This document shows, in pieces, positions 1-64,000 of a stretch of 64,000 nucleotides of DNA. The notes under the pieces were generated by a model. The model did not search any database and was not told the DNA's origin. It saw only the letters and a program-made list of their open reading frames with translations. Both the position numbers and the translations under genes were made by a program. Source of the DNA: Ruminococcaceae bacterium R-25 (lineage in GTDB: Bacteria > Bacillota > Clostridia > Saccharofermentanales > Saccharofermentanaceae); assembly GCA_003149065.1 (NCBI GenBank), contig QGFZ01000004.1:1-64000 (forward strand), read 5' to 3'. How positions within the stretch are numbered: position 1 is the stretch's first letter; every line of letters starts with the position of its first letter.

Positions 1-240
1 GAAATATCCAGAATCCTTGCCTCAGTATTTACTGTTCTTCTGCCTGAAGTTGAGATCAAAAAGGTGACACCTTCGGATTATCGCCTTTTCCAGACTGCTG
101 ACATGTTTTGTTCGATGGAACTTATAAGATTAAAGATGGATGCAGCTGCACTATCACCTTCGGAACTTGAATTCTTTGGCAATGTCAGAGATATGAAAAA
201 GAACTATCTGAATCCACTTGAAAAGTTCAGATGGGACTGA
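1..240 (+). CDS. C-terminal fragment of a gene starting before the window, DUF3800-like
   Basis: The frame is open from the first base to a TGA and gives the last 79 residues of a protein. The end contains an RLFQTADMFC segment and then FFGNVRDMKKNYLNPLEK. This pattern recalls the C-terminus of DUF3800-type proteins, which are often found in defence or mobile neighbourhoods; the match is from memory and tentative. There is no signal peptide or membrane segment in the visible part. The gene points the same way as the following accessory genes and ends just before intergenic repeat element A. Confidence 0.5.
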   Translation, partial: EISRILASVFTVLLPEVEIKKVTPSDYRLFQTADMFCSMELIRLKMDAAALSPSELEFFGNVRDMKKNYLNPLEKFRWD

Positions 241-386
241 GAAAGCATCCGTGTGTTTATTATCCCACGGATAATTCTGGGATAAGAAAACAGAAATAAT
301 ATGGTTATTTCCTGCAATTCCTGATAAAATAATCCCAATATCTTGTAACACAGCAAAGCGTGTAACACTACATGTTGTTACCCTAG

Positions 387-590
387 ACGAGCTCGAATAA
401 TGAAAAAACGCTGGAAATGCCCTAAAATAGGGCATTTCAGTTTTTAAGCCAACATTTTTTCGGCTCTTAGTGTTTATGAGAAATAGTCAGATCTGTAATT
501 GCAGGTCCATTTTGTGTTCTGAAAAGTTATCAAAAATGCTTTATTCCGATGTTATAATTTAGAGGACAGGGGAGAATTCCTGTCGATGAA
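387..590 (+). repeat. Intergenic element, copy A (terminator plus promoter unit)
   Basis: This 389-base gap between the DUF3800-like fragment and the next gene start holds no convincing gene. It contains the first of three diverged copies of one element: an acGAGCTcGAATAatg block (387), a hairpin terminator (414-445), an AGCCAAC word (about 448), and a promoter block with TATAAT at 553-558 followed by GGGGAgAaTTCCTgtCGA. Copies B (2621-2846) and C (5263-5490) keep the same order. An additional 8-bp inverted repeat, TTATCCCA/TGGGATAA, lies at about 259-286. Confidence 0.6.
414..445 (+). terminator. Rho-independent terminator in element A
   Basis: A perfect 9-bp stem GAAATGCCC/GGGCATTTC (414-422 and 430-438) with a 7-base loop is followed by five T residues. 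It would stop transcription from the upstream DUF3800-like gene. Near-identical hairpins occur in copies B and C. Confidence 0.8.
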
Positions 591-629
591 CTTTGTTAAT
601 ATGTTCTGGAAAATGAGGGGGAAGTGATT

Positions 630-838
630 ATGGGTTTTCAGACGATTTCAGTCAAGGAAGCTGTAAATAATATTAATTGTAGTACAAATGGTTGGTACTT
701 GCCTGCTGTGCAACGCCCGTATGTATGGGGTAGCCGTTATGAAAGTGAGAAATATATTTGTAAATTATTCGATTCAATTTAAACGGATATCCGATAGGTA
801 AAGCATTAAACATACGAATAATGGAAAAGAGAATATAA
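630..838 (+). pseudogene. GmrSD/DUF262-type restriction protein, frameshifted N-terminal remnant
   Basis: From ATG 630 the frame reads MGFQTISVKEAVNNI, then LPAVQRPYVWGS and KLFDSI before TAA at 780. Shifting one base at a TTT run (778-780) continues with LNGYPIGKAL and stops at 838. DUF262/GmrS proteins typically start with a ParB-like segment of the form ISxKE...LPaiQRxfVW...LfDSixxGYPIG, so both halves match one gene split by a single-base deletion and then cut short after about 69 codons. Full-length family members exceed 500 residues, so the gene is dead. The promoter of element A (TATAAT at 553) lies upstream. Confidence 0.75.
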
Positions 839-856
839 TTAGGAGGATGAATTGAA

Positions 857-1747
857 ATGAAAAAGAAGGTTATCTCAGCTTTGCTCGCGTTAACTATGGT
901 TATGTCGTTTGCTTCTTGCTCACAGGGAGGCGGCAAAGGCAGCCGCGACAGAGATAACGGCGAGCGTCATCACGATGAGGAAGAAGATGATGACAGAGAT
1001 GATGACAAGGATAGAGATGATTCCAAAGGTAATAAGAATGCCGACGAGGGATACTTTACATTTGACAGAGACGGGACAGGCATTAACGGATTGACCGATG
1101 AGGGAAAAGAACAGGAAACGCTTGTGATCCCTGCCGGATATGAGATCAAATTTACATTGTCCGGTGCAGAGAGCAAGGCTAAACATGTTGAATTCGAGAG
1201 CGATGATGATATTGATCTTAAGTATCTTTTCTCTGGAGCTGATAATCTGGAATCAGTTAAACTGCCTGCAAATCTGACTAAACTTCCGCCTATAGACAGT
1301 TGTGAAAATCTGAAGGAGATAACGATTCCCAAAGGTGTGACGGAAATTCCTGACGTGTGCTTTTTTAATGACCAGTCTCTTGTGACAGTTACTATTTTAG
1401 GTGATATTACGAAAATTGGTAAAAGTGCATTTAATCAATGTTATTCATTGGAAAATATAAATCTTCCTGATTCACTTGCTGAAATCGATGGTAATGCTTT
1501 TGGTAAGTGCGCATCCCTGAAAACTATTACTTTACCTAAGGGATTGAAGGCGGTAGGTCTTAATGCGTTTGTTCCCAGAAACGATGACGTCACAAATTTT
1601 ATAGTTCCGGAAGAAATGGAATTAGAAGATTGGTCCAGCTATTCTTTCGATCAGGTTAATGAATATAAAGTAAAAGTTGTCAAAGGTTCCTGGGCTGACA
1701 TTCATTTTGATGAAGTGTTCAAGGGAGAAGCCGTTAAAGAATACTAA
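857..1747 (+). CDS. Surface lipoprotein with BspA-type leucine-rich repeats (LRR_5)
   Basis: 296 residues. The start is fixed by AGGAGG eleven bases before ATG 857. A signal peptide with lipobox FASC (cysteine at 21) predicts a diacylglyceryl-anchored protein on the outer face of the membrane. It is followed by a very acidic, low-complexity Asp/Glu/Lys/Arg/His stalk (about 29-62), then leucine-rich repeats of the BspA or Treponema type (about 125-245), with units such as LKTITLPKGLKAVGLNAF and LENINLPDSLAEIDGNAF. These repeats typically mediate adhesion or ligand binding. It is followed by its own terminator and is probably monocistronic. Confidence 0.85.
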   Translation: MKKKVISALLALTMVMSFASCSQGGGKGSRDRDNGERHHDEEEDDDRDDDKDRDDSKGNKNADEGYFTFDRDGTGINGLTDEGKEQETLVIPAGYEIKFTLSGAESKAKHVEFESDDDIDLKYLFSGADNLESVKLPANLTKLPPIDSCENLKEITIPKGVTEIPDVCFFNDQSLVTVTILGDITKIGKSAFNQCYSLENINLPDSLAEIDGNAFGKCASLKTITLPKGLKAVGLNAFVPRNDDVTNFIVPEEMELEDWSSYSFDQVNEYKVKVVKGSWADIHFDEVFKGEAVKEY

Positions 1748-1754
1748 AAGTAAA

Positions 1755-1788
1755 GATGCCGCTCACGATCCGTGAACGGCATTTTTTA
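1755..1788 (+). terminator. Rho-independent terminator after the LRR lipoprotein
   Basis: The stem ATGCCGCTCACG/CGTGAACGGCAT closes a short ATC loop with one mismatch and runs into six T residues. Confidence 0.85.
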
Positions 1789-1989
1789 CGCACAGCTGTC
1801 AGAACGGAGCATGAACATATTTTTTCAAACCAGCGAATAATTTGCACCTCTCAGTTGTTAAGTAATTAGAACACGGTAAGGGATGCCCTTGAAGTAGAGA
1901 TCGAGTTATTGTCATCGATGCTACTTCCTATTATTGTGCATTGATCCAATCGTAAATTCGGTCGTAAAATTTTGCGATTGATTTTTTGA

Positions 1990-2490
1990 ATGAATGCAAG
2001 TGTAATTCAATCAAAACAGATAGGGGTTTCTATGTTTGATGATCGTGTAGAGATAGTATCCATTGGCGGGCTTCCCAATGCAGTTACTGTTGAAAGTTAT
2101 TTGAGTGGTGACTTATCTGTATTAAGAAATCCGATACTTGCAAACGTTTTTCACAGACTCAATCTGATCGAGGAATTTGGTACCGGAATCCGAAGAATAA
2201 AGGAAGCATACAGCGACAGTCAGACCAAGCCATCTTTCGAAGTTACAGAAAACATAATTAAAGTTACACTGCCTTTGCTGAGCGAAAAAATGGATTTGAC
2301 CCAAGACGAACTTGCGGTATACAGTGTGCTGAGCAAGAACATCAATAAACCAATCAGCGAGATTATGGCCTCGCCAAGTATTGGATTTGGAAAAAGTAAG
2401 GTGACAGAGATATTGAAGCGTTTAGCAAGCAAAAAACTTGTTGATATAGAAGGTACAGGAAGAGGCACGAAGTACAGGATCAAATCTTGA
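1990..2490 (+). pseudogene. C-terminal part of an AlbA_2/RecG-like ATP-binding regulator
   Basis: The 166-residue frame starts inside a known architecture. FDDRVEIVSIGGLPNAV, then LRNPILANVF and LIEEFGTGIRRI, are the hallmark segments of the HATPase_c_4 domain of AlbA_2 (divergent AAA-4) regulators. A winged-helix region (about 100-166) follows. Family members are usually 400-500 residues with an N-terminal AlbA_2 domain, which is missing here, and the helix carrying HRDY before the FDDR segment is also absent. The first ATG has no clear ribosome site. I read it as a truncated gene; a surviving short DNA-binding product cannot be excluded. Confidence 0.65.
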
Positions 2491-2620
2491 GTACATCCGT
2501 GAGTTCAAAATGAGTTCACGAAAACTGAAAAACATATACAAATGAGTTCAATGAGTACAAAGTCAGCACTGTAAATGCATTAAACAAAGTATTTTCAAAT
2601 GGGACCAAGATAAAAGCGAA

Positions 2621-2846
2621 CGAGCTTGAATAGGCCTAAATCGCTTGAAACGCCCGTAGATAGGGCGTTTCAGTTTTTTAAGCCACTAAAAAGCCACCAG
2701 AATTTGTACCCATGTATTTTTGGAATTAGAAACAAAACTGCATTTCATTAACGATCTGCAGCTCAAAAATATATCAAGAGAACTTAACTACGATGTTATA
2801 ATTGAGAAGACAGAGGAAGGGATCCTTTGTCGAGATAATCAGCAGT
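2621..2846 (+). repeat. Intergenic element, copy B
   Basis: This occupies the 378-base gap between the AlbA-like fragment and the CPBP gene, which holds no gene. The order is cGAGCTTGAATA block (2621), terminator hairpin (2646-2680), tandem AGCCACTAAAAAGCCACC (2680-2697), then ATCAAGAGAACTTAACT, TATAAT (2797-2802), GGGATCC and GTCGAGATAATCAGCAG. Its second half is highly similar to copy C (5400-5490). The -10 box would drive the CPBP gene at 2869. Confidence 0.65.
2646..2680 (+). terminator. Rho-independent terminator in element B
   Basis: A 10-bp stem TGAAACGCCC/GGGCGTTTCA with a 7-base loop is followed by six T residues. The stem sequence differs from copies A and C but pairing is preserved, so the structure appears to be maintained by selection. 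Confidence 0.8.
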
Positions 2847-2868
2847 TAGTAAATTTAGGGATTAAAAG

Positions 2869-3675
2869 ATGAAGGGATTACTTAGAGGAATAGGATATTT
2901 TTTGTTATACATGGTATTTACCATAGTTATTCAAGTTGCGCTGTCTTTTGTTATCATTCATATCGCAGCCGGTATAGGAATCACCGGACAGGCAGAGATA
3001 GAGGACTTTGCGAATAAGAATATCCTGGGCATGACTATCGTGTCAGGAATACTAACCATTTTATTCTTGTATCTTATATTTAAGATTCCCAAGAAAGATA
3101 TCAGAAATGAATGGAAGCTGAACAGCTTTGCTTTTCGAGATATTATAAAAACATGTGTGCTAACATTTTCCTTATCAAGTGTATTCTCCCTTTTGACACT
3201 AAATGCGGACATTGAGAATTCAAGATTGATTGCTTCTTCGGCAGAATATTATTCGTCAATGGTACCGTTTTTGGGAACAGTACTTATGATCCTTAATCTT
3301 CTTGTTATTGCTCCGATTGCTGAAGAGTTAGCATTAAGAGGAATCGTTTATACCCGCATCGAAAAGAAATCAAACCATATTGTAGCGATAATCGTAAGCG
3401 CTGTATTGTTTGGTCTGATGCATTTTATGGCCGGCGGAATCATACTTGTTGCAGGTACAGCAATAATGGGATTGGTCTTCGGATTATTGATTTATAAATA
3501 CAAATCACTATGGGTCTGTATAATTGCTCACATATGTGCTAACTTACCTGACTTTATCTATACCAAAGAACGCATGACTTCATACGGAGTGAAGATCGGA
3601 CTGATATGTGTTTTCAGTGTTGCATTTTTAGCTGTTCTGGTTTGGATATTCAGAGAAAAAAGTGCAAATAATTAG
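2869..3675 (+). CDS. CPBP-family intramembrane metalloprotease (Abi/CAAX type)
   Basis: 268 residues with about seven hydrophobic segments. The three CPBP motifs are present: EELALR (E152, E153, R157), FGLMHF around 183-188, and HICAN near 221. In this family these Glu and His residues bind the catalytic metal inside the membrane. Bacterial members are linked to bacteriocin self-immunity or peptide maturation, but no peptide partner lies next to this one. The gene starts 67 bases after the TATAAT of intergenic element B. No strong Shine-Dalgarno precedes ATG 2869 (only AGGGATTAAAAG). Confidence 0.85.
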   Translation: MKGLLRGIGYFLLYMVFTIVIQVALSFVIIHIAAGIGITGQAEIEDFANKNILGMTIVSGILTILFLYLIFKIPKKDIRNEWKLNSFAFRDIIKTCVLTFSLSSVFSLLTLNADIENSRLIASSAEYYSSMVPFLGTVLMILNLLVIAPIAEELALRGIVYTRIEKKSNHIVAIIVSAVLFGLMHFMAGGIILVAGTAIMGLVFGLLIYKYKSLWVCIIAHICANLPDFIYTKERMTSYGVKIGLICVFSVAFLAVLVWIFREKSANN

Positions 3676-3727
3676 TTTGATAACAGTTTAGAATATTATC
3701 AGTTTTATCGGAAAGCAGGTAGTGATC

Positions 3728-4843
3728 ATGGTATTTGACATACTGTACCGTCATTGGGTAACCATATTCACCATCCTGGTCTTTGCCATCAAGCTGTGGC
3801 CGGGAAAGAGATTCAGGAATACTGAGACCAAGTATTTCTGGTTAACTGTGCTCAGCACGCTGATCCTTGTTATCGAAGATATAATCGAGGTACTTTGTGC
3901 ATCAGACCCATCACTCCGGTTTGTAAGGATCTTTGTTTCAGTTATCGGCTATACGATGCGCTCTGTGGCGGGTCTCAGTTTGCTTCTGGTAGTCCTTCCC
4001 TATAAAAAGCGGAGATTTATCTATTGGATCCCTGCTCTTATAACGCTTGCGACAAGCAGCACGGCTTTCTTTTCGGACATAGCATTCGGATATGACGAGA
4101 ACTATGATTTCTACAGAGGTCCTCTGGGTTATGTAGCGTTTGCAGTCCCCATCTTTTATGCGATCATGATTTTGGTGATCGTCTTTAAGAATTTCTATGA
4201 AAAAAGCAGCATCGAGAGATTCATCGTGCCGGTATGTACGATATTCTGTCTGTCCACATCCTTCCTTGATGCCATGTACGGCGGTGTCAGGCTTAATGAA
4301 GCGATCATAATCAGCGGAGTATTCTTCTATCTGATCCTGTATTCCAATGACATAAGAAGAGATTCTCTGACAAACCTTCTCAACAGACAGGCATTCTACG
4401 ATGACTGCAGCATCTATAACAGGAGCATTGAAGCGGCTGCTTCGATAGATATGAACGGGCTTAAGGATCTGAACGATTCTCTCGGTCATGAGGCCGGAGA
4501 CAAAGCGCTCAAAAAGATCGGCGAATGCATGATCAAAGCATCCGATGAGAAAACTCTTGTTTACAGAGTCGGCGGAGATGAGTTCGTCATACTCTTCCTT
4601 CATTCGGACGAAAAGATCATTTCGGATGTCGTAAAGAAGATTGCTGAAGATGTAACTAAGGCAGGTTACAGCATCTCAACAGGATATTCCATTCGCAGTC
4701 ATAAAGACAGCATTGATGATGTTGTCAGAGAATCAGATAAACTAATGTATCAGGATAAAGCAGGCTACTACCACTCAAAAGGCATGGAGCATAGAGTAGA
4801 TCACTATCAGCCTCAAGGAATAACCGAATCCGAAAATGAGTAA
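3728..4843 (+). CDS. Membrane diguanylate cyclase (GGDEF)
   Basis: 371 residues. ATG 3728 is preferred over GTG 3722 because the GGAAAGCAGG ribosome site is correctly spaced from it. Roughly seven transmembrane segments (about 5-210) are followed by one GGDEF domain with an intact RVGGDEF motif near residue 282, predicted to make cyclic di-GMP at the inner face of the membrane. The product-inhibition site RxxD, normally five residues before GGDEF, is absent (DEKT occupies that place). There is no EAL domain. The membrane part is not a family I recognise. Confidence 0.85.
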   Translation: MVFDILYRHWVTIFTILVFAIKLWPGKRFRNTETKYFWLTVLSTLILVIEDIIEVLCASDPSLRFVRIFVSVIGYTMRSVAGLSLLLVVLPYKKRRFIYWIPALITLATSSTAFFSDIAFGYDENYDFYRGPLGYVAFAVPIFYAIMILVIVFKNFYEKSSIERFIVPVCTIFCLSTSFLDAMYGGVRLNEAIIISGVFFYLILYSNDIRRDSLTNLLNRQAFYDDCSIYNRSIEAAASIDMNGLKDLNDSLGHEAGDKALKKIGECMIKASDEKTLVYRVGGDEFVILFLHSDEKIISDVVKKIAEDVTKAGYSISTGYSIRSHKDSIDDVVRESDKLMYQDKAGYYHSKGMEHRVDHYQPQGITESENE

Positions 4844-4882
4844 AAATGGAGAAAGATCAAGTTTGCTCTCACCCATTTATCT

Positions 4883-5077
4883 TCATATCATAATATGGCA
4901 ATTCGTACCAACGGTTTGTTCCTGATAATCTGGTTCGCCGGTTTTCATAGTGATGTTGTCGTATTGTTTTTCGGTGAGTCTGAGCATTCTGACAACACCT
5001 GTTTTCGGAGCATATTCTTTTATCCAGCGGTAATGCTTCTCGGCCGCTTTCCGGTTTTGAACTATACGCATAAACAC
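4883..5077 (-). pseudogene. cas2: C-terminal remnant of CRISPR-associated Cas2
   Basis: Reading leftwards, the frame gives VFMRIVQNRKAAEKHY, then YAPKTGVVRMLRLTEKQYDN, and ends TVGTNCHIMI. Cas2 proteins of type II-C/V loci carry the same succession: SVYxRI, then EKHxxRIKKxxPxxGxVRxLxLTEKQYxNM, and a short tail. The N-terminal half with the catalytic Asp (FDLP region) is not recognisable upstream, where the frame stays open without a start or ferredoxin-like beginning. No cas1, cas9 or array lies nearby, so this is a relic of a lost CRISPR-Cas locus. Confidence 0.75.
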
Positions 5078-5262
5078 TTCGGGAGCAATCTTGTGATAAG
5101 TATGATTGCAGCTTGTTAAGATGGAGTAGATGTATAACTAAAGCCAACAAAAAGCCAACTTCCGCCCTCCCAAAGCAATAGAACACGTGGAATAGGAAGA
5201 AAAACACCACAAGATATTGTGCTTTTTGGAACTCATCTACCACAAGATATGGGAGTCGGCAA

Positions 5263-5490
5263 AGAGCTTGAATAATGAAAAAAACCTGGAAATGCCCTAA
5301 AACAGGGCATTTTCAATTTCAATGTCAACAAAATGTCAACATAAAATGGCACCTCACTAATTTATTGTCATGGTGTGCCTGTTTTTATTTACTGGTTCTG
5401 CAACTCAAAAAGTTATCAAGAGAACTTAACTCGGATGATATAATTATCTTGTCTGAGGGAGTGATCCCTTAGTCGAGAAAATCATCAGCA
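5263..5490 (+). repeat. Intergenic element, copy C
   Basis: Copy C lies in the gap after the cas2 relic. It shows AGAGCTTGAATAATGAAAAA (5263), a hairpin (5289-5314), tandem ATGTCAACAAAATGTCAAC, then GTTATCAAGAGAACTTAACT, an extended -10 TGATATAAT (5436-5444), TGATCCCTTAGTCGAGAAAA and ATCAGCA. A related tandem word AGCCAACAAAAAGCCAAC lies just upstream at about 5143-5160. The remaining sequence between 5078 and 5262 shows no gene. The promoter would serve the small ORFs from 5516. Confidence 0.65.
5289..5314 (+). terminator. Terminator-like hairpin in element C
   Basis: GAAATGCCC/GGGCATTTTC pairs with a 7-base loop, almost identical to copy A. The T tract is weaker (TTTTCAATTTC), so termination efficiency is less certain. 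Confidence 0.6.
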
Positions 5491-5515
5491 TTACGTACCG
5501 GAAAGGAGCAGTAAC

Positions 5516-5717
5516 ATGGCAAGTGTATTTAACGTGTATGGGATAGCAGATGATGCAAAAGAATGGTAATGCTGAGTTCATTCATATCAAAGATAATGCG
5601 TGCATCAGAGAATACAGAGCATATGATTTCGAAGATGCAGAAACCGACGAAGGCAGTGAGCCTGTTTTCAGCAGCTGGGTCGACGTGGCTACTTACGTTG
5701 ATAAGAATCTGCTTTGA
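5516..5717 (+). pseudogene. Small gene split by a frameshift
   Basis: GGAAAGGAGCAGTAAC gives an excellent ribosome site for ATG 5516, but that frame ends after 17 codons (5569). A second frame overlapping it, from ATG 5553 to TGA 5717 (54 residues), is acidic and ends SSWVDVATYVDKNLL. The strong site on a dead-end frame, followed directly by an open frame without one, suggests that one gene of about 67 residues was broken by a single-base change near 5553-5567. I do not recognise the product. Confidence 0.45.
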
Positions 5718-5755
5718 TCAGCATTGAAAAATGATTTGATACAAGGGGGACGATC

Positions 5756-6364
5756 ATGCAGGATCAGAACGATTCGATATCCAATGCAAGTTCTCTTCCG
5801 CCATTCAAATGCGGATGCGGAGAGATTTTTACGAGCAAGTTCTGCCCTGGCTGCGGAGCGCAACGAAAAGAAGAAAATACTTTCACATGCGATTGCGGTT
5901 ATACGGGACCTGCTCTCAATTTCTGTCCTGACTGCGGCAGAAAGATCAGTGATAATACTGCGCCTGCTGCTCCTGCAGTTCCGGAGCAGGAGCCGGATGC
6001 CGGTCCCGAAATTCCGAACAACGCGGTTATCCTGTTCAGTATGTCTACTTTCAGTTCAGCTAATCCGCCCGTTACCATATCTTCGATTGTATATGAGTAT
6101 TCAGACACACAGCTTCTTTTCGACAATAACGGACAACGCCGCCTGATCTCAGCAGACGTCATCGAACCCGCAATGGAGATCATCAGGAGAAACGGACTGG
6201 ATGATCCTAACTTCAAAAACCCTACGGGCGTTATGGGTGGCAGCGTATATATCTCCTTCAAAAACGGTGATAGTTACATTCACACGTCACTCCAGGAGCA
6301 GGGCTACGCGGTATCAGCTGCCAAAAGCGAACTGATGGCTTTGTTTAATAACGCGCAAGAATGA
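5756..6364 (+). CDS. Double zinc-ribbon protein of unknown function
   Basis: 202 residues. AAGGGGGA precedes ATG 5756. The N-terminus has zinc-ribbon knuckles CGCGEIF...CPGCG and CDCG...CPDCGRK (about 19-60). After a Pro/Ala/Glu linker comes a soluble alpha/beta domain (about 85-200) that I cannot place, including VYISFKNGDSYIHTSL. Proteins with this layout (zinc ribbon, linker, small sensing or membrane-associated domain) are frequent in Clostridia; another, at 35661, shares the design. Probably cytoplasmic and monocistronic. Confidence 0.75.
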   Translation: MQDQNDSISNASSLPPFKCGCGEIFTSKFCPGCGAQRKEENTFTCDCGYTGPALNFCPDCGRKISDNTAPAAPAVPEQEPDAGPEIPNNAVILFSMSTFSSANPPVTISSIVYEYSDTQLLFDNNGQRRLISADVIEPAMEIIRRNGLDDPNFKNPTGVMGGSVYISFKNGDSYIHTSLQEQGYAVSAAKSELMALFNNAQE

Positions 6365-6418
6365 ACTCGGCAGAGGCTTGCCCTTTGTCAGGTATATCAT
6401 CAGCAAAATTAACTAAAA

Positions 6419-6628
6419 ATGCAAACAATTACAAGAAGAAACAATTGGCGGACATTATCTGACAGCGAGATCGAGAAGGCACACAGAACCGCACACCGCA
6501 ATCACTATTATGCGGTTTATGTAAGCGGATTATATGTAGATAACAAAGCTGTCAAGAGGATGTTCAAGGTCTCAAGATGGATCTATAACCATGTGGAGTA
6601 CGGTGATAGAGCTTTAGTCATTAAATAA
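6419..6628 (+). CDS. Short basic hypothetical protein
   Basis: A 69-residue frame rich in Arg, Asn, Tyr and His, without a recognised domain and without a clear ribosome site. It could be a real small gene or the remains of a larger one. I include it only because it is the sole sizeable frame between 6364 and 6763. Confidence 0.3.
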   Translation: MQTITRRNNWRTLSDSEIEKAHRTAHRNHYYAVYVSGLYVDNKAVKRMFKVSRWIYNHVEYGDRALVIK

Positions 6629-6715
6629 AATTATAAGAAGTTGAAAGACCCCCTTGCTGATTTGGATTTCATTCCTGGTATAGAGGACTGATCTCTGAGA
6701 TTTGATTTATGGATT

Positions 6716-6724
6716 TGATATAAT
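6716..6724 (+). promoter_or_regulatory. Extended -10 promoter of the chromate-type transporter operon
   Basis: TGATATAAT fits the extended -10 consensus TGnTATAAT, 39 bases before the GTG start at 6763. Confidence 0.5.
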
Positions 6725-6762
6725 TCATTAGTAAGTACAGCATATCAGCAGGATATTCAATT

Positions 6763-7338
6763 GTGAAAATATTGTCGGATCTTTTTATAGTGTTCTTTAA
6801 GATTGGTCTGTTTACCTTTGGTGGCGGCTATGCCATGCTGGCTTTGATCGAAGATATCTGCGTAGAGAAGAAAAAGTGGATAACCCATGAAGAGATGATG
6901 GATATAACTGTAATTGCAGAATCAACTCCCGGTCCGATCGCGATCAATCTGGCTACATATGTTGGCTACAAATTGCGGAAAATACCGGGAGCTCTTATTG
7001 CTACGATCGGCATGATAATACCTTCTTTCTTCATTGTTTTTCTGATCTCGCAGTTTCTGGACCGTTTCCTGGAAATAAAATGGGTATCAAGCGCTTTTCA
7101 GGGAATCAAGATAGCGGTTGCCATTTTGATAATAGATGCAGCAGTTAAGATGATCAGGAAAATGAAGAAAAAACCTTTTCAGATCACCATAATGATTGCT
7201 GCCCTGATCAGTATGCTGGTCATTAATATCTTTGCCCTGCATGTTTCTTCTTTGGTGATAATGCTTGCAGGCGCTGCAGCAGGCCTGATCTTTTACGCTG
7301 TACACAATCAAAGAGGAAAGGAACAGGCAGTCAAATGA
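6763..7338 (+). CDS. chrA: Chromate transporter family (CHR), first half-protein
   Basis: 191 residues, starting at GTG 6763. FKIGLFTFGGGYAMLALI and ESTPGPIAINLATYVGYK are the signature FGGG and ESTPGP segments of the CHR family, which expels oxyanions such as chromate or acts on unknown anions. The length fits a short-chain CHR protein of about six membrane segments. Such proteins usually work as a pair inserted in opposite orientation, and the partner follows directly with an ATGA overlap (7335-7338). The true substrate in this organism is unknown. Confidence 0.88.
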   Translation: MKILSDLFIVFFKIGLFTFGGGYAMLALIEDICVEKKKWITHEEMMDITVIAESTPGPIAINLATYVGYKLRKIPGALIATIGMIIPSFFIVFLISQFLDRFLEIKWVSSAFQGIKIAVAILIIDAAVKMIRKMKKKPFQITIMIAALISMLVINIFALHVSSLVIMLAGAAAGLIFYAVHNQRGKEQAVK

Positions 7339-7898
7339 TCTATTTGAAATTGTTTGTCGCTTTTCTTGAGGTTGGACTTTTCTCGTTTGGAGGAGGGTAT
7401 GTATCGATACCTTTGATACGTGAGATCGTACTATCCTACGGTTGGATGGATGATGAGATGATCACTCATATGATCGCTGTCAGCGAGAGCACACCCGGTC
7501 CGTTAATGGTCAATATGGCAACATATGTCGGCAGTTCTCAAGGCGGGATCCTTGGAGCGCTGATCGCTACACTGGCTGTTGTGCTTCCTGCGTTTCTGAT
7601 AATAGTATTGGTAACGGCCATTCTCAGAAGGTTTATCAGCAACAGATATTTCCAGGCGATCCTTGGCGGAATGAAACCGTGTATTATCGGAATAATAATG
7701 GCAATGGGTATCTATTTGATGGTTCAAAATTGTTTTGGAAGTAATTTTTCCGGGATAGATATTATGGCTGTTATTATGGCAATTTTACTGGGTGTTGTTT
7801 ATTGGGGGTCCAGAAAAATAAAGAAGAACGGGATCTCTCCGATACTTCTGATCATTATTTCTGCAGGCGCCGGAGTTCTTTGCTATGGATTTAGATAA
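7335..7898 (+). CDS. chrA: Chromate transporter family (CHR), second half-protein
   Basis: 187 residues, translationally coupled to the preceding gene through ATGA. It has the same signatures, FLEVGLFSFGGGYVSIPLI and ESTPGPLMVNMATYVG, so the two genes are paralogues from an old duplication. In long-chain ChrA the two halves are one polypeptide; here they remain separate and probably form a heterodimer. Confidence 0.88.
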   Translation: MIYLKLFVAFLEVGLFSFGGGYVSIPLIREIVLSYGWMDDEMITHMIAVSESTPGPLMVNMATYVGSSQGGILGALIATLAVVLPAFLIIVLVTAILRRFISNRYFQAILGGMKPCIIGIIMAMGIYLMVQNCFGSNFSGIDIMAVIMAILLGVVYWGSRKIKKNGISPILLIIISAGAGVLCYGFR

Positions 7899-7932
7899 AA
7901 CTTATAATTTGTTGACATAAAGGAGGATACTT

Positions 7933-8328
7933 ATGTATATTGCAGTAACTTATGAAAACGGAAATGTATTTCAGCATTTCGGACATACAGAACAGTTTAA
8001 GATCTACTCTGTAGATGATGGTAAAGTTGTTGGCAGCAGTATCGTTGATACTAACGGAAGCGGTCACGGAGCTCTTGCCGGTTTTCTTCAGGAGCACTCA
8101 GTTGACACACTTATCTGCGGCGGAATCGGTATGGGTGCCCAGATGGCTCTGGCTGAAGCCGGCATTAAACTCTATGGTGGTGTTCAGGGCAATGCTGATG
8201 ATGCCGTTAATGCTTTTCTGTCAGGTAATCTGGCTTATGATCCTGATGCAAAGTGCGATCACCACGATCACGAAGCAGAACACGAATGCGGCAACCATGG
8301 CTGTGGTGGCGGAAACTGTCACAAGTAA
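7933..8328 (+). CDS. NifX/NifB-like dinitrogenase iron-molybdenum cofactor family protein with metal-binding tail
   Basis: 131 residues. AAAGGAGG precedes ATG 7933. The first 100 residues follow the Nitro_FeMo-Co fold (MYIAVTYENGNVFQHFGH at the start, then LICGGIGMGAQMALAEAGI). The last 25 residues are rich in His and Cys (CDHHDHEAEHECGNHGCGGG), which suggests metal binding. In non-diazotrophs these proteins are thought to handle Fe-S or metal cofactors. It sits 34 bases behind the CHR pair and may share its transcript. Confidence 0.85.
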   Translation: MYIAVTYENGNVFQHFGHTEQFKIYSVDDGKVVGSSIVDTNGSGHGALAGFLQEHSVDTLICGGIGMGAQMALAEAGIKLYGGVQGNADDAVNAFLSGNLAYDPDAKCDHHDHEAEHECGNHGCGGGNCHK

Positions 8329-8386
8329 GTCCGGATAATTATCAGAATAATGCACGATGGTAAGTGCAACTAAACATAAGGTAAAA

Positions 8387-9151
8387 ATGGTCAGACTTAT
8401 TCTTTCAGACTTGGATCACACTTTGTTAAGACAGGACGGGAGCGTTTCTGATGAGACACTTCGCGTATTGGATGCATGCAGAAAACAAGGTGTTGTTTTC
8501 GCGATCGCGACAGCAAGATACTGGATCGGTGCTGAAAAATACATAGATCTGTTAAATCCTGACTATGAGATAACTACGGACGGAACTCTTATACATTCAG
8601 GCCGTGAATGCTTGTATTCCTGCGAGTTTTCGGAAGAAGACACCGAACATATAGTAAGGAGTCTTTTAAATGCCGTGCCCGGATCGGAGATTACCGTTGC
8701 CCACGGAAAGACGGTTTACTGGAACAGCCTTCACATCGCCGAATCAGAGAAACTTCATAAGGCTACATATAACGATTATTCTGCAGCGCTTAACGTCAAA
8801 GCAAATAAGATCGTGGCTGAACTGCCGAATGAGGCTATAGCCCGGAAAATAGCAGAACAGTCAGGTTGTAAACTGCAGTGTTATCGCGGCGAAAAGTGGT
8901 ATTCTTTCCTTCCTTCAGGTTCCGGAAAGACTGCCGCCATTGAAGCATTGTCCAAGATCAGCGGCATAAGCATCGAAGATATTGTTGCTTTCGGTGACGA
9001 CAGCAACGATGTGGAAATGCTGAAGTTGTGCGGCAAAGGAATAGCAGTGGCTAATGCAGTTCCCGCAGCATTAGCTGCAGCAGACGATATAACTATGTCA
9101 AACGATGAAGATGGTGTGGCTCATTGGCTTAAAGTAAACTGTATCGGATAG
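8387..9151 (+). CDS. HAD-superfamily phosphatase, Cof type
   Basis: 254 residues from ATG 8387, chosen because AAGGT is well spaced; an in-frame ATG at 8357 lacks a ribosome site. The DLDHTLL motif (nucleophile Asp plus acid/base Asp) is at the start and GDDSNDVEML near the end supplies the Mg-binding aspartates. The long C2 cap between them is typical of Cof-like sugar-phosphate or flavin-phosphate hydrolases. The exact substrate cannot be told from sequence. Confidence 0.85.
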   Translation: MVRLILSDLDHTLLRQDGSVSDETLRVLDACRKQGVVFAIATARYWIGAEKYIDLLNPDYEITTDGTLIHSGRECLYSCEFSEEDTEHIVRSLLNAVPGSEITVAHGKTVYWNSLHIAESEKLHKATYNDYSAALNVKANKIVAELPNEAIARKIAEQSGCKLQCYRGEKWYSFLPSGSGKTAAIEALSKISGISIEDIVAFGDDSNDVEMLKLCGKGIAVANAVPAALAAADDITMSNDEDGVAHWLKVNCIG

Positions 9152-9194
9152 AACGGAAAATCAACAGGATAAGAGTAATGATTGGTTGAAAATT

Positions 9195-9224
9195 TAAGAT
9201 TATGTTAATGAAGACATAATCTTA
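9195..9224. other. Perfect 11-bp stem-loop in an intergenic region
   Basis: TAAGATTATGT and ACATAATCTTA pair perfectly around an 8-base loop. No T tract follows on the plus strand, so it may be an mRNA 3'-end stabiliser or a protein site rather than a classical terminator. Confidence 0.5.
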
Positions 9225-9284
9225 CGGAAAGCCGCACTGATTATAATCAGAATAATAAATACTTAATTTTTATGGAGACTGATT

Positions 9285-9446
9285 ATGTATAAGGTTTGTA
9301 AGAATTGCGGCAAACAGTTTGATCTGTCAGTAAAGAAATGCCCTGAGTGTGGCGGGAAGCTCAAAAAACAGTTCACAGAAGAGGAATTAGAGGAGATCAA
9401 GAAGCAGAACGATGATTTTACTGCAATCAGCAATTTCATGTTCTAA
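9285..9446 (+). CDS. Small zinc-ribbon protein (53 residues)
   Basis: ATG 9285 follows TATGGAGACTGATT. The peptide starts MYKVCKNCGKQFDLS and continues KKCPECGGKLKKQF, giving a CxxC...CxxC zinc ribbon, then a Glu/Lys-rich helix. Related short zinc-ribbon proteins are widespread with unknown roles. The gene stands alone between the HAD gene and the nucleoside phosphorylase operon. Confidence 0.7.
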   Translation: MYKVCKNCGKQFDLSVKKCPECGGKLKKQFTEEELEEIKKQNDDFTAISNFMF

Positions 9447-9494
9447 TTCCAAATGACAAAACCGGACAACATTTATGCAAATATAGCTGCTTTG

Positions 9495-9545
9495 CTCGGA
9501 TGATATAATGATTTACGAAGGGGTAACCCGTAGATAGGATAATCC
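9495..9545 (+). repeat. Partial copy D of the intergenic element (promoter block)
   Basis: CTCGGATGATATAATgAT, then gaagggGTAACCCgTAG and ATAGGATAATC, repeat the promoter half of copy C (CTCGGATGATATAATTAT ... TGATCCCTTAG). The terminator and tandem-word half is absent. The extended -10 TGATATAAT (9501-9509) probably drives the operon starting at 9607. Confidence 0.45.
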
Positions 9546-9606
9546 GGAATATAATTATCTATGCGGGGAAATAATTTGGGAATTTAAAAATTGGGAGATT
9601 AGTGAA

Positions 9607-10410
9607 ATGATCACGGATTCATTTGATAACAAAACTGAAGAAATATTAAAGCCTTGGAAAAAGGAAGATGCCAAAAAGGTTGATGCCTGTATCCTGACTT
9701 TTTCCAATGAGATCCTTCAGTATGTTCTGGAAGCTTACGATTGCACAAAGATCGGAGATATTTATTCTTCGAACGGAGCAAAACCGATATACGGCTTTAC
9801 TTATAAAGATAAAGAATTTGCCATATACATGTCATTTGTTGGTGCTCCGGGCTGCGTAGGCGATATAGAAGATTCAATGTCTGTTATTAAGACTGACAAG
9901 TATATAGAGTTTGGCGGCTGCGGCTGTCTGAATAAAGAAATAGCCAGAGGAAAAGTAATGGTCCCTACAGAAGCTTACCGTGATGAGGGAACGTCATATC
10001 ACTATGCTCCTGCATCTGATTACATTACGGTGAAAAACAGCGAAAAAGTTGCTGAGTTTATGGAATTGGCAGGTCTTCCTTATGTGAAGGGGAAAACATG
10101 GACTACAGATGCTGTATACCGTGAGACCAGAGGAAACTTCGATAAAAGAAAGAATGACGGCTGCATTTCGGTAGAAATGGAATGTGCTGCGATTCAGGCC
10201 ATGTGTGATTTCAGGGGATTGGATGCTTATTTCTTTTTTACCAGCGGCGATCTTCTTGATGCTCCGAAGTGGGATTCACGGATGGAAAAGAACCAGAAGA
10301 AAAACACGCAGCATGATCCGGGACATTTCGAAATAGCGCTTGAACTTGCGTGTTATGTTACTTTAGAGACAGATAAGAAAATTATTAGGAAACTGACGGA
10401 GAAACAATAA
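9607..10410 (+). CDS. Nucleoside phosphorylase family protein (PNP/UDP type)
   Basis: 267 residues. The central glycine-rich strand (FGGCGCLNKEI) and the signature VEMECAAIQAMCDFRG, where Glu and Met contact the ribose, identify the PNP_UDP_1 fold of purine/uridine phosphorylases. The protein splits nucleosides with phosphate into base and ribose-1-phosphate, or a related nucleosidase reaction; base preference is not readable. It leads a probable three-gene operon with a PAS protein (one base apart) and an ABM protein. Confidence 0.85.
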   Translation: MITDSFDNKTEEILKPWKKEDAKKVDACILTFSNEILQYVLEAYDCTKIGDIYSSNGAKPIYGFTYKDKEFAIYMSFVGAPGCVGDIEDSMSVIKTDKYIEFGGCGCLNKEIARGKVMVPTEAYRDEGTSYHYAPASDYITVKNSEKVAEFMELAGLPYVKGKTWTTDAVYRETRGNFDKRKNDGCISVEMECAAIQAMCDFRGLDAYFFFTSGDLLDAPKWDSRMEKNQKKNTQHDPGHFEIALELACYVTLETDKKIIRKLTEKQ

Positions 10411-10411
10411 A

Positions 10412-10789
10412 ATGACAGACATAAATGAAATCTACAAAAGCGTTCTTGAAGCTGACAGGGCAGCAGTGGTCATCTGTGACCTTGAACACACAATAATATA
10501 TATGAATCCTGTAGCAATTGAACGTTATGCTAAGTGGGGCGGAAAGGATCTTATGGGCAAGAGCCTGTTGAATTGCCATAATGAGAAGTCCCGTGAAATG
10601 ATCCAAAAAGTGGTTGAATGGTTTAAGGCTTCTAAAGACAACAATATCGTTTATACATTCTTCAATCAGAAGGAAAACAAAGATGTTTACATGGTTGCTC
10701 TCAGAAATGAAGAAGGCAATCTTATCGGATATTACGAGAAACATGAGTACCGCAACCGCGAGACCATGAAGATGTACGATATTTCATAA
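10412..10789 (+). CDS. Stand-alone PAS-domain protein
   Basis: 125 residues forming a single PAS fold: an AAVVICDLEHTIIYMNPVA strand, LMGKSLLNCHN helix and VYMVALRNEEGNLIGYYE beta hairpin. Similar small PAS proteins in Clostridia are thought to bind a small ligand or cofactor. There is no output domain, so it must act through a partner. It follows the nucleoside phosphorylase with one intervening base. Confidence 0.75.
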   Translation: MTDINEIYKSVLEADRAAVVICDLEHTIIYMNPVAIERYAKWGGKDLMGKSLLNCHNEKSREMIQKVVEWFKASKDNNIVYTFFNQKENKDVYMVALRNEEGNLIGYYEKHEYRNRETMKMYDIS

Positions 10790-10804
10790 GCAGGATGATG
10801 GGAT

Positions 10805-11125
10805 ATGATAACAGTTAATCTCTATTACAAAGGTCAGAATGGCAGTGCAAGAGCGTTTGCCGAAGAGATGGAAAAGTCCGGAATAGCGGATGCGATACGT
10901 GCTGAAAAAGGCAATCTCAGATATCAGTATTTTGTACCGCTTGATGATCCTGAGACTGTGTTGCTGATTGATTCATGGACTGATCAGGCTGCCATAGATG
11001 AGCATCATGCATCTCCCATGATGAAACAACTGGCTGAACTTCGCGAAAAGTACGATCTGCACATGACGGTTGAGCGTTTTGTGAGCGATGAATACGAGGC
11101 TGACAAAAAGTTCATTAGAACTTAA
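10805..11125 (+). CDS. ABM-domain (YgiN-like) monooxygenase or dimeric ferredoxin-like protein
   Basis: 106 residues. The segment YQYFVPLDDPETVLLIDSW and the AIDEHHASPMMKQL helix are the conserved core of the antibiotic-biosynthesis-monooxygenase fold, in which dimers act on quinone-like or heme substrates. It is the last gene of the probable operon beginning at 9607. Confidence 0.8.
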   Translation: MITVNLYYKGQNGSARAFAEEMEKSGIADAIRAEKGNLRYQYFVPLDDPETVLLIDSWTDQAAIDEHHASPMMKQLAELREKYDLHMTVERFVSDEYEADKKFIRT

Positions 11126-11166
11126 ACGTCATCAGCTGATGAATTTACCGTCTGGAGGTGATCCAT

Positions 11167-11316
11167 ATGACCATCAAAGAAGTCTGTGAGAAGTACGATA
11201 TCACACCTGATACACTTCGCTACTATGAGCGTGTCGGCGTCATTCCTGCTGTTACAAGAACTGCAGGGGGCATCAGGTATGATTTAAGGAGGAATACAAG
11301 ATGGGTAAAAAATTAG
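11167..11316 (+). pseudogene. MerR-family regulator, N-terminal remnant
   Basis: GGAGGTGATCCAT leads into ATG 11167. The first 39 residues (TIKEVCEKYDITPDTLRYYERVG ending GGIRYD) are a textbook MerR winged-helix start, which normally continues for another 70-100 residues. Here the frame runs into the ribosome site of the next relic and stops after 49 codons. An internal deletion fused its front to the leader of a flavodoxin gene. Confidence 0.8.
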
Positions 11317-11381
11317 TAGCATATTTCAGCGCAAGTGCATCAGAAGAAAAGCTCAAAGCATGGGCTGAAGAGATTAACTAA
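11301..11381 (+). pseudogene. Flavodoxin gene with large internal deletion
   Basis: AAGGAGG at 11287 precedes ATG 11301. The peptide starts MGKKLVAYFSAS, the FMN-binding beginning of a flavodoxin, then jumps to EEKLKAWAEEIN, which looks like the C-terminal helix, and stops after 26 codons. The in-frame loss of about 120 codons leaves both ends intact, as in the neighbouring MerR and EamA relics. Confidence 0.7.
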
Positions 11382-11394
11382 ATGGAGTTTTACT

Positions 11395-12402
11395 ATGAAG
11401 AGATTATTCAAAATGCTGTTGTGTTCTGCACTGGTTTTATGCATGACCGGATGCGGCAGCACTGCTCCGACAACTGAAAGCATAGAGACAACTACATCTC
11501 AGACAACCACTGCATCTGAGAGTGAATCAGAATCTGAGACGACTGCAGCAACAACGGAAGAGACTACAGCAAAAAACGATACGCTTGTTATCTATTTCTC
11601 TGCCACAGGAACGACCAAGGGCATTGCCGAGAAGATCGCGGCAATTACCGGTGCGGATCTTTATGAGATCACTGCAGCGCAGCCTTATACTGAAGACGAC
11701 CGCAATTGGAAGGACTCGAAAAGCAGATGTTCCGTTGAACAGAATGATACTTCTGTAAGACCTGATATAAGCAGCGAGCCTATCTCTTTGGATGGATACA
11801 AGACTATTTATATCGGCTATCCGATCTGGTTTGCACAAGAGCCGAGAATAATGGATACATTCGTCGAAAATAACGATTTCGGAAATGCGAAGGTCGTACC
11901 TTTCTGCACTTCAGGAAGCAGCGGAATCGGTGATAGCTGGAAGAATCTTGCTGTTAATGCAGGCAGTGGCAACTGGATTACCGGAACGCGTTTTTCAGGA
12001 AGTGAAACGGATTTCGAATTGAGGGACTGGGTCTATTCACTGCCAAGAGCCATGACATTGAAGATCAATGATACAGAAGTCCCTGTTATGTGGGAAGACA
12101 ATGATTCGGTTAAGGAGTTATATTCATACGCTGCGAGTGGCATCAGAATTGAGCTGTCACAATTCGATGGTTTTGAACGGTTCGGTCATATCGGCAAGAG
12201 CTTAACAAGCAACGAAGAAAAGATAACAACTTCATATGGTGATATAATGCTTGCAAATAATGACCAGCTTGTTGTTTTCTGTGGCTCGAAAACATTGAAA
12301 TACACGAGGCTTGGAAAGATCCTTCTGTCAGAAGAAAAAATGATAGAACTTCTCTCAAAGGACGGGAACGTAACAGGAACAGCAGTTATTAAACTAATGT
12401 AA
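11395..12402 (+). CDS. Lipoprotein with flavodoxin domain and cyclophilin-like domain
   Basis: 335 residues from ATG 11395, placed by GGAG eight bases upstream. Lipobox MTGC (Cys 19) and a Thr/Ser/Glu stalk (about 22-62) predict a surface-anchored protein. Residues about 63-210 form a flavodoxin domain (LVIYFSATGTTKGIAEKIA binds the FMN phosphate; IYIGYPIWF follows). Residues about 220-335 match the cyclophilin-like fold (VPVMWEDNDSVKEL, FGHIGKSL, GDIMLANNDQLVVF). Flavodoxin with a cyclophilin-like domain recurs in Clostridia. An FMN protein outside the membrane suggests extracytoplasmic electron transfer (inference). Confidence 0.85.
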   Translation: MKRLFKMLLCSALVLCMTGCGSTAPTTESIETTTSQTTTASESESESETTAATTEETTAKNDTLVIYFSATGTTKGIAEKIAAITGADLYEITAAQPYTEDDRNWKDSKSRCSVEQNDTSVRPDISSEPISLDGYKTIYIGYPIWFAQEPRIMDTFVENNDFGNAKVVPFCTSGSSGIGDSWKNLAVNAGSGNWITGTRFSGSETDFELRDWVYSLPRAMTLKINDTEVPVMWEDNDSVKELYSYAASGIRIELSQFDGFERFGHIGKSLTSNEEKITTSYGDIMLANNDQLVVFCGSKTLKYTRLGKILLSEEKMIELLSKDGNVTGTAVIKLM

Positions 12403-12435
12403 ATGAGATTTTAAGATGCTAAGTAAAAACACATC

Positions 12436-12918
12436 TTGATATATATCCTTATCGCAGGAATTCTTTTTGCTCTGCCTGCCTGCTCGGACGTGTCTGAAAC
12501 CCAGGTTTCCACGACTGCAGCTTCGACAAGATCGTCGAACTTTAAGGCTCCTGATTTTCCGGAAAATATGGAGCACGAACCTCCGCAGGGAATGGGATTC
12601 GACATTTCAAATGAGGATATTTTCGAAAAGGGTTATTACGCAGTTCAGTACGATTCCTTCGAAGGTGCATACTTATACTGGTCAACGAAAAACAACTCCG
12701 GATCAGACATAGAGTGGAGCGTATATCTTTCCGATAAGGAGCTCTCGGAAGACGAGATCAAAGAGCTAGCCAAAACAAAATCTCTGGGTGTCAACGAAGG
12801 CTCTGATTCAATACGTGAGGGACAGTGGATATACGTCCTTTGCAGCATAAATAAAGAGACTGCATCTGCCCCGGTCGACGCGACATTCCATCTCTCAAGT
12901 TTCAGGGACTACGCCTGA
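12436..12918 (+). CDS. Small lipoprotein of unknown function
   Basis: 160 residues. A hydrophobic start with lipobox LPAC and a Thr/Ser stalk predict a lipoprotein. A charged domain follows with SDKELSEDEIKELAK and a closing beta-rich segment. The start is awkward: the frame opens at TTG 12436 without a ribosome site, while ATG 12416, in another frame, begins MLSKNTS and stops at once. Either TTG is used or a one-base change separated the original ATG from the signal peptide. Confidence 0.6.
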   Translation: MIYILIAGILFALPACSDVSETQVSTTAASTRSSNFKAPDFPENMEHEPPQGMGFDISNEDIFEKGYYAVQYDSFEGAYLYWSTKNNSGSDIEWSVYLSDKELSEDEIKELAKTKSLGVNEGSDSIREGQWIYVLCSINKETASAPVDATFHLSSFRDYA

Positions 12919-12920
12919 CA

Positions 12921-12929
12921 TGATATAAT
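12921..12929 (+). promoter_or_regulatory. Extended -10 promoter
   Basis: TGATATAAT, an extended -10 box, lies 62 bases before the ribosome site of the truncated transporter gene at 12991. Confidence 0.45.
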
Positions 12930-12990
12930 CTGACTGCACGGCTGGGATCCTACCGTTTAACATGCCAAATATATTTTGGAGGATCCATCT

Positions 12991-13167
12991 ATGTGGAATA
13001 TGATTTGGCCGCTTCTTCTTATTGTTTTATCCAATTGCTTTTACAACATCGGCTTGGAAGCCGGATATGTATTTCTTTACCGAGCGGGCTGGAAAGTGAT
13101 GAATGCTATAATTAATAGCGGTATAGGAATCATCAATATATATGGGAAGGATAATAGGAAAAAATGA
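12991..13167 (+). pseudogene. EamA-type transporter with internal deletion
   Basis: GGAGG at 12979 precedes ATG 12991. The 58-residue frame begins MIWPLLLIVLSNCFYNI, a typical first helix of EamA/DMT-type permeases, and jumps to GLEAGYVFLYRAGWKV, which in full-length relatives lies in a later helix. The tail is unrelated and runs into the next gene with an ATGA overlap (13164-13167). It cannot form the usual ten-helix carrier. Confidence 0.6.
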
Positions 13168-13568
13168 AGTATTACAGAGTTCACATGAAAGACTGTGCTT
13201 ACATCACAAAGCAGCCCAGAGGCATCTTTACGGCTGTAGGTAAGCTCGCAGACAGCAAGACTATGACGGAAGAAGAGGAGAAGGAATACTGGCGCAACAG
13301 AGAGTATTTCGAGAGAGTTCTGCCTGTTCCTCCGTTTTATGAGCAGAATAATCCTGACGGGGCCATCACATGGTTTAAGGACAACGAAGACGCAAAGGAT
13401 ATCTGGGATCAGATGACGTTCTACCGTGAGATGTGCAATAAGTATGGAATAAAGCTCTATGTTTCAGAATGCGATGAGATTCCGGGTGAGATCATATATG
13501 AGGATCAGTTCCAGATAGCCGTTAAGAATCAGCCGGAAGATATTGAGATAATCACTAAGGAACTTTAA
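13164..13568 (+). CDS. Conserved hypothetical cytoplasmic protein
   Basis: 134 residues with no signal or membrane segment. The start overlaps the stop of the broken transporter (ATGA). Sequence is rich in Tyr, Glu and Lys, with TMTEEEEKEYWRNREYFERV and an acidic C-terminal half. I do not recognise the family. It opens a run of small soluble proteins that includes a SUFU-domain protein. Confidence 0.65.
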   Translation: MKYYRVHMKDCAYITKQPRGIFTAVGKLADSKTMTEEEEKEYWRNREYFERVLPVPPFYEQNNPDGAITWFKDNEDAKDIWDQMTFYREMCNKYGIKLYVSECDEIPGEIIYEDQFQIAVKNQPEDIEIITKEL

Positions 13569-13608
13569 TCAGCAGAACAAAGAATCAGACTTATCGGAGG
13601 GACAGATT

Positions 13609-14232
13609 ATGAGTGACAATGATTCTATCAACACATCAGGTTGGGATGTGATAACAAATGAGTTTTCCCGTATTTATCCCGGTCAGGACAATCCGAAACA
13701 CTACGGAACGTTGATCAAATGGATGTTTGGCGGAAATGATCCGCTTGACGGAATCAGCATTTATGACGGCGGTGATTATTGGCATTTTGTCTCGTATGGT
13801 CTGACTGAACTGTACGATAAAGAGTGCGAAGACAAAGAAGTAAGCGGTTATGGCTATGAGCTTACATTAAAACTCAAGAAATACGATTTTGAAGATCTTG
13901 AGGGAGAGTTTAAGAATATCTGCAACATCTTCCAGATAATTGCACGAATGAGCTTTACCCGCGGCGAGTTATTCTTCCCTTATGAATACATTTATACCGG
14001 TCAGAAGGAAGGTATGGACGCCAAGCAGAAGAGCAATCTCACCGGATTTATAACGATTGCGGATACCAGCGCCAACACGCTCAGTACGCCTAACGGATCG
14101 GTGCGTTTTCTAGAGCTTGTCGGAATGACAGATGCAGAGCTTAAGACACTTAGTACGGGTGATACCGTTAAGACTATTTATGAGAAGCTTGGAACGGATC
14201 TGACTGATTATCACCGTGATTCGGTAGTCTGA
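13609..14232 (+). CDS. Suppressor-of-fused (SUFU) domain protein
   Basis: 207 residues. AGGGACAG precedes ATG 13609. The chain GWDVITNEFSRIYPGQ, KHYGTL, GGNDPLDGISIYDG, YWHFVSYGLTELYDKE and GYGYELTLKL is the conserved core of bacterial SUFU-like proteins. In bacteria this superfamily has been proposed to contain immunity proteins of polymorphic toxin systems, but no toxin gene is adjacent. It neither carries a signal peptide nor membrane segments. Confidence 0.88.
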   Translation: MSDNDSINTSGWDVITNEFSRIYPGQDNPKHYGTLIKWMFGGNDPLDGISIYDGGDYWHFVSYGLTELYDKECEDKEVSGYGYELTLKLKKYDFEDLEGEFKNICNIFQIIARMSFTRGELFFPYEYIYTGQKEGMDAKQKSNLTGFITIADTSANTLSTPNGSVRFLELVGMTDAELKTLSTGDTVKTIYEKLGTDLTDYHRDSVV

Positions 14233-14262
14233 TCTTGAAAGCTGTATGGAGGATAATTATTC

Positions 14263-14769
14263 ATGGAAGAAATAAATGATTCAATAATCATAAAATCCGC
14301 TGAAACCGATGAGGAATTGTGCGGCAGGGGATATGTTCATTGCACTGCATGGAAGGAAGCTTACAGAGGCATTGTATGTGACCGCTATCTTGATACGATG
14401 ACCGTAGAGGCTACAACAGCACGTGCCAGGAATTTCCCGGAAAATACGCTTGTAGCTAAGGATAAAGATAAAGTTGTAGGTTTTGCAGTATATAGTCCGT
14501 CGAGGGATGAAGACCTGCCGGACGCAGGAGAAGTTGATGCGATCTATATCCTTTCGGAGTATTACGGCCGGAAAGTAGGATACAGATTGATGAATGAAGC
14601 AATTTCAAGGCTCAGCGAATACAATACGTTTTTTGTATGGGTGTTCGAAAAGAATGAGAGAGCCATAAATTTCTATCACAAATACGGTTTTGAATTTGAC
14701 GGATGCAAAAAGGAATGGACTCTCGGAACACCGGTTACAATAGTCAGAATGGTAATGAGAAGAGAGTAA
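14263..14769 (+). CDS. GNAT-family N-acetyltransferase
   Basis: 168 residues. GGAGG precedes ATG 14263. The acetyl-CoA-binding segment YYGRKVGYRLMNEAI corresponds to GNAT motif A (R/Q-x-x-G-x-G/A), and FYHKYGFEFDG is the usual motif B end. The substrate is unknown. It lies between SUFU and an orphan gene with 7-30 base spacers, suggesting one transcript. Confidence 0.85.
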   Translation: MEEINDSIIIKSAETDEELCGRGYVHCTAWKEAYRGIVCDRYLDTMTVEATTARARNFPENTLVAKDKDKVVGFAVYSPSRDEDLPDAGEVDAIYILSEYYGRKVGYRLMNEAISRLSEYNTFFVWVFEKNERAINFYHKYGFEFDGCKKEWTLGTPVTIVRMVMRRE

Positions 14770-14776
14770 ACTTTTT

Positions 14777-15301
14777 ATGGACAAGCTTTATATCACACAT
14801 TACTTTTATCCTGGAACAGACCCATGGAAAAACATAATGCTTCTTCCTGAGGAGGAAGCTTTCCGCAAGGCAGAAGAATTGGCTGCTGCACATCCGGATA
14901 CTACCAGTTTCGGCCGTTTCGCTGACTTTGAGAACTATTATCCTGCCAGAAAGAAAGCGGATGCATTTGTGCGTGAGAAGTTCATTCAATTAGGCGGAAA
15001 GCCGAAGCTCTCTAACCCCTATTCGTTTACCCTTCTTGAGTGCGAATACCTCAGAGAGTGGTTTGACAGCAGCGATAAGATAATTCTTGATCTTGATGAT
15101 ATTCCGGATGATCAGGTCAGCTTCACGCTTGGCGACAGCTGTGCTCTTATGATCCATGGAAATGAACCGGTTGTTCTGACGAAAAAACTTTTATATGAGC
15201 GGATTGAGGCCTGTGACGGTTCTGTTGACGTTTTCCTCAAGGAATCTCTCGGCAACAAGTATGCTTATGTTGAAGTTCAGTTGTGGGACAGAATACAGTA
15301 A
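14777..15301 (+). CDS. Hypothetical soluble protein
   Basis: 174 residues. Acidic and aromatic, without signal peptide or recognisable domain. Conserved-looking stretches are LLECEYLREWF and ILDLDDIPDDQVSFTLGDSCALM. It lies seven bases behind the acetyltransferase, so it is probably co-transcribed. An immunity-type role by association with the SUFU protein is only a guess. Confidence 0.6.
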   Translation: MDKLYITHYFYPGTDPWKNIMLLPEEEAFRKAEELAAAHPDTTSFGRFADFENYYPARKKADAFVREKFIQLGGKPKLSNPYSFTLLECEYLREWFDSSDKIILDLDDIPDDQVSFTLGDSCALMIHGNEPVVLTKKLLYERIEACDGSVDVFLKESLGNKYAYVEVQLWDRIQ

Positions 15302-15343
15302 AGATAATAATCGATGAGTTAATTAAGTTGCAGGACTTTTCAG

Positions 15344-15964
15344 ATGAGCAAATGGGAAATAGACGTAAAAAAGATCATAGCTATTGTTTTGCTTGTGCTT
15401 GAAGTTATAGCAATCATTTATACCGGTTATATACAAACTTTAAATGAAACAGGCCATTATGGCACGTTTTACGAACCCAAAGACAATTTATATCTGACTT
15501 TTAGTAAAGATATCCCGTTGGATAAAGGAGAAGAGGAAGTTATTGCACCGAAAGGTTCTGTGGTACTGGTAGAAACCATAGGCTCTAATTTTGTTGGCGG
15601 TTACTATTCGAAAACAAATGATGGTTTTGATGAGTTCACTAAACTGGATGATCTGGAGCAGCTGACCCAGGGATTGGAAGAGGGATTTTTCTGGTTCCAT
15701 CTGTCTTGGGATTGTTTTGAAGAACAGGCTAAGATCCGGGAATTATATTCTGAAGCAGAACAAAGCACACGCATTAAAATAGAACGGGCTAAAACAAGAA
15801 ATATTGTTTCTACTATTGTTGCAGTTTTGTGTTGTCTTCTAATAGGCGCTCTTTTAATCTTCCTGTTATCTAAAATAAAGTGGTTTGTGTTGCTGTATGT
15901 ACTTCTAATAATCATCTTGTTTATTACGATCTTTATTTGGCCAAGTATTTTTCTATATCATTAA
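15344..15964 (+). CDS. Membrane protein with extracytoplasmic middle domain
   Basis: 206 residues: one N-terminal transmembrane helix (about 10-30), a charged domain of about 120 residues that should face outwards, and two closely spaced helices at the C-terminus (about 152-203). I do not recognise the family. No partner is obvious. Confidence 0.6.
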   Translation: MSKWEIDVKKIIAIVLLVLEVIAIIYTGYIQTLNETGHYGTFYEPKDNLYLTFSKDIPLDKGEEEVIAPKGSVVLVETIGSNFVGGYYSKTNDGFDEFTKLDDLEQLTQGLEEGFFWFHLSWDCFEEQAKIRELYSEAEQSTRIKIERAKTRNIVSTIVAVLCCLLIGALLIFLLSKIKWFVLLYVLLIIILFITIFIWPSIFLYH

Positions 15965-16034
15965 CATTTGTAAGAAAATGGTGTTCTGATACGTCTTATA
16001 GGTGAGATCTCAAATAACACCGGAGGCAGAAGTT

Positions 16035-16514
16035 TTGAAAAACGAAGATGTAGTCAGATTATTTGATGCTTATGCAGATGATCTATACAGATTTGCCGTT
16101 TACTATTCAGGTTCTAAACACGATGCTGAAGATATAGTTCAGGACGTGTTCTTAAAACTCCTCGGCGATCATGTCGAATATAAACCATGTAAGGAGAAAA
16201 CGTATCTCTTTACCATGACGGCAAACCGATGCAGGGATTATCTCAGGTCAGCATCCCGCAAGACAGGCGTAGATCTTGAGTCTTGTGAAAACGAGCTGCA
16301 GTATTTCGATGATTTCAATGAGAGAAACAGGGCAGTCTTTGATGAACTCATGAACCTGGACTATCAGTTCAGGATGCCTATCTATCTGCACTATTATGCA
16401 GGCTACTCTTACAAAGACATCGCCGGAATACTGAAGATATCCGAGTCAGCCGTTGCCGTAAGGATCAACAGAGGCAAGGCTTTGATGAAGATTGGATTGG
16501 AGGAATATTTATGA
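16035..16514 (+). CDS. ECF-type RNA polymerase sigma factor
   Basis: 159 residues if translation begins at TTG 16035, which is favoured by GGAGG nine bases upstream; an in-frame GTG at 16002 has no ribosome site. Region 2 (LFDAYADDLYRFAVYYSGSK, then AEDIVQDVFLKL) and region 4 (YAGYSYKDIAGILKISESAV) are both present. It ends in an ATGA overlap with a membrane protein that is the likely anti-sigma factor, so the pair should be a membrane stress-sensing unit. Confidence 0.88.
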   Translation: MKNEDVVRLFDAYADDLYRFAVYYSGSKHDAEDIVQDVFLKLLGDHVEYKPCKEKTYLFTMTANRCRDYLRSASRKTGVDLESCENELQYFDDFNERNRAVFDELMNLDYQFRMPIYLHYYAGYSYKDIAGILKISESAVAVRINRGKALMKIGLEEYL

Positions 16515-17446
16515 GAGATACCTCAGATAAGATAAAAATGGATGTATCAAGAAAGGAAGCAATGCGCGAGATGCTCTTGGCTTCTCCCGCTGTAACAACA
16601 GAATTACCCAGGAATAAGACGAAGAAGAGAGCATTAACGGTTATTCTGGTCGCGGCTGTAGTATCGGCGATGGGAATCACGGCCTATGCAGCAATCACCG
16701 GCGGAATCGGACCTTTATCTTTCGGAAGAAGTTCATGGGGACCGTCGATCGAAGAAGACATTAAGCATTCAATGCCTCCGCGCGAGGAATGGTCGCTGCA
16801 GGGATATCCCGATTCACCCGAATACAAGGCAGCTGCCGAGTGGCTCAAATTCGAGCAGAACTACGATCGTGACTATAAGATCATCGATGCGTTTGACGCG
16901 GAAGTTAAGCGCACGGGTGTAGATCCTTTTGAGGAGAAGTATGGTGCATATCTTATCTATTCGCAGGCGATGGCTGATAAGGTCGATGAGATAACGGCAA
17001 AGTACAATCTTAAGCTTCATCAGAACTGGGACGACGGCGACGAGAAGAAACTCGAGGAAAAGGTCGGAGATATCTTTAATGACAACATTACCGGCGGCGC
17101 ATACTTCTACGATGACGGAACGTTCCAGATGGATGCACTTTATAAAAACAAGTACAATTTCCAGATAAGAAGATGCGTGAGAGGGTATTTTGATACTGTA
17201 ACTGTTAATGTCGGAACCTCTAAAGGCTTTGAAGAGTATACATACATGACAAAGAGCGGAATTCCGGTCACGATCTCAGAGGGTAAAGACGTCAGAGGCA
17301 GGCGAAGAACATTCATCACGGCAAACCTCAAAAACAGCTTTGTGGTGATAAATATCATGCCGTTTGATTACGATGGCAATCCGAATAATTACACGGACAA
17401 AGATATTAAGGATATTGCAGATTCGTTCTACTTCGATAAGATGTGA
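16511..17446 (+). CDS. Putative membrane anti-sigma factor
   Basis: 311 residues, translationally coupled to the ECF sigma gene by ATGA. A cytoplasmic N-terminus of about 40 residues is followed by a single transmembrane helix (ALTVILVAAVVSAMGITAYA) and a large external domain. This topology is typical of anti-sigma proteins of the DUF4179 kind. The external domain is not one I can name. Signal sensed: unknown. Confidence 0.7.
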   Translation: MRDTSDKIKMDVSRKEAMREMLLASPAVTTELPRNKTKKRALTVILVAAVVSAMGITAYAAITGGIGPLSFGRSSWGPSIEEDIKHSMPPREEWSLQGYPDSPEYKAAAEWLKFEQNYDRDYKIIDAFDAEVKRTGVDPFEEKYGAYLIYSQAMADKVDEITAKYNLKLHQNWDDGDEKKLEEKVGDIFNDNITGGAYFYDDGTFQMDALYKNKYNFQIRRCVRGYFDTVTVNVGTSKGFEEYTYMTKSGIPVTISEGKDVRGRRRTFITANLKNSFVVINIMPFDYDGNPNNYTDKDIKDIADSFYFDKM

Positions 17447-17452
17447 TAACAA

Positions 17453-17488
17453 AAGAGTCAGGAGCAATCCTGACTCTTATTTTTTTAG
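17453..17488 (+). terminator. Strong terminator after the sigma/anti-sigma pair
   Basis: AAGAGTCAGGA/TCCTGACTCTT pairs perfectly with a 4-base loop and is followed by A and seven T residues. It separates this operon from the SWIM/MoxR operon. Confidence 0.9.
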
Positions 17489-17587
17489 CTGTTACCCCTA
17501 TTCAAAACGGATGGCCGTATCCTGTTGCCGTAATGTTATAATCCAAAATACAGGGCAAAATGACGTCCGGGAAAGAAAGGGGGATCT

Positions 17588-19048
17588 ATGGATATTTCGG
17601 TACTTACAGAAGAATATGTACAGCGGAATGCAGTGAATGCTTCTGCGCTGGCGAATGCACGCAAGATATCATCGAAAGGGGATTTCACCGGAAGAAAGAT
17701 CACCGCAGACAGGACACTGATCTACGGTGACTGCAAAGGGTCAGGAAAAGAGCCGTACCATACATCGGTTGATGTTTCAGGAGATTCAGTGATCAGCCGT
17801 TGCAGCTGCCCGAGCAGACAGTTCCCGTGCAAGCATGCGCTGGCACTGATGCTGGACTTTGCATCAGGCAGGACATTTGAGACCGGCGATGTGCCTGAGG
17901 ACATAGCCCGCAAGCGCGAAAAGATCGAGAAGCGCGAAGAGAAGGCTAAGCAGGAAGCTTCTGCTGATGTATCACCGAAGTCCGAAGAAGAACTTCAGAA
18001 AGAAGCACAGAAAAAGAAAGCTTCTGCTGATTCGGCAGCAAAGAAAAAGATCGCCCGCCAGATGGAAGGTCTTTCCCTGGTTTCCGATTTTACAAATGAG
18101 ATGCTTAGTGCGGGACTCGGTACAGTAAACAGCGGTTCTGTAAGCAAATATAAGGATCTCACGAAGCAGTTGGGTGATTACTATCTGAACGGCCTGCAGC
18201 TGTTGCTGCAGAGGTTCATTCTGGCAGTGCAGGCAGACAAAAGTCAGTCCGGAGAGAAGGAACTTGTGGAGAAACTGGTTCAGCTCGACCAGGCGGCCAA
18301 GAAATGCAGGGCGTGGCTGGAAAAACAGCTCGAGAGCGGCGATTTCGGACCGAAGGACGACATTCTTTACGAGCAGCTTGGAGGCATCTGGCGCTTAGAC
18401 CAGCTTGAGGAACTCGGTCTTTATAAAGAGAATTCCGAACTTGTGCAGCTCTCCTTTACTGTGCTTTGGGATGAGGCTGCACAGACCGAGACAGATACCG
18501 CATATTGGATTGATCTGACGGGCGGCGTGATCTCCAAGACTGAAAATATCCGTCCGGTGAAAGCAAAGAAATATGTGCATGCCGATGACAGCGCTTTTGA
18601 ATTGTACAAAGTGAAGAAGCTGTATTTCTATCCCGGCGGGATCAACAGACGTATCCGTTGGGAGGAGGCCGTGAGCGAGCCCTGCGGTCCCGAAATACCG
18701 GGAAAAGTGTTGTCTTTTGCAAGAGACGGGATCAATGCCTCCGTAAAAGAAGCTAAGAACGAACTGAAGAATACATTGTCAGATGAATCAGTAGCAATGC
18801 TGATCGCATTCGACTGCATAACCGTCTCGCAGGAAGGCGTGATGGCGCTCAGGAAAGGGGAGGAATCCATAGAACTGCGCGAATCCTCCGAATATGAAGG
18901 CTGCCTTAAGACATTAAGACATCTCCCGGAACGTTATTGCAAAGAAGGCGCAGTCCTTGGTGAGATCCGTTATTCGGCAGAAGATAAAAAAGTTTACATG
19001 GTGCCGCTTGCCGTGGTTACACGGTCTGCGATCTTGCGTTTGATATAA
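17588..19048 (+). CDS. SWIM zinc-finger protein, first gene of the MoxR/VWA module
   Basis: 486 residues. GAAAGGGGG precedes ATG 17588. The SWIM motif CxCx6CxH is clear at C72, C74, C81 and H83 (RCSCPSRQFPCKHALAL). A charged coiled-coil region follows (about 108-160), then an alpha/beta C-terminal half. SWIM domains bind DNA or proteins through zinc. It is followed by four genes in the same direction with gaps of 1-42 bases, encoding a large helical protein, MoxR, DUF5682 and VWA proteins, a set that recurs together in bacteria, so a joint function is likely although undefined. Confidence 0.88.
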   Translation: MDISVLTEEYVQRNAVNASALANARKISSKGDFTGRKITADRTLIYGDCKGSGKEPYHTSVDVSGDSVISRCSCPSRQFPCKHALALMLDFASGRTFETGDVPEDIARKREKIEKREEKAKQEASADVSPKSEEELQKEAQKKKASADSAAKKKIARQMEGLSLVSDFTNEMLSAGLGTVNSGSVSKYKDLTKQLGDYYLNGLQLLLQRFILAVQADKSQSGEKELVEKLVQLDQAAKKCRAWLEKQLESGDFGPKDDILYEQLGGIWRLDQLEELGLYKENSELVQLSFTVLWDEAAQTETDTAYWIDLTGGVISKTENIRPVKAKKYVHADDSAFELYKVKKLYFYPGGINRRIRWEEAVSEPCGPEIPGKVLSFARDGINASVKEAKNELKNTLSDESVAMLIAFDCITVSQEGVMALRKGEESIELRESSEYEGCLKTLRHLPERYCKEGAVLGEIRYSAEDKKVYMVPLAVVTRSAILRLI

Positions 19049-19090
19049 AGCAGCAATGGCGGATTTGGAAAAAGGAAAGCGGAGGACAAT

Positions 19091-20977
19091 ATGGAGATAG
19101 CAGTTTTTTATGAAGTGCGTGACAGGTTATATAATGCGGCGCTGGCCGGCAGCAGCATCATTGCTGAGGATTTCCGCTTAAAGCGTGCCGTGGAGGACCT
19201 TGGTTCACTTGCTGAGAAAGGCAAGGTATTTGCTGCGCTCAAACAAAAATGCGAGAAACTTCTTGAAGCAGGAGAAGATGCATCATCGCTTCTGGCGGAT
19301 TGCATAGCTTTGGCTGATGCGATCGCGGTAACGCTCGGACAGAACGGAGAGCCTGAAGGCGGTGAAGTCATAGGTCAGAAGGAAACAGCAGGAATCTGGG
19401 ACCAGAACCCTCCTGTGGGTAATGTTACTTACAGAGAGATGCAGGAAGCATTGGAACTGCTGCATAAGGGAAGCGAAAATACCCTCAAGATCACTGATAA
19501 GTATCCCGGAGTGCTCACTGACATACGTTTTGGCAGGGCTGTAGCCGACGGACTGAACGGCAGAGCCTCGGAATATGGAGAAAGATTTGCCGCACTCGTT
19601 CTGGAGATCTGCGGTGACGGTCTGAAGCAGATCTATAAGGACAGCCTGGATCTGAAAGATGAATCGGCAAAGGGAAGACAGATAAAGGTTATAGCAAGTG
19701 TATATGGTGCCAAAGAGAATGCCTGGTATCAGGAACTTGCCCGGAACGAAACGATATCACAGAAGGTCCGCCTGGAGGCTATAAGTGCGCTCTCCTGCAG
19801 CACCGATAATGAAGATGTCCTAATGGAGTTATATAAGACAGGTAAGGGTAAGATCAAATCGGCAGCGCTTGAATCTCTGGCCCGTTCAGGGGCAGCGGGG
19901 ATCGATAACTATTTCGAGAAAATGCTTGCGAAAGAAGATTTCTCCGGATCCGATGAGGAGCTGATAAGGGTATCTCCGTCAGAAACCGCTGCAGCATGTG
20001 TTTGGAAGTATGTTCAATTATGTGAGGCTGATAATAAGAAGCCGCCGAAAATGACCCTGTTGGAGAGAAAGACGGGACCGGTTGCAGCAGAAGCGTTCTT
20101 CAGAATGTTGAAGCTGATGAATAAGGGCAGAAGGTCTTCGGGAACGTCGATCCTCATCGGCAATCTGATCGAAGGCATTCCAGGTGCGGATGAACTTATC
20201 GAACAGCTTTATCAAAAAAGTCCTGAAAGATTTTCGGGAGCGTACGCATATTGCGGTTTGGTAAATGGCACTTTGAGTGTTTCTGATCTGATGCGCGTTC
20301 AGGACATGATCTATGGCAATTACTGTGAGGATGATAAATGCCCTGCCCGTTATAAGTTTGCATCTGAAATGCTCCGGAGTATCCGTTTGATCCCGGTTTT
20401 AGGCGAGTATCGTGTCGAGTGGACACGCGGGTTTGATTTTCTTACCAGAAAGATCGGCAAAGAGCTGCCGCAGGCGATACTGGATGTTCTGACAGATCCG
20501 GCGGCGCTTAAGAGCTTCAATGCTGCTGCGGAATGCTGTGTGAGCCTTTCCAAGCTTTGCCTGAGCAGCGATCCGGCAACAAGGGCGTTGTGCGAAGATA
20601 CAGTCTATGGTCCATACAGTGTCGGACCATGGGAGCATGAGCGGATTATGAAAGCAGCGATACCGTTCCTGGAAAAGGCTATAGAGGCACACCCGTCGTT
20701 ATATTACGGTACGCCGGTTCATAAACTTATCACGGATAAAAAGGGAAGAGTCGATCTGTACTATGAATTCCTCTGCAAGAATTCGGAAGTGCAGAGCTTA
20801 AGACCGAGTGTCGCACCTGGAGCCGGATGGTACGGAAGCATGCGTGTGGAGATCCCTGATCATGATCAGATGGTCAAAGAGTATCAATATGCAAAAGACC
20901 GGGTGAACAAGATGTTCTCAAAGGTCAGAGCTGAAGACCGGCAGAAGATCATGCGGGTTATAGATGAAATGATCTGA
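19091..20977 (+). CDS. Large alpha-helical (HEAT-like) protein of the MoxR/VWA module
   Basis: 628 residues. GCGGAGGACAAT precedes ATG 19091. The central part contains repeated helical pairs such as KVRLEAISALSCSTDNEDVLMEL and KIKSAALESLARSGAAGIDNYF, the look of HEAT-type scaffolds. No enzyme motif is visible. Proteins of this kind accompany SWIM and MoxR genes and are presumably the scaffold or substrate-binding part of the complex (inference). Confidence 0.72.
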   Translation: MEIAVFYEVRDRLYNAALAGSSIIAEDFRLKRAVEDLGSLAEKGKVFAALKQKCEKLLEAGEDASSLLADCIALADAIAVTLGQNGEPEGGEVIGQKETAGIWDQNPPVGNVTYREMQEALELLHKGSENTLKITDKYPGVLTDIRFGRAVADGLNGRASEYGERFAALVLEICGDGLKQIYKDSLDLKDESAKGRQIKVIASVYGAKENAWYQELARNETISQKVRLEAISALSCSTDNEDVLMELYKTGKGKIKSAALESLARSGAAGIDNYFEKMLAKEDFSGSDEELIRVSPSETAAACVWKYVQLCEADNKKPPKMTLLERKTGPVAAEAFFRMLKLMNKGRRSSGTSILIGNLIEGIPGADELIEQLYQKSPERFSGAYAYCGLVNGTLSVSDLMRVQDMIYGNYCEDDKCPARYKFASEMLRSIRLIPVLGEYRVEWTRGFDFLTRKIGKELPQAILDVLTDPAALKSFNAAAECCVSLSKLCLSSDPATRALCEDTVYGPYSVGPWEHERIMKAAIPFLEKAIEAHPSLYYGTPVHKLITDKKGRVDLYYEFLCKNSEVQSLRPSVAPGAGWYGSMRVEIPDHDQMVKEYQYAKDRVNKMFSKVRAEDRQKIMRVIDEMI

Positions 20978-20996
20978 GTATACGGAGGATAGAAAA

Positions 20997-22085
20997 ATGG
21001 CGAATCAAAACGAGATCCTGCGGCTTTCCGCAGAAGACACCTACAAAGAAGAGATCGATGCCCTGATCGCAGCAGACAAAGATCCCAAGCCGGCCGGCTG
21101 GCAGATGTCGCCGCGTTCGGTGCTTACATATATCTGCGGCGGCAAAGCGGGCAGTAAGACGATCACACCGAAGTACATCGGTGATAAGCGTCTGGTCGAG
21201 ATCTGTATTGCAACACTGGTCACGGACCGTGCGCTGCTTCTGATAGGTGATCCCGGAACGGCCAAGTCATGGCTCTCGGAGAACTTAAGTGCCGCGATCA
21301 ACGGCAATTCATCACGCGTTATCCAGGGTACGGCAGGCACTACCGAGGAGCAGATCCGCTACTCCTGGAACTATGCGATGCTGCTTGCCAAGGGGCCGTC
21401 CCATGAGAGTCTCATCAAGAGCCCGATCTATACGGCAATGGAGGAGGGAGCGATCGCACGTGTTGAGGAGATCTCCCGCTGTGCGAGCGAAGTACAGGAT
21501 GCCTTGATCTCGATCCTTTCCGAAAAGCGTATCGCCATTCCTGAACTGTCTGAGGAACTGGCCGCGAAAAAAGGATTCTCCATCATCGCTACCGCTAATA
21601 CAAGAGATAAAGGCGTCAATGAGATGAGTTCCGCATTGAAGCGCCGTTTCAACATCGTGGTCCTGCCGGCACCGGCATCTATCGAAGCGGAGATGGAGAT
21701 CGTACAGACAAGAGCAGCCAAGCTGGCTAATGATTTTGAACTTCGTGCCTCAATGCCGGATGCAAATACCGTGGAAAAGGTTGTTACCATCTTCCGCGAG
21801 CTGCGTGCAGGACAGACTATCGACGGTAAAGTTAAGCTGGCACAGACCAGCGGTGTGCTCTCGACGGCAGAAGAGATATCACTGATCGTGAACAGCATGG
21901 CGCTGGCAGGAAGCTTCGGCAACGGCAAGGTAACGGATGCCGAACTTGCGAGCGCACTGCAGGGAGCGATCGTGAAAGACGATAAGAAAGATGCCAAGGT
22001 ATGGGAAGAATATCTTGAGAACGTAATGCGCAAGCGCGGTAGGGAATACAGTACGCTTTATTCGGAGTGCAGGAGCCTGCTCTAA
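20997..22085 (+). CDS. MoxR-type AAA+ ATPase
   Basis: 362 residues. CGGAGGATAGAAA precedes ATG 20997. Walker A GDPGTAKS lies at 84-91, the Walker B region ARVEEISRC near 156 (Glu-Glu where most ATPases have Asp-Glu), sensor 1 around ATANTRDKG and the arginine finger in LKRRFN. MoxR ATPases act as chaperones that load or remodel partners together with VWA proteins through a metal-ion-dependent adhesion site; the VWA partner is encoded two genes downstream. Confidence 0.92.
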   Translation: MANQNEILRLSAEDTYKEEIDALIAADKDPKPAGWQMSPRSVLTYICGGKAGSKTITPKYIGDKRLVEICIATLVTDRALLLIGDPGTAKSWLSENLSAAINGNSSRVIQGTAGTTEEQIRYSWNYAMLLAKGPSHESLIKSPIYTAMEEGAIARVEEISRCASEVQDALISILSEKRIAIPELSEELAAKKGFSIIATANTRDKGVNEMSSALKRRFNIVVLPAPASIEAEMEIVQTRAAKLANDFELRASMPDANTVEKVVTIFRELRAGQTIDGKVKLAQTSGVLSTAEEISLIVNSMALAGSFGNGKVTDAELASALQGAIVKDDKKDAKVWEEYLENVMRKRGREYSTLYSECRSLL

Positions 22086-22086
22086 A

Positions 22087-24471
22087 TTGGGAAAGATCAC
22101 TTATTTCGGAATCCGGCATTTATCGCCGGTATGTGCATACTATCTCCGGGAATTGCTGCAGAATGAAGAACCGGGGCTTGTACTGATCGAAGGACCGTCG
22201 GACTTAAACGGTCTCATGGACGGCCTCGTGTCGGAAGAAGCAGAACTGCCTGCAGCGATCCTGGCATACACGAAAGAACCGCCTGTAGAGACGGTGCTCT
22301 ATCCTTTCGCGGAATTTTCGCCGGAGTATCAGGCCATTCTCTGGGCGAAGGAAAAGGGCGTCAAAGCGCGCTTTATAGATCTTCCTTCCAGTGTTGAACT
22401 CGGATACTACAAAGAACTTCGAAGACGCGCAGAAGAAGCAGAAGAAGAGATGATATCCTCCCAAAGCATTGATGAGGACGGGGACAAGGAAGAAACGGAT
22501 GGCGGGAGTTCCGGACAGGATAAAAAAACATCCGTATACGAACAGATCGAACAGCTGACCGGCATACCGCACGAGTCTTTCTGGGAGTATACCTTTGAAG
22601 GGTGCAGCAACGGCGAAGAGCTCACTGCTGCAATGGAAATGTACGGTGCTTCTCTGCGCGAGTTTTCGGAGACTGATAAAGACAGTTTCAAGGCTGAGCA
22701 CGAGGAGCTTCGTGAATGCCATATGCGCCGTATGATCGCGGAGGCTGTAGCGGAAGATCCTGACCGCAGCATCGTGGTAGTGACAGGTGCGTTTCATACA
22801 TCTGCAGTAAAGAAAGAGTATTCGGAAGATGACCGCAAAAGGACTGATGCTGTTCTTGCCGGTAAACAAAATCTGAAGGACTGTAATGCGACTTTAATGC
22901 CGTATTCATATTACCGTTTGTCGGAACATTCCGGCTACGGGGCAGGTGCGAAGGCACCAAATTATTTCGAGATCCTGTGGAGGTGCCGTAATGCATTAGG
23001 AGGCGCTCCCGGCGGTGATATGGCCGCTTCGGAATATCTGACCAGAGTGGCAGCTTATCAGAGACTGCACGGCGGAATGGCGTCATCAGCACAGGTCATC
23101 GAGGCACTCAGGCTTGCAAACGAGCTGGCTGCGATGAACGGCGGAAAATATCCTGCGCTGGCGGATCTCCGATCTTCAGCCATTACATGTATCGGAGAGG
23201 GAAGTTTTGCTGAGATTTCGGTTGCTGTAGCCAATACCGAGATCGGAACCAGGATCGGTCAGATGCCGGAAGGAACGGTATGTACTTCCGTACAGGAAGA
23301 TTTTCTCCGTCAGTTGAAGGTTTTGAAGCTGGAAAGATTCAGGAGCAGCGAACGTCAGGAACTTGATCTGGATCTTCGTGAGAATCTGCGCGTGAAATCT
23401 CAGGAAGCGGCATTCCTTGATCTGAACCGTTCATTTTTCCTGCACCGTATGTCAGTCCTGAAGACCGGATTCTGCCAGCAGGAAAGATACCGTCAGGATA
23501 CGGCTACATGGGCGGAGAAATGGAGCCTTCAGTGGACACCGGAGTGTGAGATACGTATCGTCGAGGAATCCCTTAAAGGAGATACCATAGAAGAGGCCGC
23601 AGTGACTGTACTTGGTGAGATGCTGCGCGCTGCGGAGAATGTGAAGCAGACATCGGCAATCCTCGCAAAAGCACTCGAGGCAGGATTGACCATATGCGTA
23701 CGGGAAGCCATCTATGCTGTGCAAAACAGCGCGGCAGGAAATGAAGCTATCCAGGATGTCGGCTGTGCCATCGGAGATCTCTCCATGACGGTACGCTTCG
23801 GTAACATAAGGCGCATGGATCTGTCCGGGATCGAGCCGCTTATGGAAAGACTGTTCCTGAAATTCTGTCTGAATCTTCGAAAAGAATGTGTCTGCGATGA
23901 AGCGGCAGCAAAAGAGATCCTTCCGGCACTCGCAACGGTATGGGATGCGGTGCAGATCCATGAATTTCTTGATAAAGAAAGGCTCATACATGCGTATATG
24001 GAACTTGCGGAAGATGATATGGCAAATCCCCTCCTGTCGGGATTTGCATGCGGAGCCTTGGCTGAACGCGGCGATATCGATGCGGAAAAGCTATATTCCT
24101 TGATGGAACGCCATCTTGCAAAAGGCATGCCTTCAGCAGACGGCGCATATTGGTTTGAAGGCTTGGCAGAGAAGAATCACAGAGCCTTGATCGCCAGACT
24201 GGGCATCTGGGAGCATCTGGCTTCCTATATCCGTTCATTGGACGAGGAAGAATTCAGATCGGCTGCAATCTGTCTCAGGAGGACATTCTCTACTTTTTCG
24301 CCGGCGGAGAAACTTGACATTGCAGAAAATATCTGCGAGATCTTTGGCGTAAATGCAACTTCCGCTGCCGCCTACATGAACGGCACCCTGACGGAAGAAG
24401 AGAGCCGTGCGGTGAATGAAGCTGAACAGAGCGCCATTGGTGATGTGGACGATTTTGACTTTGATATTTAG
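22087..24471 (+). CDS. DUF5682 family protein (TraB/EreA-like N-terminus)
   Basis: 794 residues. The start is TTG 22087, one base after the MoxR stop, with AGGAG at 22071. The N-terminus ITYFGIRHLSPVCAYYLREL, then PGLVLIEGP and VKARFIDLPSS, resembles the TraB/EreA/ChaN fold, in which conserved His and Glu residues suggest a hydrolase. VVTGAFHTSAV near 235 completes this. The rest is long and helical. Families with this domain travel with MoxR, VWA and SWIM genes. Biochemistry is unknown; it may be the effector enzyme of the module (inference). Confidence 0.85.
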   Translation: MGKITYFGIRHLSPVCAYYLRELLQNEEPGLVLIEGPSDLNGLMDGLVSEEAELPAAILAYTKEPPVETVLYPFAEFSPEYQAILWAKEKGVKARFIDLPSSVELGYYKELRRRAEEAEEEMISSQSIDEDGDKEETDGGSSGQDKKTSVYEQIEQLTGIPHESFWEYTFEGCSNGEELTAAMEMYGASLREFSETDKDSFKAEHEELRECHMRRMIAEAVAEDPDRSIVVVTGAFHTSAVKKEYSEDDRKRTDAVLAGKQNLKDCNATLMPYSYYRLSEHSGYGAGAKAPNYFEILWRCRNALGGAPGGDMAASEYLTRVAAYQRLHGGMASSAQVIEALRLANELAAMNGGKYPALADLRSSAITCIGEGSFAEISVAVANTEIGTRIGQMPEGTVCTSVQEDFLRQLKVLKLERFRSSERQELDLDLRENLRVKSQEAAFLDLNRSFFLHRMSVLKTGFCQQERYRQDTATWAEKWSLQWTPECEIRIVEESLKGDTIEEAAVTVLGEMLRAAENVKQTSAILAKALEAGLTICVREAIYAVQNSAAGNEAIQDVGCAIGDLSMTVRFGNIRRMDLSGIEPLMERLFLKFCLNLRKECVCDEAAAKEILPALATVWDAVQIHEFLDKERLIHAYMELAEDDMANPLLSGFACGALAERGDIDAEKLYSLMERHLAKGMPSADGAYWFEGLAEKNHRALIARLGIWEHLASYIRSLDEEEFRSAAICLRRTFSTFSPAEKLDIAENICEIFGVNATSAAAYMNGTLTEEESRAVNEAEQSAIGDVDDFDFDI

Positions 24472-24508
24472 CACATGATGCGGGATTAAATGACAACAGG
24501 GAAGCGAA

Positions 24509-25702
24509 ATGGAAAATAATACTGATCTGACAACTACACAGACAACGGATACCGCAGAACAGCTGAAGAAGTGGCGTCTGTTGCTCGGAAGCGAGAGCGA
24601 GAGCGGTTTCCCGGCAGGAAGCATGAGTCTGATGTCGGCAGAAGATATGCTGATGGATCAGGCGCTTTCACAGATCTACGGATGGGATAAGGAGAACGGC
24701 AGCGCCGGAGGCAAAAAGATGGCTTCACCGGTGCTTACGAAGTGGCTCGGAGATTTAAGGACACTATTCTCGCCTATGCAGGTGCGCGTGATCCAGAACG
24801 ATGCAATCGAGCGTATGGGAATGAAGGAGCTTTTGTTCGAACCTGAGATGCTGTCGGAACTTGCTCCGGACGTTTCCATGGCTTCGCTTCTCCTGATGAT
24901 GAAGGACCAGATACCGAAAAAAGCAAAGGAACAGGCAAGGGAGTATATCCGCAAGATCATTGAAGAGATCAACAAGCGCCTGGCAGATGATGTGCGCAGG
25001 TGTGTCAGTTCGGCAGTAAATAAAAGAGAACATTCTCCTATCCCTTCGGCCAGCGCTCTTGACTACAAACTGACTATAAGAAGAAATCTGAAGAATTATG
25101 ACCAGAGCACAGGATCGCTTTATCCTGAGAAGTTCTATTTCTTTGAACATGCATCAACGGCAAGAAGCGCTTCGAGGACGATCGTTCTGGATATCGATCA
25201 GAGCGGTTCCATGGGTGAATCGGCCATCTATGCCTCCGTAATGGGATGTATTCTTGCGAGTATCAGCTCCGTAAAGACCCATGTGGTCGCCTTTGATACT
25301 GAGGTCACGGATCTCACGGAATTGTGTGAGGATCCTGTTGAATTGCTTTACGGCATACAATTGGGCGGAGGAACCAATATCGAAAAGTCTGTCGCTTACT
25401 GCAGCGGATTGATCGCGGCACCCGCAAAGACGACAATGTTCCTGGTAACGGATCTTTATGAGAACGGCAACCGTGCAGGCCTTTTGCAGCGTCTTTCTGA
25501 TCTGAAAGAGTCCGGTGTGACCATAGTGGTACTGCTTGCTATTTCTGACAGCGGAAAGCCTGTCTATGACCATCAGCTGGCAGAAAGGATTTCAGCGATG
25601 GATATCCCGTGCTTCGGCTGTCCGCCGGAAAAACTGCCGGAACTTCTTGAGCACGCACTCAAGCACCGGACAATGGATTCCTTTGTTGAAAGAAACACCT
25701 GA
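24509..25702 (+). CDS. VWA-domain protein with intact MIDAS, partner of MoxR
   Basis: 397 residues. AGGGAAGCGAA precedes ATG 24509. The C-terminal half is a von Willebrand A domain: DIDQSGSMG near 227 gives the DxSxS metal site, GGGTNIEKS the threonine and LVTDLYE the third ligand. The N-terminal 200 residues are helical. VWA proteins of this kind (CoxE-like) act with MoxR ATPases. It is the last gene of the module; no terminator is evident after it. Confidence 0.9.
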   Translation: MENNTDLTTTQTTDTAEQLKKWRLLLGSESESGFPAGSMSLMSAEDMLMDQALSQIYGWDKENGSAGGKKMASPVLTKWLGDLRTLFSPMQVRVIQNDAIERMGMKELLFEPEMLSELAPDVSMASLLLMMKDQIPKKAKEQAREYIRKIIEEINKRLADDVRRCVSSAVNKREHSPIPSASALDYKLTIRRNLKNYDQSTGSLYPEKFYFFEHASTARSASRTIVLDIDQSGSMGESAIYASVMGCILASISSVKTHVVAFDTEVTDLTELCEDPVELLYGIQLGGGTNIEKSVAYCSGLIAAPAKTTMFLVTDLYENGNRAGLLQRLSDLKESGVTIVVLLAISDSGKPVYDHQLAERISAMDIPCFGCPPEKLPELLEHALKHRTMDSFVERNT

Positions 25703-25755
25703 CCGCTAAGTAATATAATTCATTTTTAAAATAAGACAACTACATGGAGAAAAAT

Positions 25756-26349
25756 ATGAAGAACAAAGTATTGGCAGTATTACTTGCATCAACTGTATTA
25801 ATGACGGCCTGCAATGCAGCAGAGGAAACAACGGTAAGCAGCACTTCTGAAGAGACAACTACAGAGGCTACGACCACAACAACTACTGAAGAAACAACAA
25901 CTGAAACGACCTATGTGTTTACTAATGATGATTACGCGAGCGTCGTTGTGTTTTCGGGCATTGCAACCGGTTTTGACTGGGGCAGCAATGCAAAACTCGG
26001 TATTGAAACAGAAGAAGAATTCGACAGCATGACGTTTATGCTTCCTACCTATCCTGCAAACGAAGATATCGTTATCACCTTTAAGAGCGATAAGGAATTA
26101 GGCTTTGGGGTTTTCAAAGGTAACCGGGAAGCTGCAGAAGAGAAAAATCCTTTTTCTATGCAGCTCGAGATATACCATTCCGATAATGTCGAAAAGATCA
26201 CAGACGGCTGCCCGGTCACAAACGACAACGGTTCATATTCACTTACGATCCCTGCCAAATATGTGGAAGACGGCTATTTCTACCAGATATCGTTTATAAA
26301 CGGTGATTCAAGTTATAATGTGCTGATCTGCTGCAAAGCAAAAACATAA
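25756..26349 (+). CDS. Lipoprotein with Thr/Glu-rich stalk
   Basis: 197 residues from ATG 25756; the GGAG inside the preceding codons (ATGGAGAAAAAT) serves as ribosome site, making the upstream ATG 25744 unlikely. Lipobox MTAC is followed by a run of Thr and Glu (about 25-53), a wall-spanning spacer. The remaining 140 residues form a beta-rich domain I cannot assign. The following methyltransferase gene starts after one base. Confidence 0.75.
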   Translation: MKNKVLAVLLASTVLMTACNAAEETTVSSTSEETTTEATTTTTTEETTTETTYVFTNDDYASVVVFSGIATGFDWGSNAKLGIETEEEFDSMTFMLPTYPANEDIVITFKSDKELGFGVFKGNREAAEEKNPFSMQLEIYHSDNVEKITDGCPVTNDNGSYSLTIPAKYVEDGYFYQISFINGDSSYNVLICCKAKT

Positions 26350-26350
26350 A

Positions 26351-27124
26351 ATGAAAATGGAAGAACAGATAATAGCGAAAAACAAACAATACTGGGATGA
26401 TCATGCTGATCTCTGGTTTGGAACGACTGCTTTACCTAAATACGGAGTTAAATTTGTCACTGAAGACGACCTTCATTTCTTTTCGGATGTTGCAGGGAAG
26501 AAGGTCCTTGAACTTTGTTGCGGCAGCGGTCATTCACTCAAATATCTGGCGGAAAAAGGAGCAGGAGAACTGTGGGGATTGGATCTGTCACAGAAGCAAT
26601 TGGATAATGCCAAAAAGCTCTTGAATGAGAGTGGTTGCAGTCCTAAGTTTATATGTGCACCAATGGAAGCAGAGAGCGGCATTCCACAGGATTATTTTGA
26701 CTATGTTTATTCAATCTACGGAATAGGCTGGACGACAGATCTTGACGGGACATTTAAGAGGGTCAATTCGTATCTCAAGAAAGACGGTATTTTCATCTTC
26801 AGCTGGGGGCATCCGCTTCACTACTGTGTCGCGAAATCGTATGAGACCGGAGAAGATGTTGCAGATAACGGAAAGATGGTCTTTTCGCGCAGTTATTTTG
26901 ATGAGTCCTATCTCAAGATGCCGGTCCACGACACAACAGTAACATTTGCGAACAGGAAGATCTCAACATATGTTAATGCACTGTATGATGCAGGTTTTAT
27001 AATCGAAAAAATGGTCGAGCAAACCGATGAGAAGTCTTTAACTGATACTGAAGATAACAGCCCCAAGGCACAAAAAGCGAAAATGGTTCCGCTTTCAATG
27101 TGTTTCAAATGCAGAAAGCTTTGA
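26351..27124 (+). CDS. Class I SAM-dependent methyltransferase
   Basis: 257 residues. KKVLELCCGSGHSLKYLAEKG is the SAM-binding glycine motif I; WGLDLSQKQL supplies the acidic ribose contact and FDYVYSIYGIGW motif II. The layout is Methyltransf_11/25-like, acting on an unidentified small molecule. Spacing of one base from the lipoprotein gene suggests co-translation. Confidence 0.85.
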   Translation: MKMEEQIIAKNKQYWDDHADLWFGTTALPKYGVKFVTEDDLHFFSDVAGKKVLELCCGSGHSLKYLAEKGAGELWGLDLSQKQLDNAKKLLNESGCSPKFICAPMEAESGIPQDYFDYVYSIYGIGWTTDLDGTFKRVNSYLKKDGIFIFSWGHPLHYCVAKSYETGEDVADNGKMVFSRSYFDESYLKMPVHDTTVTFANRKISTYVNALYDAGFIIEKMVEQTDEKSLTDTEDNSPKAQKAKMVPLSMCFKCRKL

Positions 27125-27163
27125 GCACATAATAAATGTGCAAGGGAGTAAGGGATTGAACTA

Positions 27164-27940
27164 GTGTCAGGCATAATAACAAAGAGAGCACGAAGCTTTC
27201 CGGTATTTTGGATCGGAGGGGGTATTGCAGGACCCGGCTTTATTGTCATGGGCTGCATTATCATTCACTCATTCCTGGGCTTGGATCCGGCCGGAAGAGA
27301 CGGCAGCATGCTGTTTGCGGGTATATTCATCCTGATCCTTGGCCTGGCGCTTTTAGCGGGTGTCATAATAACATTGAGAATAATGGCTAACCCGAATGAC
27401 CTGTCTTTTAACGTTGATGTAACCCGTGCTAAAGGCAGGAAAAAGTACAATGCAGACAGGCTTATAAACCGTATCGGGAGATGTCACAACAATTGTTTAC
27501 TGTTTAACACGGATGAAGGCCAGATGCGCGTTTTCGGAGCAGGGGACAAATTGATCACCGAGATATTTATACCCGAAAAGGACGGTTTTAAAACATATCA
27601 CCTTACAGATCCGTTGGTAACCGATGAAGATCCGGTTATCTTAAGCACTGTCTTTTTCGAAAGATTTCCTGTGAGAAAAAACAGGCTCAATAAAAAAGAA
27701 CCGGTGATAAAAGCAATTGGGACGCTCTATGAGACACAGAGTTTAGCGCAAACAGCGGCTTTGCTGCCTTTTACGGATACAACTGAAGAAACAAAAATAC
27801 TGATCGAAAATGATGCATACATAATCCCTGCTGTTCCTCTTGTATTTCCCAAGAAACAGAAGGACAGAGACAGAGCCGTCAAGGAAAAGGAAGAGCGCGA
27901 AAACAGAGCAATGCAGGTGCTCCGCTCAAATAAATCTTAA
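27164..27940 (+). CDS. Membrane protein with two N-terminal helices and cytoplasmic domain
   Basis: 258 residues starting at GTG 27164. Two transmembrane helices (about 16-38 and 47-71) are followed by a soluble domain with an FERFPVRKNRL segment and a Lys/Glu-rich tail. No family is recognised. Its last four bases overlap the end of the convergent GGDEF gene. Confidence 0.55.
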   Translation: MSGIITKRARSFPVFWIGGGIAGPGFIVMGCIIIHSFLGLDPAGRDGSMLFAGIFILILGLALLAGVIITLRIMANPNDLSFNVDVTRAKGRKKYNADRLINRIGRCHNNCLLFNTDEGQMRVFGAGDKLITEIFIPEKDGFKTYHLTDPLVTDEDPVILSTVFFERFPVRKNRLNKKEPVIKAIGTLYETQSLAQTAALLPFTDTTEETKILIENDAYIIPAVPLVFPKKQKDRDRAVKEKEERENRAMQVLRSNKS

Positions 27941-29835
27941 GCTTTCTTTTTCGCAGCCTTATCTTTATACATCTGTTCGTCTGCACGCTTGCTTACATCT
28001 GCAACCGACTTATCGGTATTGATGTCATAAGAAGATATTCCGCAGGCGATGGAAACATAATCCGGCGGCAGCGGCAGAGCATCAGAATAAGGGCTCATCA
28101 GTTCATTTATCTTATTCATCAGAGATTCACGGTTTTCATAATCTTCACCGCTCAATACTGCCACGAATTCATCACCGCCCATCCTGTATATGGGGCTGTG
28201 CTTGAAGACGCTGCAGATCAGATGGCATGATCTGATAAGATACTCGTCGCCGGCTTCGTGGCCCAATGAGTCATTGATCAGCTTCAGACTGTTTACATCA
28301 AACATGGCAATGGCAAATCTTAAGTCAGGTTCAGTGTTTATCTGCGCCTGAAGATGCTTTTCCTTGTCATCGTAAGCTATGCGGTTATTAACGCCTGTCA
28401 AAGGGTCTTTACGCATCAGATCCAAAAGTCTCTTATTGATGAGATCCAATGTAAGCGCGTGACGGAATTTGTCGAAAACCAGCGACATTCGTTTTTGATA
28501 GCTGTGAAGGAATCTGTCCTCGAGCTTTTCGGGGCAGTCTCTGAAAATAATATATCCGTAAGCCAGTTCTTCCTCGTGCAGAGGCAGGAACAAATAAAGG
28601 TGGCTGTCGCCCTCGCTGTCATAACCGGGCACGAGATCCTTAGGATTAAATGTTGGTTCCTCATAACTCCTGCCATCTTCCGTGGAATAGATCACTTCCA
28701 TATTCCGGCTGTATCCTTCGGTATTGAGCTTAATATCCGGATCGTATATGGACAGGCCGAAGTTGGGTTCCAACAGGATATGGAATGAGTCACCTTCATA
28801 ATCGTGGTTTTTCACTAACAGATCGTGAAGATTTTTCTTGAACTCTTCGTAGGTTTTACATGCCAGAACGGTTGAATCGATAATATCAAGCTTTCTGTTG
28901 AAATATGTTGTCAATGCGCGTTTATAATACTTATCGCGGCCCATCCGTCTTCTGAGCTTGTCGCTGTTGCGGAATTCATAGCAGCCGCAGCTCTCGCCCG
29001 GTACAAACTTACAGGGAATGATCTTTTCCTTCCGCTGCTCATTTCCGCCAGTCACATCTCTCAACAGACTGACAGCAGCGGCGCCCATCTCGTTAAAGCA
29101 CTGGTCAACAGATGCTATGGACGGATCGAATATCTTGCTGTCTTCAAGGAAATCAAATCCTGTTACGAGAACGTCGCCGGGCACATCATATCCGTATCTG
29201 CCAAGTGTGATACAGGTTTCCATCGCAAGGCCGTCATTAGCGCAAATGAACGCGTCGGGAAGCAGTTCTTCTGCTTCACAGATCGCACTAATCTTTTTTG
29301 TGACTGCCGCATTTTCCCAGTTTGTGTAAAAGACTTCCTTCAAGTATTCTTCGTGGCCATTATCTGCCAGATAGTCTTTTATGGCCTTAAGCCTTAATTC
29401 GGAATCGTAAGATTCCTTTGTGCCGGCGAAAAACGTTAAGCGCTTAACGCCGTGTTCTTTTATCATATGTTCACAGAGATCTCTTGCAGCCTGATAATTA
29501 TCCGATCCTACAAAGCATGCGTCATCTCTTTTGGCGCCCTGCATAATGACCGGGATGCCGGCTTCCTTACATCTTGCGATGATATTTTCGATCCTGTCTT
29601 TAAAATCCAGGCCGCTCGCAAATATCACCGCGCCGTCGAAGTCATGAAGGTCCGGAAGATTAAAGATATTCATATCGCCTTTTTTAAAGGCATCGGTGTC
29701 TATATAGATGGGATAGCAAAGGAACAAAAAGATATCTGTATTCCCGTCATTCAAATGCCCTGCCATGCCCGTGATGAACTGACTGAGGATCTCAGCACAC
29801 CAACCGGTAGTAAAAACAGCTATCTTTTTCTTCAT
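27937..29835 (-). CDS. LacI-type ligand-binding domain fused to a diguanylate cyclase
   Basis: 632 residues. GGAGAGCC precedes the start. Residues 1-290 match the periplasmic-binding-protein-like sensor of LacI/GalR regulators (VFTTGWCAEILSQFITGM, LPDAFICANDGLAMETC, VLVTGFDFLEDSK) but without the DNA-binding headpiece and without a signal peptide, so it should sense a cytoplasmic sugar or metabolite. A linker of about 170 residues leads to a GGDEF domain with intact RMGGDEF near 552. The RxxD inhibition site is missing. Predicted role: cyclic di-GMP synthesis tuned by a small ligand. Confidence 0.88.
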   Translation of the reverse strand: MKKKIAVFTTGWCAEILSQFITGMAGHLNDGNTDIFLFLCYPIYIDTDAFKKGDMNIFNLPDLHDFDGAVIFASGLDFKDRIENIIARCKEAGIPVIMQGAKRDDACFVGSDNYQAARDLCEHMIKEHGVKRLTFFAGTKESYDSELRLKAIKDYLADNGHEEYLKEVFYTNWENAAVTKKISAICEAEELLPDAFICANDGLAMETCITLGRYGYDVPGDVLVTGFDFLEDSKIFDPSIASVDQCFNEMGAAAVSLLRDVTGGNEQRKEKIIPCKFVPGESCGCYEFRNSDKLRRRMGRDKYYKRALTTYFNRKLDIIDSTVLACKTYEEFKKNLHDLLVKNHDYEGDSFHILLEPNFGLSIYDPDIKLNTEGYSRNMEVIYSTEDGRSYEEPTFNPKDLVPGYDSEGDSHLYLFLPLHEEELAYGYIIFRDCPEKLEDRFLHSYQKRMSLVFDKFRHALTLDLINKRLLDLMRKDPLTGVNNRIAYDDKEKHLQAQINTEPDLRFAIAMFDVNSLKLINDSLGHEAGDEYLIRSCHLICSVFKHSPIYRMGGDEFVAVLSGEDYENRESLMNKINELMSPYSDALPLPPDYVSIACGISSYDINTDKSVADVSKRADEQMYKDKAAKKKA

Positions 29836-30037
29836 AACAAGGCTCTCCGGTATCTTTCAGAAATAAATGACGCAGACCTTCTTCATACAGAATTAACTAT
29901 TCTAATTTTACAGTGGTGCTGAGTATTTCTGATGAATACGTTTTTATTATTTTGTAAATTAAAAATGTTTTTTGAAAAATCGATTATAATCTATTTGTCA
30001 GGTTGTTCATGTTTTTACAGGGATAGGATGAAACACA

Positions 30038-30706
30038 ATGAACGGATATATGGTTTTCTGGTCACAGGACCACGTTAAGAAGCTTAAGGCAGCCGGGGAT
30101 AACGGCCCTATCAAGGTGGTCTACGGCGGGTGTCACTCCAAAGAGCCTTCATTAAAGAAGATCAAAGTCGGCGATATTATTTTCCCCGTGGCTTTGGAAA
30201 AAGAAAAGCTGGTTGTTATGGCCAGACTCCCTGTCGAAAAACTGGAGAATGCTTTTGAATACCAGTTAAGGGAAGTCGGAATGCCCTGTGCTGCAATTAT
30301 TCCAGAAGGAACCATGACAATCTCTGACGGTCCTTTCACCGAAAAAGACGGCAGGTTCATTGCATACCATGACGGCTCAGGCTATCTGGCTAAAACAGCT
30401 GTTCCTGATGGCATCACCCGCACTATCGACCTGGATACCCTGACAAAGAAAGACTGCGCATTTCACCAGATGCCGATCACATGCTGTTCTGAGACCGCTG
30501 CTGTTGGAAACGGCTCAACGATAAAGGCTAGACCAATACCCGAAGAGAAGGTTCCGCTCCTGTTATTCGGCAACACCAAGTCATCTCTAAAAGGTTTGGG
30601 CAACGGAAAAAGCGGAAAGATAACTTCGGTATCGCTCTCCGGTTTCGTGCGTAAGATGAGTCCTGAAACATTCGAGATATTTGAGAGTCTGTTTAAGGAC
30701 GAATAA
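30038..30706 (+). CDS. Hypothetical protein preceding an SPFH gene
   Basis: 222 residues, soluble, no signal peptide. It starts MNGYMVFWSQDHVKKLKAAG and contains KVGDIIFPVALEKEKLVVMARLP, which suggests a small-beta-barrel (EVE- or PUA-like) fold, but I am not confident. Its stop is adjacent to the next frame; the SPFH start lies 42 bases later. Confidence 0.6.
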   Translation: MNGYMVFWSQDHVKKLKAAGDNGPIKVVYGGCHSKEPSLKKIKVGDIIFPVALEKEKLVVMARLPVEKLENAFEYQLREVGMPCAAIIPEGTMTISDGPFTEKDGRFIAYHDGSGYLAKTAVPDGITRTIDLDTLTKKDCAFHQMPITCCSETAAVGNGSTIKARPIPEEKVPLLLFGNTKSSLKGLGNGKSGKITSVSLSGFVRKMSPETFEIFESLFKDE

Positions 30707-30748
30707 GTGTTTGGAATACCAAATCATCAGTTAAAGAAAGCAGGAAAC

Positions 30749-31882
30749 ATGGGATTTATAAGTAACATCGCAGGAACAATATCAGACTCGATCAATTCGG
30801 AGATCCAGGACCAGTATCTTGAGGCATTCAGAACTGATTCTCTGGGTCAGGAAATGCTCGTTAAGCGTGCGAAGCGCACGGATTCCAGGGGGTTTAATAA
30901 GGGTAACGCCGATATCATTTCAGCAGGATCAAAGGTCATAGTTCCAGAAGGCACATATGCCCTCATGATCGACAACGGCGAGATCTCTGACTGCGTTGAT
31001 ACACCCGGCCTTTATACATGGGAAACATCATCTTCCGCATCGGTCCTCTCGGGCGGCGTTAAGAGCGTTCTGGGAGATGCTTTCGACAGGTTCAGATTCG
31101 CCGGCGAGATTACGAAAACACAGAGGATCTACTATGTAAACGCGCTCGAGATAATGAATCAGACATGCAAGGAATACCTTAATGTTCCTTATCCCGATCC
31201 CATTTACGGCAACCTATATTTCAAGTTCAGGATAATGTTCTCTTTCAGGATCGTTGATCCTATAAAGTTCTTCAGGAAGACTGGCAAGGATACTTCCGTA
31301 GCTGATTTCATGGGTACTGAATACAGCCCGAAAATGCCTTTCCTGGAAGTTCAGGACCACATGGAAGAGGCCCTTAATCTCTGCGCAACCCGCGATAAGA
31401 TCCCTTTCCCGAAGTTGCTCTCAAATAAGAGCATACTGAAGGATTCCGTAAACGAAGCAGTATCCAGGCAGTGGCTCGAGAACAGAGGCATGGTCGTTGA
31501 ATCTATCACAATTGTAGATCTGACTCTTGATGAGAAATCCAGAGCTCGTGTCGAGCAGTTTGATTCTGCAAAGCTTTTTGCTGACGATCCCGCTGCTCTT
31601 GGCGCACTGGTCGCATTAGGATTAACAGAGGCCATGCAGTCTGCTGCATCTAATCCTGCAGGTGCTGTCGGAGGATTTGCAGGCATGGGAATGGCAGGAA
31701 CTGCTATAAGCGATCTGGGAACAGTAGTTCCTTTGGGGACTACGAATACAGGCTATCCGGCTTCGAATGCAGCAGGATCTGCAGCAGAACCTGAAACGTG
31801 CCCTTTCTGTGGAACACCTCTGCCTTCAGGCACACGCTTGGAACACTGTCCGGCATGCTATGCAGACTTGAAGAGGCATTAG
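30749..31882 (+). CDS. SPFH-domain protein with C-terminal zinc ribbon
   Basis: 377 residues from ATG 30749, chosen for the AGCAGGAAAC ribosome site over an in-frame GTG at 30707. SPFH core: VIVPEGTYALMIDNGEI, TPGLYTWET, FKFRIMFSFRIVDP, then the helical segment MVVESITIVDLTLDEKSRARVEQF. A Gly/Ala-rich linker ends in a zinc ribbon CPFCGTPL...CPACYADL. This is the YdjI-type architecture, associated with membrane microdomain organisation. Confidence 0.88.
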   Translation: MGFISNIAGTISDSINSEIQDQYLEAFRTDSLGQEMLVKRAKRTDSRGFNKGNADIISAGSKVIVPEGTYALMIDNGEISDCVDTPGLYTWETSSSASVLSGGVKSVLGDAFDRFRFAGEITKTQRIYYVNALEIMNQTCKEYLNVPYPDPIYGNLYFKFRIMFSFRIVDPIKFFRKTGKDTSVADFMGTEYSPKMPFLEVQDHMEEALNLCATRDKIPFPKLLSNKSILKDSVNEAVSRQWLENRGMVVESITIVDLTLDEKSRARVEQFDSAKLFADDPAALGALVALGLTEAMQSAASNPAGAVGGFAGMGMAGTAISDLGTVVPLGTTNTGYPASNAAGSAAEPETCPFCGTPLPSGTRLEHCPACYADLKRH

Positions 31883-31884
31883 AT

Positions 31885-33660
31885 TTAACGTTCGGTTGAA
31901 ATGCCGTCTCTTTCGTGGATCCTTCTCTTATCTTCATACATGATCTGGTCAGCCCGGTCAAAAACTTCATGGAAAGAATGGTCTTTCTTACGGTCAAATA
32001 CAGCACATCCGAAAGCGATCGAGATGCGTTCAAGATAGTTGTCTGATGATTCATGCTGTTCAACTAACAACTTTTTGAGCAGCTCCTGTTTCTCATCGAT
32101 CTTCGCATATTCGAGCACTGACGGGATGACCACGAATTCATCGCCGCCGATCCTGAAAACCGTACTCATAGGGAATACCGAGCAGAGAATACCTGCTGTT
32201 TTCTTTATTGCCTCGTCACCGGCTTTATGACCGAGATTGTCGTTGATATGTTTTAGATAGTTGAGGTCGCACATTACAACGGCAAATTCCGCGGTGCCGT
32301 TCTTTATCTGCTCGTCAATATATTTGACTGTATCTTCATATGCATGCTTGCTCTTAACTTTTGTCAGAGGATCGATATATGCGAGATTCTTCATTATATC
32401 GAGGTCATCTTCCTGACGCTTCATTGTCTTTGCATCCTCTTCGATCTTCCTGTCCTGTGCTCTGACTGTAGCTTCGATTTCGTCCTTTCTCGCACGGATG
32501 TTATCTACCGCGATCCTGAGCGCCCTTGAGAGTTCTCCGATCTCGTTATTATCTTCAGGCGGGAGAACTACATCGTAATCACCTTCGCTGATCTCATTAG
32601 CAGCTTCGGTGAGCTTTCTCAAAGGTGTAGTTACACGGGATGCCATATATGTCGCTATGATCGCGAAAACGAACTCGATCCCTATTGTTATGGATACCAT
32701 AAGGATCATTGTGAGGGCTCTTTCTTTATAGATATCGTCATATCCGTCACACAGAACGAACTTCATTCCGTTTCTGAGTGTTACAAATGCCATAACGCGG
32801 TCTCTGCCCTCGTAATAGTAACGGATCAGTTTATCGCCGGTTGCCGGCTGTGACATCAGCTCCTCGTTCTCAATGATCTGGTCTTCTTCGTCAGAATGCA
32901 GATTATCATGTCCCAGCTCATCAATGTGATAGTGGACACTTCCGTCACCTTCTTTGAGATAAACATAACCTGTCTCGTGATATTCGAGCGAGTCCACCCA
33001 TTCGAGAAGCCTGGAAAAACTGATGTCGACTCCGATGATAGCTACCGGAACATCATCAATATAGACAGGCTCGACATAAGAGATGAGGTAATCGTTAACG
33101 CTGTAATCGAAATAGGGTTTTGTCCAAAGTGCCTTCTTGTTTCTGATCGGTCCGTAATACCAGTAATCAGCAACAGGATCATTCTCGATCTCTTCCTGGG
33201 TAAATGGTATATCAACGAAATTTCCGTTGTCATCTCTGGTGAAATAAACACCTTCCTCGCGGCCTGTAACACCGGTGATATCAAGCGAGTAGTGAATATA
33301 TGCGCCCTGGATAAACTTGTTATCCTCAGTCATAAAGCAGATGAGGTCAACTGCATCATCAACGATCTTATCGCGAAGCTCGGAATCATCGGAAATCGTT
33401 TCCACATCCGGGATCTTGCTCTTTGCCCATCTGGAAAGAGAAGTGACGGCATCTTCGATCCTCAAAAGCTCAGTGTTTAAATCGTCACCACGCTCCTCGC
33501 AGAACAGGTTCATATGAGAAGCCGCTTCTTCGGTAAGGATCTTACTGGTCATGACAAGACTGACCGTCACAAGAGTTGCAGCGAGCACAAAGGTAACAGC
33601 TATGATAAGCATCATCAATTTGGCGCTTATAGATGAAAAGAATGTTTTAGACTTTTTCAT
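31885..33660 (-). CDS. dCache-HAMP-GGDEF transmembrane diguanylate cyclase
   Basis: 591 residues. An N-terminal helix (about 12-36), an external Cache sensor (about 40-280, with GVYFTRDDNGNF and VYIDDVPVAIIGVDISF), a second helix (about 290-312), HAMP (about 313-365), a coiled coil and GGDEF with FRIGGDEFVVI near 504. The RxxD site is absent. Cache domains bind amino acids or carboxylates outside the cell; the ligand is unknown here. Only two bases separate its stop from that of the convergent SPFH gene. Confidence 0.9.
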   Translation of the reverse strand: MKKSKTFFSSISAKLMMLIIAVTFVLAATLVTVSLVMTSKILTEEAASHMNLFCEERGDDLNTELLRIEDAVTSLSRWAKSKIPDVETISDDSELRDKIVDDAVDLICFMTEDNKFIQGAYIHYSLDITGVTGREEGVYFTRDDNGNFVDIPFTQEEIENDPVADYWYYGPIRNKKALWTKPYFDYSVNDYLISYVEPVYIDDVPVAIIGVDISFSRLLEWVDSLEYHETGYVYLKEGDGSVHYHIDELGHDNLHSDEEDQIIENEELMSQPATGDKLIRYYYEGRDRVMAFVTLRNGMKFVLCDGYDDIYKERALTMILMVSITIGIEFVFAIIATYMASRVTTPLRKLTEAANEISEGDYDVVLPPEDNNEIGELSRALRIAVDNIRARKDEIEATVRAQDRKIEEDAKTMKRQEDDLDIMKNLAYIDPLTKVKSKHAYEDTVKYIDEQIKNGTAEFAVVMCDLNYLKHINDNLGHKAGDEAIKKTAGILCSVFPMSTVFRIGGDEFVVIPSVLEYAKIDEKQELLKKLLVEQHESSDNYLERISIAFGCAVFDRKKDHSFHEVFDRADQIMYEDKRRIHERDGISTER

Positions 33661-33857
33661 CTTACCTGTCCTGTCTTTCCAAGGTTTTCTTATATATTAA
33701 TAATTTTAAATGCAAAATGTAAATAAAATTTTAGACAAAAGAAAGCATATTTGAAATAAATTTCTTTCAAAGAAATTTTGTAACGAAATCAGAGCTCATC
33801 CGTCTAACCCATATGAAACTCCGGGAAATCACGAAAAACCGGAGCGGAAAGGGGTTT

Positions 33858-34691
33858 ATGGAAATGAATAACAGGAAAGCAATAACAAAACCGATAATAC
33901 AAACTGCAGTGATCTTTGCTGTCTTCACAGGCATAGAGACCGCCATGGTCTATCTTGATGTATTTACGGATTACAATATGCTTCTTTGCGCAGACATCCT
34001 CCTGAGAATCATTGCAGGAACAGCAGCATTAGTGCTTCTTGCGGAATATTCAAAGCGCGGTGAGAGTAAATATACGGTTAAAGAACTGTTTTCGAACAGG
34101 ATACCTAAATGGACTTGGCTGGTCCTGATCCCGCTTATCTTAGACATTATTGCGCCGTTTTTTAAGCTGTTTACCGCATATGCCTTTTCTACAAGCGTCA
34201 TCGTGACCCTTACCATAGTCATCATCCAGCAGTTTGCCACCGGCTTCTTGGAGGAATCACTTCACAGGGCCCTTATGATGAACGGCCTTATTATGCATAA
34301 CACCGATACTGTTAAGCAGAGGCTCTTCACGGTAACTGTTGCAGGCGCATTCTTCGGACTCAGCCATGCTCCGAATATCCTTTTCGGCGAAAACCCTTTG
34401 ATCCAGGTTCCTTCGACCTTTTTGTGGGGCATGTTTATTGCGGCAATCTATATGCTCTCGGATAATCTGCTGCTTGTAATGCTGCTCCACGCTTTCAGCG
34501 ATTCAACCTTCAGGATCGTTAAGGGATTGTTCGGGATTGTTCCGGATGCTCCTGTCTGCAGGGCTGTTGATATCGGCAGGAACGTAATATCTTATGTGAT
34601 TTTGCCCCTTATGGCGATATTGATCTGTGTTTTCTACGATAAGTTAAAAGGAATACAACCGGAAAATGCAAGTGAAGAACAGCTGCCATGA
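33858..34691 (+). CDS. CPBP-family intramembrane protease
   Basis: 277 residues from ATG 33858 (AAAGGGG upstream). Multiple hydrophobic helices with the three motifs FLEESLHRALMMNG (EExxxR), FFGLSHAPNI and LLHAFSDS. The design equals that of the protein at 2869, but the two differ in sequence. The substrate is unknown. Confidence 0.82.
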   Translation: MEMNNRKAITKPIIQTAVIFAVFTGIETAMVYLDVFTDYNMLLCADILLRIIAGTAALVLLAEYSKRGESKYTVKELFSNRIPKWTWLVLIPLILDIIAPFFKLFTAYAFSTSVIVTLTIVIIQQFATGFLEESLHRALMMNGLIMHNTDTVKQRLFTVTVAGAFFGLSHAPNILFGENPLIQVPSTFLWGMFIAAIYMLSDNLLLVMLLHAFSDSTFRIVKGLFGIVPDAPVCRAVDIGRNVISYVILPLMAILICVFYDKLKGIQPENASEEQLP

Positions 34692-34697
34692 TATAAT
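34689..34697 (+). promoter_or_regulatory. Extended -10 promoter inside the CPBP stop codon region
   Basis: TGATATAAT begins at the TGA stop of the CPBP gene and lies 22 bases before the next start, so it would give a nearly leader-less transcript for the acetyltransferase gene. Confidence 0.45.
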
Positions 34698-34718
34698 CGA
34701 AAAAACGGGGTGCTTAAG

Positions 34719-35510
34719 ATGGATACATTTGTAGATGAAAGAGACCTTAGTCTTTTAAGCCGTGACAAATATACATTCTCGGTAATGTCGAGGATCATAA
34801 AAGAAGAATGCGCACTGCGCCTGTCAGATCACGAGAAGATGATCATCTGCTTTACCGGGCAGCCGTATCCCGTGTGGATATGGACTCCTGATGATGCCCC
34901 TGAAGATGAGATGGAACGTGCATACAATATCGCAAAAGACAATTTGCTGATGGATGGAGAGCACCGTTTTAACATCAAGTATGAACTGGCAGAATATTTT
35001 ATCGCCAGAGCTCGAAAAGACGGGCTCGAACTTAAGATCTCCACGAATCTTTTTGCATACGACTGTCCTGCTCCCGTTGCTCCTTCAACGGTTGTGGACG
35101 GCGAGCTTCATCAGTGCACAAAAGAGGATTCAGATGCTCTTGTCGACTTTTTCGATATGTTTCATATTGCGGTCGGTATCGATCAGGAGAGCCGTGAGCA
35201 ATACAAGGCTTATGCAGAAAACGATATAAAGGCAGGCACGGCATATTTCTGGAAAACAGGCGACGGTGAATATGCCTCCAGCTGCAACTGGCATCCTGTA
35301 GGGGATATGGCTTCAATTGGCCTCGTATATACGCGTGATGATTTCAGACGCAGACACTATGCGGAACACCTGGTCTATCAGGTAACGAAGATCGCTCAGG
35401 ACGCCGGGTTCTTGCCAATGCTCTATACGGATGCTGATTACGTTGCTTCAAATGCCTGCTATGAAAAGATAGGGTACATACTGAGAGGGAAACTCTGTAC
35501 CATCAGTTGA
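34719..35510 (+). CDS. GNAT-family acetyltransferase with N-terminal extension
   Basis: 263 residues from ATG 34719, eight bases after CGGGG; an in-frame GTG at 34710 falls inside the ribosome site. The C-terminal part has the acetyl-CoA motif VYTRDDFRRRHYAEHLVYQV and the closing ACYEKIGYILRGKL. The N-terminal 130 residues form a second, GNAT-like half. The substrate is unknown. Confidence 0.82.
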   Translation: MDTFVDERDLSLLSRDKYTFSVMSRIIKEECALRLSDHEKMIICFTGQPYPVWIWTPDDAPEDEMERAYNIAKDNLLMDGEHRFNIKYELAEYFIARARKDGLELKISTNLFAYDCPAPVAPSTVVDGELHQCTKEDSDALVDFFDMFHIAVGIDQESREQYKAYAENDIKAGTAYFWKTGDGEYASSCNWHPVGDMASIGLVYTRDDFRRRHYAEHLVYQVTKIAQDAGFLPMLYTDADYVASNACYEKIGYILRGKLCTIS

Positions 35511-35660
35511 TTTAAAACGCCCGGTATAAGTGATCTGTAAGCTTCATTGCTTTCTTCTCCACAATGGTCGGGATTTGTATATAATAAATTCAGCGGCCTT
35601 TTTAAAACAGAAGGGCGCATGGAATAAAGAGTATATGGATAGATCACCAGGAGGTGCCAA

Positions 35661-36440
35661 ATGTATTGCCCGCAATGTGGAAAGCCAACAGACCAAAATG
35701 ATTTATTTTGCGGAAGCTGCGGTAAGCAGCTGAGAGCCGTATTTGTACCGCTGCGTCAAACGGGTTCACAGCAGAATACTTCCAAGCCTCAGCAGAATGC
35801 GGCTCCCAAGCCTCAGCCGGCACCCGGTCCCGGTACCAGGGCTGTGACAAGCTCTTTTCCCAGAGCCGGATTTACATCTGCGCCCAGGCCGGAACCCAAG
35901 CCCGCACCTGCTACTCCCAAGCCGGAGCCCAAGCCGGCACCTGCAGCACCGAAGCCTGAGCCGAAAACCGAGACTGCAGCAGTTCCTCAGATCGAGCCCC
36001 AGCCTGCACCGGCTGTGATCGCTAAGCCTGAGCCCACAGCAGTTCCCAAGACTCAGCCGCTCATTACTAATCCTCAGTCGGGTCTTCCTAAAGATACCTG
36101 CTACGATGCTGACGGCAAACTCACATGGTTTTACAGGGACCTGGAAAAAGACCCGACCGGAAATTTCGTTATTAAATTCGTTTTCGAGGAAGACCATATA
36201 GCAAACTATGAGGGCATTGATATCAGCAGTCAGTCTATGGCTGATGCCCAGGTCAGCATCCGCTACTACTATAAGAGAGTTACCATAGTCGAGCGCCACG
36301 CTGAGACCGGATGGATATTCTTCAGACACGGCATTGACAGATATTTCCTTAAGGTCAGTTCTGAACAGATCGATTTCATCCTGGATGAATTCATGAAGAG
36401 GTGCCCCGGCTCTAAGATGGGCGTTGTTAAGCAGTGGTAA
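35661..36440 (+). CDS. Zinc-ribbon protein with Pro/Lys repeat linker
   Basis: 259 residues. AGGAGGTGCCAA precedes ATG 35661. The start MYCPQCGKPT...CGSCGKQL is a zinc ribbon. Residues about 60-130 are repeats of the PEPKPAPA type, a stiff extended linker. The C-terminal domain (about 145-259) is a compact alpha/beta fold with TWFYRDLEKDPTGNFVIKFVFEEDHIANYEG that I cannot name. No signal peptide. Confidence 0.72.
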   Translation: MYCPQCGKPTDQNDLFCGSCGKQLRAVFVPLRQTGSQQNTSKPQQNAAPKPQPAPGPGTRAVTSSFPRAGFTSAPRPEPKPAPATPKPEPKPAPAAPKPEPKTETAAVPQIEPQPAPAVIAKPEPTAVPKTQPLITNPQSGLPKDTCYDADGKLTWFYRDLEKDPTGNFVIKFVFEEDHIANYEGIDISSQSMADAQVSIRYYYKRVTIVERHAETGWIFFRHGIDRYFLKVSSEQIDFILDEFMKRCPGSKMGVVKQW

Positions 36441-36543
36441 AAATGTAATCCGGCAAAAGACGGATGAATTTTTAAATACTGCAACATTTCCCTCCTTTTA
36501 TCTGTATATAGGGCATAAGGAACAATCAAGGAGGACACTCAAA

Positions 36544-36861
36544 ATGAAGATCACACCTGCAAAAGACTATAAGAAGCCCCTCTACGCAGTAGGTTTGGCA
36601 GCTACGGTAATGACAATGGCCGTAACAGGATGCACAGCTCCTGCCACCAAGTCCAAGGATAGAAGTAAGAACTCTACAGATTACTTCTATATGCAGATGC
36701 TGGGCGGCACAACTCTGGTTGGCGAAGAACCTGAGGACGTAGGACTCGCCGGAGACGTACAGGTCGTTGATCCTGATGTGGATTATGCCGATGAAACAAC
36801 GGTAAGTGAGCCTGCTGAGACTGATGTCAGACTGGAAGGCGGTGCCCAGGTAAACGGATGA
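36544..36861 (+). CDS. Small lipoprotein-like peptide paired with a radical SAM enzyme
   Basis: 105 residues. AAGGAGG precedes ATG 36544. A signal-like start (PLYAVGLAATVMTMAVTGC) is followed by a short basic patch and an acidic tail with three L-x-G units: LVGEEPED, VGLAGDVQVVDP and VRLEGGAQV. The radical SAM/SPASM gene begins nine bases after the stop, an arrangement typical of a modified peptide and its maturase. Whether this is really the substrate, and whether the N-terminus is a leader or a lipoprotein signal, is inference. Confidence 0.65.
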   Translation: MKITPAKDYKKPLYAVGLAATVMTMAVTGCTAPATKSKDRSKNSTDYFYMQMLGGTTLVGEEPEDVGLAGDVQVVDPDVDYADETTVSEPAETDVRLEGGAQVNG

Positions 36862-36870
36862 TCTGAACTT

Positions 36871-37935
36871 ATGAATCTGACGCTTCATTTAACAGATAAC
36901 TGCAACATGGACTGCACATACTGCCTCCGCGAAAAATGTCCGAAGGACATGAGCGAAGAGGTTCTTATCAAGGCCTGTGATCTTGCCTTTTCAAAGGGCA
37001 GTATCGCCGGTCTTTGTTTCTTTGGCGGAGAGCCTCTGCTCAAGAAAGACCTAATCTATAAAGCGTTGGATTACTGTGAAGATAAGGCCTTAAAAACAGG
37101 CATCAGATTCAGCTGCAAGATGACGACCAACGGAACGCTTCTTGATGAAGCTTTCATCGAGCGCGCGAAAAAAGCAAAGATGGGGATCGGACTTTCTTTT
37201 GATGGCAAGGCGCAGGATGTGTGCAGGATTTTCGTCGGAGGCAAGCCTACATCAGCTGTTGTCGAAGAAAAAGCAAAACTCCTTTTAAAACACATGCCGG
37301 ACTCTGTAGCGCTTGCGACGATCGCTCCCCAGGCTGTTCCTTATTACTCTGAATCAGTTAAGTATCTGCACGATCTTGGTTTTCACAAAGTCTCAATGGT
37401 CCCCGCATACGGCAAGAGAGTCAACTGGACCGATGAAGATCTCGATGCATTAAGAGTTCAGCTCGAAAAGACCGCAGAATATATGAAGGAACTGTTCATC
37501 AAGGATGAATGGTTCTATGTGTCTTCCATAAGCGTTAAGATCGCTGACTGCATCAAAGGCTTTAACTCAGCCGAGCGCTGCCATTTAGGCGTCAGACAGA
37601 TGCCCGTAACACCTAAAGGAGACCTTTATCCCTGCACGTCTTTTATCGGAGATGAGAAATACCTCCTGGGAAATGTTTTCGAAGGCCTCAATAATGAGAA
37701 AGTAATTGAGCTCGCTAAAAAGGCTTCAACGCCTGAGACGTGCATCGGCTGCGATCTTGTTAAGCGCTGCACCAATTCATGCGGCTGCGCCAACAGGATG
37801 AACACAGGGGACGAAAACAAGGTATCGCCTCTGCAGTGCACATACGAAAGAATGCTGATAGAGGTCAGCGATGCTTTAGGCGAAGAGTTGTTCCAGATCG
37901 ATCCTGAGAGATTTAAAAAGTATTTCGCAAGATAA
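36871..37935 (+). CDS. Radical SAM/SPASM peptide maturase
   Basis: 354 residues. CNMDCTYC (C11, C15, C18) is the CxxxCxxC site for the SAM-binding 4Fe-4S cluster; FFGGEPLL follows as the glycine motif. The C-terminal half has the SPASM cysteine set: CHLG, a GDLYPC strand, CIGCDLVKRCTNSC and a final C in LQCTYE, predicted to hold two auxiliary clusters. SPASM enzymes with a small upstream gene usually install thioether or carbon-carbon crosslinks in ribosomal peptides. Coupled to the 105-residue lipoprotein-like gene. Confidence 0.88.
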   Translation: MNLTLHLTDNCNMDCTYCLREKCPKDMSEEVLIKACDLAFSKGSIAGLCFFGGEPLLKKDLIYKALDYCEDKALKTGIRFSCKMTTNGTLLDEAFIERAKKAKMGIGLSFDGKAQDVCRIFVGGKPTSAVVEEKAKLLLKHMPDSVALATIAPQAVPYYSESVKYLHDLGFHKVSMVPAYGKRVNWTDEDLDALRVQLEKTAEYMKELFIKDEWFYVSSISVKIADCIKGFNSAERCHLGVRQMPVTPKGDLYPCTSFIGDEKYLLGNVFEGLNNEKVIELAKKASTPETCIGCDLVKRCTNSCGCANRMNTGDENKVSPLQCTYERMLIEVSDALGEELFQIDPERFKKYFAR

Positions 37936-37936
37936 T

Positions 37937-38665
37937 TTACGGGCTTGTTGTAAAGCCTGTGATCTTCCATTCAATATTATCAGTCTGTCTTAGTATGACA
38001 TAAAACGATGTGCTTGTTTCTCCAACCAGCGCGGAATCTTTAGAAGGTTCCATATCAACAGTAACAAACACATAGGCTTCCAGATCGTTATTATCCTTGT
38101 ATTTGTAGGTAATGTCCTGGTAGGATGTGAGTTTTGCGGAGATCATTCCGTAAACGTCATTTTCATGGAAAAATTCATTGCTGCAGTTCATAGTGCAGAA
38201 CTTTTTCATTGACTGGTAATCCGGAGTCGCAAAAGAAGTGAAAAAGTCCAGGATCACTGCGCCGATCTCAGCGCTGTCATCATGGCTGTATATAAGGCTC
38301 TTTTCAACGCCGTCAATATAGATCTTGGATATTTTGCCATCTTCTCCAAACATGAAACGGGCAATGGAGCCATCTTCCATATTCCATGAGTAGTATTTGC
38401 CGTCGGTATAGCTCTGATAGGAACCTAATTCGATCTGCAGATCATCTAATGTATAGTTCCTGCTTACGTTGGTTAAGTATTCCCTGGTCACCGGCATAAA
38501 AGTTTCAGAAACTATGGCCACATCGCCGTCAATTTGAGGTTCGGCAGTAGTAGATGTTATTTCACCTGCGATCTGGCAGCTTGTCATGAGTACAGTCGAA
38601 GCAACAAGAGCTGCAGCGGCAGCGTATGCGGGAACATTTGAATTGTGCTTTTGTTCTATCTTCAT
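37937..38665 (-). CDS. Lipoprotein of unknown function
   Basis: 242 residues on the minus strand, ending one base from the maturase stop. Its start, MKIEQKHNSNVPAYAAAAALV with lipobox MTSC, is laid out like that of the 105-residue peptide across the maturase (charged MKI start, PxYA, small hydrophobic stretch, Cys). The rest is a mixed alpha/beta domain with YTDGKYYSWNMEDGSIARFMFG and a tail similar to NTF2-like folds (inference). AAAGGAGTACGG is the ribosome site. Confidence 0.7.
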   Translation of the reverse strand: MKIEQKHNSNVPAYAAAAALVASTVLMTSCQIAGEITSTTAEPQIDGDVAIVSETFMPVTREYLTNVSRNYTLDDLQIELGSYQSYTDGKYYSWNMEDGSIARFMFGEDGKISKIYIDGVEKSLIYSHDDSAEIGAVILDFFTSFATPDYQSMKKFCTMNCSNEFFHENDVYGMISAKLTSYQDITYKYKDNNDLEAYVFVTVDMEPSKDSALVGETSTSFYVILRQTDNIEWKITGFTTSP

Positions 38666-38721
38666 GGCCGTACTCCTTTCCTCTCTATATTATATCCGCT
38701 GCAGGAAATAACAGATATTAC

Positions 38722-40587
38722 TTAATTGTCTTTAAGAGCGCTCCAGCCGACATCCTTCCAGCACTTGCCTGTGCCGATCTGAGCTACTGATGAATAGTAG
38801 GGCATGGGAAGAGTGCCCGTCATGGGGACTTTCTTTGTAAGTACGTCAGCGACTGCGTTGCCGCCTTCGGTACCAGGCAGATACAGCATGATGCATGAAT
38901 CCCATTCATCGAGATACTGATCGACGATAACATTTCTTCCTGCTGCAATGAGCGTAACGACAGGCTTTCCGGACTGTGCTGCGAGCCTTATTGAATCTGC
39001 ATTTCCGGGAAGTCCCATATTGCCTGTGAGTGACAGGTCATCTGTATCACCGTACCATTCGGCATAGGGCTTTTCGCCGATGCAGAGGAGCACGATATCG
39101 CAGGAACCGATCTGGTTTTGGTCAGTTACGATCTCAAAGCCGCCTTCTTTAGCTGCTGCGGTGAGAGCTTCAACGATAGAGCTTCCTTCAGACCTGAAAT
39201 GGTTTGCGCCAATATTCATGTCTCTGATAGTTTTGTCGGTCTCTCCCTGCCACCAGTTGGTCCAGCCGCCGCAGAGAACACCGATATCGTCTGCTGCAGG
39301 TCCTGTAACGAATACTTTCATGCCGGGCTTTATGTACATGTTTTCGCCGGCTTTAAGAGGCACGAAGGACTCGGCAGCGAGCTTTCTTGCTACTTCATGA
39401 GATCTCTGGCTTCCGAATTCATAGGAGGGATTGATCTTTTCGAGATAGGGATCGTCGAAAAGACCTGCTTCTTTTTTGACCGTTAAGATCCTGATAACTG
39501 CGTCGTTTATTCTGTCTTCGCTGATCTTGCCTTCCTTGACGCCTTCTACAATGAATCTCATGGCATTGGCATGTTCGGTCTCGGTCATGAGCATGTCGAC
39601 ACCTGCATTTACGCAGAGGATAACGTTCTCTTTGTAATTGGCGCCGGAGCAGTTCATGACGGAATCCCAGTCTGTAAGAACGATGCCCTTAAAGCCCATG
39701 TCATTCTTGAGATAACTGATGTATTTTTCGTTCTCGTGCATCTTCGTGCCGTTCAGGGAAGAATGCGAGAGCATTATGACCTTAACGCCTTCGTCGATCA
39801 GTGCCTGATAGATAGAGAGCTGTTCCTTGATCTGATCTTCGGTAAGCTTTGAATCGCCCCTGTCGAGAGGTGTGCTCTCGCCTGTACCGTAAGATATCAT
39901 GCCGTCGCCGAAGAAGTGCTTCGGGCATGCCAGGACCCCTTCTGACATAAGGCCCTTTGTATATGCAACGGCGAGCTCTTTTACGATCTTATAGTCTGAA
40001 GAATAGGATTCATAAGTCCTTCCCCATCTGGGATCATTTGCGGTAGCAACGCAGGGCGAGAAGTTTAACATCATGCGCGTTTGTGCGACGTCGCTTCCTG
40101 CGAGCTTTCCGTATTCTTCGGTAAGTGCTGTATCGCGGGCTGCGCCTATATTTATGTTATGCGGGAAAATGACGCATCCTGATGCAAAGTTTACTCCGTG
40201 AACGCTGTCGTTGCCGTAGATGAATGGGATAGGAGCTTCGTTCTGAAGAGCATTTGTCTGATAATCGGTAACTGTCTTTTTCCACTCCTCTGCCGTGGGC
40301 ATCGGGAAGTCATCTTTTCTCGAGAGTATCGATCCGTAATCCGTGACCCTCATCTCGGAGGCATCGACGTTATATATCGTAGGCTGCATCATCTGTGCGG
40401 CCTTCTGTTCCAATGTCAGAGTCTTGCAGATCTCTTCCGGAGTCATCGGTGAATAATCGACAGCAGGTTTATTAGTCACCTCGCTGCTCTCGGTCATTGG
40501 GGCAAATACACTGCCCTTATCTATGCATGCTGTTGAAGCCGTAACTGACAGGATCAAAAGTCCTGCGATCAATCTTTTTGCTTTCAT
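38722..40587 (-). CDS. Glycoside hydrolase family 3 lipoprotein (beta-glucosidase type)
   Basis: 621 residues; start at 40587 behind GGGAAGGAATT. Lipobox STAC anchors it outside. The GH3 N-terminal barrel shows PIPFIYGNDSVHGVNF, ACPKHFFGDG and the nucleophile Asp in GIVLTDWDSVM (about 306); the C-terminal domain has VFVTGPAADDIGVLCGGWT and KPVVTLIAAGRNV. It should release glucose or similar units from oligosaccharides or glucans at the cell surface. It is divergent from the quorum-controlled operon and shares its 230-base intergenic region, including the LytTR-type repeats. Confidence 0.92.
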   Translation of the reverse strand: MKAKRLIAGLLILSVTASTACIDKGSVFAPMTESSEVTNKPAVDYSPMTPEEICKTLTLEQKAAQMMQPTIYNVDASEMRVTDYGSILSRKDDFPMPTAEEWKKTVTDYQTNALQNEAPIPFIYGNDSVHGVNFASGCVIFPHNINIGAARDTALTEEYGKLAGSDVAQTRMMLNFSPCVATANDPRWGRTYESYSSDYKIVKELAVAYTKGLMSEGVLACPKHFFGDGMISYGTGESTPLDRGDSKLTEDQIKEQLSIYQALIDEGVKVIMLSHSSLNGTKMHENEKYISYLKNDMGFKGIVLTDWDSVMNCSGANYKENVILCVNAGVDMLMTETEHANAMRFIVEGVKEGKISEDRINDAVIRILTVKKEAGLFDDPYLEKINPSYEFGSQRSHEVARKLAAESFVPLKAGENMYIKPGMKVFVTGPAADDIGVLCGGWTNWWQGETDKTIRDMNIGANHFRSEGSSIVEALTAAAKEGGFEIVTDQNQIGSCDIVLLCIGEKPYAEWYGDTDDLSLTGNMGLPGNADSIRLAAQSGKPVVTLIAAGRNVIVDQYLDEWDSCIMLYLPGTEGGNAVADVLTKKVPMTGTLPMPYYSSVAQIGTGKCWKDVGWSALKDN

Positions 40588-40625
40588 AATTCCTTCCCGC
40601 CAAAAACAGTCAAATATACTTTGAT

Positions 40626-40663
40626 ATTTTACATTACCATTTAATTTTTTACATTGGCACCTG
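40626..40663 (+). promoter_or_regulatory. LytTR-type direct-repeat operator, copy 1
   Basis: ATTTTACATTACC and TTTTTACATTGGC are direct repeats with ACATT starting at 40631 and 40651, 20 bp (about two helical turns) apart, as LytTR regulators such as AgrA require. All but one of the 38 bases recur at 48026-48063 upstream of agrB. It lies between divergent GH3 and lipoprotein genes. Confidence 0.8.
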
Positions 40664-40679
40664 GGTTTCGTGTTTTTTA

Positions 40680-40708
40680 TTGAATTCAAGTTATGGCTTT
40701 TATATAGT
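40680..40708 (+). promoter_or_regulatory. Promoter of the peptide/ABC exporter operon
   Basis: TTGAAT (40680-40685), 17 bases and TATAGT (40703-40708). The -35 is weak and the repeat operator sits just upstream, as expected for an activator-dependent promoter. Confidence 0.6.
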
Positions 40709-40817
40709 TCACGTAATTTACTTGCAAAGGGGGTTGAAAGCCTAGGAGACATTACAATCACATACCTTCCCCAAGGTGCTACAAGCATAGATAACAAAAC
40801 TAATAGGAGTACGAAAA

Positions 40818-41525
40818 ACGAAGAAATTTATCGCAACTTTATGCCTTGGCTGTGTTATTGCATCAAGCTTCACAGCCTGCAGGCAGGATACTGAATTATA
40901 TAATGCTCTGTCTGCTTCGTCAGACGGACCTGTTTCGGAATCAACGGAGCATATTGTAAATACCGACGATACGAGAGTAATGGTCGATCCGTTTGAAGAG
41001 ATGAAAAAACAGGCATCGGATATTACACCGGTCGGGAGCAGCGCTGCATTTTCAGATCCCACAACTTCACTCGAACACACTGTAAGAGTGATGTCAGTAA
41101 GTTACGGAAAAAGTCTTAATGAGATCAGTGTAAGCACCGGCAACATAGAAGAATACTTATTCGAAAAGGGTGACATCGAATCTTCCGGTGAGGCCAGGCA
41201 GGGTTATAAGTTCATGGTTATTAACTGTGAAGTTACAAGAACCAAAGGACTTTCCGAAAAAATACCTGCAGACGATGAAAGAAACAGGTTTGCCATTGCC
41301 GATCCATGCATCCTGAACAGTGACTTTAAACCTTGTGATGCTGTTGAGGCAGGCCTGGTTCAACCGGATGAGACCAGAATATCCGGTGGAATTTATTCCA
41401 TCAGGATTCCTGAAACAGGTAAGACGATCGAATGCAAAATGATTTTTCTGATCAAAGAAGATGAAAAACCGGCTGTTCTGTCCTCTACCTGGTTTGATAC
41501 GAAACTTTTCTCTCTTTACACATGA
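40818..41525 (+). CDS. Lipoprotein, first of two paralogues in the quorum-linked operon
   Basis: 235 codons if read from ACG 40818. The start is unusual: GGAG (40806) points to ACG, and the following KKFIATLCLGCVIASSFTAC is a signal peptide with lipobox that aligns with the paralogue at 42126, where the codon is ATG. The first in-frame ATG (40980) would remove the signal. The mature part, for example LEHTVRVMSVSYGKSLNEI and IECKMIFLIKEDEKPAVLS, is about half identical to the paralogue, and its fold recalls DUF4352/DUF5028 immunity-like domains (tentative). Confidence 0.7.
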   Translation, partial: TKKFIATLCLGCVIASSFTACRQDTELYNALSASSDGPVSESTEHIVNTDDTRVMVDPFEEMKKQASDITPVGSSAAFSDPTTSLEHTVRVMSVSYGKSLNEISVSTGNIEEYLFEKGDIESSGEARQGYKFMVINCEVTRTKGLSEKIPADDERNRFAIADPCILNSDFKPCDAVEAGLVQPDETRISGGIYSIRIPETGKTIECKMIFLIKEDEKPAVLSSTWFDTKLFSLYT

Positions 41526-41548
41526 AGAGTGTTTTTCCAACAAACGTT

Positions 41549-41584
41549 TTGTCTGCAGCCGTGCTCTGGCACTGCTGCAGACAA
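41549..41584 (+). other. Perfect stem-loop between two operon genes
   Basis: TTGTCTGCAGC and GCTGCAGACAA form an 11-bp stem with a 14-base loop and no T tract. Placed just ahead of the secreted-protein gene, it may be an RNA processing or stabilising structure that raises the level of the downstream message. Confidence 0.55.
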
Positions 41585-41655
41585 GACAATTGGGTTGGCA
41601 TGGCCGGATCACGATCTGTCAAAAAGATTCAAATTTAAAGAGGAGTGAAATTCAG

Positions 41656-42117
41656 ATGAAGAAAATTATTGCAACAATGCTTTCAGCAGTTGCTACCGTA
41701 GTTTGTTTTACGGCAGTTCCGTTATCAGCAAACAATAACAGCGATGTGGATTTTTCATTTACGCTGCCTGCATATTACTACTATAAAACGACAACAGAAG
41801 GTGAGTATAAGGAAGATACTTCTCCCACGTATGTTCATTTTTATGACCATTCATCCTGGGCAGTAGGAGAGTATGGTGTCCAGTTTTCAGTTCATGGAGG
41901 AAACAGCGTATACAAAGTTTCCGAGAACTGCACATGCGGAGGAACATCCTGCATTATCTATCCTGATTCACACAGACGCATTCATCAGAATGTTAAGGAA
42001 TGGGGATATTCATATGCATTTCTTGGTACCAGTGCACCTAACAGTTTAGTTGCAGGAAAAACAATTTACGGCCAGTGGAGCCCTGATTCTACAGGAAGTT
42101 CTCCCTTTGCTAATTAA
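41656..42117 (+). CDS. Secreted DUF2712-like protein (possible bacteriocin-like product)
   Basis: 153 residues from ATG 41656 behind GAGGAGTG. A signal peptide (KKIIATMLSAVATVVCFTAVP, cleavage after LSA) is followed by FSFTLPAYYYYKTTTEGEYK, a central NCTCGGTSC and the end VAGKTIYGQWSPDS. This layout resembles DUF2712 proteins, short secreted proteins found beside ABC exporters in Firmicutes and loosely related in context to lactococcin-972-type bacteriocins. It is the only clearly exported small product in the operon. Toxic activity is not shown by sequence. Confidence 0.65.
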   Translation: MKKIIATMLSAVATVVCFTAVPLSANNNSDVDFSFTLPAYYYYKTTTEGEYKEDTSPTYVHFYDHSSWAVGEYGVQFSVHGGNSVYKVSENCTCGGTSCIIYPDSHRRIHQNVKEWGYSYAFLGTSAPNSLVAGKTIYGQWSPDSTGSSPFAN

Positions 42118-42125
42118 CCGTTGAT

Positions 42126-42863
42126 ATGAAGAAGAGCTTACATATTTTGGCGGTCTTTGTCTGCGGGTGTATTGCTGCATCCTGCGTTACATCATGCCGC
42201 CGGAATTCTGAATTATATAATGCACTGTCGGCTTCGTCGGAAAATACTTCTGCAGAGGTTTCCGCTACGGATCCGACAGAGCATGTAATTAATACAGATG
42301 ATACGAGGATTGCAGTTGATCCTTTCGATGACATCAGAAATGCGGCTTCAGATATTACGTCTTTTGGAGACAGTGCGTCTTTTTTAGACCCGGAAACATC
42401 ACTTGAACACAGTGTACGTGTTTTGTCCGTGAGTTACGGAACGAGTCTTAATGAGATCGGCATTGAAGCCTCATCCATGAAAGATTATTTATTTGAAGCC
42501 GGATTCATCGGTCCCGACGGAACGGCATTGCAGGGAAGAAAATACATGGTAATAACATGTGAGATTACTAAAACTCACAGTATTTCAAGCGATATCCCGG
42601 ATAATGACCCTAGGAATCACTTTTCACTGACGAATTCCTGCATTTTAAACAGCAGACTTGAACCGTGTGATGCAATGATGGCAGGTTTTGTCCAGCCGAG
42701 TGAATCTCAGATGCCGGATAGAAAATCCATGTTTTTCATTAGGATCCCGTCTGAGGGAATGACTATTGAATGCAAAGCCGTTTATTTGATAAAAGCTGAC
42801 GAAGAGCCGGCTGTTTTGTCTGTTACTTTGTTTGATCCGAAACTGCTTTCTTTAAACGGGTAA
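42126..42863 (+). CDS. Lipoprotein, second paralogue in the quorum-linked operon
   Basis: 245 residues, nine bases after the secreted protein. It starts MKKSLHILAVFVCGCIAASC and shares with the protein at 40818 the blocks ELYNALSASS, VNTDDTRVxVDPF, DITxxGxSASF, SLEHxVRVxSVSYGxSLNEI and VLSxTxFD. The two copies flank the secreted-protein gene, so one may have arisen by local duplication. An immunity or receptor role for the secreted product is the simplest reading (inference). Confidence 0.78.
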   Translation: MKKSLHILAVFVCGCIAASCVTSCRRNSELYNALSASSENTSAEVSATDPTEHVINTDDTRIAVDPFDDIRNAASDITSFGDSASFLDPETSLEHSVRVLSVSYGTSLNEIGIEASSMKDYLFEAGFIGPDGTALQGRKYMVITCEITKTHSISSDIPDNDPRNHFSLTNSCILNSRLEPCDAMMAGFVQPSESQMPDRKSMFFIRIPSEGMTIECKAVYLIKADEEPAVLSVTLFDPKLLSLNG

Positions 42864-42869
42864 TTTTTG

Positions 42870-43682
42870 ATGAGAATTGAATTGCGCAAGGCTTTTTCCG
42901 GCTGGAAGTTTGTAGTTACATTTTTGATACTTTGCATTATTTCAGCCGGTTCAGCGTTATATGTAATCACCGGCAGTTTTCGTGATGTTTTTCATGCAGG
43001 AGAAAACCCGATGCTGGGAGTAACTTCTGTATATAAGTACTGGATGGGGAATGATTGGGATTCATGGTTTTCATCCTTGTATTTCTTTTTGTTCCCCATA
43101 GCTGCCGTTATGCCGGCAGGTCTCTCGCTGTATAAGGAGAAGAAGACGAATTATACGGCGCAGATGCTTATCAGGGAAAACAAAAACGTCTACTATCTCC
43201 ACAAGTACTTAGCGGCGTTTATTTCCGGAGGCGTTATTGTATGTCTACCGGTAATTATGAATATTATGGTAGTCGCATTGAGATTTCCTTTCAGAACACC
43301 GGATCTGAACTACGATATCTATTACAAGATACAGCCGTTTTCTTTTGCTTCAGGGCTCTTTTACACACGCCCGTGGCTGTATCTGATATTGCGTCTTGCA
43401 GTTATCTTTTTATATGCGGGATTATGTGCGGTATTAAGCACGTCGGTTTCTTTCATCTGCAGGAACAGATACATTATCGTTTTTACTCCGCAGATCCTGT
43501 TTATGGTAGTCAACTTCTGTAACATGGCCTTTCAGATACCGTATGAATTGTCTCCGATTAAATTCTTAGGCGCAGGAAACACATATATTGTTGCTTCTTC
43601 TGTTGTCTTTGGAGAAGCAGCATTGCTTATTGCCGTGTCTCTGACATTGTTTGTTTTCGGGAGAAAACGGGATGTTCTGTAA
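42870..43682 (+). CDS. ABC exporter membrane subunit 1
   Basis: 270 residues, starting at ATG 42870, six bases after the lipoprotein stop. About six hydrophobic segments with a cytoplasmic start typical of ABC-2 permeases (MRIELRKAFSGWKFVVTFLIL). The loop YKEKKTNYTAQMLIRENKNVYYLHKYLAA is of the kind that contacts the ATPase. It overlaps the next permease gene by 11 bases. Confidence 0.8.
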   Translation: MRIELRKAFSGWKFVVTFLILCIISAGSALYVITGSFRDVFHAGENPMLGVTSVYKYWMGNDWDSWFSSLYFFLFPIAAVMPAGLSLYKEKKTNYTAQMLIRENKNVYYLHKYLAAFISGGVIVCLPVIMNIMVVALRFPFRTPDLNYDIYYKIQPFSFASGLFYTRPWLYLILRLAVIFLYAGLCAVLSTSVSFICRNRYIIVFTPQILFMVVNFCNMAFQIPYELSPIKFLGAGNTYIVASSVVFGEAALLIAVSLTLFVFGRKRDVL

Positions 43683-44541
43683 GATCTTGGGATACGACAT
43701 AAAAAGAGGAATACTTAACAGCTATAAAGGACACATTCTGACTGTCCTTTTAAGCATTTTTATCTGCATCAGTTTTGCCTGTGAATACACCAAGTTTTAT
43801 GAACTCAAATCAGCTCATTATCTTGATATTCTTTTCTTTGCATTTGCGGGCAGCCCGAAATTTGTACCGGGCAAAGACATGCAGTTTGTTTTCCCACTGT
43901 TCTGGGCAACGATATTTCTTCTGCCCTTATATCTTTCTTCGTACTATCCTTTCTACGACCTGATAGGATACGGCAAAACGATACTGATCCAGTCGGGGAG
44001 CAGATATAAATGGTGGCTGTCTAAAACCATCTGGTGCATATTGAGGATCGCTGCGTATTTTTTGGCCATCTATCTTGTGGCACTGGTATTCTGCCTTGTT
44101 ATGGGGATTCCTGTTAAATACAGTGTAACGGAAAACGCCCACAGCATGGTGATAAACAGCTGCTACAAAGCGGATGTTTATGCTCCCGGAGAATATGCCT
44201 TGCTGGATTTTAACGGCCAGATGGGCATTCTGTTCCTGTTGGCACCTGTTATTGTTTTATCCGTGCTCTCGATACTTCAGATGACGATATCATTGCTGTC
44301 CACACCGGTTTACGGATTCCTCTTATCGGCAGTGATACTGGTCTCTTCCACTTATTACCTTCATCCGCTGTTCATCGGCAATTACCTGATGGTATTAAGA
44401 AGCGACCGGCTTTTCTCAGGCGGTGTAAATGAGGTAACAGGATCAGCAATATCGCTGCTTCTGATAATTTTCGTGACCGTAATAAACCTGATGGTTTTTA
44501 AGAAATACGACATCCTGGCAAATGTATTCAAGGACGAATAG
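43672..44541 (+). CDS. ABC exporter membrane subunit 2
   Basis: 289 residues from ATG 43672, within the end of the previous gene. About six to seven membrane segments; starts MFCKILGYDIKRGILNSYKG. The loop GKTILIQSGSRYKWWLSKTIW resembles the coupling region of bacteriocin-type ABC-2 permeases. It pairs with subunit 1 and the ATPase encoded next. Confidence 0.8.
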   Translation: MFCKILGYDIKRGILNSYKGHILTVLLSIFICISFACEYTKFYELKSAHYLDILFFAFAGSPKFVPGKDMQFVFPLFWATIFLLPLYLSSYYPFYDLIGYGKTILIQSGSRYKWWLSKTIWCILRIAAYFLAIYLVALVFCLVMGIPVKYSVTENAHSMVINSCYKADVYAPGEYALLDFNGQMGILFLLAPVIVLSVLSILQMTISLLSTPVYGFLLSAVILVSSTYYLHPLFIGNYLMVLRSDRLFSGGVNEVTGSAISLLLIIFVTVINLMVFKKYDILANVFKDE

Positions 44542-44552
44542 GAAGGCATTAC

Positions 44553-45218
44553 ATGGACCACAAAATCGAATTAAAAAACATAACCAAGCAGATAAGGAAA
44601 AACACTGTATTAGACAATGTTTCCTGTTCATTCACGTCGGGCGAAGTAACCGGACTCGTAGGAGTTAACGGATCCGGCAAGACTATGCTCATGAGGATCA
44701 TCACGGGACTTTGCGTTCCGACTGAGGGCGAAGCCCTGATCGACGGGAAAAAGCTCCATAAGGATATTTCTTTTCCCTCAAGCTGCGGAATGCTTCTGGA
44801 GACCCCGGCTTTTATTGATTCTTTCACAGGTTTCGAAAATCTGAAGATGATCGCATCGATCAAGAAGAAAGTCAGCGACAGCGATATCAGGGAGTGCATC
44901 AAAAAGGTCGGCTTGAATCCTGACGACAATAAGAAATACCGCAAGTATTCATTGGGAATGAAGCAGCGTTTGGGAATTGCCGGAGCGATTCTCGAAAAGC
45001 CTGACATAGTCATTCTGGACGAGCCTACTAACGCTTTGGACGTAGACGGTGTCGAGCTTGTAAAAGAGATAATCAGGGAACAAAAAGAGAGAAATGCAGT
45101 CGTGATCGTAGCGAGCCATGATGCAGGAATAATAAAAGAATTAGCAGATACCGTATATGTGATGAAAGAAGGACGCTTATCTGTGATGGCTGACAAGATG
45201 GAGAAAGACAATGAATAA
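44553..45218 (+). CDS. ABC exporter ATP-binding subunit
   Basis: 221 residues. Walker A GVNGSGKT (about 37-44), signature YSLGMKQR, Walker B IVILDEPT and the switch His in VIVASHD are all intact. The short length and sequence are typical of bacteriocin/antimicrobial-peptide export or immunity ATPases. Its end overlaps the next gene by eight bases. Confidence 0.92.
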   Translation: MDHKIELKNITKQIRKNTVLDNVSCSFTSGEVTGLVGVNGSGKTMLMRIITGLCVPTEGEALIDGKKLHKDISFPSSCGMLLETPAFIDSFTGFENLKMIASIKKKVSDSDIRECIKKVGLNPDDNKKYRKYSLGMKQRLGIAGAILEKPDIVILDEPTNALDVDGVELVKEIIREQKERNAVVIVASHDAGIIKELADTVYVMKEGRLSVMADKMEKDNE

Positions 45219-45819
45219 GCGCAAAGTGATCCTGATAACAGCGGGCGTTGCTTTCGTTTTATGGCTCGCTGCCGTGATCAGAATAAATATTACAAGTGAA
45301 CATCAGCAGATAAAGGTCTATGAGATCGGCGACGTGGTCTCATACGGACAGAATTACTATGAAGGAAGTTACGAGATAATCAACGGTTATAAAGCACAGG
45401 TGTTATCCGGAAACATATACAGATATGAAGACTACCTGTCATTGATGGATATTCCCGGACAGAAAGGTTCTCACCAGCAGTATGTATACGATCTGGAGAT
45501 ATGTTTTTATAACGAAGACCTGGACAGTGAACGCGGAGTAAATCTTATTTCCACGTATCTCGCTTCAGCTGATGACCGTCTGGCGATCAATACCGAACTC
45601 CTTTCCCAGATCTATCCTCAGTTAGGTGACTCTCCTACTGAATTCAGGATAAGACCGGGAACGTCAATGGTGATGCATATTCCTTTCCAGATGGAATATA
45701 TCTCGGCTCTTTATGTCGGTGATGAAGAGAAGTTTCTTAAGGGAAATGAGTTCTATTTAAACGTTACTCAATATCCGGAAAAACAGCTGGTCAGGATACC
45801 GGCTGCAAAGAATAAATAA
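45211..45819 (+). CDS. Signal-anchored protein, DUF5028-like
   Basis: 202 residues. One N-terminal transmembrane anchor (KVILITAGVAFVLWLAAVI), then an external beta-rich domain (YEIGDVVSYGQNYYEGSYE, YVYDLEICFYNEDLDSERG). Its composition and layout resemble the two operon lipoproteins and DUF5028-type proteins found beside ABC exporters. Family assignment is tentative. Last gene before the regulatory cassette. Confidence 0.68.
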   Translation: MNKRKVILITAGVAFVLWLAAVIRINITSEHQQIKVYEIGDVVSYGQNYYEGSYEIINGYKAQVLSGNIYRYEDYLSLMDIPGQKGSHQQYVYDLEICFYNEDLDSERGVNLISTYLASADDRLAINTELLSQIYPQLGDSPTEFRIRPGTSMVMHIPFQMEYISALYVGDEEKFLKGNEFYLNVTQYPEKQLVRIPAAKNK

Positions 45820-45862
45820 AGGCATATCCGGAATGCCTGAAGCTATATGAAAGGAGCCTCAA

Positions 45863-45910
45863 ATGAGTTTGATATATAGGCTTAAGGTCTTTTTTCAAGA
45901 GGATGATTAA
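45863..45910 (+). CDS. 15-residue leader ORF before the response regulator
   Basis: AAAGGAGCC gives a strong ribosome site for ATG 45863. The frame MSLIYRLKVFFQEDD ends in TAA whose last base is the A of the next ATG (TAATG, 45908-45912). Translation of the regulator may depend on ribosomes finishing this leader. Too short to identify. Confidence 0.45.
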   Translation: MSLIYRLKVFFQEDD

Positions 45911-46734
45911 TGTATGATTCATACGGGGAGAATAGGCATACTGCAGATAACATAAACCACGGTGTTATCAAGGGAAAGCAGTATTTCTTTGTTGATCAGA
46001 AGTTAGTGTTCAAGATAGTTCTTTGTGATGACGAAGAAAGATTCCTGGATCTTGAAAAGGACCTGATTGCCGAATACTTTGACAAAAAGGGCATTCCTTT
46101 TAGCGTGGATTGTTTTTATTCAGGTGAGGAACTGCTTGCAAACGACGTCCTTCTGGATATTGCAGACCTTATCATTCTCGATGTCGAGATGAAAGGCATA
46201 GACGGAATAACCGCTGCCAAAAAGATCAGGGAGAAGAACGATAAAGTCAATATCGCTTTCCTGTCTGCCCACATGAATTACTCCACTGACGGATATCACG
46301 TCAGAGCCATCAGATTCATCCTGAAAACATTAGATGACATTAAGGATTATCTTTTTGAATGTCTGGACAGTGTTCTCACAAATGAGGACCTGAACGACAG
46401 GGAAATAACAATGGATTTTACGATAGGAAAACGCACGGTTAAGGTCAATGACATCCTTTATCTTAAATCATGCGGAAACTACACGGCATTTGAGCTTTTG
46501 AACGACTCAAAAGAGAACTATATGATCAGGCATTCTTTAAAGCAGACAACTGAAACCATGTCAGCATTTGATTTCGTATCAATAGCTTCGACTGTTACGG
46601 TCAATCTTCATCACATAAGAGCAGTTACCAGATATATGGTCTTACTTGATAACGGTGAAGAGATCCCCGTCTCGCAGAGAAAATACAACGAAGTCTGCCG
46701 TGCGTATACATTGTTTAGAGGGAAAAACGCATGA
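45910..46734 (+). CDS. AgrA-like response regulator (REC-LytTR)
   Basis: 274 residues from ATG 45910. The receiver domain starts only at VFKIVLCDDEE (33 on) with phosphoacceptor D91 in LIILDVEMKG; the C-terminal LytTR domain (about 160-274) contains NDILYLKSCGNYTAFEL. The 32-residue N-terminal extension is not part of the family; an internal GTG at 46006 would give the usual length but has no clear ribosome site. LytTR proteins bind paired direct repeats, exactly the element found at 40626 and 48026. Coupled to the kinase by ATGA. Confidence 0.88.
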   Translation: MYDSYGENRHTADNINHGVIKGKQYFFVDQKLVFKIVLCDDEERFLDLEKDLIAEYFDKKGIPFSVDCFYSGEELLANDVLLDIADLIILDVEMKGIDGITAAKKIREKNDKVNIAFLSAHMNYSTDGYHVRAIRFILKTLDDIKDYLFECLDSVLTNEDLNDREITMDFTIGKRTVKVNDILYLKSCGNYTAFELLNDSKENYMIRHSLKQTTETMSAFDFVSIASTVTVNLHHIRAVTRYMVLLDNGEEIPVSQRKYNEVCRAYTLFRGKNA

Positions 46735-48023
46735 CGGAAAATGTATTGTCTTTAATCTCCAATTTGTTCAGTGTTCTGATCCATTATTCTTTTATGAAGT
46801 GCGTTTTAAACCGCAAAGCCGAAAAGAAACTGGATTATATCCTGATAGCGGTCCTTTATGCCGCAAGTTCCTTAAACTCTATTTTCATGAGCAGCAACGG
46901 AGTGGTAAAGCTCGCTATAGTAACGGTTGTTTATACGGTTTTCACTGTCCTCATTTTCAAGGTTTCCATTAAGAAGAGCATTCTTGCAAATGCCGTATAT
47001 ATCGGCATTGTAATATCTCTCGATATGTTAGCTTTACTGATCCTCCAAAAGATAATCAAAGCAGATGGTATTTCTGATGTCACGCTGCAAAACGGAGCAT
47101 TTATCACTGAGCTTATATGTCAGCTTGTAATGCTCGTCATAGTGATGGTATTAAATATCGTCACGCAAAAAGGAGCCCTTTCCAATCTTGATATCAAGGG
47201 GTGGCTCACGTTTGCTTTATTTCCTCTGTTTACGCTTGCTTCCGTAGTCATTCTGGTATTTTCAGCCGATAAACAAAACATTAATGATATGTACTACGGT
47301 ATAGCATTTCTTGCAGGGGGCATGCTTTTATTGAATATTCTGTTATTTATCCTGCTTGATAACGTTGTCAGGCGCGAAAATGACATCAGAAACAAGGAGA
47401 GGCTTTTGGAACAGACGGCACATATTAATCAAATGTACCGTTCGCTTTCCGAAGAGCGCGAAAAGCAGAAAGCACGTTCTCATGACTATATGAACCATTT
47501 GAATGTAATGCTCATGCTCGCGCGTGAAGGCAAAGTCGATGAAGAGATCCATTACATTGAAGAACAGCTGGGCAAAGAGGTCCAGAGCGTTGACATCATA
47601 GATACCGGCAACACATTGATAAATGCCGTTTTGAACATCAAGTATCTTGAAGCAAAAGAGAAGGGCATCATCATTCCTTTTATTGCCGACAATTTAACAG
47701 GACTTAAGATAAGCGACAGCGACCTTGTCACCATACTTACGAATGTTTTGGATAATGCCATCGAAGCCGTTCAGAAGTGTGAGGAAAAACGACTCGTTTT
47801 CAAGATCATCAAAGATTACGACACACTCATAATCGACTCTTCGAATCCTTATGTCGGCCAGCTGCCGGATGAAGAAAGCCTCGTTACGACGAAGTCCGAC
47901 AAAAACAACCACGGATTTGGTCTCGTAAACATCAAAAAGACCGTAGAAGCCAATAACGGCAACTGTTTCATCGATACCAAGGGCGGGATATTCCATATCT
48001 CGATCGCCATTCCGCTGGCTTAA
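46731..48023 (+). CDS. AgrC-like sensor histidine kinase (GHKL type)
   Basis: 430 residues. Six or seven transmembrane segments (about 1-210) form the peptide sensor. The dimerisation helix holds the phospho-acceptor His in ARSHDYMNHLNVML (about 250), followed by the N box LTNVLDNAIEAV and the G box NNHGFGLVNIKK. This is the HATPase_c_5 architecture of AgrC/ComD kinases, which respond to cyclic or linear peptides. Overlaps the regulator gene; the repeat operator follows its stop directly. Confidence 0.92.
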   Translation: MTENVLSLISNLFSVLIHYSFMKCVLNRKAEKKLDYILIAVLYAASSLNSIFMSSNGVVKLAIVTVVYTVFTVLIFKVSIKKSILANAVYIGIVISLDMLALLILQKIIKADGISDVTLQNGAFITELICQLVMLVIVMVLNIVTQKGALSNLDIKGWLTFALFPLFTLASVVILVFSADKQNINDMYYGIAFLAGGMLLLNILLFILLDNVVRRENDIRNKERLLEQTAHINQMYRSLSEEREKQKARSHDYMNHLNVMLMLAREGKVDEEIHYIEEQLGKEVQSVDIIDTGNTLINAVLNIKYLEAKEKGIIIPFIADNLTGLKISDSDLVTILTNVLDNAIEAVQKCEEKRLVFKIIKDYDTLIIDSSNPYVGQLPDEESLVTTKSDKNNHGFGLVNIKKTVEANNGNCFIDTKGGIFHISIAIPLA

Positions 48024-48025
48024 GG

Positions 48026-48063
48026 ATTTTACATTACCATTTTATTTTTTACATTGGCACCTG
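48026..48063 (+). promoter_or_regulatory. LytTR-type direct-repeat operator, copy 2 (agrBD)
   Basis: ACATTACC (48031) and ACATTGGC (48051) repeat with the same 20-bp spacing as copy 1, and 37 of 38 bases are identical. It begins two bases after the kinase stop and would let the regulator activate agrBD, closing a positive feedback loop. Confidence 0.82.
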
Positions 48064-48078
48064 ACTTTTTGATTTTTA

Positions 48079-48107
48079 TTGTAGTGGGCCTTGACATTTT
48101 ATATTAT
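48079..48107 (+). promoter_or_regulatory. Promoter of agrBD
   Basis: TTGTAG (48079-48084), 17 bases, TATTAT (48102-48107), at nearly the same distance from the operator as in copy 1. A consensus-like TTGACA at 48091 lacks a -10 at proper distance and is less likely. Confidence 0.55.
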
Positions 48108-48147
48108 CAAATGAATTAAGGTTAAGGCCGCAAACAGGGGACAAAGA

Positions 48148-48741
48148 ATGGAAAACATATCTGCATTTATTGCGGATAGGATGTGTAAACTTGAGATCAT
48201 TAAGAAAGATGATCTCAAGTTCTACTCTTACTCTATCCAGCTGCTTTTGGAGAGAACGATCGGATTGATCCTGATCGGCATCTTCGCGCTGGCCTTCAAG
48301 TCCTTTTTTGAGATCGCTGTTTTTGTTATCACATTTGCTTTGATCAGGATCCATTCTGACGGCATGCATTGCAAGACGAGCATAGGCTGTTTTATCACAT
48401 CAGTGCTGATGTCGCTTTCCACTATACCCGTATCAACATGGCTTATGGCAAATCCGATAATCTGCAAGGAATGCGTTATGCTGTCGATAGTGGTTATTTT
48501 CGTGATCGGCACTATACGCGATCCGAATCTGGATCTTTCAGATAATGAGTTTTTCCGCTTAAGGATCAGGTCCCGCATCGGCATTTCGATAATCGGCCCG
48601 GTTGTTTTAAGCCTGCTGATGATACTGCCGGATAACAGGCTCGTCTACTATTCGTCCGTCGGAATAATCTATAACGCATTGAATCTCATTACAGTAAAAA
48701 TATTAAGAAGAGAGGTGTCAAAAAATGAACAAGAATGTTGA
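48148..48741 (+). CDS. agrB: AgrB peptide-processing membrane endopeptidase
   Basis: 197 residues, GGGGACAAAGA before ATG 48148. The catalytic pair of AgrB is present: RIHSDGMHCKTSIGC, with the His and the second Cys seven residues apart as in staphylococcal AgrB (H77/C84). About five hydrophobic segments follow. AgrB cuts the AgrD C-terminus and forms the thiolactone ring. Its last 17 bases overlap agrD. Confidence 0.92.
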   Translation: MENISAFIADRMCKLEIIKKDDLKFYSYSIQLLLERTIGLILIGIFALAFKSFFEIAVFVITFALIRIHSDGMHCKTSIGCFITSVLMSLSTIPVSTWLMANPIICKECVMLSIVVIFVIGTIRDPNLDLSDNEFFRLRIRSRIGISIIGPVVLSLLMILPDNRLVYYSSVGIIYNALNLITVKILRREVSKNEQEC

Positions 48742-48865
48742 GAGAATCGTTCTCGAAAAGGTTGAAAGGCTGACAAGAAAGAATGCGAACGCAACGCAAT
48801 CTTATACGGATCTGCCGAAGTGCACATTCCTGATCCATCAGCCTAAGAGACCGAAGCATCAGTAA
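48725..48865 (+). CDS. agrD: AgrD autoinducer peptide precursor
   Basis: 46 residues, AGAGGTG ahead of ATG 48725, overlapping agrB. A helical N-terminus (MNKNVERIVLEKVERLTRK) is followed by TDLPK-CTFLI and the tail HQPKRPKHQ. The single Cys, four residues and a Pro-containing tail align with staphylococcal AgrD (CDFIM followed by DEPEVPKEL). The predicted signal is a five-membered thiolactone of C-T-F-L-I with an exocyclic tail of unknown length. The tail after the cut site is basic, while the known ones are acidic. Confidence 0.85.
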   Translation: MNKNVERIVLEKVERLTRKNANATQSYTDLPKCTFLIHQPKRPKHQ

Positions 48866-48895
48866 TTAAAAGGGTTTTCCTCAGAAACCAAATAC

Positions 48896-48925
48896 AGGGG
48901 TTGTTTTTGAAAACAACCCCTTTAT
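48896..48925 (+). terminator. Terminator after agrBD
   Basis: AGGGGTTGTTTT and AAAACAACCCCTT form a long stem with a TGA loop, ending in TTTATT. Confidence 0.85.
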
Positions 48926-48944
48926 TCATTTCTGTAAAAACTAA

Positions 48945-48974
48945 AAAGGGCTCCGGTGTGGAAGGCCCTTTCTA
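48945..48974 (-). terminator. Terminator of the GGDEF-EAL gene
   Basis: On the minus strand AAAGGGC and GCCCTTT pair around a 13-base loop and are followed by TTAGTTTTT. It lies 34 bases beyond the stop at 49008. Confidence 0.65.
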
Positions 48975-49007
48975 GCGTTGAAAAAATTTACTCTTACCGG
49001 ATGTAAA

Positions 49008-50735
49008 TTACACCTCGGGTTTGACTAGTTTATAAGCCTCTTCGGGAGGCATCGGCTTGCCCCAGATATAACCCTGGATGTAGTCGCAGCCGATGTCCCT
49101 TAAGACTTCGATCTGGTCGGGCGATTCAACGCCCTCGGAGATGACTTTCAGATCGAGCGTGTGGCCGATGTTGATGATCATGGCAACATACTGCTTGGAA
49201 GAATCGCTCTGGTTCATCTTGTCGATAAAGGACTTATCGATCTTGAGCAGGTCAGACGGGAAGTTTGTCAGGTAGCTTAAGGAGGAATATCCTGTACCGA
49301 AATCGTCAATGGCGACCTTCATTCCCATCTGCTTGAGCTCGTCGATGCGCTGCAGAGCCTGCTCGGCGGAATCTATCATTATGGATTCCGTTATCTCTAT
49401 CTCGATCATTGAAGGCGGTACGTTATGCTTGTTCAAAACTCGTTTTACGTCTTCAATGAAGTTATTTTTCATGAGGTGCCTTACAGATACATTAACGCTC
49501 AACAGGATCTCTTCTCCGGAATCCTTTGCAACGTTTTTTATGAACTGGACGGCATTCTCAAATACACACATATCAATACGGTCTACAAGACCGGTCTTCT
49601 CGGCTACAGGAATGAATTCGACAGGACTTATGTAGTTTCCGTTGTCATCTTTCATTCTGGCGAGGGCCTCAAAGCCTCTCAGCTTGTGGGTCAGATCGAA
49701 CTGGGGCTGGAGGTGGTAGAAGATCTTGTCTTCGTTTAATGCGGAACGGATCTTGCGCTCGATCTCAAGCTCTTTTTCGGTATTGAAGACCTCAGGTACA
49801 AATCTCATGATCCTGCTGCCTGTACCTTTCTTCTTTATCTCATGTAATACCGCATCAGAGAAAGTGAAGAGGTTATCCAGAACATCACTGTCTTCCGGAC
49901 AGAGAGCGTAGCCGAAGCAGGCTGTCATGTAGTAATCGCAGTCATCGATCGTGATCTTCTTTTCGAGATTGGACCTGTAGATAGCGATGGTGTTTTCGAT
50001 CTGATCTTCTGATTTGTAGCCGCTTAAGATGAGCATAAATTCATCGCCTGTGATCCTGGCTACGAAATCAGTAGTTCCCGTTTTCTGAGAATTCGCGAGA
50101 TCTTTCCATCTTTTCGCGATCTCTTTGAGGACCTGGTCGCCGGTGTCGTGTCCCATGGTGTCGTTGATGCTCTTAAAATCATTTAGGTCTATGGAGACCA
50201 GCGCAAATCTTTCGTTGCGTCTTAAGAGTTCTGACATAAGCTCGCTGCACGCAAAACGGTTAGGAAGGCCGGTGAGCATGTCCGTTACAGCCTGTTCGCG
50301 GAGAGTGTTCTGGTACTTAACGATCTTTCTGTTAGACAGGAAGATGACCGTAATCGCAGTAATGGCCATAATGCAGTTGAAAAAGCCGGGGAGATTTCTG
50401 TAGTTCTGCCTTATGAAAACGTTGATGTACATTGGCGGGACCGATAACAGGAGCAGGAATAATGAAACAAAATAACCTGTCCTGCGGAACAGTACGGTGA
50501 GGCAGATGAAGCAGATGTTAGTAAGGAGCGAGAAAACGCCACTCAGAGACTTGTACTCGATCGGCAGGCCGAACAGATTGATCGTTCCGGGGTTTCTCGC
50601 AACTGCAACAGTCAGAGAGGAGGCAATCGCATAGAGCAACAGCAAAAGAACAAATGCGCTTCTTGGAGCTTCCTTGTCAAGAGAAAGCTTGCGCAGTGTC
50701 TTATCGACGCGGTTGTTTTCCGTCTGCCTTGTCAT
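49008..50735 (-). CDS. Membrane GGDEF-EAL protein, predicted cyclic di-GMP phosphodiesterase
   Basis: 575 residues. Four to five transmembrane helices (about 25-135) lead to a GGDEF domain whose motif is RITGDEF (first Gly replaced, near 229), likely inactive as a cyclase or serving as a GTP sensor. The EAL domain is complete: FEALARM near 353, SVNVSV, EITESIM, DDFGTGYSSL, LLKIDKSFI and EGVE, so hydrolysis of cyclic di-GMP is expected. It opposes the three cyclases in this window. Confidence 0.9.
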   Translation of the reverse strand: MTRQTENNRVDKTLRKLSLDKEAPRSAFVLLLLLYAIASSLTVAVARNPGTINLFGLPIEYKSLSGVFSLLTNICFICLTVLFRRTGYFVSLFLLLLSVPPMYINVFIRQNYRNLPGFFNCIMAITAITVIFLSNRKIVKYQNTLREQAVTDMLTGLPNRFACSELMSELLRRNERFALVSIDLNDFKSINDTMGHDTGDQVLKEIAKRWKDLANSQKTGTTDFVARITGDEFMLILSGYKSEDQIENTIAIYRSNLEKKITIDDCDYYMTACFGYALCPEDSDVLDNLFTFSDAVLHEIKKKGTGSRIMRFVPEVFNTEKELEIERKIRSALNEDKIFYHLQPQFDLTHKLRGFEALARMKDDNGNYISPVEFIPVAEKTGLVDRIDMCVFENAVQFIKNVAKDSGEEILLSVNVSVRHLMKNNFIEDVKRVLNKHNVPPSMIEIEITESIMIDSAEQALQRIDELKQMGMKVAIDDFGTGYSSLSYLTNFPSDLLKIDKSFIDKMNQSDSSKQYVAMIINIGHTLDLKVISEGVESPDQIEVLRDIGCDYIQGYIWGKPMPPEEAYKLVKPEV

Positions 50736-50858
50736 TAAAAATCACCCTTGTTTATGTTTTTGAGTATATTAATGACATTGTAGCAACTGGAAATGCCGAA
50801 AACTTGCTCTAAATTGTTACCTGAGTAACCATACAGAGTACAAACTGTAAAGAATTTT

Positions 50859-51749
50859 TTAACGGTTCTCCCACTCTTTTCTGTATTCCCTGGGTGATTT
50901 CTCAAAAAATTTGCGGAATGTCTCTGACATATAGCTTACTCCGCCAAAGCCTGTGCGTGAGGCGATCTCGGTCATGGGGATCTTGCCGGAACGCAGTAAT
51001 TCAGCCACTTTGCGGCACCTCAAGTGCATCAGGTAATTGATCGGCGATTCACCTACATACTGGTGGAATAATGTGTTGCATAAAGACTTGCTTATGCTGC
51101 CGCTGGCAGCGATATCAGCTAATGTTACCTGATCCTGGTAGTTGTTTGAGATGAAGTGCATCATGGACTTGAAAGACTGGATCCTGGGATCTGACACAAC
51201 GTCTTCGGTCGCTCCAAGCGTCTCGGCATGTTTTCTTATAATGTCCCATATCTGATAGAACTGCTTCGTAATCGCAAAAGGATCATGCCTTAGATCAGGC
51301 ATCCCGAGAACGAGATTCCTTATAGATTCAGTGTGTTCATTGATATAGCGGAATCTCAGATAGGGGAGATCCGGATTCTCGGTAATAGGCCTTACGGCCT
51401 GCATCTCCACCGTGATCGAGTTCACGAGTATGCTCGGGTGGAGTATGCAGATGACGTATTTTGCAACCTCTCCGTTAACTGTCATGTTGTAGTGGATCTG
51501 GTTTGAATTAACGACGATCGTGTCGCCGGCCCTTAAGAGAAGCTCTTTGCCGTTAACAAAATATGCTACCTGGCCTTCCTTAATGGTCATTATCTCAATG
51601 TCTTCGTGGAAGTGCGGAACGCCTTCCCATGTGACCTTGGGAGCGATCCAGCCGTCGTAGATATAGGATGGGAAGTTGGGATCGTCGTAATTTACTATCT
51701 CGGAGCCGTCGTCTCTTTTAACGATGAGACCCATCTGTTCTATCTTCAT
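50859..51749 (-). CDS. AraC-family transcriptional regulator
   Basis: 296 residues from ATG 51749 (GGAGAAATATTGTT upstream). An N-terminal cupin (PHFHEDIEIMTIKEG, VVNSNQIHYN) should bind a sugar or similar ligand, and the C-terminus has two helix-turn-helix units (VTLADIAASGSISKSLCNTL and MTEIASRTGFGGVSYMSETF, then SPREYRK). It is divergent from the ABC-2 exporter operon at 51898 and may control it. Confidence 0.9.
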   Translation of the reverse strand: MKIEQMGLIVKRDDGSEIVNYDDPNFPSYIYDGWIAPKVTWEGVPHFHEDIEIMTIKEGQVAYFVNGKELLLRAGDTIVVNSNQIHYNMTVNGEVAKYVICILHPSILVNSITVEMQAVRPITENPDLPYLRFRYINEHTESIRNLVLGMPDLRHDPFAITKQFYQIWDIIRKHAETLGATEDVVSDPRIQSFKSMMHFISNNYQDQVTLADIAASGSISKSLCNTLFHQYVGESPINYLMHLRCRKVAELLRSGKIPMTEIASRTGFGGVSYMSETFRKFFEKSPREYRKEWENR

Positions 51750-51897
51750 AACAATATTTCTCCAAATTTGCGAAAAGTATAACAATCTTACACGGCTGTG
51801 GAAAATAGTTATAAAAACAAGGCATTTATAAACTGTTTTCGCGCTTCTATCTACAATATACTTGCAATCGAACAGAAAAGAAAGAGGGAAATTACTT

Positions 51898-52851
51898 ATG
51901 AGTGCAAATTCGGGAAATGAAGCTGTAGTAATGAAAAACGTCTGTAAAGACTTTAAGGTGCTTAACCGCCATGAGGGCTTAAAGGGCAGTATCCGCGACT
52001 TGTTTTCGAGAGATTATAAGACCGTGTCTGCGGTAAAAGATGTAACCATGACCGTCAATAAGGGCGAGATCATCGGATACTTAGGCCCTAACGGCGCAGG
52101 AAAGTCCACCACCATCAAGATGATGACAGGCGTGCTTGAGCCCACTTCAGGCGAGATCCTGGTCAACGGCAAGGTGCCTTATAAGAACAGAACTGTGAAC
52201 TGTGAAAACATCGGCGTAGTCTTCGGACAGCGAAGCCAGCTCTGGTGGTCACTGCCGCTGGTCGAATCCTTCAAGCTCTTACGTGACCTCTATATGGTTC
52301 CGCAGAAGGACTACGACGCCATGATTGACCTCTACCGTTCGCTCGTTGATATCGAGCCGATCCTCCATAAGCCCGTAAGACAAATGTCTCTGGGCCAGAG
52401 AACCTTGAGCGACATCCTCGCAGCGTTCCTGCACAACCCTCCGATCGTATTTTTGGACGAACCCACGATCGGTCTGGACGTATCGATGAAGGCGAAGATC
52501 CGTGAGCTCATCCTGGGCCTTAATAAGGAAAAGAATACAACCGTAATCCTTACCACCCACGACATGGGCGACGTTGATGCACTCTGCAAGAGGATCATCA
52601 TCATCGACAAGGGCACAAAGATCTACGACAACGACATTGAGCACCTGAAGAATTACTTCGGATCTTACAGAACATTGAAGCTCAAGCTCGCTGACGATTC
52701 ATGGGAAGAATACCTGATCGACGAAAAGACCACGGATGTCATGGACGTCATCATGGAAAAGCAGAAGGAAAAGAAGATAAAGGACGTAAAGATCTTAGAG
52801 ATCTCTACAGAAGAAGTAATCAAGAAAATCTACGAAGGGAGCGCAAAATGA
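51898..52851 (+). CDS. ABC-2 transporter ATP-binding subunit
   Basis: 317 residues from ATG 51898 (GAGGGAA upstream). Walker A GPNGAGKS, signature MSLGQRTLSD, Walker B IVFLDEPT and HD switch TTHDMGD. The insert GVVFGQRSQLWWSLPLVES is characteristic of the ABC family that works with DUF990-type permeases, for which the substrate is unknown. The gene overlaps the next by ATGA (52848-52851). Confidence 0.92.
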   Translation: MSANSGNEAVVMKNVCKDFKVLNRHEGLKGSIRDLFSRDYKTVSAVKDVTMTVNKGEIIGYLGPNGAGKSTTIKMMTGVLEPTSGEILVNGKVPYKNRTVNCENIGVVFGQRSQLWWSLPLVESFKLLRDLYMVPQKDYDAMIDLYRSLVDIEPILHKPVRQMSLGQRTLSDILAAFLHNPPIVFLDEPTIGLDVSMKAKIRELILGLNKEKNTTVILTTHDMGDVDALCKRIIIIDKGTKIYDNDIEHLKNYFGSYRTLKLKLADDSWEEYLIDEKTTDVMDVIMEKQKEKKIKDVKILEISTEEVIKKIYEGSAK

Positions 52852-53657
52852 ATCCCAAAAGGCTGTTATCAATAACAAGGGCCGGGATAATGGAGTCACT
52901 GCAGTTCAGACTCGGCATCTTTGTTACTCTTTTCGCGAACCTGATCTATCTGGTTCTCGTTTACTATCTCTGGAAAGCCATCTACGATTCGTCCGGCACG
53001 GATGTCGTAAACGGCATGACATTCTCAGACACCATGATCTACCTGATCCTTGCAACGGCTCTTTTCAACTTTTTGGAAATGTTCGTCGTCTGGGACATGA
53101 GCAGGAAGATCCAGTCGGGCTCGCTCGTACTTGATCTGTTAAAACCTATGCGTTTCCGTAAATATACCTTCTGGTCGTACACCGGAAATCACGTGGTCCA
53201 GTTCGTGCTGACATTCATCCCGACATTCATCGTCGTCATGATCGTAACTCATGGTGCGATACCTTTAGGCTTGAATCTTGTGTGGTTCCTGATCGCCACG
53301 GTTTTCGCACTGATCATAAACTACAACATCGAGATGCTGGTCGCGCCGATCTGTCTTTTCACCGAATCGACATGGGGTATCAACATCGTAAAAGAGACGA
53401 TCGTTCTGCTGCTCTCGGGCGCTTCGATACCGCTGGCATTCTTCCCTGAAAAGGCAAGGATCGTCGTGCAGTATCTGCCTTTCAGAGCGGTTTACGACAT
53501 ACCGTTGTCGATCTTACTCGACAAGAGCGGATCAGATAACTGGCAGGGACTTTTGCAGCTCTTCGGACTGCAGCTCGTATGGCTCGTCGTGCTCACGGCA
53601 GCGGGCAACTTATTCTGGAATTGTGCGGTGAAGAAAGTCACCGTGAACGGAGGCTGA
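52848..53657 (+). CDS. ABC-2 family permease 1
   Basis: 269 residues from ATG 52848, coupled to the ATPase. About six membrane segments with RAGIMESLQFRLGIFVTLFANLIY at the start. It matches the first of the paired permeases of the ABC2_membrane_6/DUF990 family. One base separates its stop and the next start. Confidence 0.85.
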   Translation: MNPKRLLSITRAGIMESLQFRLGIFVTLFANLIYLVLVYYLWKAIYDSSGTDVVNGMTFSDTMIYLILATALFNFLEMFVVWDMSRKIQSGSLVLDLLKPMRFRKYTFWSYTGNHVVQFVLTFIPTFIVVMIVTHGAIPLGLNLVWFLIATVFALIINYNIEMLVAPICLFTESTWGINIVKETIVLLLSGASIPLAFFPEKARIVVQYLPFRAVYDIPLSILLDKSGSDNWQGLLQLFGLQLVWLVVLTAAGNLFWNCAVKKVTVNGG

Positions 53658-53658
53658 C

Positions 53659-54462
53659 ATGCGCAAAAGAGGACTGAGATTTTACGCGAGAATGTACAGA
53701 AAGATTCTCGTACAGGACCTTAAGAGCAAGATGAGCTATCGTGCGGATTTCGTCATCTCGACATTCGGCATGATAATGACGAATCTGTCAGGCTTTGTCA
53801 CCTTCATGATCCTGTTCCAAAACTTCCCGACGATCAACGGTTGGGACTACCACCACATGCTGTTCCTGTACGGCTTTTCGCTGGTCGCGCTGACACCCGT
53901 TCAATGCTTCTTCGATAACAACTGGAACCTTCGTTTTATGGTGCAGAGCGGCGACTTCATCAAGTACTGCTTCAGGCCGGTCAACGTGTTCTTCTACTTC
54001 ATTTCCGAAGTGTTTGACGTGAAGGGTTTAGGCCAGCTCGCATTCGGCATCGGCACCATAGTCTATGCGTGGATCAAGATAGGGATACCTGTTACACCCT
54101 TGATCATCCTGAAGCTGATCGTTTTCCTGCTGACCGCATCCCTGTTCATGATCGCCCTGATGAACTTCGCAGCCGCAACATGCTTCTGGATCAAGGGCTC
54201 CGGCTACGTAATGGTAATCATGTTCCGCTTCAAGGATTTCGCGAAATATCCGTCGTCGATCTTCGAAGGGATCTTCAAGATCATCTTCACGTTCATCATC
54301 CCGATCGCGTTCATCGCTTACTACCCGAGCCTCGTGATCCTCACACCGGACAACGTTCCGCTGCTTTCCTGGATCTCGCCCTTGTACGGTTTCGTGTTCG
54401 TGTTCTTAAGCTACAAGTTCTGGATGTTAGGCGTTAGAAAATACGACTTCACAGGTTCATAA
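53659..54462 (+). CDS. ABC-2 family permease 2 (DUF990 type)
   Basis: 267 residues, about six membrane segments. FRPVNVFFYFISEVFDVKGLGQL, ATCFWIKGSG and FPKYPSSIF-type stretches (here FAKYPSSIFEG) are typical of the second DUF990 permease. It forms the membrane channel with permease 1. Confidence 0.85.
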   Translation: MRKRGLRFYARMYRKILVQDLKSKMSYRADFVISTFGMIMTNLSGFVTFMILFQNFPTINGWDYHHMLFLYGFSLVALTPVQCFFDNNWNLRFMVQSGDFIKYCFRPVNVFFYFISEVFDVKGLGQLAFGIGTIVYAWIKIGIPVTPLIILKLIVFLLTASLFMIALMNFAAATCFWIKGSGYVMVIMFRFKDFAKYPSSIFEGIFKIIFTFIIPIAFIAYYPSLVILTPDNVPLLSWISPLYGFVFVFLSYKFWMLGVRKYDFTGS

Positions 54463-54485
54463 TGTTTTACATGGAGGATAAGAAA

Positions 54486-55010
54486 ATGAATGACTTAGTA
54501 ATGATAATCAAAAGAACAGTTGTCCCGAATTTTCTTAATATCAGGACATCGATAAAAGCCTACGACAGAGACGCCCTCTGCTGCGGCGCACCCTGCTGGC
54601 GCTGGGCCTACCACGCACTCCACTCCGCGGACAAGTGGTTCATCAACCCCAATGTCTACGAGGAGCCTTCCTTCCACGAAGAAGGCATGGACAACCCGGA
54701 CAATCCGACTTCAGTAGTGCTCTCCGACGAGCAGCTCCTTGAGTACCTGGATTCGGTAGAGAAGAAGACTCTGGACTATCTTGATTCTTTGTCTGATGAC
54801 ATGCTCTATGAATGTCCTGAAAACTGCCGCTTCACGCGCATGGAGTTAGTGCTGCGCCAGTACCGCCACCTGTCTTTCCACACGGGCATGTTAAACGGCC
54901 AGGTCGCCGTTGCCACAGGCAAGTTCCCCATGTGGGTATCTGACGCGGATAAGTTTATTGATGACGGCGTGTTCTTTGGAAGGTACCGCGAGGGGCCTAC
55001 GAAGATCTGA
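54486..55010 (+). CDS. DinB-like four-helix protein
   Basis: 174 residues from ATG 54486 (GGAGGATAAGAAA upstream; ATG 54471 is part of that ribosome site). Metal-binding His residues are visible in WAYHALHSADKW and YRHLSFHTGML, which is the DinB/YfiT helix pattern. Such proteins are thiol- or glutathione-like transferases or stress proteins. It follows the exporter genes with a 23-base gap and may be co-expressed. Confidence 0.8.
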   Translation: MNDLVMIIKRTVVPNFLNIRTSIKAYDRDALCCGAPCWRWAYHALHSADKWFINPNVYEEPSFHEEGMDNPDNPTSVVLSDEQLLEYLDSVEKKTLDYLDSLSDDMLYECPENCRFTRMELVLRQYRHLSFHTGMLNGQVAVATGKFPMWVSDADKFIDDGVFFGRYREGPTKI

Positions 55011-55108
55011 CTTTTATTGATTGCGGCAGGAATTGATCAGCCCTTCAGCCTTGCAGTCCTTTCAGCCTTTCCCGGAGCGAAATTGATCAGCCTTTCCCGG
55101 AGCGGAAT

Positions 55109-55145
55109 TACGTACTAAATCGCGTTTTTTCGATTTTAGTACGTA
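55109..55145. repeat. 37-bp palindrome, copy 1
   Basis: TACGTACTAAATCG and CGATTTTAGTACGTA pair with a single bulged base and an 8-base loop. The outer 11 bases recur in copy 2. Confidence 0.7.
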
Positions 55146-55288
55146 GGCGAGGGGGGTATATTGCGTGTTTTTCGTTGCAACAGGCAGCCGTGCAGGCCGG
55201 GTTACCGGATTTTTCGAGTTGTCAGGCAGCGAAAAATGGCCTGCTTAACATCAAAAGCGCTCTTCAAGGATGAAGATGAAGCAAAACC

Positions 55289-55325
55289 TACGTACTAAAA
55301 ATCCATTTTCGAGATTTAGTATGTA
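55289..55325. repeat. 37-bp palindrome, copy 2
   Basis: TACGTACTAAA and TTTAGTATGTA flank a 15-base middle; total length equals copy 1 although the loop sequence differs, so the ends rather than the middle are conserved. Confidence 0.65.
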
Positions 55326-55449
55326 ATTATGTTTGTAAAAATGCACACATACCCCCTCGGGGTATATCCGGAGCACTGTTATTTACAACTCGAAAACAGC
55401 ACTCTTCAAGCAAATTAGGGGAATATTCGGGCTCAAAGGCCCACCCGCC

Positions 55450-55478
55450 TTGACAACTCAACTCATGCAAATTAAAAT
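55450..55478 (+). promoter_or_regulatory. Promoter of the tetR operon
   Basis: TTGACA (55450-55455), 17 bases, TAAAAT (55473-55478). The -10 box forms the left end of the palindrome below. Confidence 0.75.
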
Positions 55479-55495
55479 GACACTGTGTCATTTTA
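55473..55495. promoter_or_regulatory. TetR operator, perfect 23-bp palindrome
   Basis: TAAAATGACAC and GTGTCATTTTA are exact reverse complements around one central T. It covers the -10 box and transcription start and lies 19 bases before the tetR ATG, which is the arrangement for autorepression. Confidence 0.88.
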
Positions 55496-55514
55496 ACAAT
55501 GCGGAGGCCAATAA

Positions 55515-56192
55515 ATGCCCAAGGTAAGCGAAGAATACTACGAGAAAAAGCGCAGAGAGATCATCGATGCGGCTTACCGGGTGTGCGCCAGAAAGCCGAT
55601 CACGTCCATAGACATGAAGGACATTATCGCAGAGACGGGCTTTTCGCATGGTGTTATATACAGGTACTACAAAGACCTTGATGAGGTGTTTAAGGATCTG
55701 GTCATAACGATCAATTCAGAGAACAAGATCGACGAAAGGCTGGGTGAGATCCTCGCAAACGCTGACATTAAGAACTGGGAGCAGACTGTCTACGATATCT
55801 GCCAGATGCTTGCTGACTACATGAGAGAAGTCGGCACCGATATGCTCAAGGTGTCGATCTACGGCGACATGCTGGCAATGAGCGATCCTGAGCGCGCGAT
55901 GAACATCGCAAAAAGATTGGGAAAGGACGAGCAGAGTCCGCTCCTTTATGCGACGGAAGCCATGACGGAATTCCAAAATAAAGTTGTTAAGGAAAACGGG
56001 TTGGAGCCTACAACACAAGTCGATCAGATCATTCAGTTTTTTATCGTGAACTATCACGGGATCCAGTCCGGATATGTGCTGACCGAATGCTTTAAGGCTG
56101 AGCACATTGAAGGCAAATATAAGATCGATGACATGTACAGGAACCTTGCGACATCAGTAGTGCTCATGATGGGCGGAAAGGCGAAGAAATGA
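55515..56192 (+). CDS. TetR-family repressor
   Basis: 225 residues behind GCGGAGGCC. The helix-turn-helix is REIIDAAYRVCARKPITSIDMKDIIAETGFSHGVIYRYYKDLDEVF. The ligand domain is long and helical and not assignable to a specific inducer. It probably binds the 55473-55495 palindrome and represses its own operon of two hydrolases and a lipoprotein. Its stop lies inside the first copy of a 38-bp tandem duplication. Confidence 0.9.
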   Translation: MPKVSEEYYEKKRREIIDAAYRVCARKPITSIDMKDIIAETGFSHGVIYRYYKDLDEVFKDLVITINSENKIDERLGEILANADIKNWEQTVYDICQMLADYMREVGTDMLKVSIYGDMLAMSDPERAMNIAKRLGKDEQSPLLYATEAMTEFQNKVVKENGLEPTTQVDQIIQFFIVNYHGIQSGYVLTECFKAEHIEGKYKIDDMYRNLATSVVLMMGGKAKK

Positions 56193-56231
56193 TAGTAGTG
56201 CTCATGATGGGCGGAAAGGCGACAAAATGAT
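56156..56231 (+). repeat. 38-bp tandem duplication at the tetR/hydrolase junction
   Basis: Copies 56156-56193 and 56194-56231 agree at 36 of 38 bases. Copy 1 encodes the end of TetR (VLMMGGKAKK) and its stop in an AATGAT context; copy 2 repeats this and supplies GGAAAGG plus the ATG of the hydrolase. The ancestral genes probably overlapped by ATGA. Confidence 0.85.
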
Positions 56232-56979
56232 CTTCCATACATTCGGAAATAAAGAGAACAAAGCTGTAGTGCTGATACACGGAATGCTTACGCCGTGGCA
56301 GATCTGGAACTATGCGTCGAAAAGATTTTCTAAAGATTACTATGTCATTGTTCCTGAGCTTGATGCGCATACGGAAGTAACGCCCACGGTTTTCCATTCG
56401 ATTGAAGAGGAGACCGCGAAGATACACGATTACATTATGGAAGAACTGAACGGAGAAGTATTTCTTCTTGCCGGCTTGTCGATGGGCGGAAGGATCGCTG
56501 CAACTCTTGCTAAAAGTGAAGACCTGAGCATCGAAAACCTGGTGCTTGACGGAGCGCCGCTGGCTAAGGTTAATGTTGTGTTGAAGGCAATAATGAAGTC
56601 GAACTATAAAACGATAATCATGAAGTCGAAAATGCACGATGCAAAGATATTAGAGCAGGCAAAGAAAGATTTTCTGCCTGAGAACATGATCCCTTATTAC
56701 ATTAAGATCGCTGAGAACATGATCATGGTATCCGTGAATAACATAATCGATTCAGTATTCTCGCGCTTCGATTATCCAAAATACAAAAGCGGCATGAAGA
56801 TACTTTTCATGCATGGAACAAAAGGCAATGAATCATTATCAGCGAAGTGTGCGGTCAGAATGAAGGGAATAAATCCTCAGACTGAGATCAGATCTTTTGA
56901 AGGCCTGGCACACGCCGAGCTCGCATGCTTCAAGCCCGAACAGTGGTATGAGGAAGTCAGGAGTTTTATAAGCGCATGA
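56227..56979 (+). CDS. Alpha/beta hydrolase
   Basis: 250 residues. Oxyanion turn VVLIHGMLTPW, nucleophile elbow GLSMGG (Ser), acid Asp likely in the MHGTKGNE region and His in GLAHAELACF. This is the lipase/esterase or thioesterase-like hydrolase fold; the substrate is unknown. The start comes from the duplicated 38-bp segment. Overlaps the next gene by four bases. Confidence 0.85.
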   Translation: MIFHTFGNKENKAVVLIHGMLTPWQIWNYASKRFSKDYYVIVPELDAHTEVTPTVFHSIEEETAKIHDYIMEELNGEVFLLAGLSMGGRIAATLAKSEDLSIENLVLDGAPLAKVNVVLKAIMKSNYKTIIMKSKMHDAKILEQAKKDFLPENMIPYYIKIAENMIMVSVNNIIDSVFSRFDYPKYKSGMKILFMHGTKGNESLSAKCAVRMKGINPQTEIRSFEGLAHAELACFKPEQWYEEVRSFISA

Positions 56980-57812
56980 TCGACTACATCAGAGAAAACT
57001 TAAGCTACTACCCGATCTACTACAGGTTCCTGTTCAAGACGAAGAAGGAGTTTGCGCCGGAACGCGTGGATTACGGGAGCGATAAGGAACAGTATTTTCT
57101 GTACTACGAGCCTGCGAAAAAAGTCAGCGATAAGGTCGTTGTCTGGGTCCACGGCGGAGGCTGGAATGCAGGTAATCCGATGTTTTTTGATTATGTTGGA
57201 CAGAACATGGCAAGGGCCGGTTACCGCTTTGTCTCAGTGGGCTACAGGCTGTCACCGAAGAATAAATATCCCGTGCAGATAGAAGACGTCTGCGTAGCGT
57301 TTAATGCCGCCATAAGATACATGAAGGAAAAGGGCATCGACACGTCGAAGATCGTCCTCTCAGGCCCTTCTGCGGGCGCTCATCTGTCGTCGATCATGTG
57401 CTTCAGCAGGAAAGTTCAGGAGCAGTATAAAGTCGATGTCTCAGACATTATCGGTTATGTCGGTTTCGGAGGTCCGTACAGCTTCAGAGTTGGCCAGACT
57501 ATGACATTGAAGATGCTTACGGGAATGCTTTTCGCGAAGGGCTATGACAGGACTGAAGGCGAGCCTAGAGCACTTATGGATAAGAGCGGTATTCCGATGC
57601 TCCTGATACAGAGCAGGCACGACGGACTTATGGGATTCGAATGCGCCGAAGACTTTGCGGAAAAGGCAAAAGAGCTTGGCAACAAATACGAGATATATGA
57701 AGTCGAGGATAAGAGAAATACTCATTCGTGGTATACTGCGGGGTGTTTTCTTTTCGATCGCAGCGAAAATAAAACACTCGATAAATTTATGTCGTGGATA
57801 GAGGAATTATGA
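56976..57812 (+). CDS. Esterase/lipase of the HSL-like alpha/beta hydrolase group
   Basis: 278 residues, ATGA-coupled to the preceding hydrolase. HGGGWNAG is the HGGG oxyanion motif and SGPSAGAHLSS the nucleophile elbow (GxSxG); the His is in NTHSWY near the end. Substrate range of carboxylesterases acting on short acyl or acetylated sugars is plausible. Confidence 0.87.
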   Translation: MIDYIRENLSYYPIYYRFLFKTKKEFAPERVDYGSDKEQYFLYYEPAKKVSDKVVVWVHGGGWNAGNPMFFDYVGQNMARAGYRFVSVGYRLSPKNKYPVQIEDVCVAFNAAIRYMKEKGIDTSKIVLSGPSAGAHLSSIMCFSRKVQEQYKVDVSDIIGYVGFGGPYSFRVGQTMTLKMLTGMLFAKGYDRTEGEPRALMDKSGIPMLLIQSRHDGLMGFECAEDFAEKAKELGNKYEIYEVEDKRNTHSWYTAGCFLFDRSENKTLDKFMSWIEEL

Positions 57813-58303
57813 GAATTAAAAGATTTAGCGCGCTTGTTCTGTGCGTGCTGATGGCGCTCCAGTTGTTCGGATGCGCACTGATAGAGAACATTAAGAACGA
57901 TCCCAAAAATCTCGAAAAGCCTGACGCTGAGAAGATCTTCGAATACATAAAAGACGAAGACATAGACAGCCTTTGTGAGCTGTTTTCGCCTGAGGTGAAG
58001 AAGAATCACGATCTTGAGAAAGAGTGGGAAGAGTTTTTCGAGAAGATGGACGGAAAGGCCGTGTCTTATAAAAAGCTCAGCTTTCCGAACGAGGGCGTGG
58101 GCAAGGACGAGAACGGCGAAGTCTACAAGATGCATGTCGCCGTGAACTACAACAGCGTAAAGACCGACAAGGGCACAGTTTACGAGCAGTTCGGATATCA
58201 GCACATAAGGGTCAGCGAGAGCGATCCTGATTCGGTAGGACTTCTGACATTCACCATGCAGGATCCCGATACGGGCGAGTGGACTACCGTAGGCGAGCGG
58301 TAA
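57809..58303 (+). CDS. DUF5104-type lipoprotein
   Basis: 164 residues, ATGA overlap with the esterase gene. Lipobox LFGC after a short signal, then an NTF2-like small domain with EKIFEYIKDEDIDSLCELFSPEVKK and YKKLSFPNEGVGKDENGEVYKMHVAVNYNS. These features match DUF5104 proteins, small lipoproteins of unknown function. Last gene of the TetR operon. Confidence 0.8.
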   Translation: MRIKRFSALVLCVLMALQLFGCALIENIKNDPKNLEKPDAEKIFEYIKDEDIDSLCELFSPEVKKNHDLEKEWEEFFEKMDGKAVSYKKLSFPNEGVGKDENGEVYKMHVAVNYNSVKTDKGTVYEQFGYQHIRVSESDPDSVGLLTFTMQDPDTGEWTTVGER

Positions 58304-58393
58304 TTAGCAATTATCAAAGTATTATGATACAATCTCGCGGTTGGAATTTTGCGGGGCGGTTAGACACGCCCAAACATGAGGAGTTTACTTTAA

Positions 58394-59173
58394 ATGAGTG
58401 AAGAAAAAAATCAGGAGATGCTCGACCAGCTCCATGCTGCTGACGAAAAGGAAGCAGAGAAGGCTTCCGGAAAAGCATCCAAAGATAAGAAGGAAAAGTC
58501 CGTTAAGAACAGTGACGGACATGTGCTGACCGAAGCGGAAATAAAGCGCCAGAAGGCGTTTGACGAGAAGGAGAAAAAGCTCCTCGAAAAGGGCTATGTC
58601 AGAAAAGATATCCTGATCTCGGTCCTTACTGCCAATTTTGCAGGCATTCTTTTGACTCTGCCTTTCGTCGGCCTGATGGCTCTGGGCTTTTATCTGAAAA
58701 ACGGATTTCCCAATCTCGGAGAGATAATGCAGAACAGCCCGGTCATGTATTTTGTCGGACTTGGCATAGTAATAATCTCAACGATTCCGTTGGCTGTGCT
58801 TCACGAGAAGATCCACGGCTGGTTTTGGACGATCGGCGCAGAGAACGGCGCAAAGGACATCGAATTCGGCTTCATGAAGGAGACCCTCACGCCTTACTGC
58901 ACATGCGCTTCGCCCCTTTCAAAGCCCATCTACATCTTAGGTTCCATGATGCCCATGACGATCTTAGGCATCTTATTGGGAATAGTCAGCATCTTTACCG
59001 GTAGTTTTGTGTTGCTCCTTATCGCAGCACTTCAGACGATCGGCGGTGCGGGCGATATCCTGATCTCCTGCATGCTCCTCGTAAGAAAGACGAAGGGCAA
59101 GGATGTCGTTCTTTTAGATCACCCGACGAAGATCGGCCTCGTTTCTTTCGAGAAGGAAAAAGACGCGAAGTAA
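58394..59173 (+). CDS. DUF3267-type membrane zincin
   Basis: 259 residues. A charged N-terminal tail (about 1-70) precedes membrane helices. LHEKIHG (HExxH) at about residue 137 and LIAALQTIGGAGDILISCML later are the DUF3267 signature, a putative intramembrane metalloprotease. MRSEE-type start lies behind GAGGAGTTTACTTTAA. Substrate unknown. Confidence 0.82.
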   Translation: MSEEKNQEMLDQLHAADEKEAEKASGKASKDKKEKSVKNSDGHVLTEAEIKRQKAFDEKEKKLLEKGYVRKDILISVLTANFAGILLTLPFVGLMALGFYLKNGFPNLGEIMQNSPVMYFVGLGIVIISTIPLAVLHEKIHGWFWTIGAENGAKDIEFGFMKETLTPYCTCASPLSKPIYILGSMMPMTILGILLGIVSIFTGSFVLLLIAALQTIGGAGDILISCMLLVRKTKGKDVVLLDHPTKIGLVSFEKEKDAK

Positions 59174-59191
59174 TTAACGGTTAATCACAAG

Positions 59192-59220
59192 AAAAGGGCC
59201 CCTGAATAATGGGCCTTTAT
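59192..59220. terminator. Bidirectional terminator between convergent genes
   Basis: AAAGG-CCC and GGGCCTTT pair with one bulged G. T-rich sequence lies on both sides (TTTATCATATCTTTTT to the right on the plus strand), serving the zincin and the convergent lipoprotein. Confidence 0.65.
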
Positions 59221-59774
59221 CATATCTTTTTATAAACTTTGTATATCGACTTCAAATCTGAGTCTTTCGGAGGTTCTATGTATTTGCCGTTCCTGAACAG
59301 TCCGGTCTTGATCTCGGTGACTGTGCCGCCGTCGGTGTGTCCTGCCTCGACAATGACGTAGCTGTCAAACGCATAGAGCTTTATCTGAATCTCACCGGTC
59401 CAGAAAACGCCCATCTTCCTTAAGTCCTTGATCAGTGTAGGCTTGTCGAAAGCCATTGCATCGGAAGGGTTTTGAGTATACACATAATCGGAAGGATTGC
59501 CGTTGGTGGATACTGCTTTGAAGGAATAAGTCTGGATGTTGATCTCCTTGTAATGGTTGGTTCTCTGGATCAGGTTATCGTAGCGGACTGTCTTGGCTGC
59601 CTTAACAGAGTTGCCGTCGAGTTCGAAGTAGGCTTCATCCTTAACAAGGCCCGAGATCTCCTGTGCTACCAGAAAATATGAAGGTTCCTTCTTTCCGCCG
59701 CAGGAACAGAACAATACGCACACAATAAACAGTATTGTGACAATGCTGATTATTCTGGCGATTTTTGTCCCCAT
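59220..59774 (-). CDS. Lipoprotein of unknown function
   Basis: 184 residues. Signal with lipobox CSC (Cys near 24) followed by a domain with YFELDGNSVKAAKTVRYDN and GTVTEIKTGLFRNGKYIEPP. I cannot name the family. It stands between convergent genes and upstream of no obvious partner; the GH43 gene is encoded on the same strand 48 bases ahead, so both may share a transcript. Confidence 0.65.
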   Translation of the reverse strand: MGTKIARIISIVTILFIVCVLFCSCGGKKEPSYFLVAQEISGLVKDEAYFELDGNSVKAAKTVRYDNLIQRTNHYKEINIQTYSFKAVSTNGNPSDYVYTQNPSDAMAFDKPTLIKDLRKMGVFWTGEIQIKLYAFDSYVIVEAGHTDGGTVTEIKTGLFRNGKYIEPPKDSDLKSIYKVYKKI

Positions 59775-59822
59775 ACAAACTCTCCCCTTAAATGCTATCG
59801 AAAATATATCATATTTTCTTTA

Positions 59823-61295
59823 TTATTCAAACATAAAGGTATCAAAAACCGCTCTACTGTCGCTATTTTCGGTTGTGAACTCAAAATAGACCGCATGTTT
59901 TCCGGTGACTTTTTCAGAAAGATTGAAAACGATCTCCTTCGAATCTTCGGGAGCCTTGGTTTCAGCAACAACTTTTCCGTCATAAGTATCAAGGCGTATT
60001 GCCACCTTAAATTCTGCAGGAATGTCGCCTGTGAGGACAGCCTTTGAAGCGCCGTCTGCGCCGAAGTTAATGTACTTAAATCCGATCGTTGCGCCGCTCT
60101 GGATATCAACAACAGGAGCGGAATCGCCTTCGTAAACAGGCTGGACGTGAGCGACTCTGACACCCTCATTCGTGCCTTCTGCGTTGCCCTGGTACATGGG
60201 CTTTCCGAGGCCGTCGTACATGTGGCATGTGTAGCCTGCGGAAATTACTGCAAATGCATCAAGGCCGTCAAGATAGAAGCCCTGTGATGTTGCATCGACT
60301 ACGTCGGAGCTTACGGGCTCGCCGTTCTCATAAGTGATCTTGCCGATATAGATCTTGCCGTTCTTGCCCATTGCGATATCGACGGGCTCGACCATTGCCT
60401 GACGCGCATATTCGTTGCAGCCTGTCTGTCTGTGATAGAAAACATACCACTGGTCCTTGACCTTCATGAGAGAGCCGTGGTTGTTGCCCCATTGGTATGT
60501 CATGATGCCGTTGCCGTCAGGTCCCGTGATGACTTCGCCGCCGTTGAAGCTGATATCGCCGCCTTCCTTATATTCGCCTAAAGGAGAGTCTGCCCACTTG
60601 TAGGACAAGAAGCCGTTGCAGCTTCCGAATACGCCGTTTGAAGGCTTCGGATATTCGTAACGCTTGGAATAGATCAGGACATATTTGCCGTTGATCTTTC
60701 TGGGGCTGGATGCTTCGAAAAAGCCGTCTTCGGGAATTACGTGGCCGTCGTCTTCCTTGATCCAGAAAGGCTTTGAGTGGCCCATGATGTGGTGTACGAT
60801 CGTGTCCTTTTTGAGGGTAGCCATATCGTTATTGAGCTCGCCTGCGTGGGATTCGCAGAAACCCCAGAATGCATATGTCCTGCCGTCGTCATCGACAAGG
60901 ATACCTGGATCGAATCCGAGCTCTGTCTTGACGGGATTTTCAAAAGGACCCCAGGGGCACTTTGAAGTTACGAGCATGATCGATGAGCCTCTGTTCTCGG
61001 CTGCATACATGTAGAAAGTGTCGCCCTTCTGGACAACGTCAGGTGCATAGAGGTCGCCGCCGTCAGATGCCGTGTAGCAGATGCCGTGGCATGTCCAGTT
61101 TGTGGGATCGTCAACGGGTGCCGACCATACGACATAATCAGGACCGCAGTAATCGGTCTTCTTTGTGTCGTGCGAACCGTAAAGATAGATCCTGGTCTCG
61201 CCCTGATATGTGAATACTCTGGGCTCTCCGTCCGGAACGTGTTCCCACAAAGGCATATAAGGGTTTGCGCCTGTTACGATCTTTTTGTTTTCCAT
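59823..61295 (-). CDS. Glycoside hydrolase family 43 with C-terminal CBM6-like module
   Basis: 490 residues from ATG 61295 (GAGGTGCATAAT ahead; an in-frame GTG nine bases earlier is unlikely). A five-bladed propeller: acid region FDPGILVDDDGRTYAFWGF, general acid in DGFFEASSPRKINGKYVLIYS and a final blade QWYVFYHRQTG. Residues about 370-490 form a beta-sandwich (CBM6/36-type). There is no signal peptide, so it should act inside on imported arabino- or xylo-oligosaccharides. Confidence 0.9.
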   Translation of the reverse strand: MENKKIVTGANPYMPLWEHVPDGEPRVFTYQGETRIYLYGSHDTKKTDYCGPDYVVWSAPVDDPTNWTCHGICYTASDGGDLYAPDVVQKGDTFYMYAAENRGSSIMLVTSKCPWGPFENPVKTELGFDPGILVDDDGRTYAFWGFCESHAGELNNDMATLKKDTIVHHIMGHSKPFWIKEDDGHVIPEDGFFEASSPRKINGKYVLIYSKRYEYPKPSNGVFGSCNGFLSYKWADSPLGEYKEGGDISFNGGEVITGPDGNGIMTYQWGNNHGSLMKVKDQWYVFYHRQTGCNEYARQAMVEPVDIAMGKNGKIYIGKITYENGEPVSSDVVDATSQGFYLDGLDAFAVISAGYTCHMYDGLGKPMYQGNAEGTNEGVRVAHVQPVYEGDSAPVVDIQSGATIGFKYINFGADGASKAVLTGDIPAEFKVAIRLDTYDGKVVAETKAPEDSKEIVFNLSEKVTGKHAVYFEFTTENSDSRAVFDTFMFE

Positions 61296-61323
61296 ATTAT
61301 GCACCTCACTTTTTATAGATCAC

Positions 61324-61422
61324 TTATGACAGAATACCTTCTGAAACGTACAGCATCAATACGCTGATTATATTTACTGCGAGAAGGATGAAGATATATT
61401 TTTTCAAGAATTTGATAACCAT
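61324..61422 (-). CDS. Putative 32-residue membrane peptide upstream of GH43
   Basis: The minus strand frame MVIKFLKKYIFILLAVNIIS ends LMLYVSEGILS, a single hydrophobic helix with a basic front. It lies 28 bases before the GH43 start in the same direction. No strong ribosome site precedes it. Could be a small membrane protein or chance. Confidence 0.3.
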   Translation of the reverse strand: MVIKFLKKYIFILLAVNIISVLMLYVSEGILS

Positions 61423-61488
61423 ACCGAGAATTATACCTTATCACTTTTAAGAAAATAGGTGACAAAATCGTAATGTTAGGGGGACATA

Positions 61489-61517
61489 TTGACAAGTTAG
61501 CATGTGCTAACTATAAT
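61489..61517 (+). promoter_or_regulatory. feoAB promoter P1 with embedded operator
   Basis: TTGACA, exactly 17 bases, TATAAT: a perfect consensus. The spacer carries the palindrome GTTAGCATGTGCTAAC, so a bound repressor would exclude RNA polymerase. The palindrome resembles DtxR-family metalloregulator sites (inference). Confidence 0.85.
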
Positions 61518-61521
61518 TCGG

Positions 61522-61550
61522 TTGACGGGTTAGCAATAGCTAACTATAAT
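61522..61550 (+). promoter_or_regulatory. feoAB promoter P2 with embedded operator
   Basis: TTGACG, 17 bases, TATAAT with GTTAGCAATAGCTAAC in the spacer. It is a 33-bp tandem copy of P1. Two sites in series suggest tight iron- or manganese-dependent repression. Confidence 0.85.
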
Positions 61551-61574
61551 GGTGCGCGAAAAGAGGGGCTCATA

Positions 61575-63947
61575 ATGAGCGAAGCTATGGAAACAAAGAT
61601 GAATCTCGGACAATTAAAAGCAGGTGAATCCTGCATTGTTGATACTGTCGGCGGCGAAGGCGCGCTCCGTCAGCATTTTCTTGATATGGGCATTATCCCT
61701 GGCGCCGAGATAACTATCGTAAAGTTCGCGCCGATGGGGGACCCCGTCGAAGTCAGCATCCATGGCTATGAACTCACTTTAAGACTTGATGATGCACAAA
61801 AGATCGCAGTCACCAAAGCCGATAAGAAAGACACTGCCGAGCATCCCAAAAAGCGTAAGGAAAAGGTTGCGCACCCTAATCTCGGTGAGCCTGGCGTACA
61901 CCACGATAAAAAGACTGAAAATCCGCTCCCGGATGACCACGTCTTATCTTTCGCGCTCGTCGGAAACCAGAACAGCGGAAAGACCACGTTGTTCAACCGC
62001 CTGACGGGTTCCAACCAGCACGTCGGAAACTTTCCGGGCGTAACTGTCGACCGCAAGGACGGCGCCATTATAGGGCACCCCAACACTGTAATTACGGACC
62101 TTCCGGGCATCTACTCGATGTCACCCTATTCAAAGGAAGAGATCGTTTCGCGTGACTTCGTTCTCGATAACAAGCCGGACGCGATAATCAATATCGTCGA
62201 CTCAACTAACATAGAGCGCAATCTGTATCTGACGATGCAACTCCTTGAGACCGGCCGCCCGGTCGTTGTCGCCCTCAATATGATGGACGAACTTACCGGT
62301 AACGGCGGATCTGTCGACATCAACCTGATGGAGCACATTCTGGGCGTTCCTGTCGTTCCGATCTCCGCTGCGAAGAACCAGGGTATCGACGAGCTCATCA
62401 CCCACGCACTTCATATCGCCAAATACTGCGAAAAGCCTCTCGAGCAGGACTTCTGCCCGGACGGCAGCCCGATCCACGCTTCTATCCACGCGGTCGAGCA
62501 CATTGTAGATGACAACGCCGAGAGATGCGGCCTGCCCTTAAGATTTGCAGCATGCAAAGCATTGGAAGGCGACCCGCTCATCCTCGAAAAGCTGAAGCTC
62601 GATGATAATGAGAGAGATCTCTTGGAGCACATCAGAGTAAAGCTCGAACAGCAGTCAGGTCTTGATCCTTCTGAAGCAGTCGCAGACATGAGATTTTCCT
62701 ACATCATGTCGCTCTGCAAGCAGGCAGTAATCAAGCCCAAGGAATCCAAAGAGCGCGCGAGATCCGAGAAGATCGACCGCATCCTCACAGGCAAATTCAC
62801 TGCTATTCCGATCTTCATCGTCATCATGGGACTGGTATTCTTCCTGACGTTCAACGTAATCGGCGCGGGCCTCCAGTGGCTTTTGGAGCAGGGAATCGAC
62901 CTTCTTACCAACCTCACCGAAAAGGCACTCGTGGCAGGCGGCGTCAACGACGTAATCCAGAGCCTGATAATCAAAGGTATTTTCGAAGGTGTCGGAAGCG
63001 TATTAAGCTTCCTGCCTATAGTAGTCGTAATGTTTTTCTTCCTCTCGCTTTTGGAAGACAGCGGATATATCGCGAGGATCGCATTCTTCATGGACAAGAT
63101 CCTTAGAAAGATCGGTCTTTCCGGACGCTCGATCGTCCCGCTCCTCATCGGCTTCGGCTGCACGGTTCCCGCCGTCATGTCGACAAGGACCCTGCCTTCC
63201 GACAGAGACCGTAAGATGACAGTAATCCTTACGCCTTTCATGAGCTGCACCGCAAAGCTCCCGATCTACGCATTCTTCGTAAATGCGTTCTTCCCGGGCA
63301 AAGGCGGCCTTGTCATAACAGGCCTTTATCTATTGAGCATCGTGGTCGGAATCCTCATCGCATTCGTCTATAAAAAGGTGCTCTTCAAAGGCGAAGCCGC
63401 ACCGTTTGTCATGGAGCTTCCCAACTACAGATTGCCTTCAATGCGCAGCACTCTGCAGCTCATGTGGGAAAAGGCGAAAGACTTCCTCCAGAAGGCCTTC
63501 TCCGTTATCCTCATCGCGACAGTCGTTGTCTGGTTCCTCCAGAGCTTCGATATAAGATTCAATCTCGTAACCGATTCTCATCAGAGCATAATGGCCCTGA
63601 TTGCAGGATTTATCGCGCCTGTCATGCAGCCTCTGGGCCTTGGCGACTGGCGTATAGTAACTTCACTTATCAGCGGATTCATGGCAAAAGAGAGCGTTGT
63701 ATCAGTACTGGAAGTCCTTTTCGGCGCTGAAGGCGGAATCACTGCAGTCTTAGGCTTTGTCGAAGCCGGCACGCTCCTTATCTTCAGCCTCCTTTACACG
63801 CCCTGCGTCGCAGCGATCGCATCGGTCAAGCGCGAACTCGGCTGGAAATGGGCCGTCGCAGTCGTTCTCTGGCAGTGCATCCTCGCCTGGATCGTCAGCT
63901 TCCTGTTCAGGATCATCGTGCTCCTCTGCACGGGAGGTCTTTTATGA
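61575..63947 (+). CDS. feoB: FeoA-FeoB fusion, ferrous iron transporter
   Basis: 790 residues from ATG 61575 (GAGGGGCTCATA ahead). Residues 1-80 are a FeoA SH3-like domain (LGQLKAGESCIV, LDMGIIPGAEITI). A charged linker leads to the FeoB G domain: G1 GNQNSGKT (130-137), G2 PGVTVDR, G3 DLPG (175-178), G4 NMMD. The membrane part follows with two Gate-type motifs (GFGCTVPAVM, PFMSCTAKLPIY) and nine to eleven helices. It imports Fe(II) under anoxic conditions. FeoA is usually a separate protein, so this is a natural fusion. Confidence 0.95.
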   Translation: MSEAMETKMNLGQLKAGESCIVDTVGGEGALRQHFLDMGIIPGAEITIVKFAPMGDPVEVSIHGYELTLRLDDAQKIAVTKADKKDTAEHPKKRKEKVAHPNLGEPGVHHDKKTENPLPDDHVLSFALVGNQNSGKTTLFNRLTGSNQHVGNFPGVTVDRKDGAIIGHPNTVITDLPGIYSMSPYSKEEIVSRDFVLDNKPDAIINIVDSTNIERNLYLTMQLLETGRPVVVALNMMDELTGNGGSVDINLMEHILGVPVVPISAAKNQGIDELITHALHIAKYCEKPLEQDFCPDGSPIHASIHAVEHIVDDNAERCGLPLRFAACKALEGDPLILEKLKLDDNERDLLEHIRVKLEQQSGLDPSEAVADMRFSYIMSLCKQAVIKPKESKERARSEKIDRILTGKFTAIPIFIVIMGLVFFLTFNVIGAGLQWLLEQGIDLLTNLTEKALVAGGVNDVIQSLIIKGIFEGVGSVLSFLPIVVVMFFFLSLLEDSGYIARIAFFMDKILRKIGLSGRSIVPLLIGFGCTVPAVMSTRTLPSDRDRKMTVILTPFMSCTAKLPIYAFFVNAFFPGKGGLVITGLYLLSIVVGILIAFVYKKVLFKGEAAPFVMELPNYRLPSMRSTLQLMWEKAKDFLQKAFSVILIATVVVWFLQSFDIRFNLVTDSHQSIMALIAGFIAPVMQPLGLGDWRIVTSLISGFMAKESVVSVLEVLFGAEGGITAVLGFVEAGTLLIFSLLYTPCVAAIASVKRELGWKWAVAVVLWQCILAWIVSFLFRIIVLLCTGGLL

Positions 63948-64000
63948 TGACTCTTTTAGCGATCACCTGGAGGCCGGTAGATATAGTTCTTATTGTTGTT
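63944..64000 (+). CDS. Start of a FeoB-associated small membrane protein (partial)
   Basis: ATG 63944 overlaps the FeoB stop (ATGA); the frame reads MTLLAITWRPVDIVLIVV from the second ATG and leaves the window. A short hydrophobic protein in this position is commonly the Cys-rich FeoB-associated protein, but the diagnostic Cys are beyond the end. Confidence 0.5.
   Translation, partial: MMTLLAITWRPVDIVLIVV

Follow-up and report, generated by a model that had tools for sequence, protein, structure and literature searches.

The window, a stretch of 64,000 nucleotides from Ruminococcaceae bacterium R-25, carries an agr-type locus, a preceding run of genes for lipoprotein-like and transport proteins, and two copies of a 38-bp element. 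The features of the region, in window coordinates, are the following:

38722–40587, minus strand: GH3 gene, divergent to copy 1 of the element
40626–40663, plus strand: putative operator copy 1, with direct repeats TTTTACATTACCA / TTTTACATTGGCA at a period of 20 bp
40680–40708, plus strand: promoter-like TTGAAT-N17-TATAGT, its TTG 29 bp after copy 1's right repeat begins
40764–40796, plus strand: leader stretch resembling the leader RNA of relatives (AAGGTGC..ACAAGCATAGAT)
40818–41525, plus strand: lipoprotein-like protein 1, without a Pfam match; apparent ACG opening with a ribosome-binding site upstream
41656–42117, plus strand: small protein with a signal-peptide-like start, weakly DUF2712-like (E 0.033, below the cut-off)
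42126–42863, plus strand: lipoprotein-like protein 2, sharing 54% identity with protein 1, without a Pfam match
42870–43682, plus strand: membrane protein, by its neighborhood probable ABC permease A, without a significant Pfam match
43672–44541, plus strand: membrane protein, by its neighborhood probable ABC permease B, without a significant Pfam match
44553–45218, plus strand: ABC transporter ATPase (ABC_tran, E 1.3e-30)
45211–45819, plus strand: DUF5028 protein (Pfam)
45925–46000, plus strand: hairpin-forming 5' leader of the regulator gene, its outer stem showing compensatory changes relative to relatives
46006–46734, plus strand: LytTR response regulator, agrA-like (Pfam), with a GTG start placed by alignment with relatives
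46731–48023, plus strand: GHKL sensor kinase, agrC-like (Pfam)
48026–48063, plus strand: putative operator copy 2, the second copy of the 38-bp element, preceding agrBD
48079–48107, plus strand: promoter-like TTGTAG-N17-TATTAT, its TTG 28 bp after copy 2's right repeat begins
48148–48741, plus strand: agrB
48725–48865, plus strand: agrD precursor, with core ...PKCTFLI followed by the tail HQPKRPKHQ
48896–48921, plus strand: terminator-like hairpin 3' of agrD

The GHKL sensor kinase and LytTR response regulator of an agr locus are both present, the regulator matching the Pfam LytTR (E 3.3e-13) and receiver (E 6.5e-13) models. The peptide-processing membrane protease AgrB is recognized by Pfam (E 1.1e-27) and contains the motif HCKTSIGC, in which H74 and C81, which we take to be the catalytic residues, are invariant in all nine sequences compared. 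Beside it, the cyclic-peptide precursor AgrD scores 21.4 bits against NCBIfam TIGR04223 (cut-off 19). The best NCBIfam model for the ABC ATPase is a lantibiotic protection transporter, at a score below that model's cut-off. The regulator and kinase genes had been described as lying directly before copy 2; their adjoining position and domain assignments were confirmed. They are probably more than neighbors, forming the last genes of the operon that begins at copy 1, with predicted cotranscription. Ahead of the regulator gene, TATGAT at 45913 may serve as an internal –10 hexamer.

The two copies of the element differ at one of 38 bases, and each contains TTTTACATT(AC/GG)CA twice with a 20-bp period, so the near-identity and the repeat spacing proposed in the earlier note were both borne out. 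A scan of the whole 3.07-Mb genome for ACATTACC-N12-ACATTGGC, the search which that note had called for, returned two matches (reversed control, 0), and a 37-bp and a looser 31-bp pattern, allowing up to three mismatches each, found the same two places only. A general repeat spread over many unrelated loci is thereby ruled out for this genome. Among 85 genomes, the operator sequence of the window was present in one. Taken alone, the repeat before the window's agrB (11 of 13 bases; p<=0.02 in 200 dinucleotide shuffles) is moderately unusual. As in LytTR-type operators, the two direct repeats, with a period in the range of about 20–22 bp, stand just 5' of a –35 hexamer. The distances to the –35 are nearly equal in the two copies (29 and 28 bp), as had been noted, and both promoters face the same direction. 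They are also weak by consensus, again in agreement with the note: the region contains 21 promoter-like matches, with 19.8 expected, and the copy 1 promoter is among them, while that of copy 2 falls under the scan threshold.

Comparison within the genus gave this arrangement more weight. Of the genus's 25 agr systems, 23 have a repeat with a 20–22 bp period before agrB (shuffle p<=0.02, p values being uncorrected and some systems, G057/G058 and G005a/G048, near-identical), and the repeats of these Saccharofermentans-type rumen bacteria fall into about nine sequence classes. Of four further systems scored later, two (G010 and G029) carried a repeat at p<=0.01. No significant repeat was found before agrB in G040 (p 0.07; 0.42 with the corrected start) and G050b (p 0.12), before the agrB fragment of G004 or before the contig-end agrB of G003. 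In 24 of the 25 systems, agrB immediately follows the regulator and kinase genes; in G029, the repeat is present, but neither gene was matched within 7.9 kb before agrB.

The commonest class, an ACTTTRTCCC pair, occurs at 1–10 sites per genome in 13 of 14 selected genomes with agrB, the window's genome with zero sites being the sole exception, and at none in eight selected genomes without an agrB match (reversed control, 0). G011, G045 and G072 have one site each, yet no agrB match; G004 has an agrB operator of another class and one ACTTTRTCCC pair elsewhere, and G005 holds two operator classes. Of 55 sites (53 from relatives, one of their 54 being omitted for a cut flank, and the two of the window, with –10 ties broken toward offset 51), 48 have the TTG of their –35 at exactly 28 bp from the right repeat. 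This spacing places the right repeat near –60 of the inferred start sites, and the proximal AgrA repeat at Staphylococcus aureus P2/P3 has the same position (PMC4227749). Hand sorting of the 54 relatives' sites assigned 12 to agrB, 7 to agrA and 35 to other genes; at 23 of the 35, the first open reading frame has a signal-peptide-like start (25 if L123 and L136, judged by eye, are counted as well; the heuristic has no control). The targets of the commonest class include agr genes, secreted proteins, lipoproteins and ABC exporters. As the module occurs at further promoters in relatives, the term regulon used earlier is apt, comprising two promoters in the window's genome. No operator turned up upstream of agrA in 6 of the 14 agr genomes (G018, G013, G005, G048, G050 and G004), and feedback on the receiver is therefore not general.

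The window's AgrB as sole query gave no confirmed match among genome contigs. An AgrB alignment as query recovered 15 loci, mostly in Saccharofermentans, Ruminococcaceae or Clostridiales MAGs, with one in Mageeibacillus and one in a Bacteroides record at 27% identity. Lipoprotein-like protein 2 had no match outside the window's own genome among the 85 genomes searched, a plasmid search gave no match and the regulator had no relative among viral contigs. In G018, an operon headed by an operator encodes an ATPase resembling the window's (47%) and more distantly related permeases (24–25%); by BLAST, its remaining genes showed no convincing homology to those of the window.

In six relatives (G066, G009, G002, G064, G060 and G010), conserved hairpins lie between operator 1 and agrA, with changes on both sides in 9 of 70 predicted pairs and a small covariation term (–0.27; six sequences). 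An Rfam scan of five of these six leader loci gave no match. A model built from the six (R1) recovered all of them and, weakly, G035 (E 0.033), in total 7 of 85 genomes. It was not detected in the window, where its only match (E 3.4) lies elsewhere, and shuffled sequences fold as well as the copy 1 leader (z +1.39); a leader RNA is therefore no part of the finding. The 5' leader of the window's regulator gene folds little better than shuffles (z –1.21), and a model built with it included (R2) gave no convincing match at 14 further loci (best E 0.65).

Across 23 systems, operator similarity tracks similarity of the DNA-binding domain in the linked regulator (r 0.83 with permutation p 0.001; receiver r 0.77; partial correlation 0.49), with operator strings being hand-chosen and of varying length and much of the correlation reflecting shared descent. 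The same layout with different repeat sequences in related rumen bacteria suggests that operator and regulator change in concert. Both window operators read ACATTRSCA and the nearest relatives ACTTTRTCCC, and the window lineage seems to have changed its operator specificity relative to the genus. The window's regulator departs, from K to R, at one of 26 columns of the LytTR half that are invariant in 12 relatives. Its predicted LytTR domain aligns to DNA-bound AgrA in a fold comparison (3bs1, Z 12.3; 4xqj, Z 12.4), whereas AgrA was not among the matches listed by a PDB sequence search with the LytTR part. The departing column (model residue 91) is probably the position of AgrA R233, provided that no gap falls at the alignment's end (model 96 to AgrA 238); R233A is described as defective in DNA binding (PMC4227749). 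A link between this change and the operator change is suggestive only. G004 departs at five of the 26 columns and so had a chance of about 0.2 of sharing the window's departing column, making the residue link weak. The equivalent position is R also in G025 and G034 and N in G014 and the ACTTGCC class, all with other operators, and the residue alone thus does not set the operator sequence.

Repeats before agrB in 23 of 25 systems, the fixed promoter spacing and the operator–regulator correlation support the earlier reading of the element as a LytTR-type operator, and the comparison within the genus makes this reading strong. We consider the element, with a probability of roughly 0.85, the operator of an agr-type quorum-sensing circuit that activates agrBD and the gene run behind copy 1. 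The parts, gene order, repeats and spacing are evident from the sequence and from the relatives; from them we infer the workings. The AgrD peptide would be processed and exported by AgrB and sensed by the GHKL kinase, which would then phosphorylate the LytTR regulator. Two molecules of the regulator would bind the repeats as a pair and activate the promoter just 3'. Before agrBD, activation would yield more signal; at copy 1, it would yield the lipoproteins, small secreted protein and ABC exporter as output, and the regulator and kinase as more receiver.

Such a loop need not be closed: another LytTR protein might read the operator, or the kinase might not respond to AgrD. The genome encodes 10 LytTR domains, so another regulator could bind, and in Clostridioides difficile, according to PMC10602386, RgaR drives agrB1D1 while RgaS does not sense AgrD1. 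However, the regulator and kinase genes lie side by side with the operator and agrB in 24 of 25 systems, and the operator class goes with the linked regulator's DNA-binding domain; we regard an open loop as unlikely. Slightly less likely still is control of the divergent GH3 gene by copy 1, as an additional or the main target, for instance by repression. Copy 1 does lie 38 bp before the GH3 start codon, and its divergent orientation was correctly described, but a GH3 homolog (81–83% identity) at L067, L070, L071 and L072 is convergent and 3' of agrD, leaving GH3 unsupported as a target, and the operator sites of these loci precede agrA and agrB. Least probable is resemblance by descent instead of selection for binding, the copies having arisen by duplication of a single promoter region or the element being a promoter in its own right. 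Promoter-like hexamers (TTTACA-N16-TACATT) do occur inside both copies, and duplication or gene conversion can yield near-identical copies 7.4 kb apart. Yet the flanks are far more different, sharing T-runs and the TTG/–10 spacing only, and in relatives the corresponding module precedes many different genes and repeats of other sequence occupy the same place before agrB.

The preferred reading, an agr-type circuit with LytTR operators, is of a known kind. With S. aureus agr it shares AgrB, AgrD, the GHKL kinase, the LytTR regulator and the fold of the DNA-binding domain. The gene order of S. aureus agr and its AgrD tail differ from those here (regulator-kinase-agrB-agrD and HQPKRPK). The window also has two promoters in the same direction and another repeat sequence. 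An Rfam scan of the window gave no match, RNAIII included; assignment to the S. aureus subtype was rejected, the promoters not being a divergent P2/P3 pair and no RNAIII-like Rfam match appearing in the window. In S. aureus, paired direct repeats are likewise found and the promoter spacers are 18 and 20 bp (PMC4227749), compared with 17 bp here. The C. difficile RgaS-RgaR/agrB1D1/SpoZ system similarly places a response regulator at VirR-like paired repeats, standing before agrBD and a small RNA (PMC10602386); its kinase is insensitive to AgrD1 and its two-component genes are not contiguous, whereas here both adjoin agrBD. Autoregulation and paired repeats at a fixed distance are shared with the LytTR systems HdrRM and BrsRM, and repeats are poorly conserved in sequence between LytTR regulatory systems (PMC6193735). 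HdrRM and BrsRM are regulator/membrane-inhibitor pairs with a bias toward repeats 10 bp from the –35, a shorter gap than the 28 bp from right-repeat start to TTG here. In Lactobacillus plantarum PlnC/PlnD, the inducer is a linear peptide. That system, too, has two repeats on one helix face, placed upstream of several operons that include the regulatory one and one for transport, but its repeats are 9-bp TACGTTAAT with a 12-bp spacer (PMC2714321).

What is new is the regulon, the operator diversity and a possible switch of specificity. We give even odds to a broader reading, in which about nine codes of fixed geometry, each with its own LytTR regulator, form insulated circuits, and the window lineage has been rewired in its regulator, both operators and an interposed cargo operon. 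If so, two agr circuits could run insulated in one cell, as in G005 with its two classes; the window's regulator would have changed, with the AgrA R233 position as a candidate, together with its only two operators; and the cargo operon, lying after copy 1 and ahead of the regulator and kinase genes in the place that a structured leader takes in relatives, would be a quorum-controlled output. For an uncharacterized rumen genus, a quorum regulon becomes readable from sequence alone, with outputs including secreted proteins, lipoproteins and exporters. The regulator/operator pairs, sharing one architecture across about nine DNA sequences, form a natural series in which the LytTR recognition code is directly testable.

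The two copies of the 38-bp putative LytTR operator (40626–40663 and 48026–48063) differ at 1 of 38 bases, as the earlier note had stated, and each contains the direct repeats 20 bp apart that it described, here read as TTTTACATT(AC/GG)CA. The genome-wide scan proposed there, for ACATTACC-N12-ACATTGGC, found the element twice in the 3.07-Mb genome (reversed control, 0), and 37-bp and 31-bp patterns allowing at most three mismatches returned the same two places only. On its own, the agrB-side repeat, with 11 of 13 bases matching, stands out only moderately (p ≤ 0.02, 200 shuffles); the main weight is carried by the near-identity of the copies and by the comparison among relatives. Copy 1 heads a closely packed gene run ending in the LytTR regulator (agrA-like) and GHKL kinase (agrC-like) genes.

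Features associated with the two copies in the window
Downstream of copy 1: promoter-like TTGAAT-N17-TATAGT, 29 bp from the right-repeat start
Copy-1 run: two related lipoprotein-like genes, 54% identical to each other
Between both lipoprotein-like genes: small secreted-type protein, weak DUF2712 match
Copy-1 run: two membrane proteins, then an ABC ATPase
End of copy-1 run: DUF5028 protein, then LytTR regulator, then GHKL kinase
Downstream of copy 2: promoter-like TTGTAG-N17-TATTAT, 28 bp from the right-repeat start
Headed by copy 2: agrB and agrD
48896–48921, +: clearest terminator-like match, 3' of agrD

Since copy 1 heads the output and receiver genes and copy 2 agrB and agrD, the operators frame the circuit, and we infer a division in which one serves the signal and the other the output plus receiver. 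The whole copy-1 run is probably cotranscribed, and an internal promoter may precede the regulator gene. A terminator scan of both strands gave 7 matches against 6.2 expected, including two weak ones on the + strand within the run. A strong hairpin lacking a T-run (41546–41587, z = –3.55) lies between the run's first two genes and possibly reflects processing or partial termination. The first lipoprotein gene (40818) apparently starts at ACG rather than ATG, GTG, or TTG, with AGGAG upstream, which seems to be an unusual start, a mutation, or a sequence error. The GH3 gene (38722–40587, –) is divergent to copy 1; four relatives also have a GH3 homologue beside the agr locus, on the other side and convergent after agrD.

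Both promoters are weak by consensus, as previously suggested; a scan of the region found 21 promoter-like matches where 19.8 were expected, without listing the copy 2 promoter. In 48 of 55 sites (the window's pair plus 53 aligned from relatives), the distance from the right-repeat start to the –35 TTG is exactly 28 bp; for copy 1 it is 29. In 34 of the 55, the best –10 match starts at 51 or 52, ties being resolved towards 51. Downstream sequence was unused in the site search, yet orthologous promoters are not independent. The fixed spacing would therefore place the right repeat near –60, in agreement with AgrA binding at Staphylococcus aureus P2 and P3 as described in PMC4227749.

A search of 85 genomes from the genus gave an agrB match in 26; related records are titled, for example, Saccharofermentans sp. 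or Ruminococcaceae bacterium, and several are of rumen or omasum origin. The window's operator sequence was confined to its own genome (1 of 85, at most three mismatches); the nearest relatives have TTTTACTTTRTCCC in its place. In a sample of 22 genomes, ACTTTRTCCC-N9-12-ACTTTRTCCC occurred in 13 of 14 with agrB (1 to 10 sites each), the exception being the window's genome, and in none of eight chosen without an agrB match; the reversed control was 0 throughout. One genome (G004) has one such pair, though its own agrB operator belongs to another class. With a 37-bp pattern of this class (at most three mismatches), 11 of the 85 genomes had sites, 47 in total; G011, G045, and G072 have one site each although an agrB match is absent. 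Sorted by target automatically and then by hand, 54 operator sites precede agrB (12), agrA (7), and other genes (35), the last with a signal-peptide-like first ORF behind 23. Most of 20 target proteins scanned with Pfam had no family; some had solute-binding-like domains, MacB_PCD, FtsX, or alpha/beta hydrolase. The agr-type operators of G018 precede large proteins of 746 and 1164 aa (L129:1040–3805, L132:1148–4639) with no Pfam match.

A repeat of 19- to 23-bp period was found ahead of agrB at uncorrected p ≤ 0.02 in 23 of 25 agr systems, with best periods of 20 to 22, and was not significant in G040 (p = 0.07; 0.42 with a corrected start) or G050b (0.12). Of four additional systems scored, G010 and G029 reached p ≤ 0.01 (uncorrected), and the agrB fragment of G004 and contig-end agrB of G003 did not. 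In G029 (agrB start, L172:7933–8172), a regulator or kinase match is absent from the 7.9 kb upstream. Sorting the 23 systems by eye gave nine operator classes, the largest being ACTTTRTCCC (11 systems) and ACTTGCCWAAT-like (5); ACATTRSCA (the window), AGACTATCCCAC, TACAAYTCGTG, CCCGCTTTTGCCT, TTACCAAAAAA, ACCAAACTCGTCA, and CGRATCTTTGCCT have one system each. Two classes coexist in G005, one per system. The AgrD precursors found (L065–L077, L173–L181, L185), including those from systems of other operator classes, share a basic tail, (H/Y)QPKRP, downstream of the cyclic core; the search pattern itself demanded part of this tail.

In 23 systems, the more alike the DNA-binding domains of the regulators, the more alike their operators (r = 0.83, permutation p = 0.001). 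The correlation is lower for the receiver domain (0.77; partial, 0.49), and shared descent accounts for much of this relation. ACTTT-class regulators with domain identity as low as 39% retain the ACTTT operator; the window regulator is 57 to 65% identical to eight ACTTT-class regulators and 42 to 46% to three, yet has a different operator, which shared descent would not easily account for. It departs (K to R) at 1 of 26 LytTR-half columns invariant in 12 other regulators (alignment A4). The G004 regulator, also with another operator, has L at this column and four further departures; with 5 of 26 columns changed, the chance of a shared column is therefore about 5 in 26. The predicted window domain (mean pLDDT 89.2) matches AgrA structures at Z 12.0–12.4, model residues 1–96 aligning to AgrA 140–238, and the changed residue 91 would equal AgrA 233 if the last six aligned residues are gap-free. 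AgrA R233A serves as a DNA-binding-defective control in PMC4227749. However, G025 and G034 also have R at the equivalent position, and G014 and the ACTTGCC class have N, all with operators other than the window's, which counts against a one-residue code. The K-to-R change remains a candidate cause of the window's different operator.

Six relatives have a leader of roughly 400 bases between operator 1 (the counterpart of copy 1) and agrA.

Leader features in relatives (L-numbers, loci) and in the window
L066:2846–3225, L067:11263–11660, L070:6220–6615, L071:6997–7375, L072:7107–7515, L082:4395–4780: apparently structured leader, operator 1 to agrA
45925–46000: hairpin in the regulator gene 5' leader, 3 of 10 outer-stem pairs changed on both sides among seven sequences

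Conserved parts of the six leaders are a hairpin with a C-rich loop, GCGAACAAGCATAGATGCATTCGC, and a second, long hairpin showing compensatory changes; the five loci scanned had no Rfam match. Single-sequence folding of the window hairpin was not significant. The window keeps a short leader piece (ACAAGCATAGAT) downstream of copy 1 and a block directly upstream of agrA (about 45880–46005), with the lipoprotein–ABC run between them. The simplest reading of this arrangement is that the run was inserted between operator and agrA. None of the 84 other genomes matched lipoprotein 2, and an operator ahead of agrA was not found in 6 of 14 agr genomes.

We saw neither an agr regulon for this genus nor a comparable operator series in agr systems in the open-licence literature searched, which does not prove their absence in print. 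In Clostridioides difficile, one regulator controls agrBD and a small RNA (PMC10602386). Repeats of low sequence conservation at conserved spacing have been reported before in LytTR regulatory systems (PMC6193735). The circuit is of a known type, and its operator is unusually well resolved.
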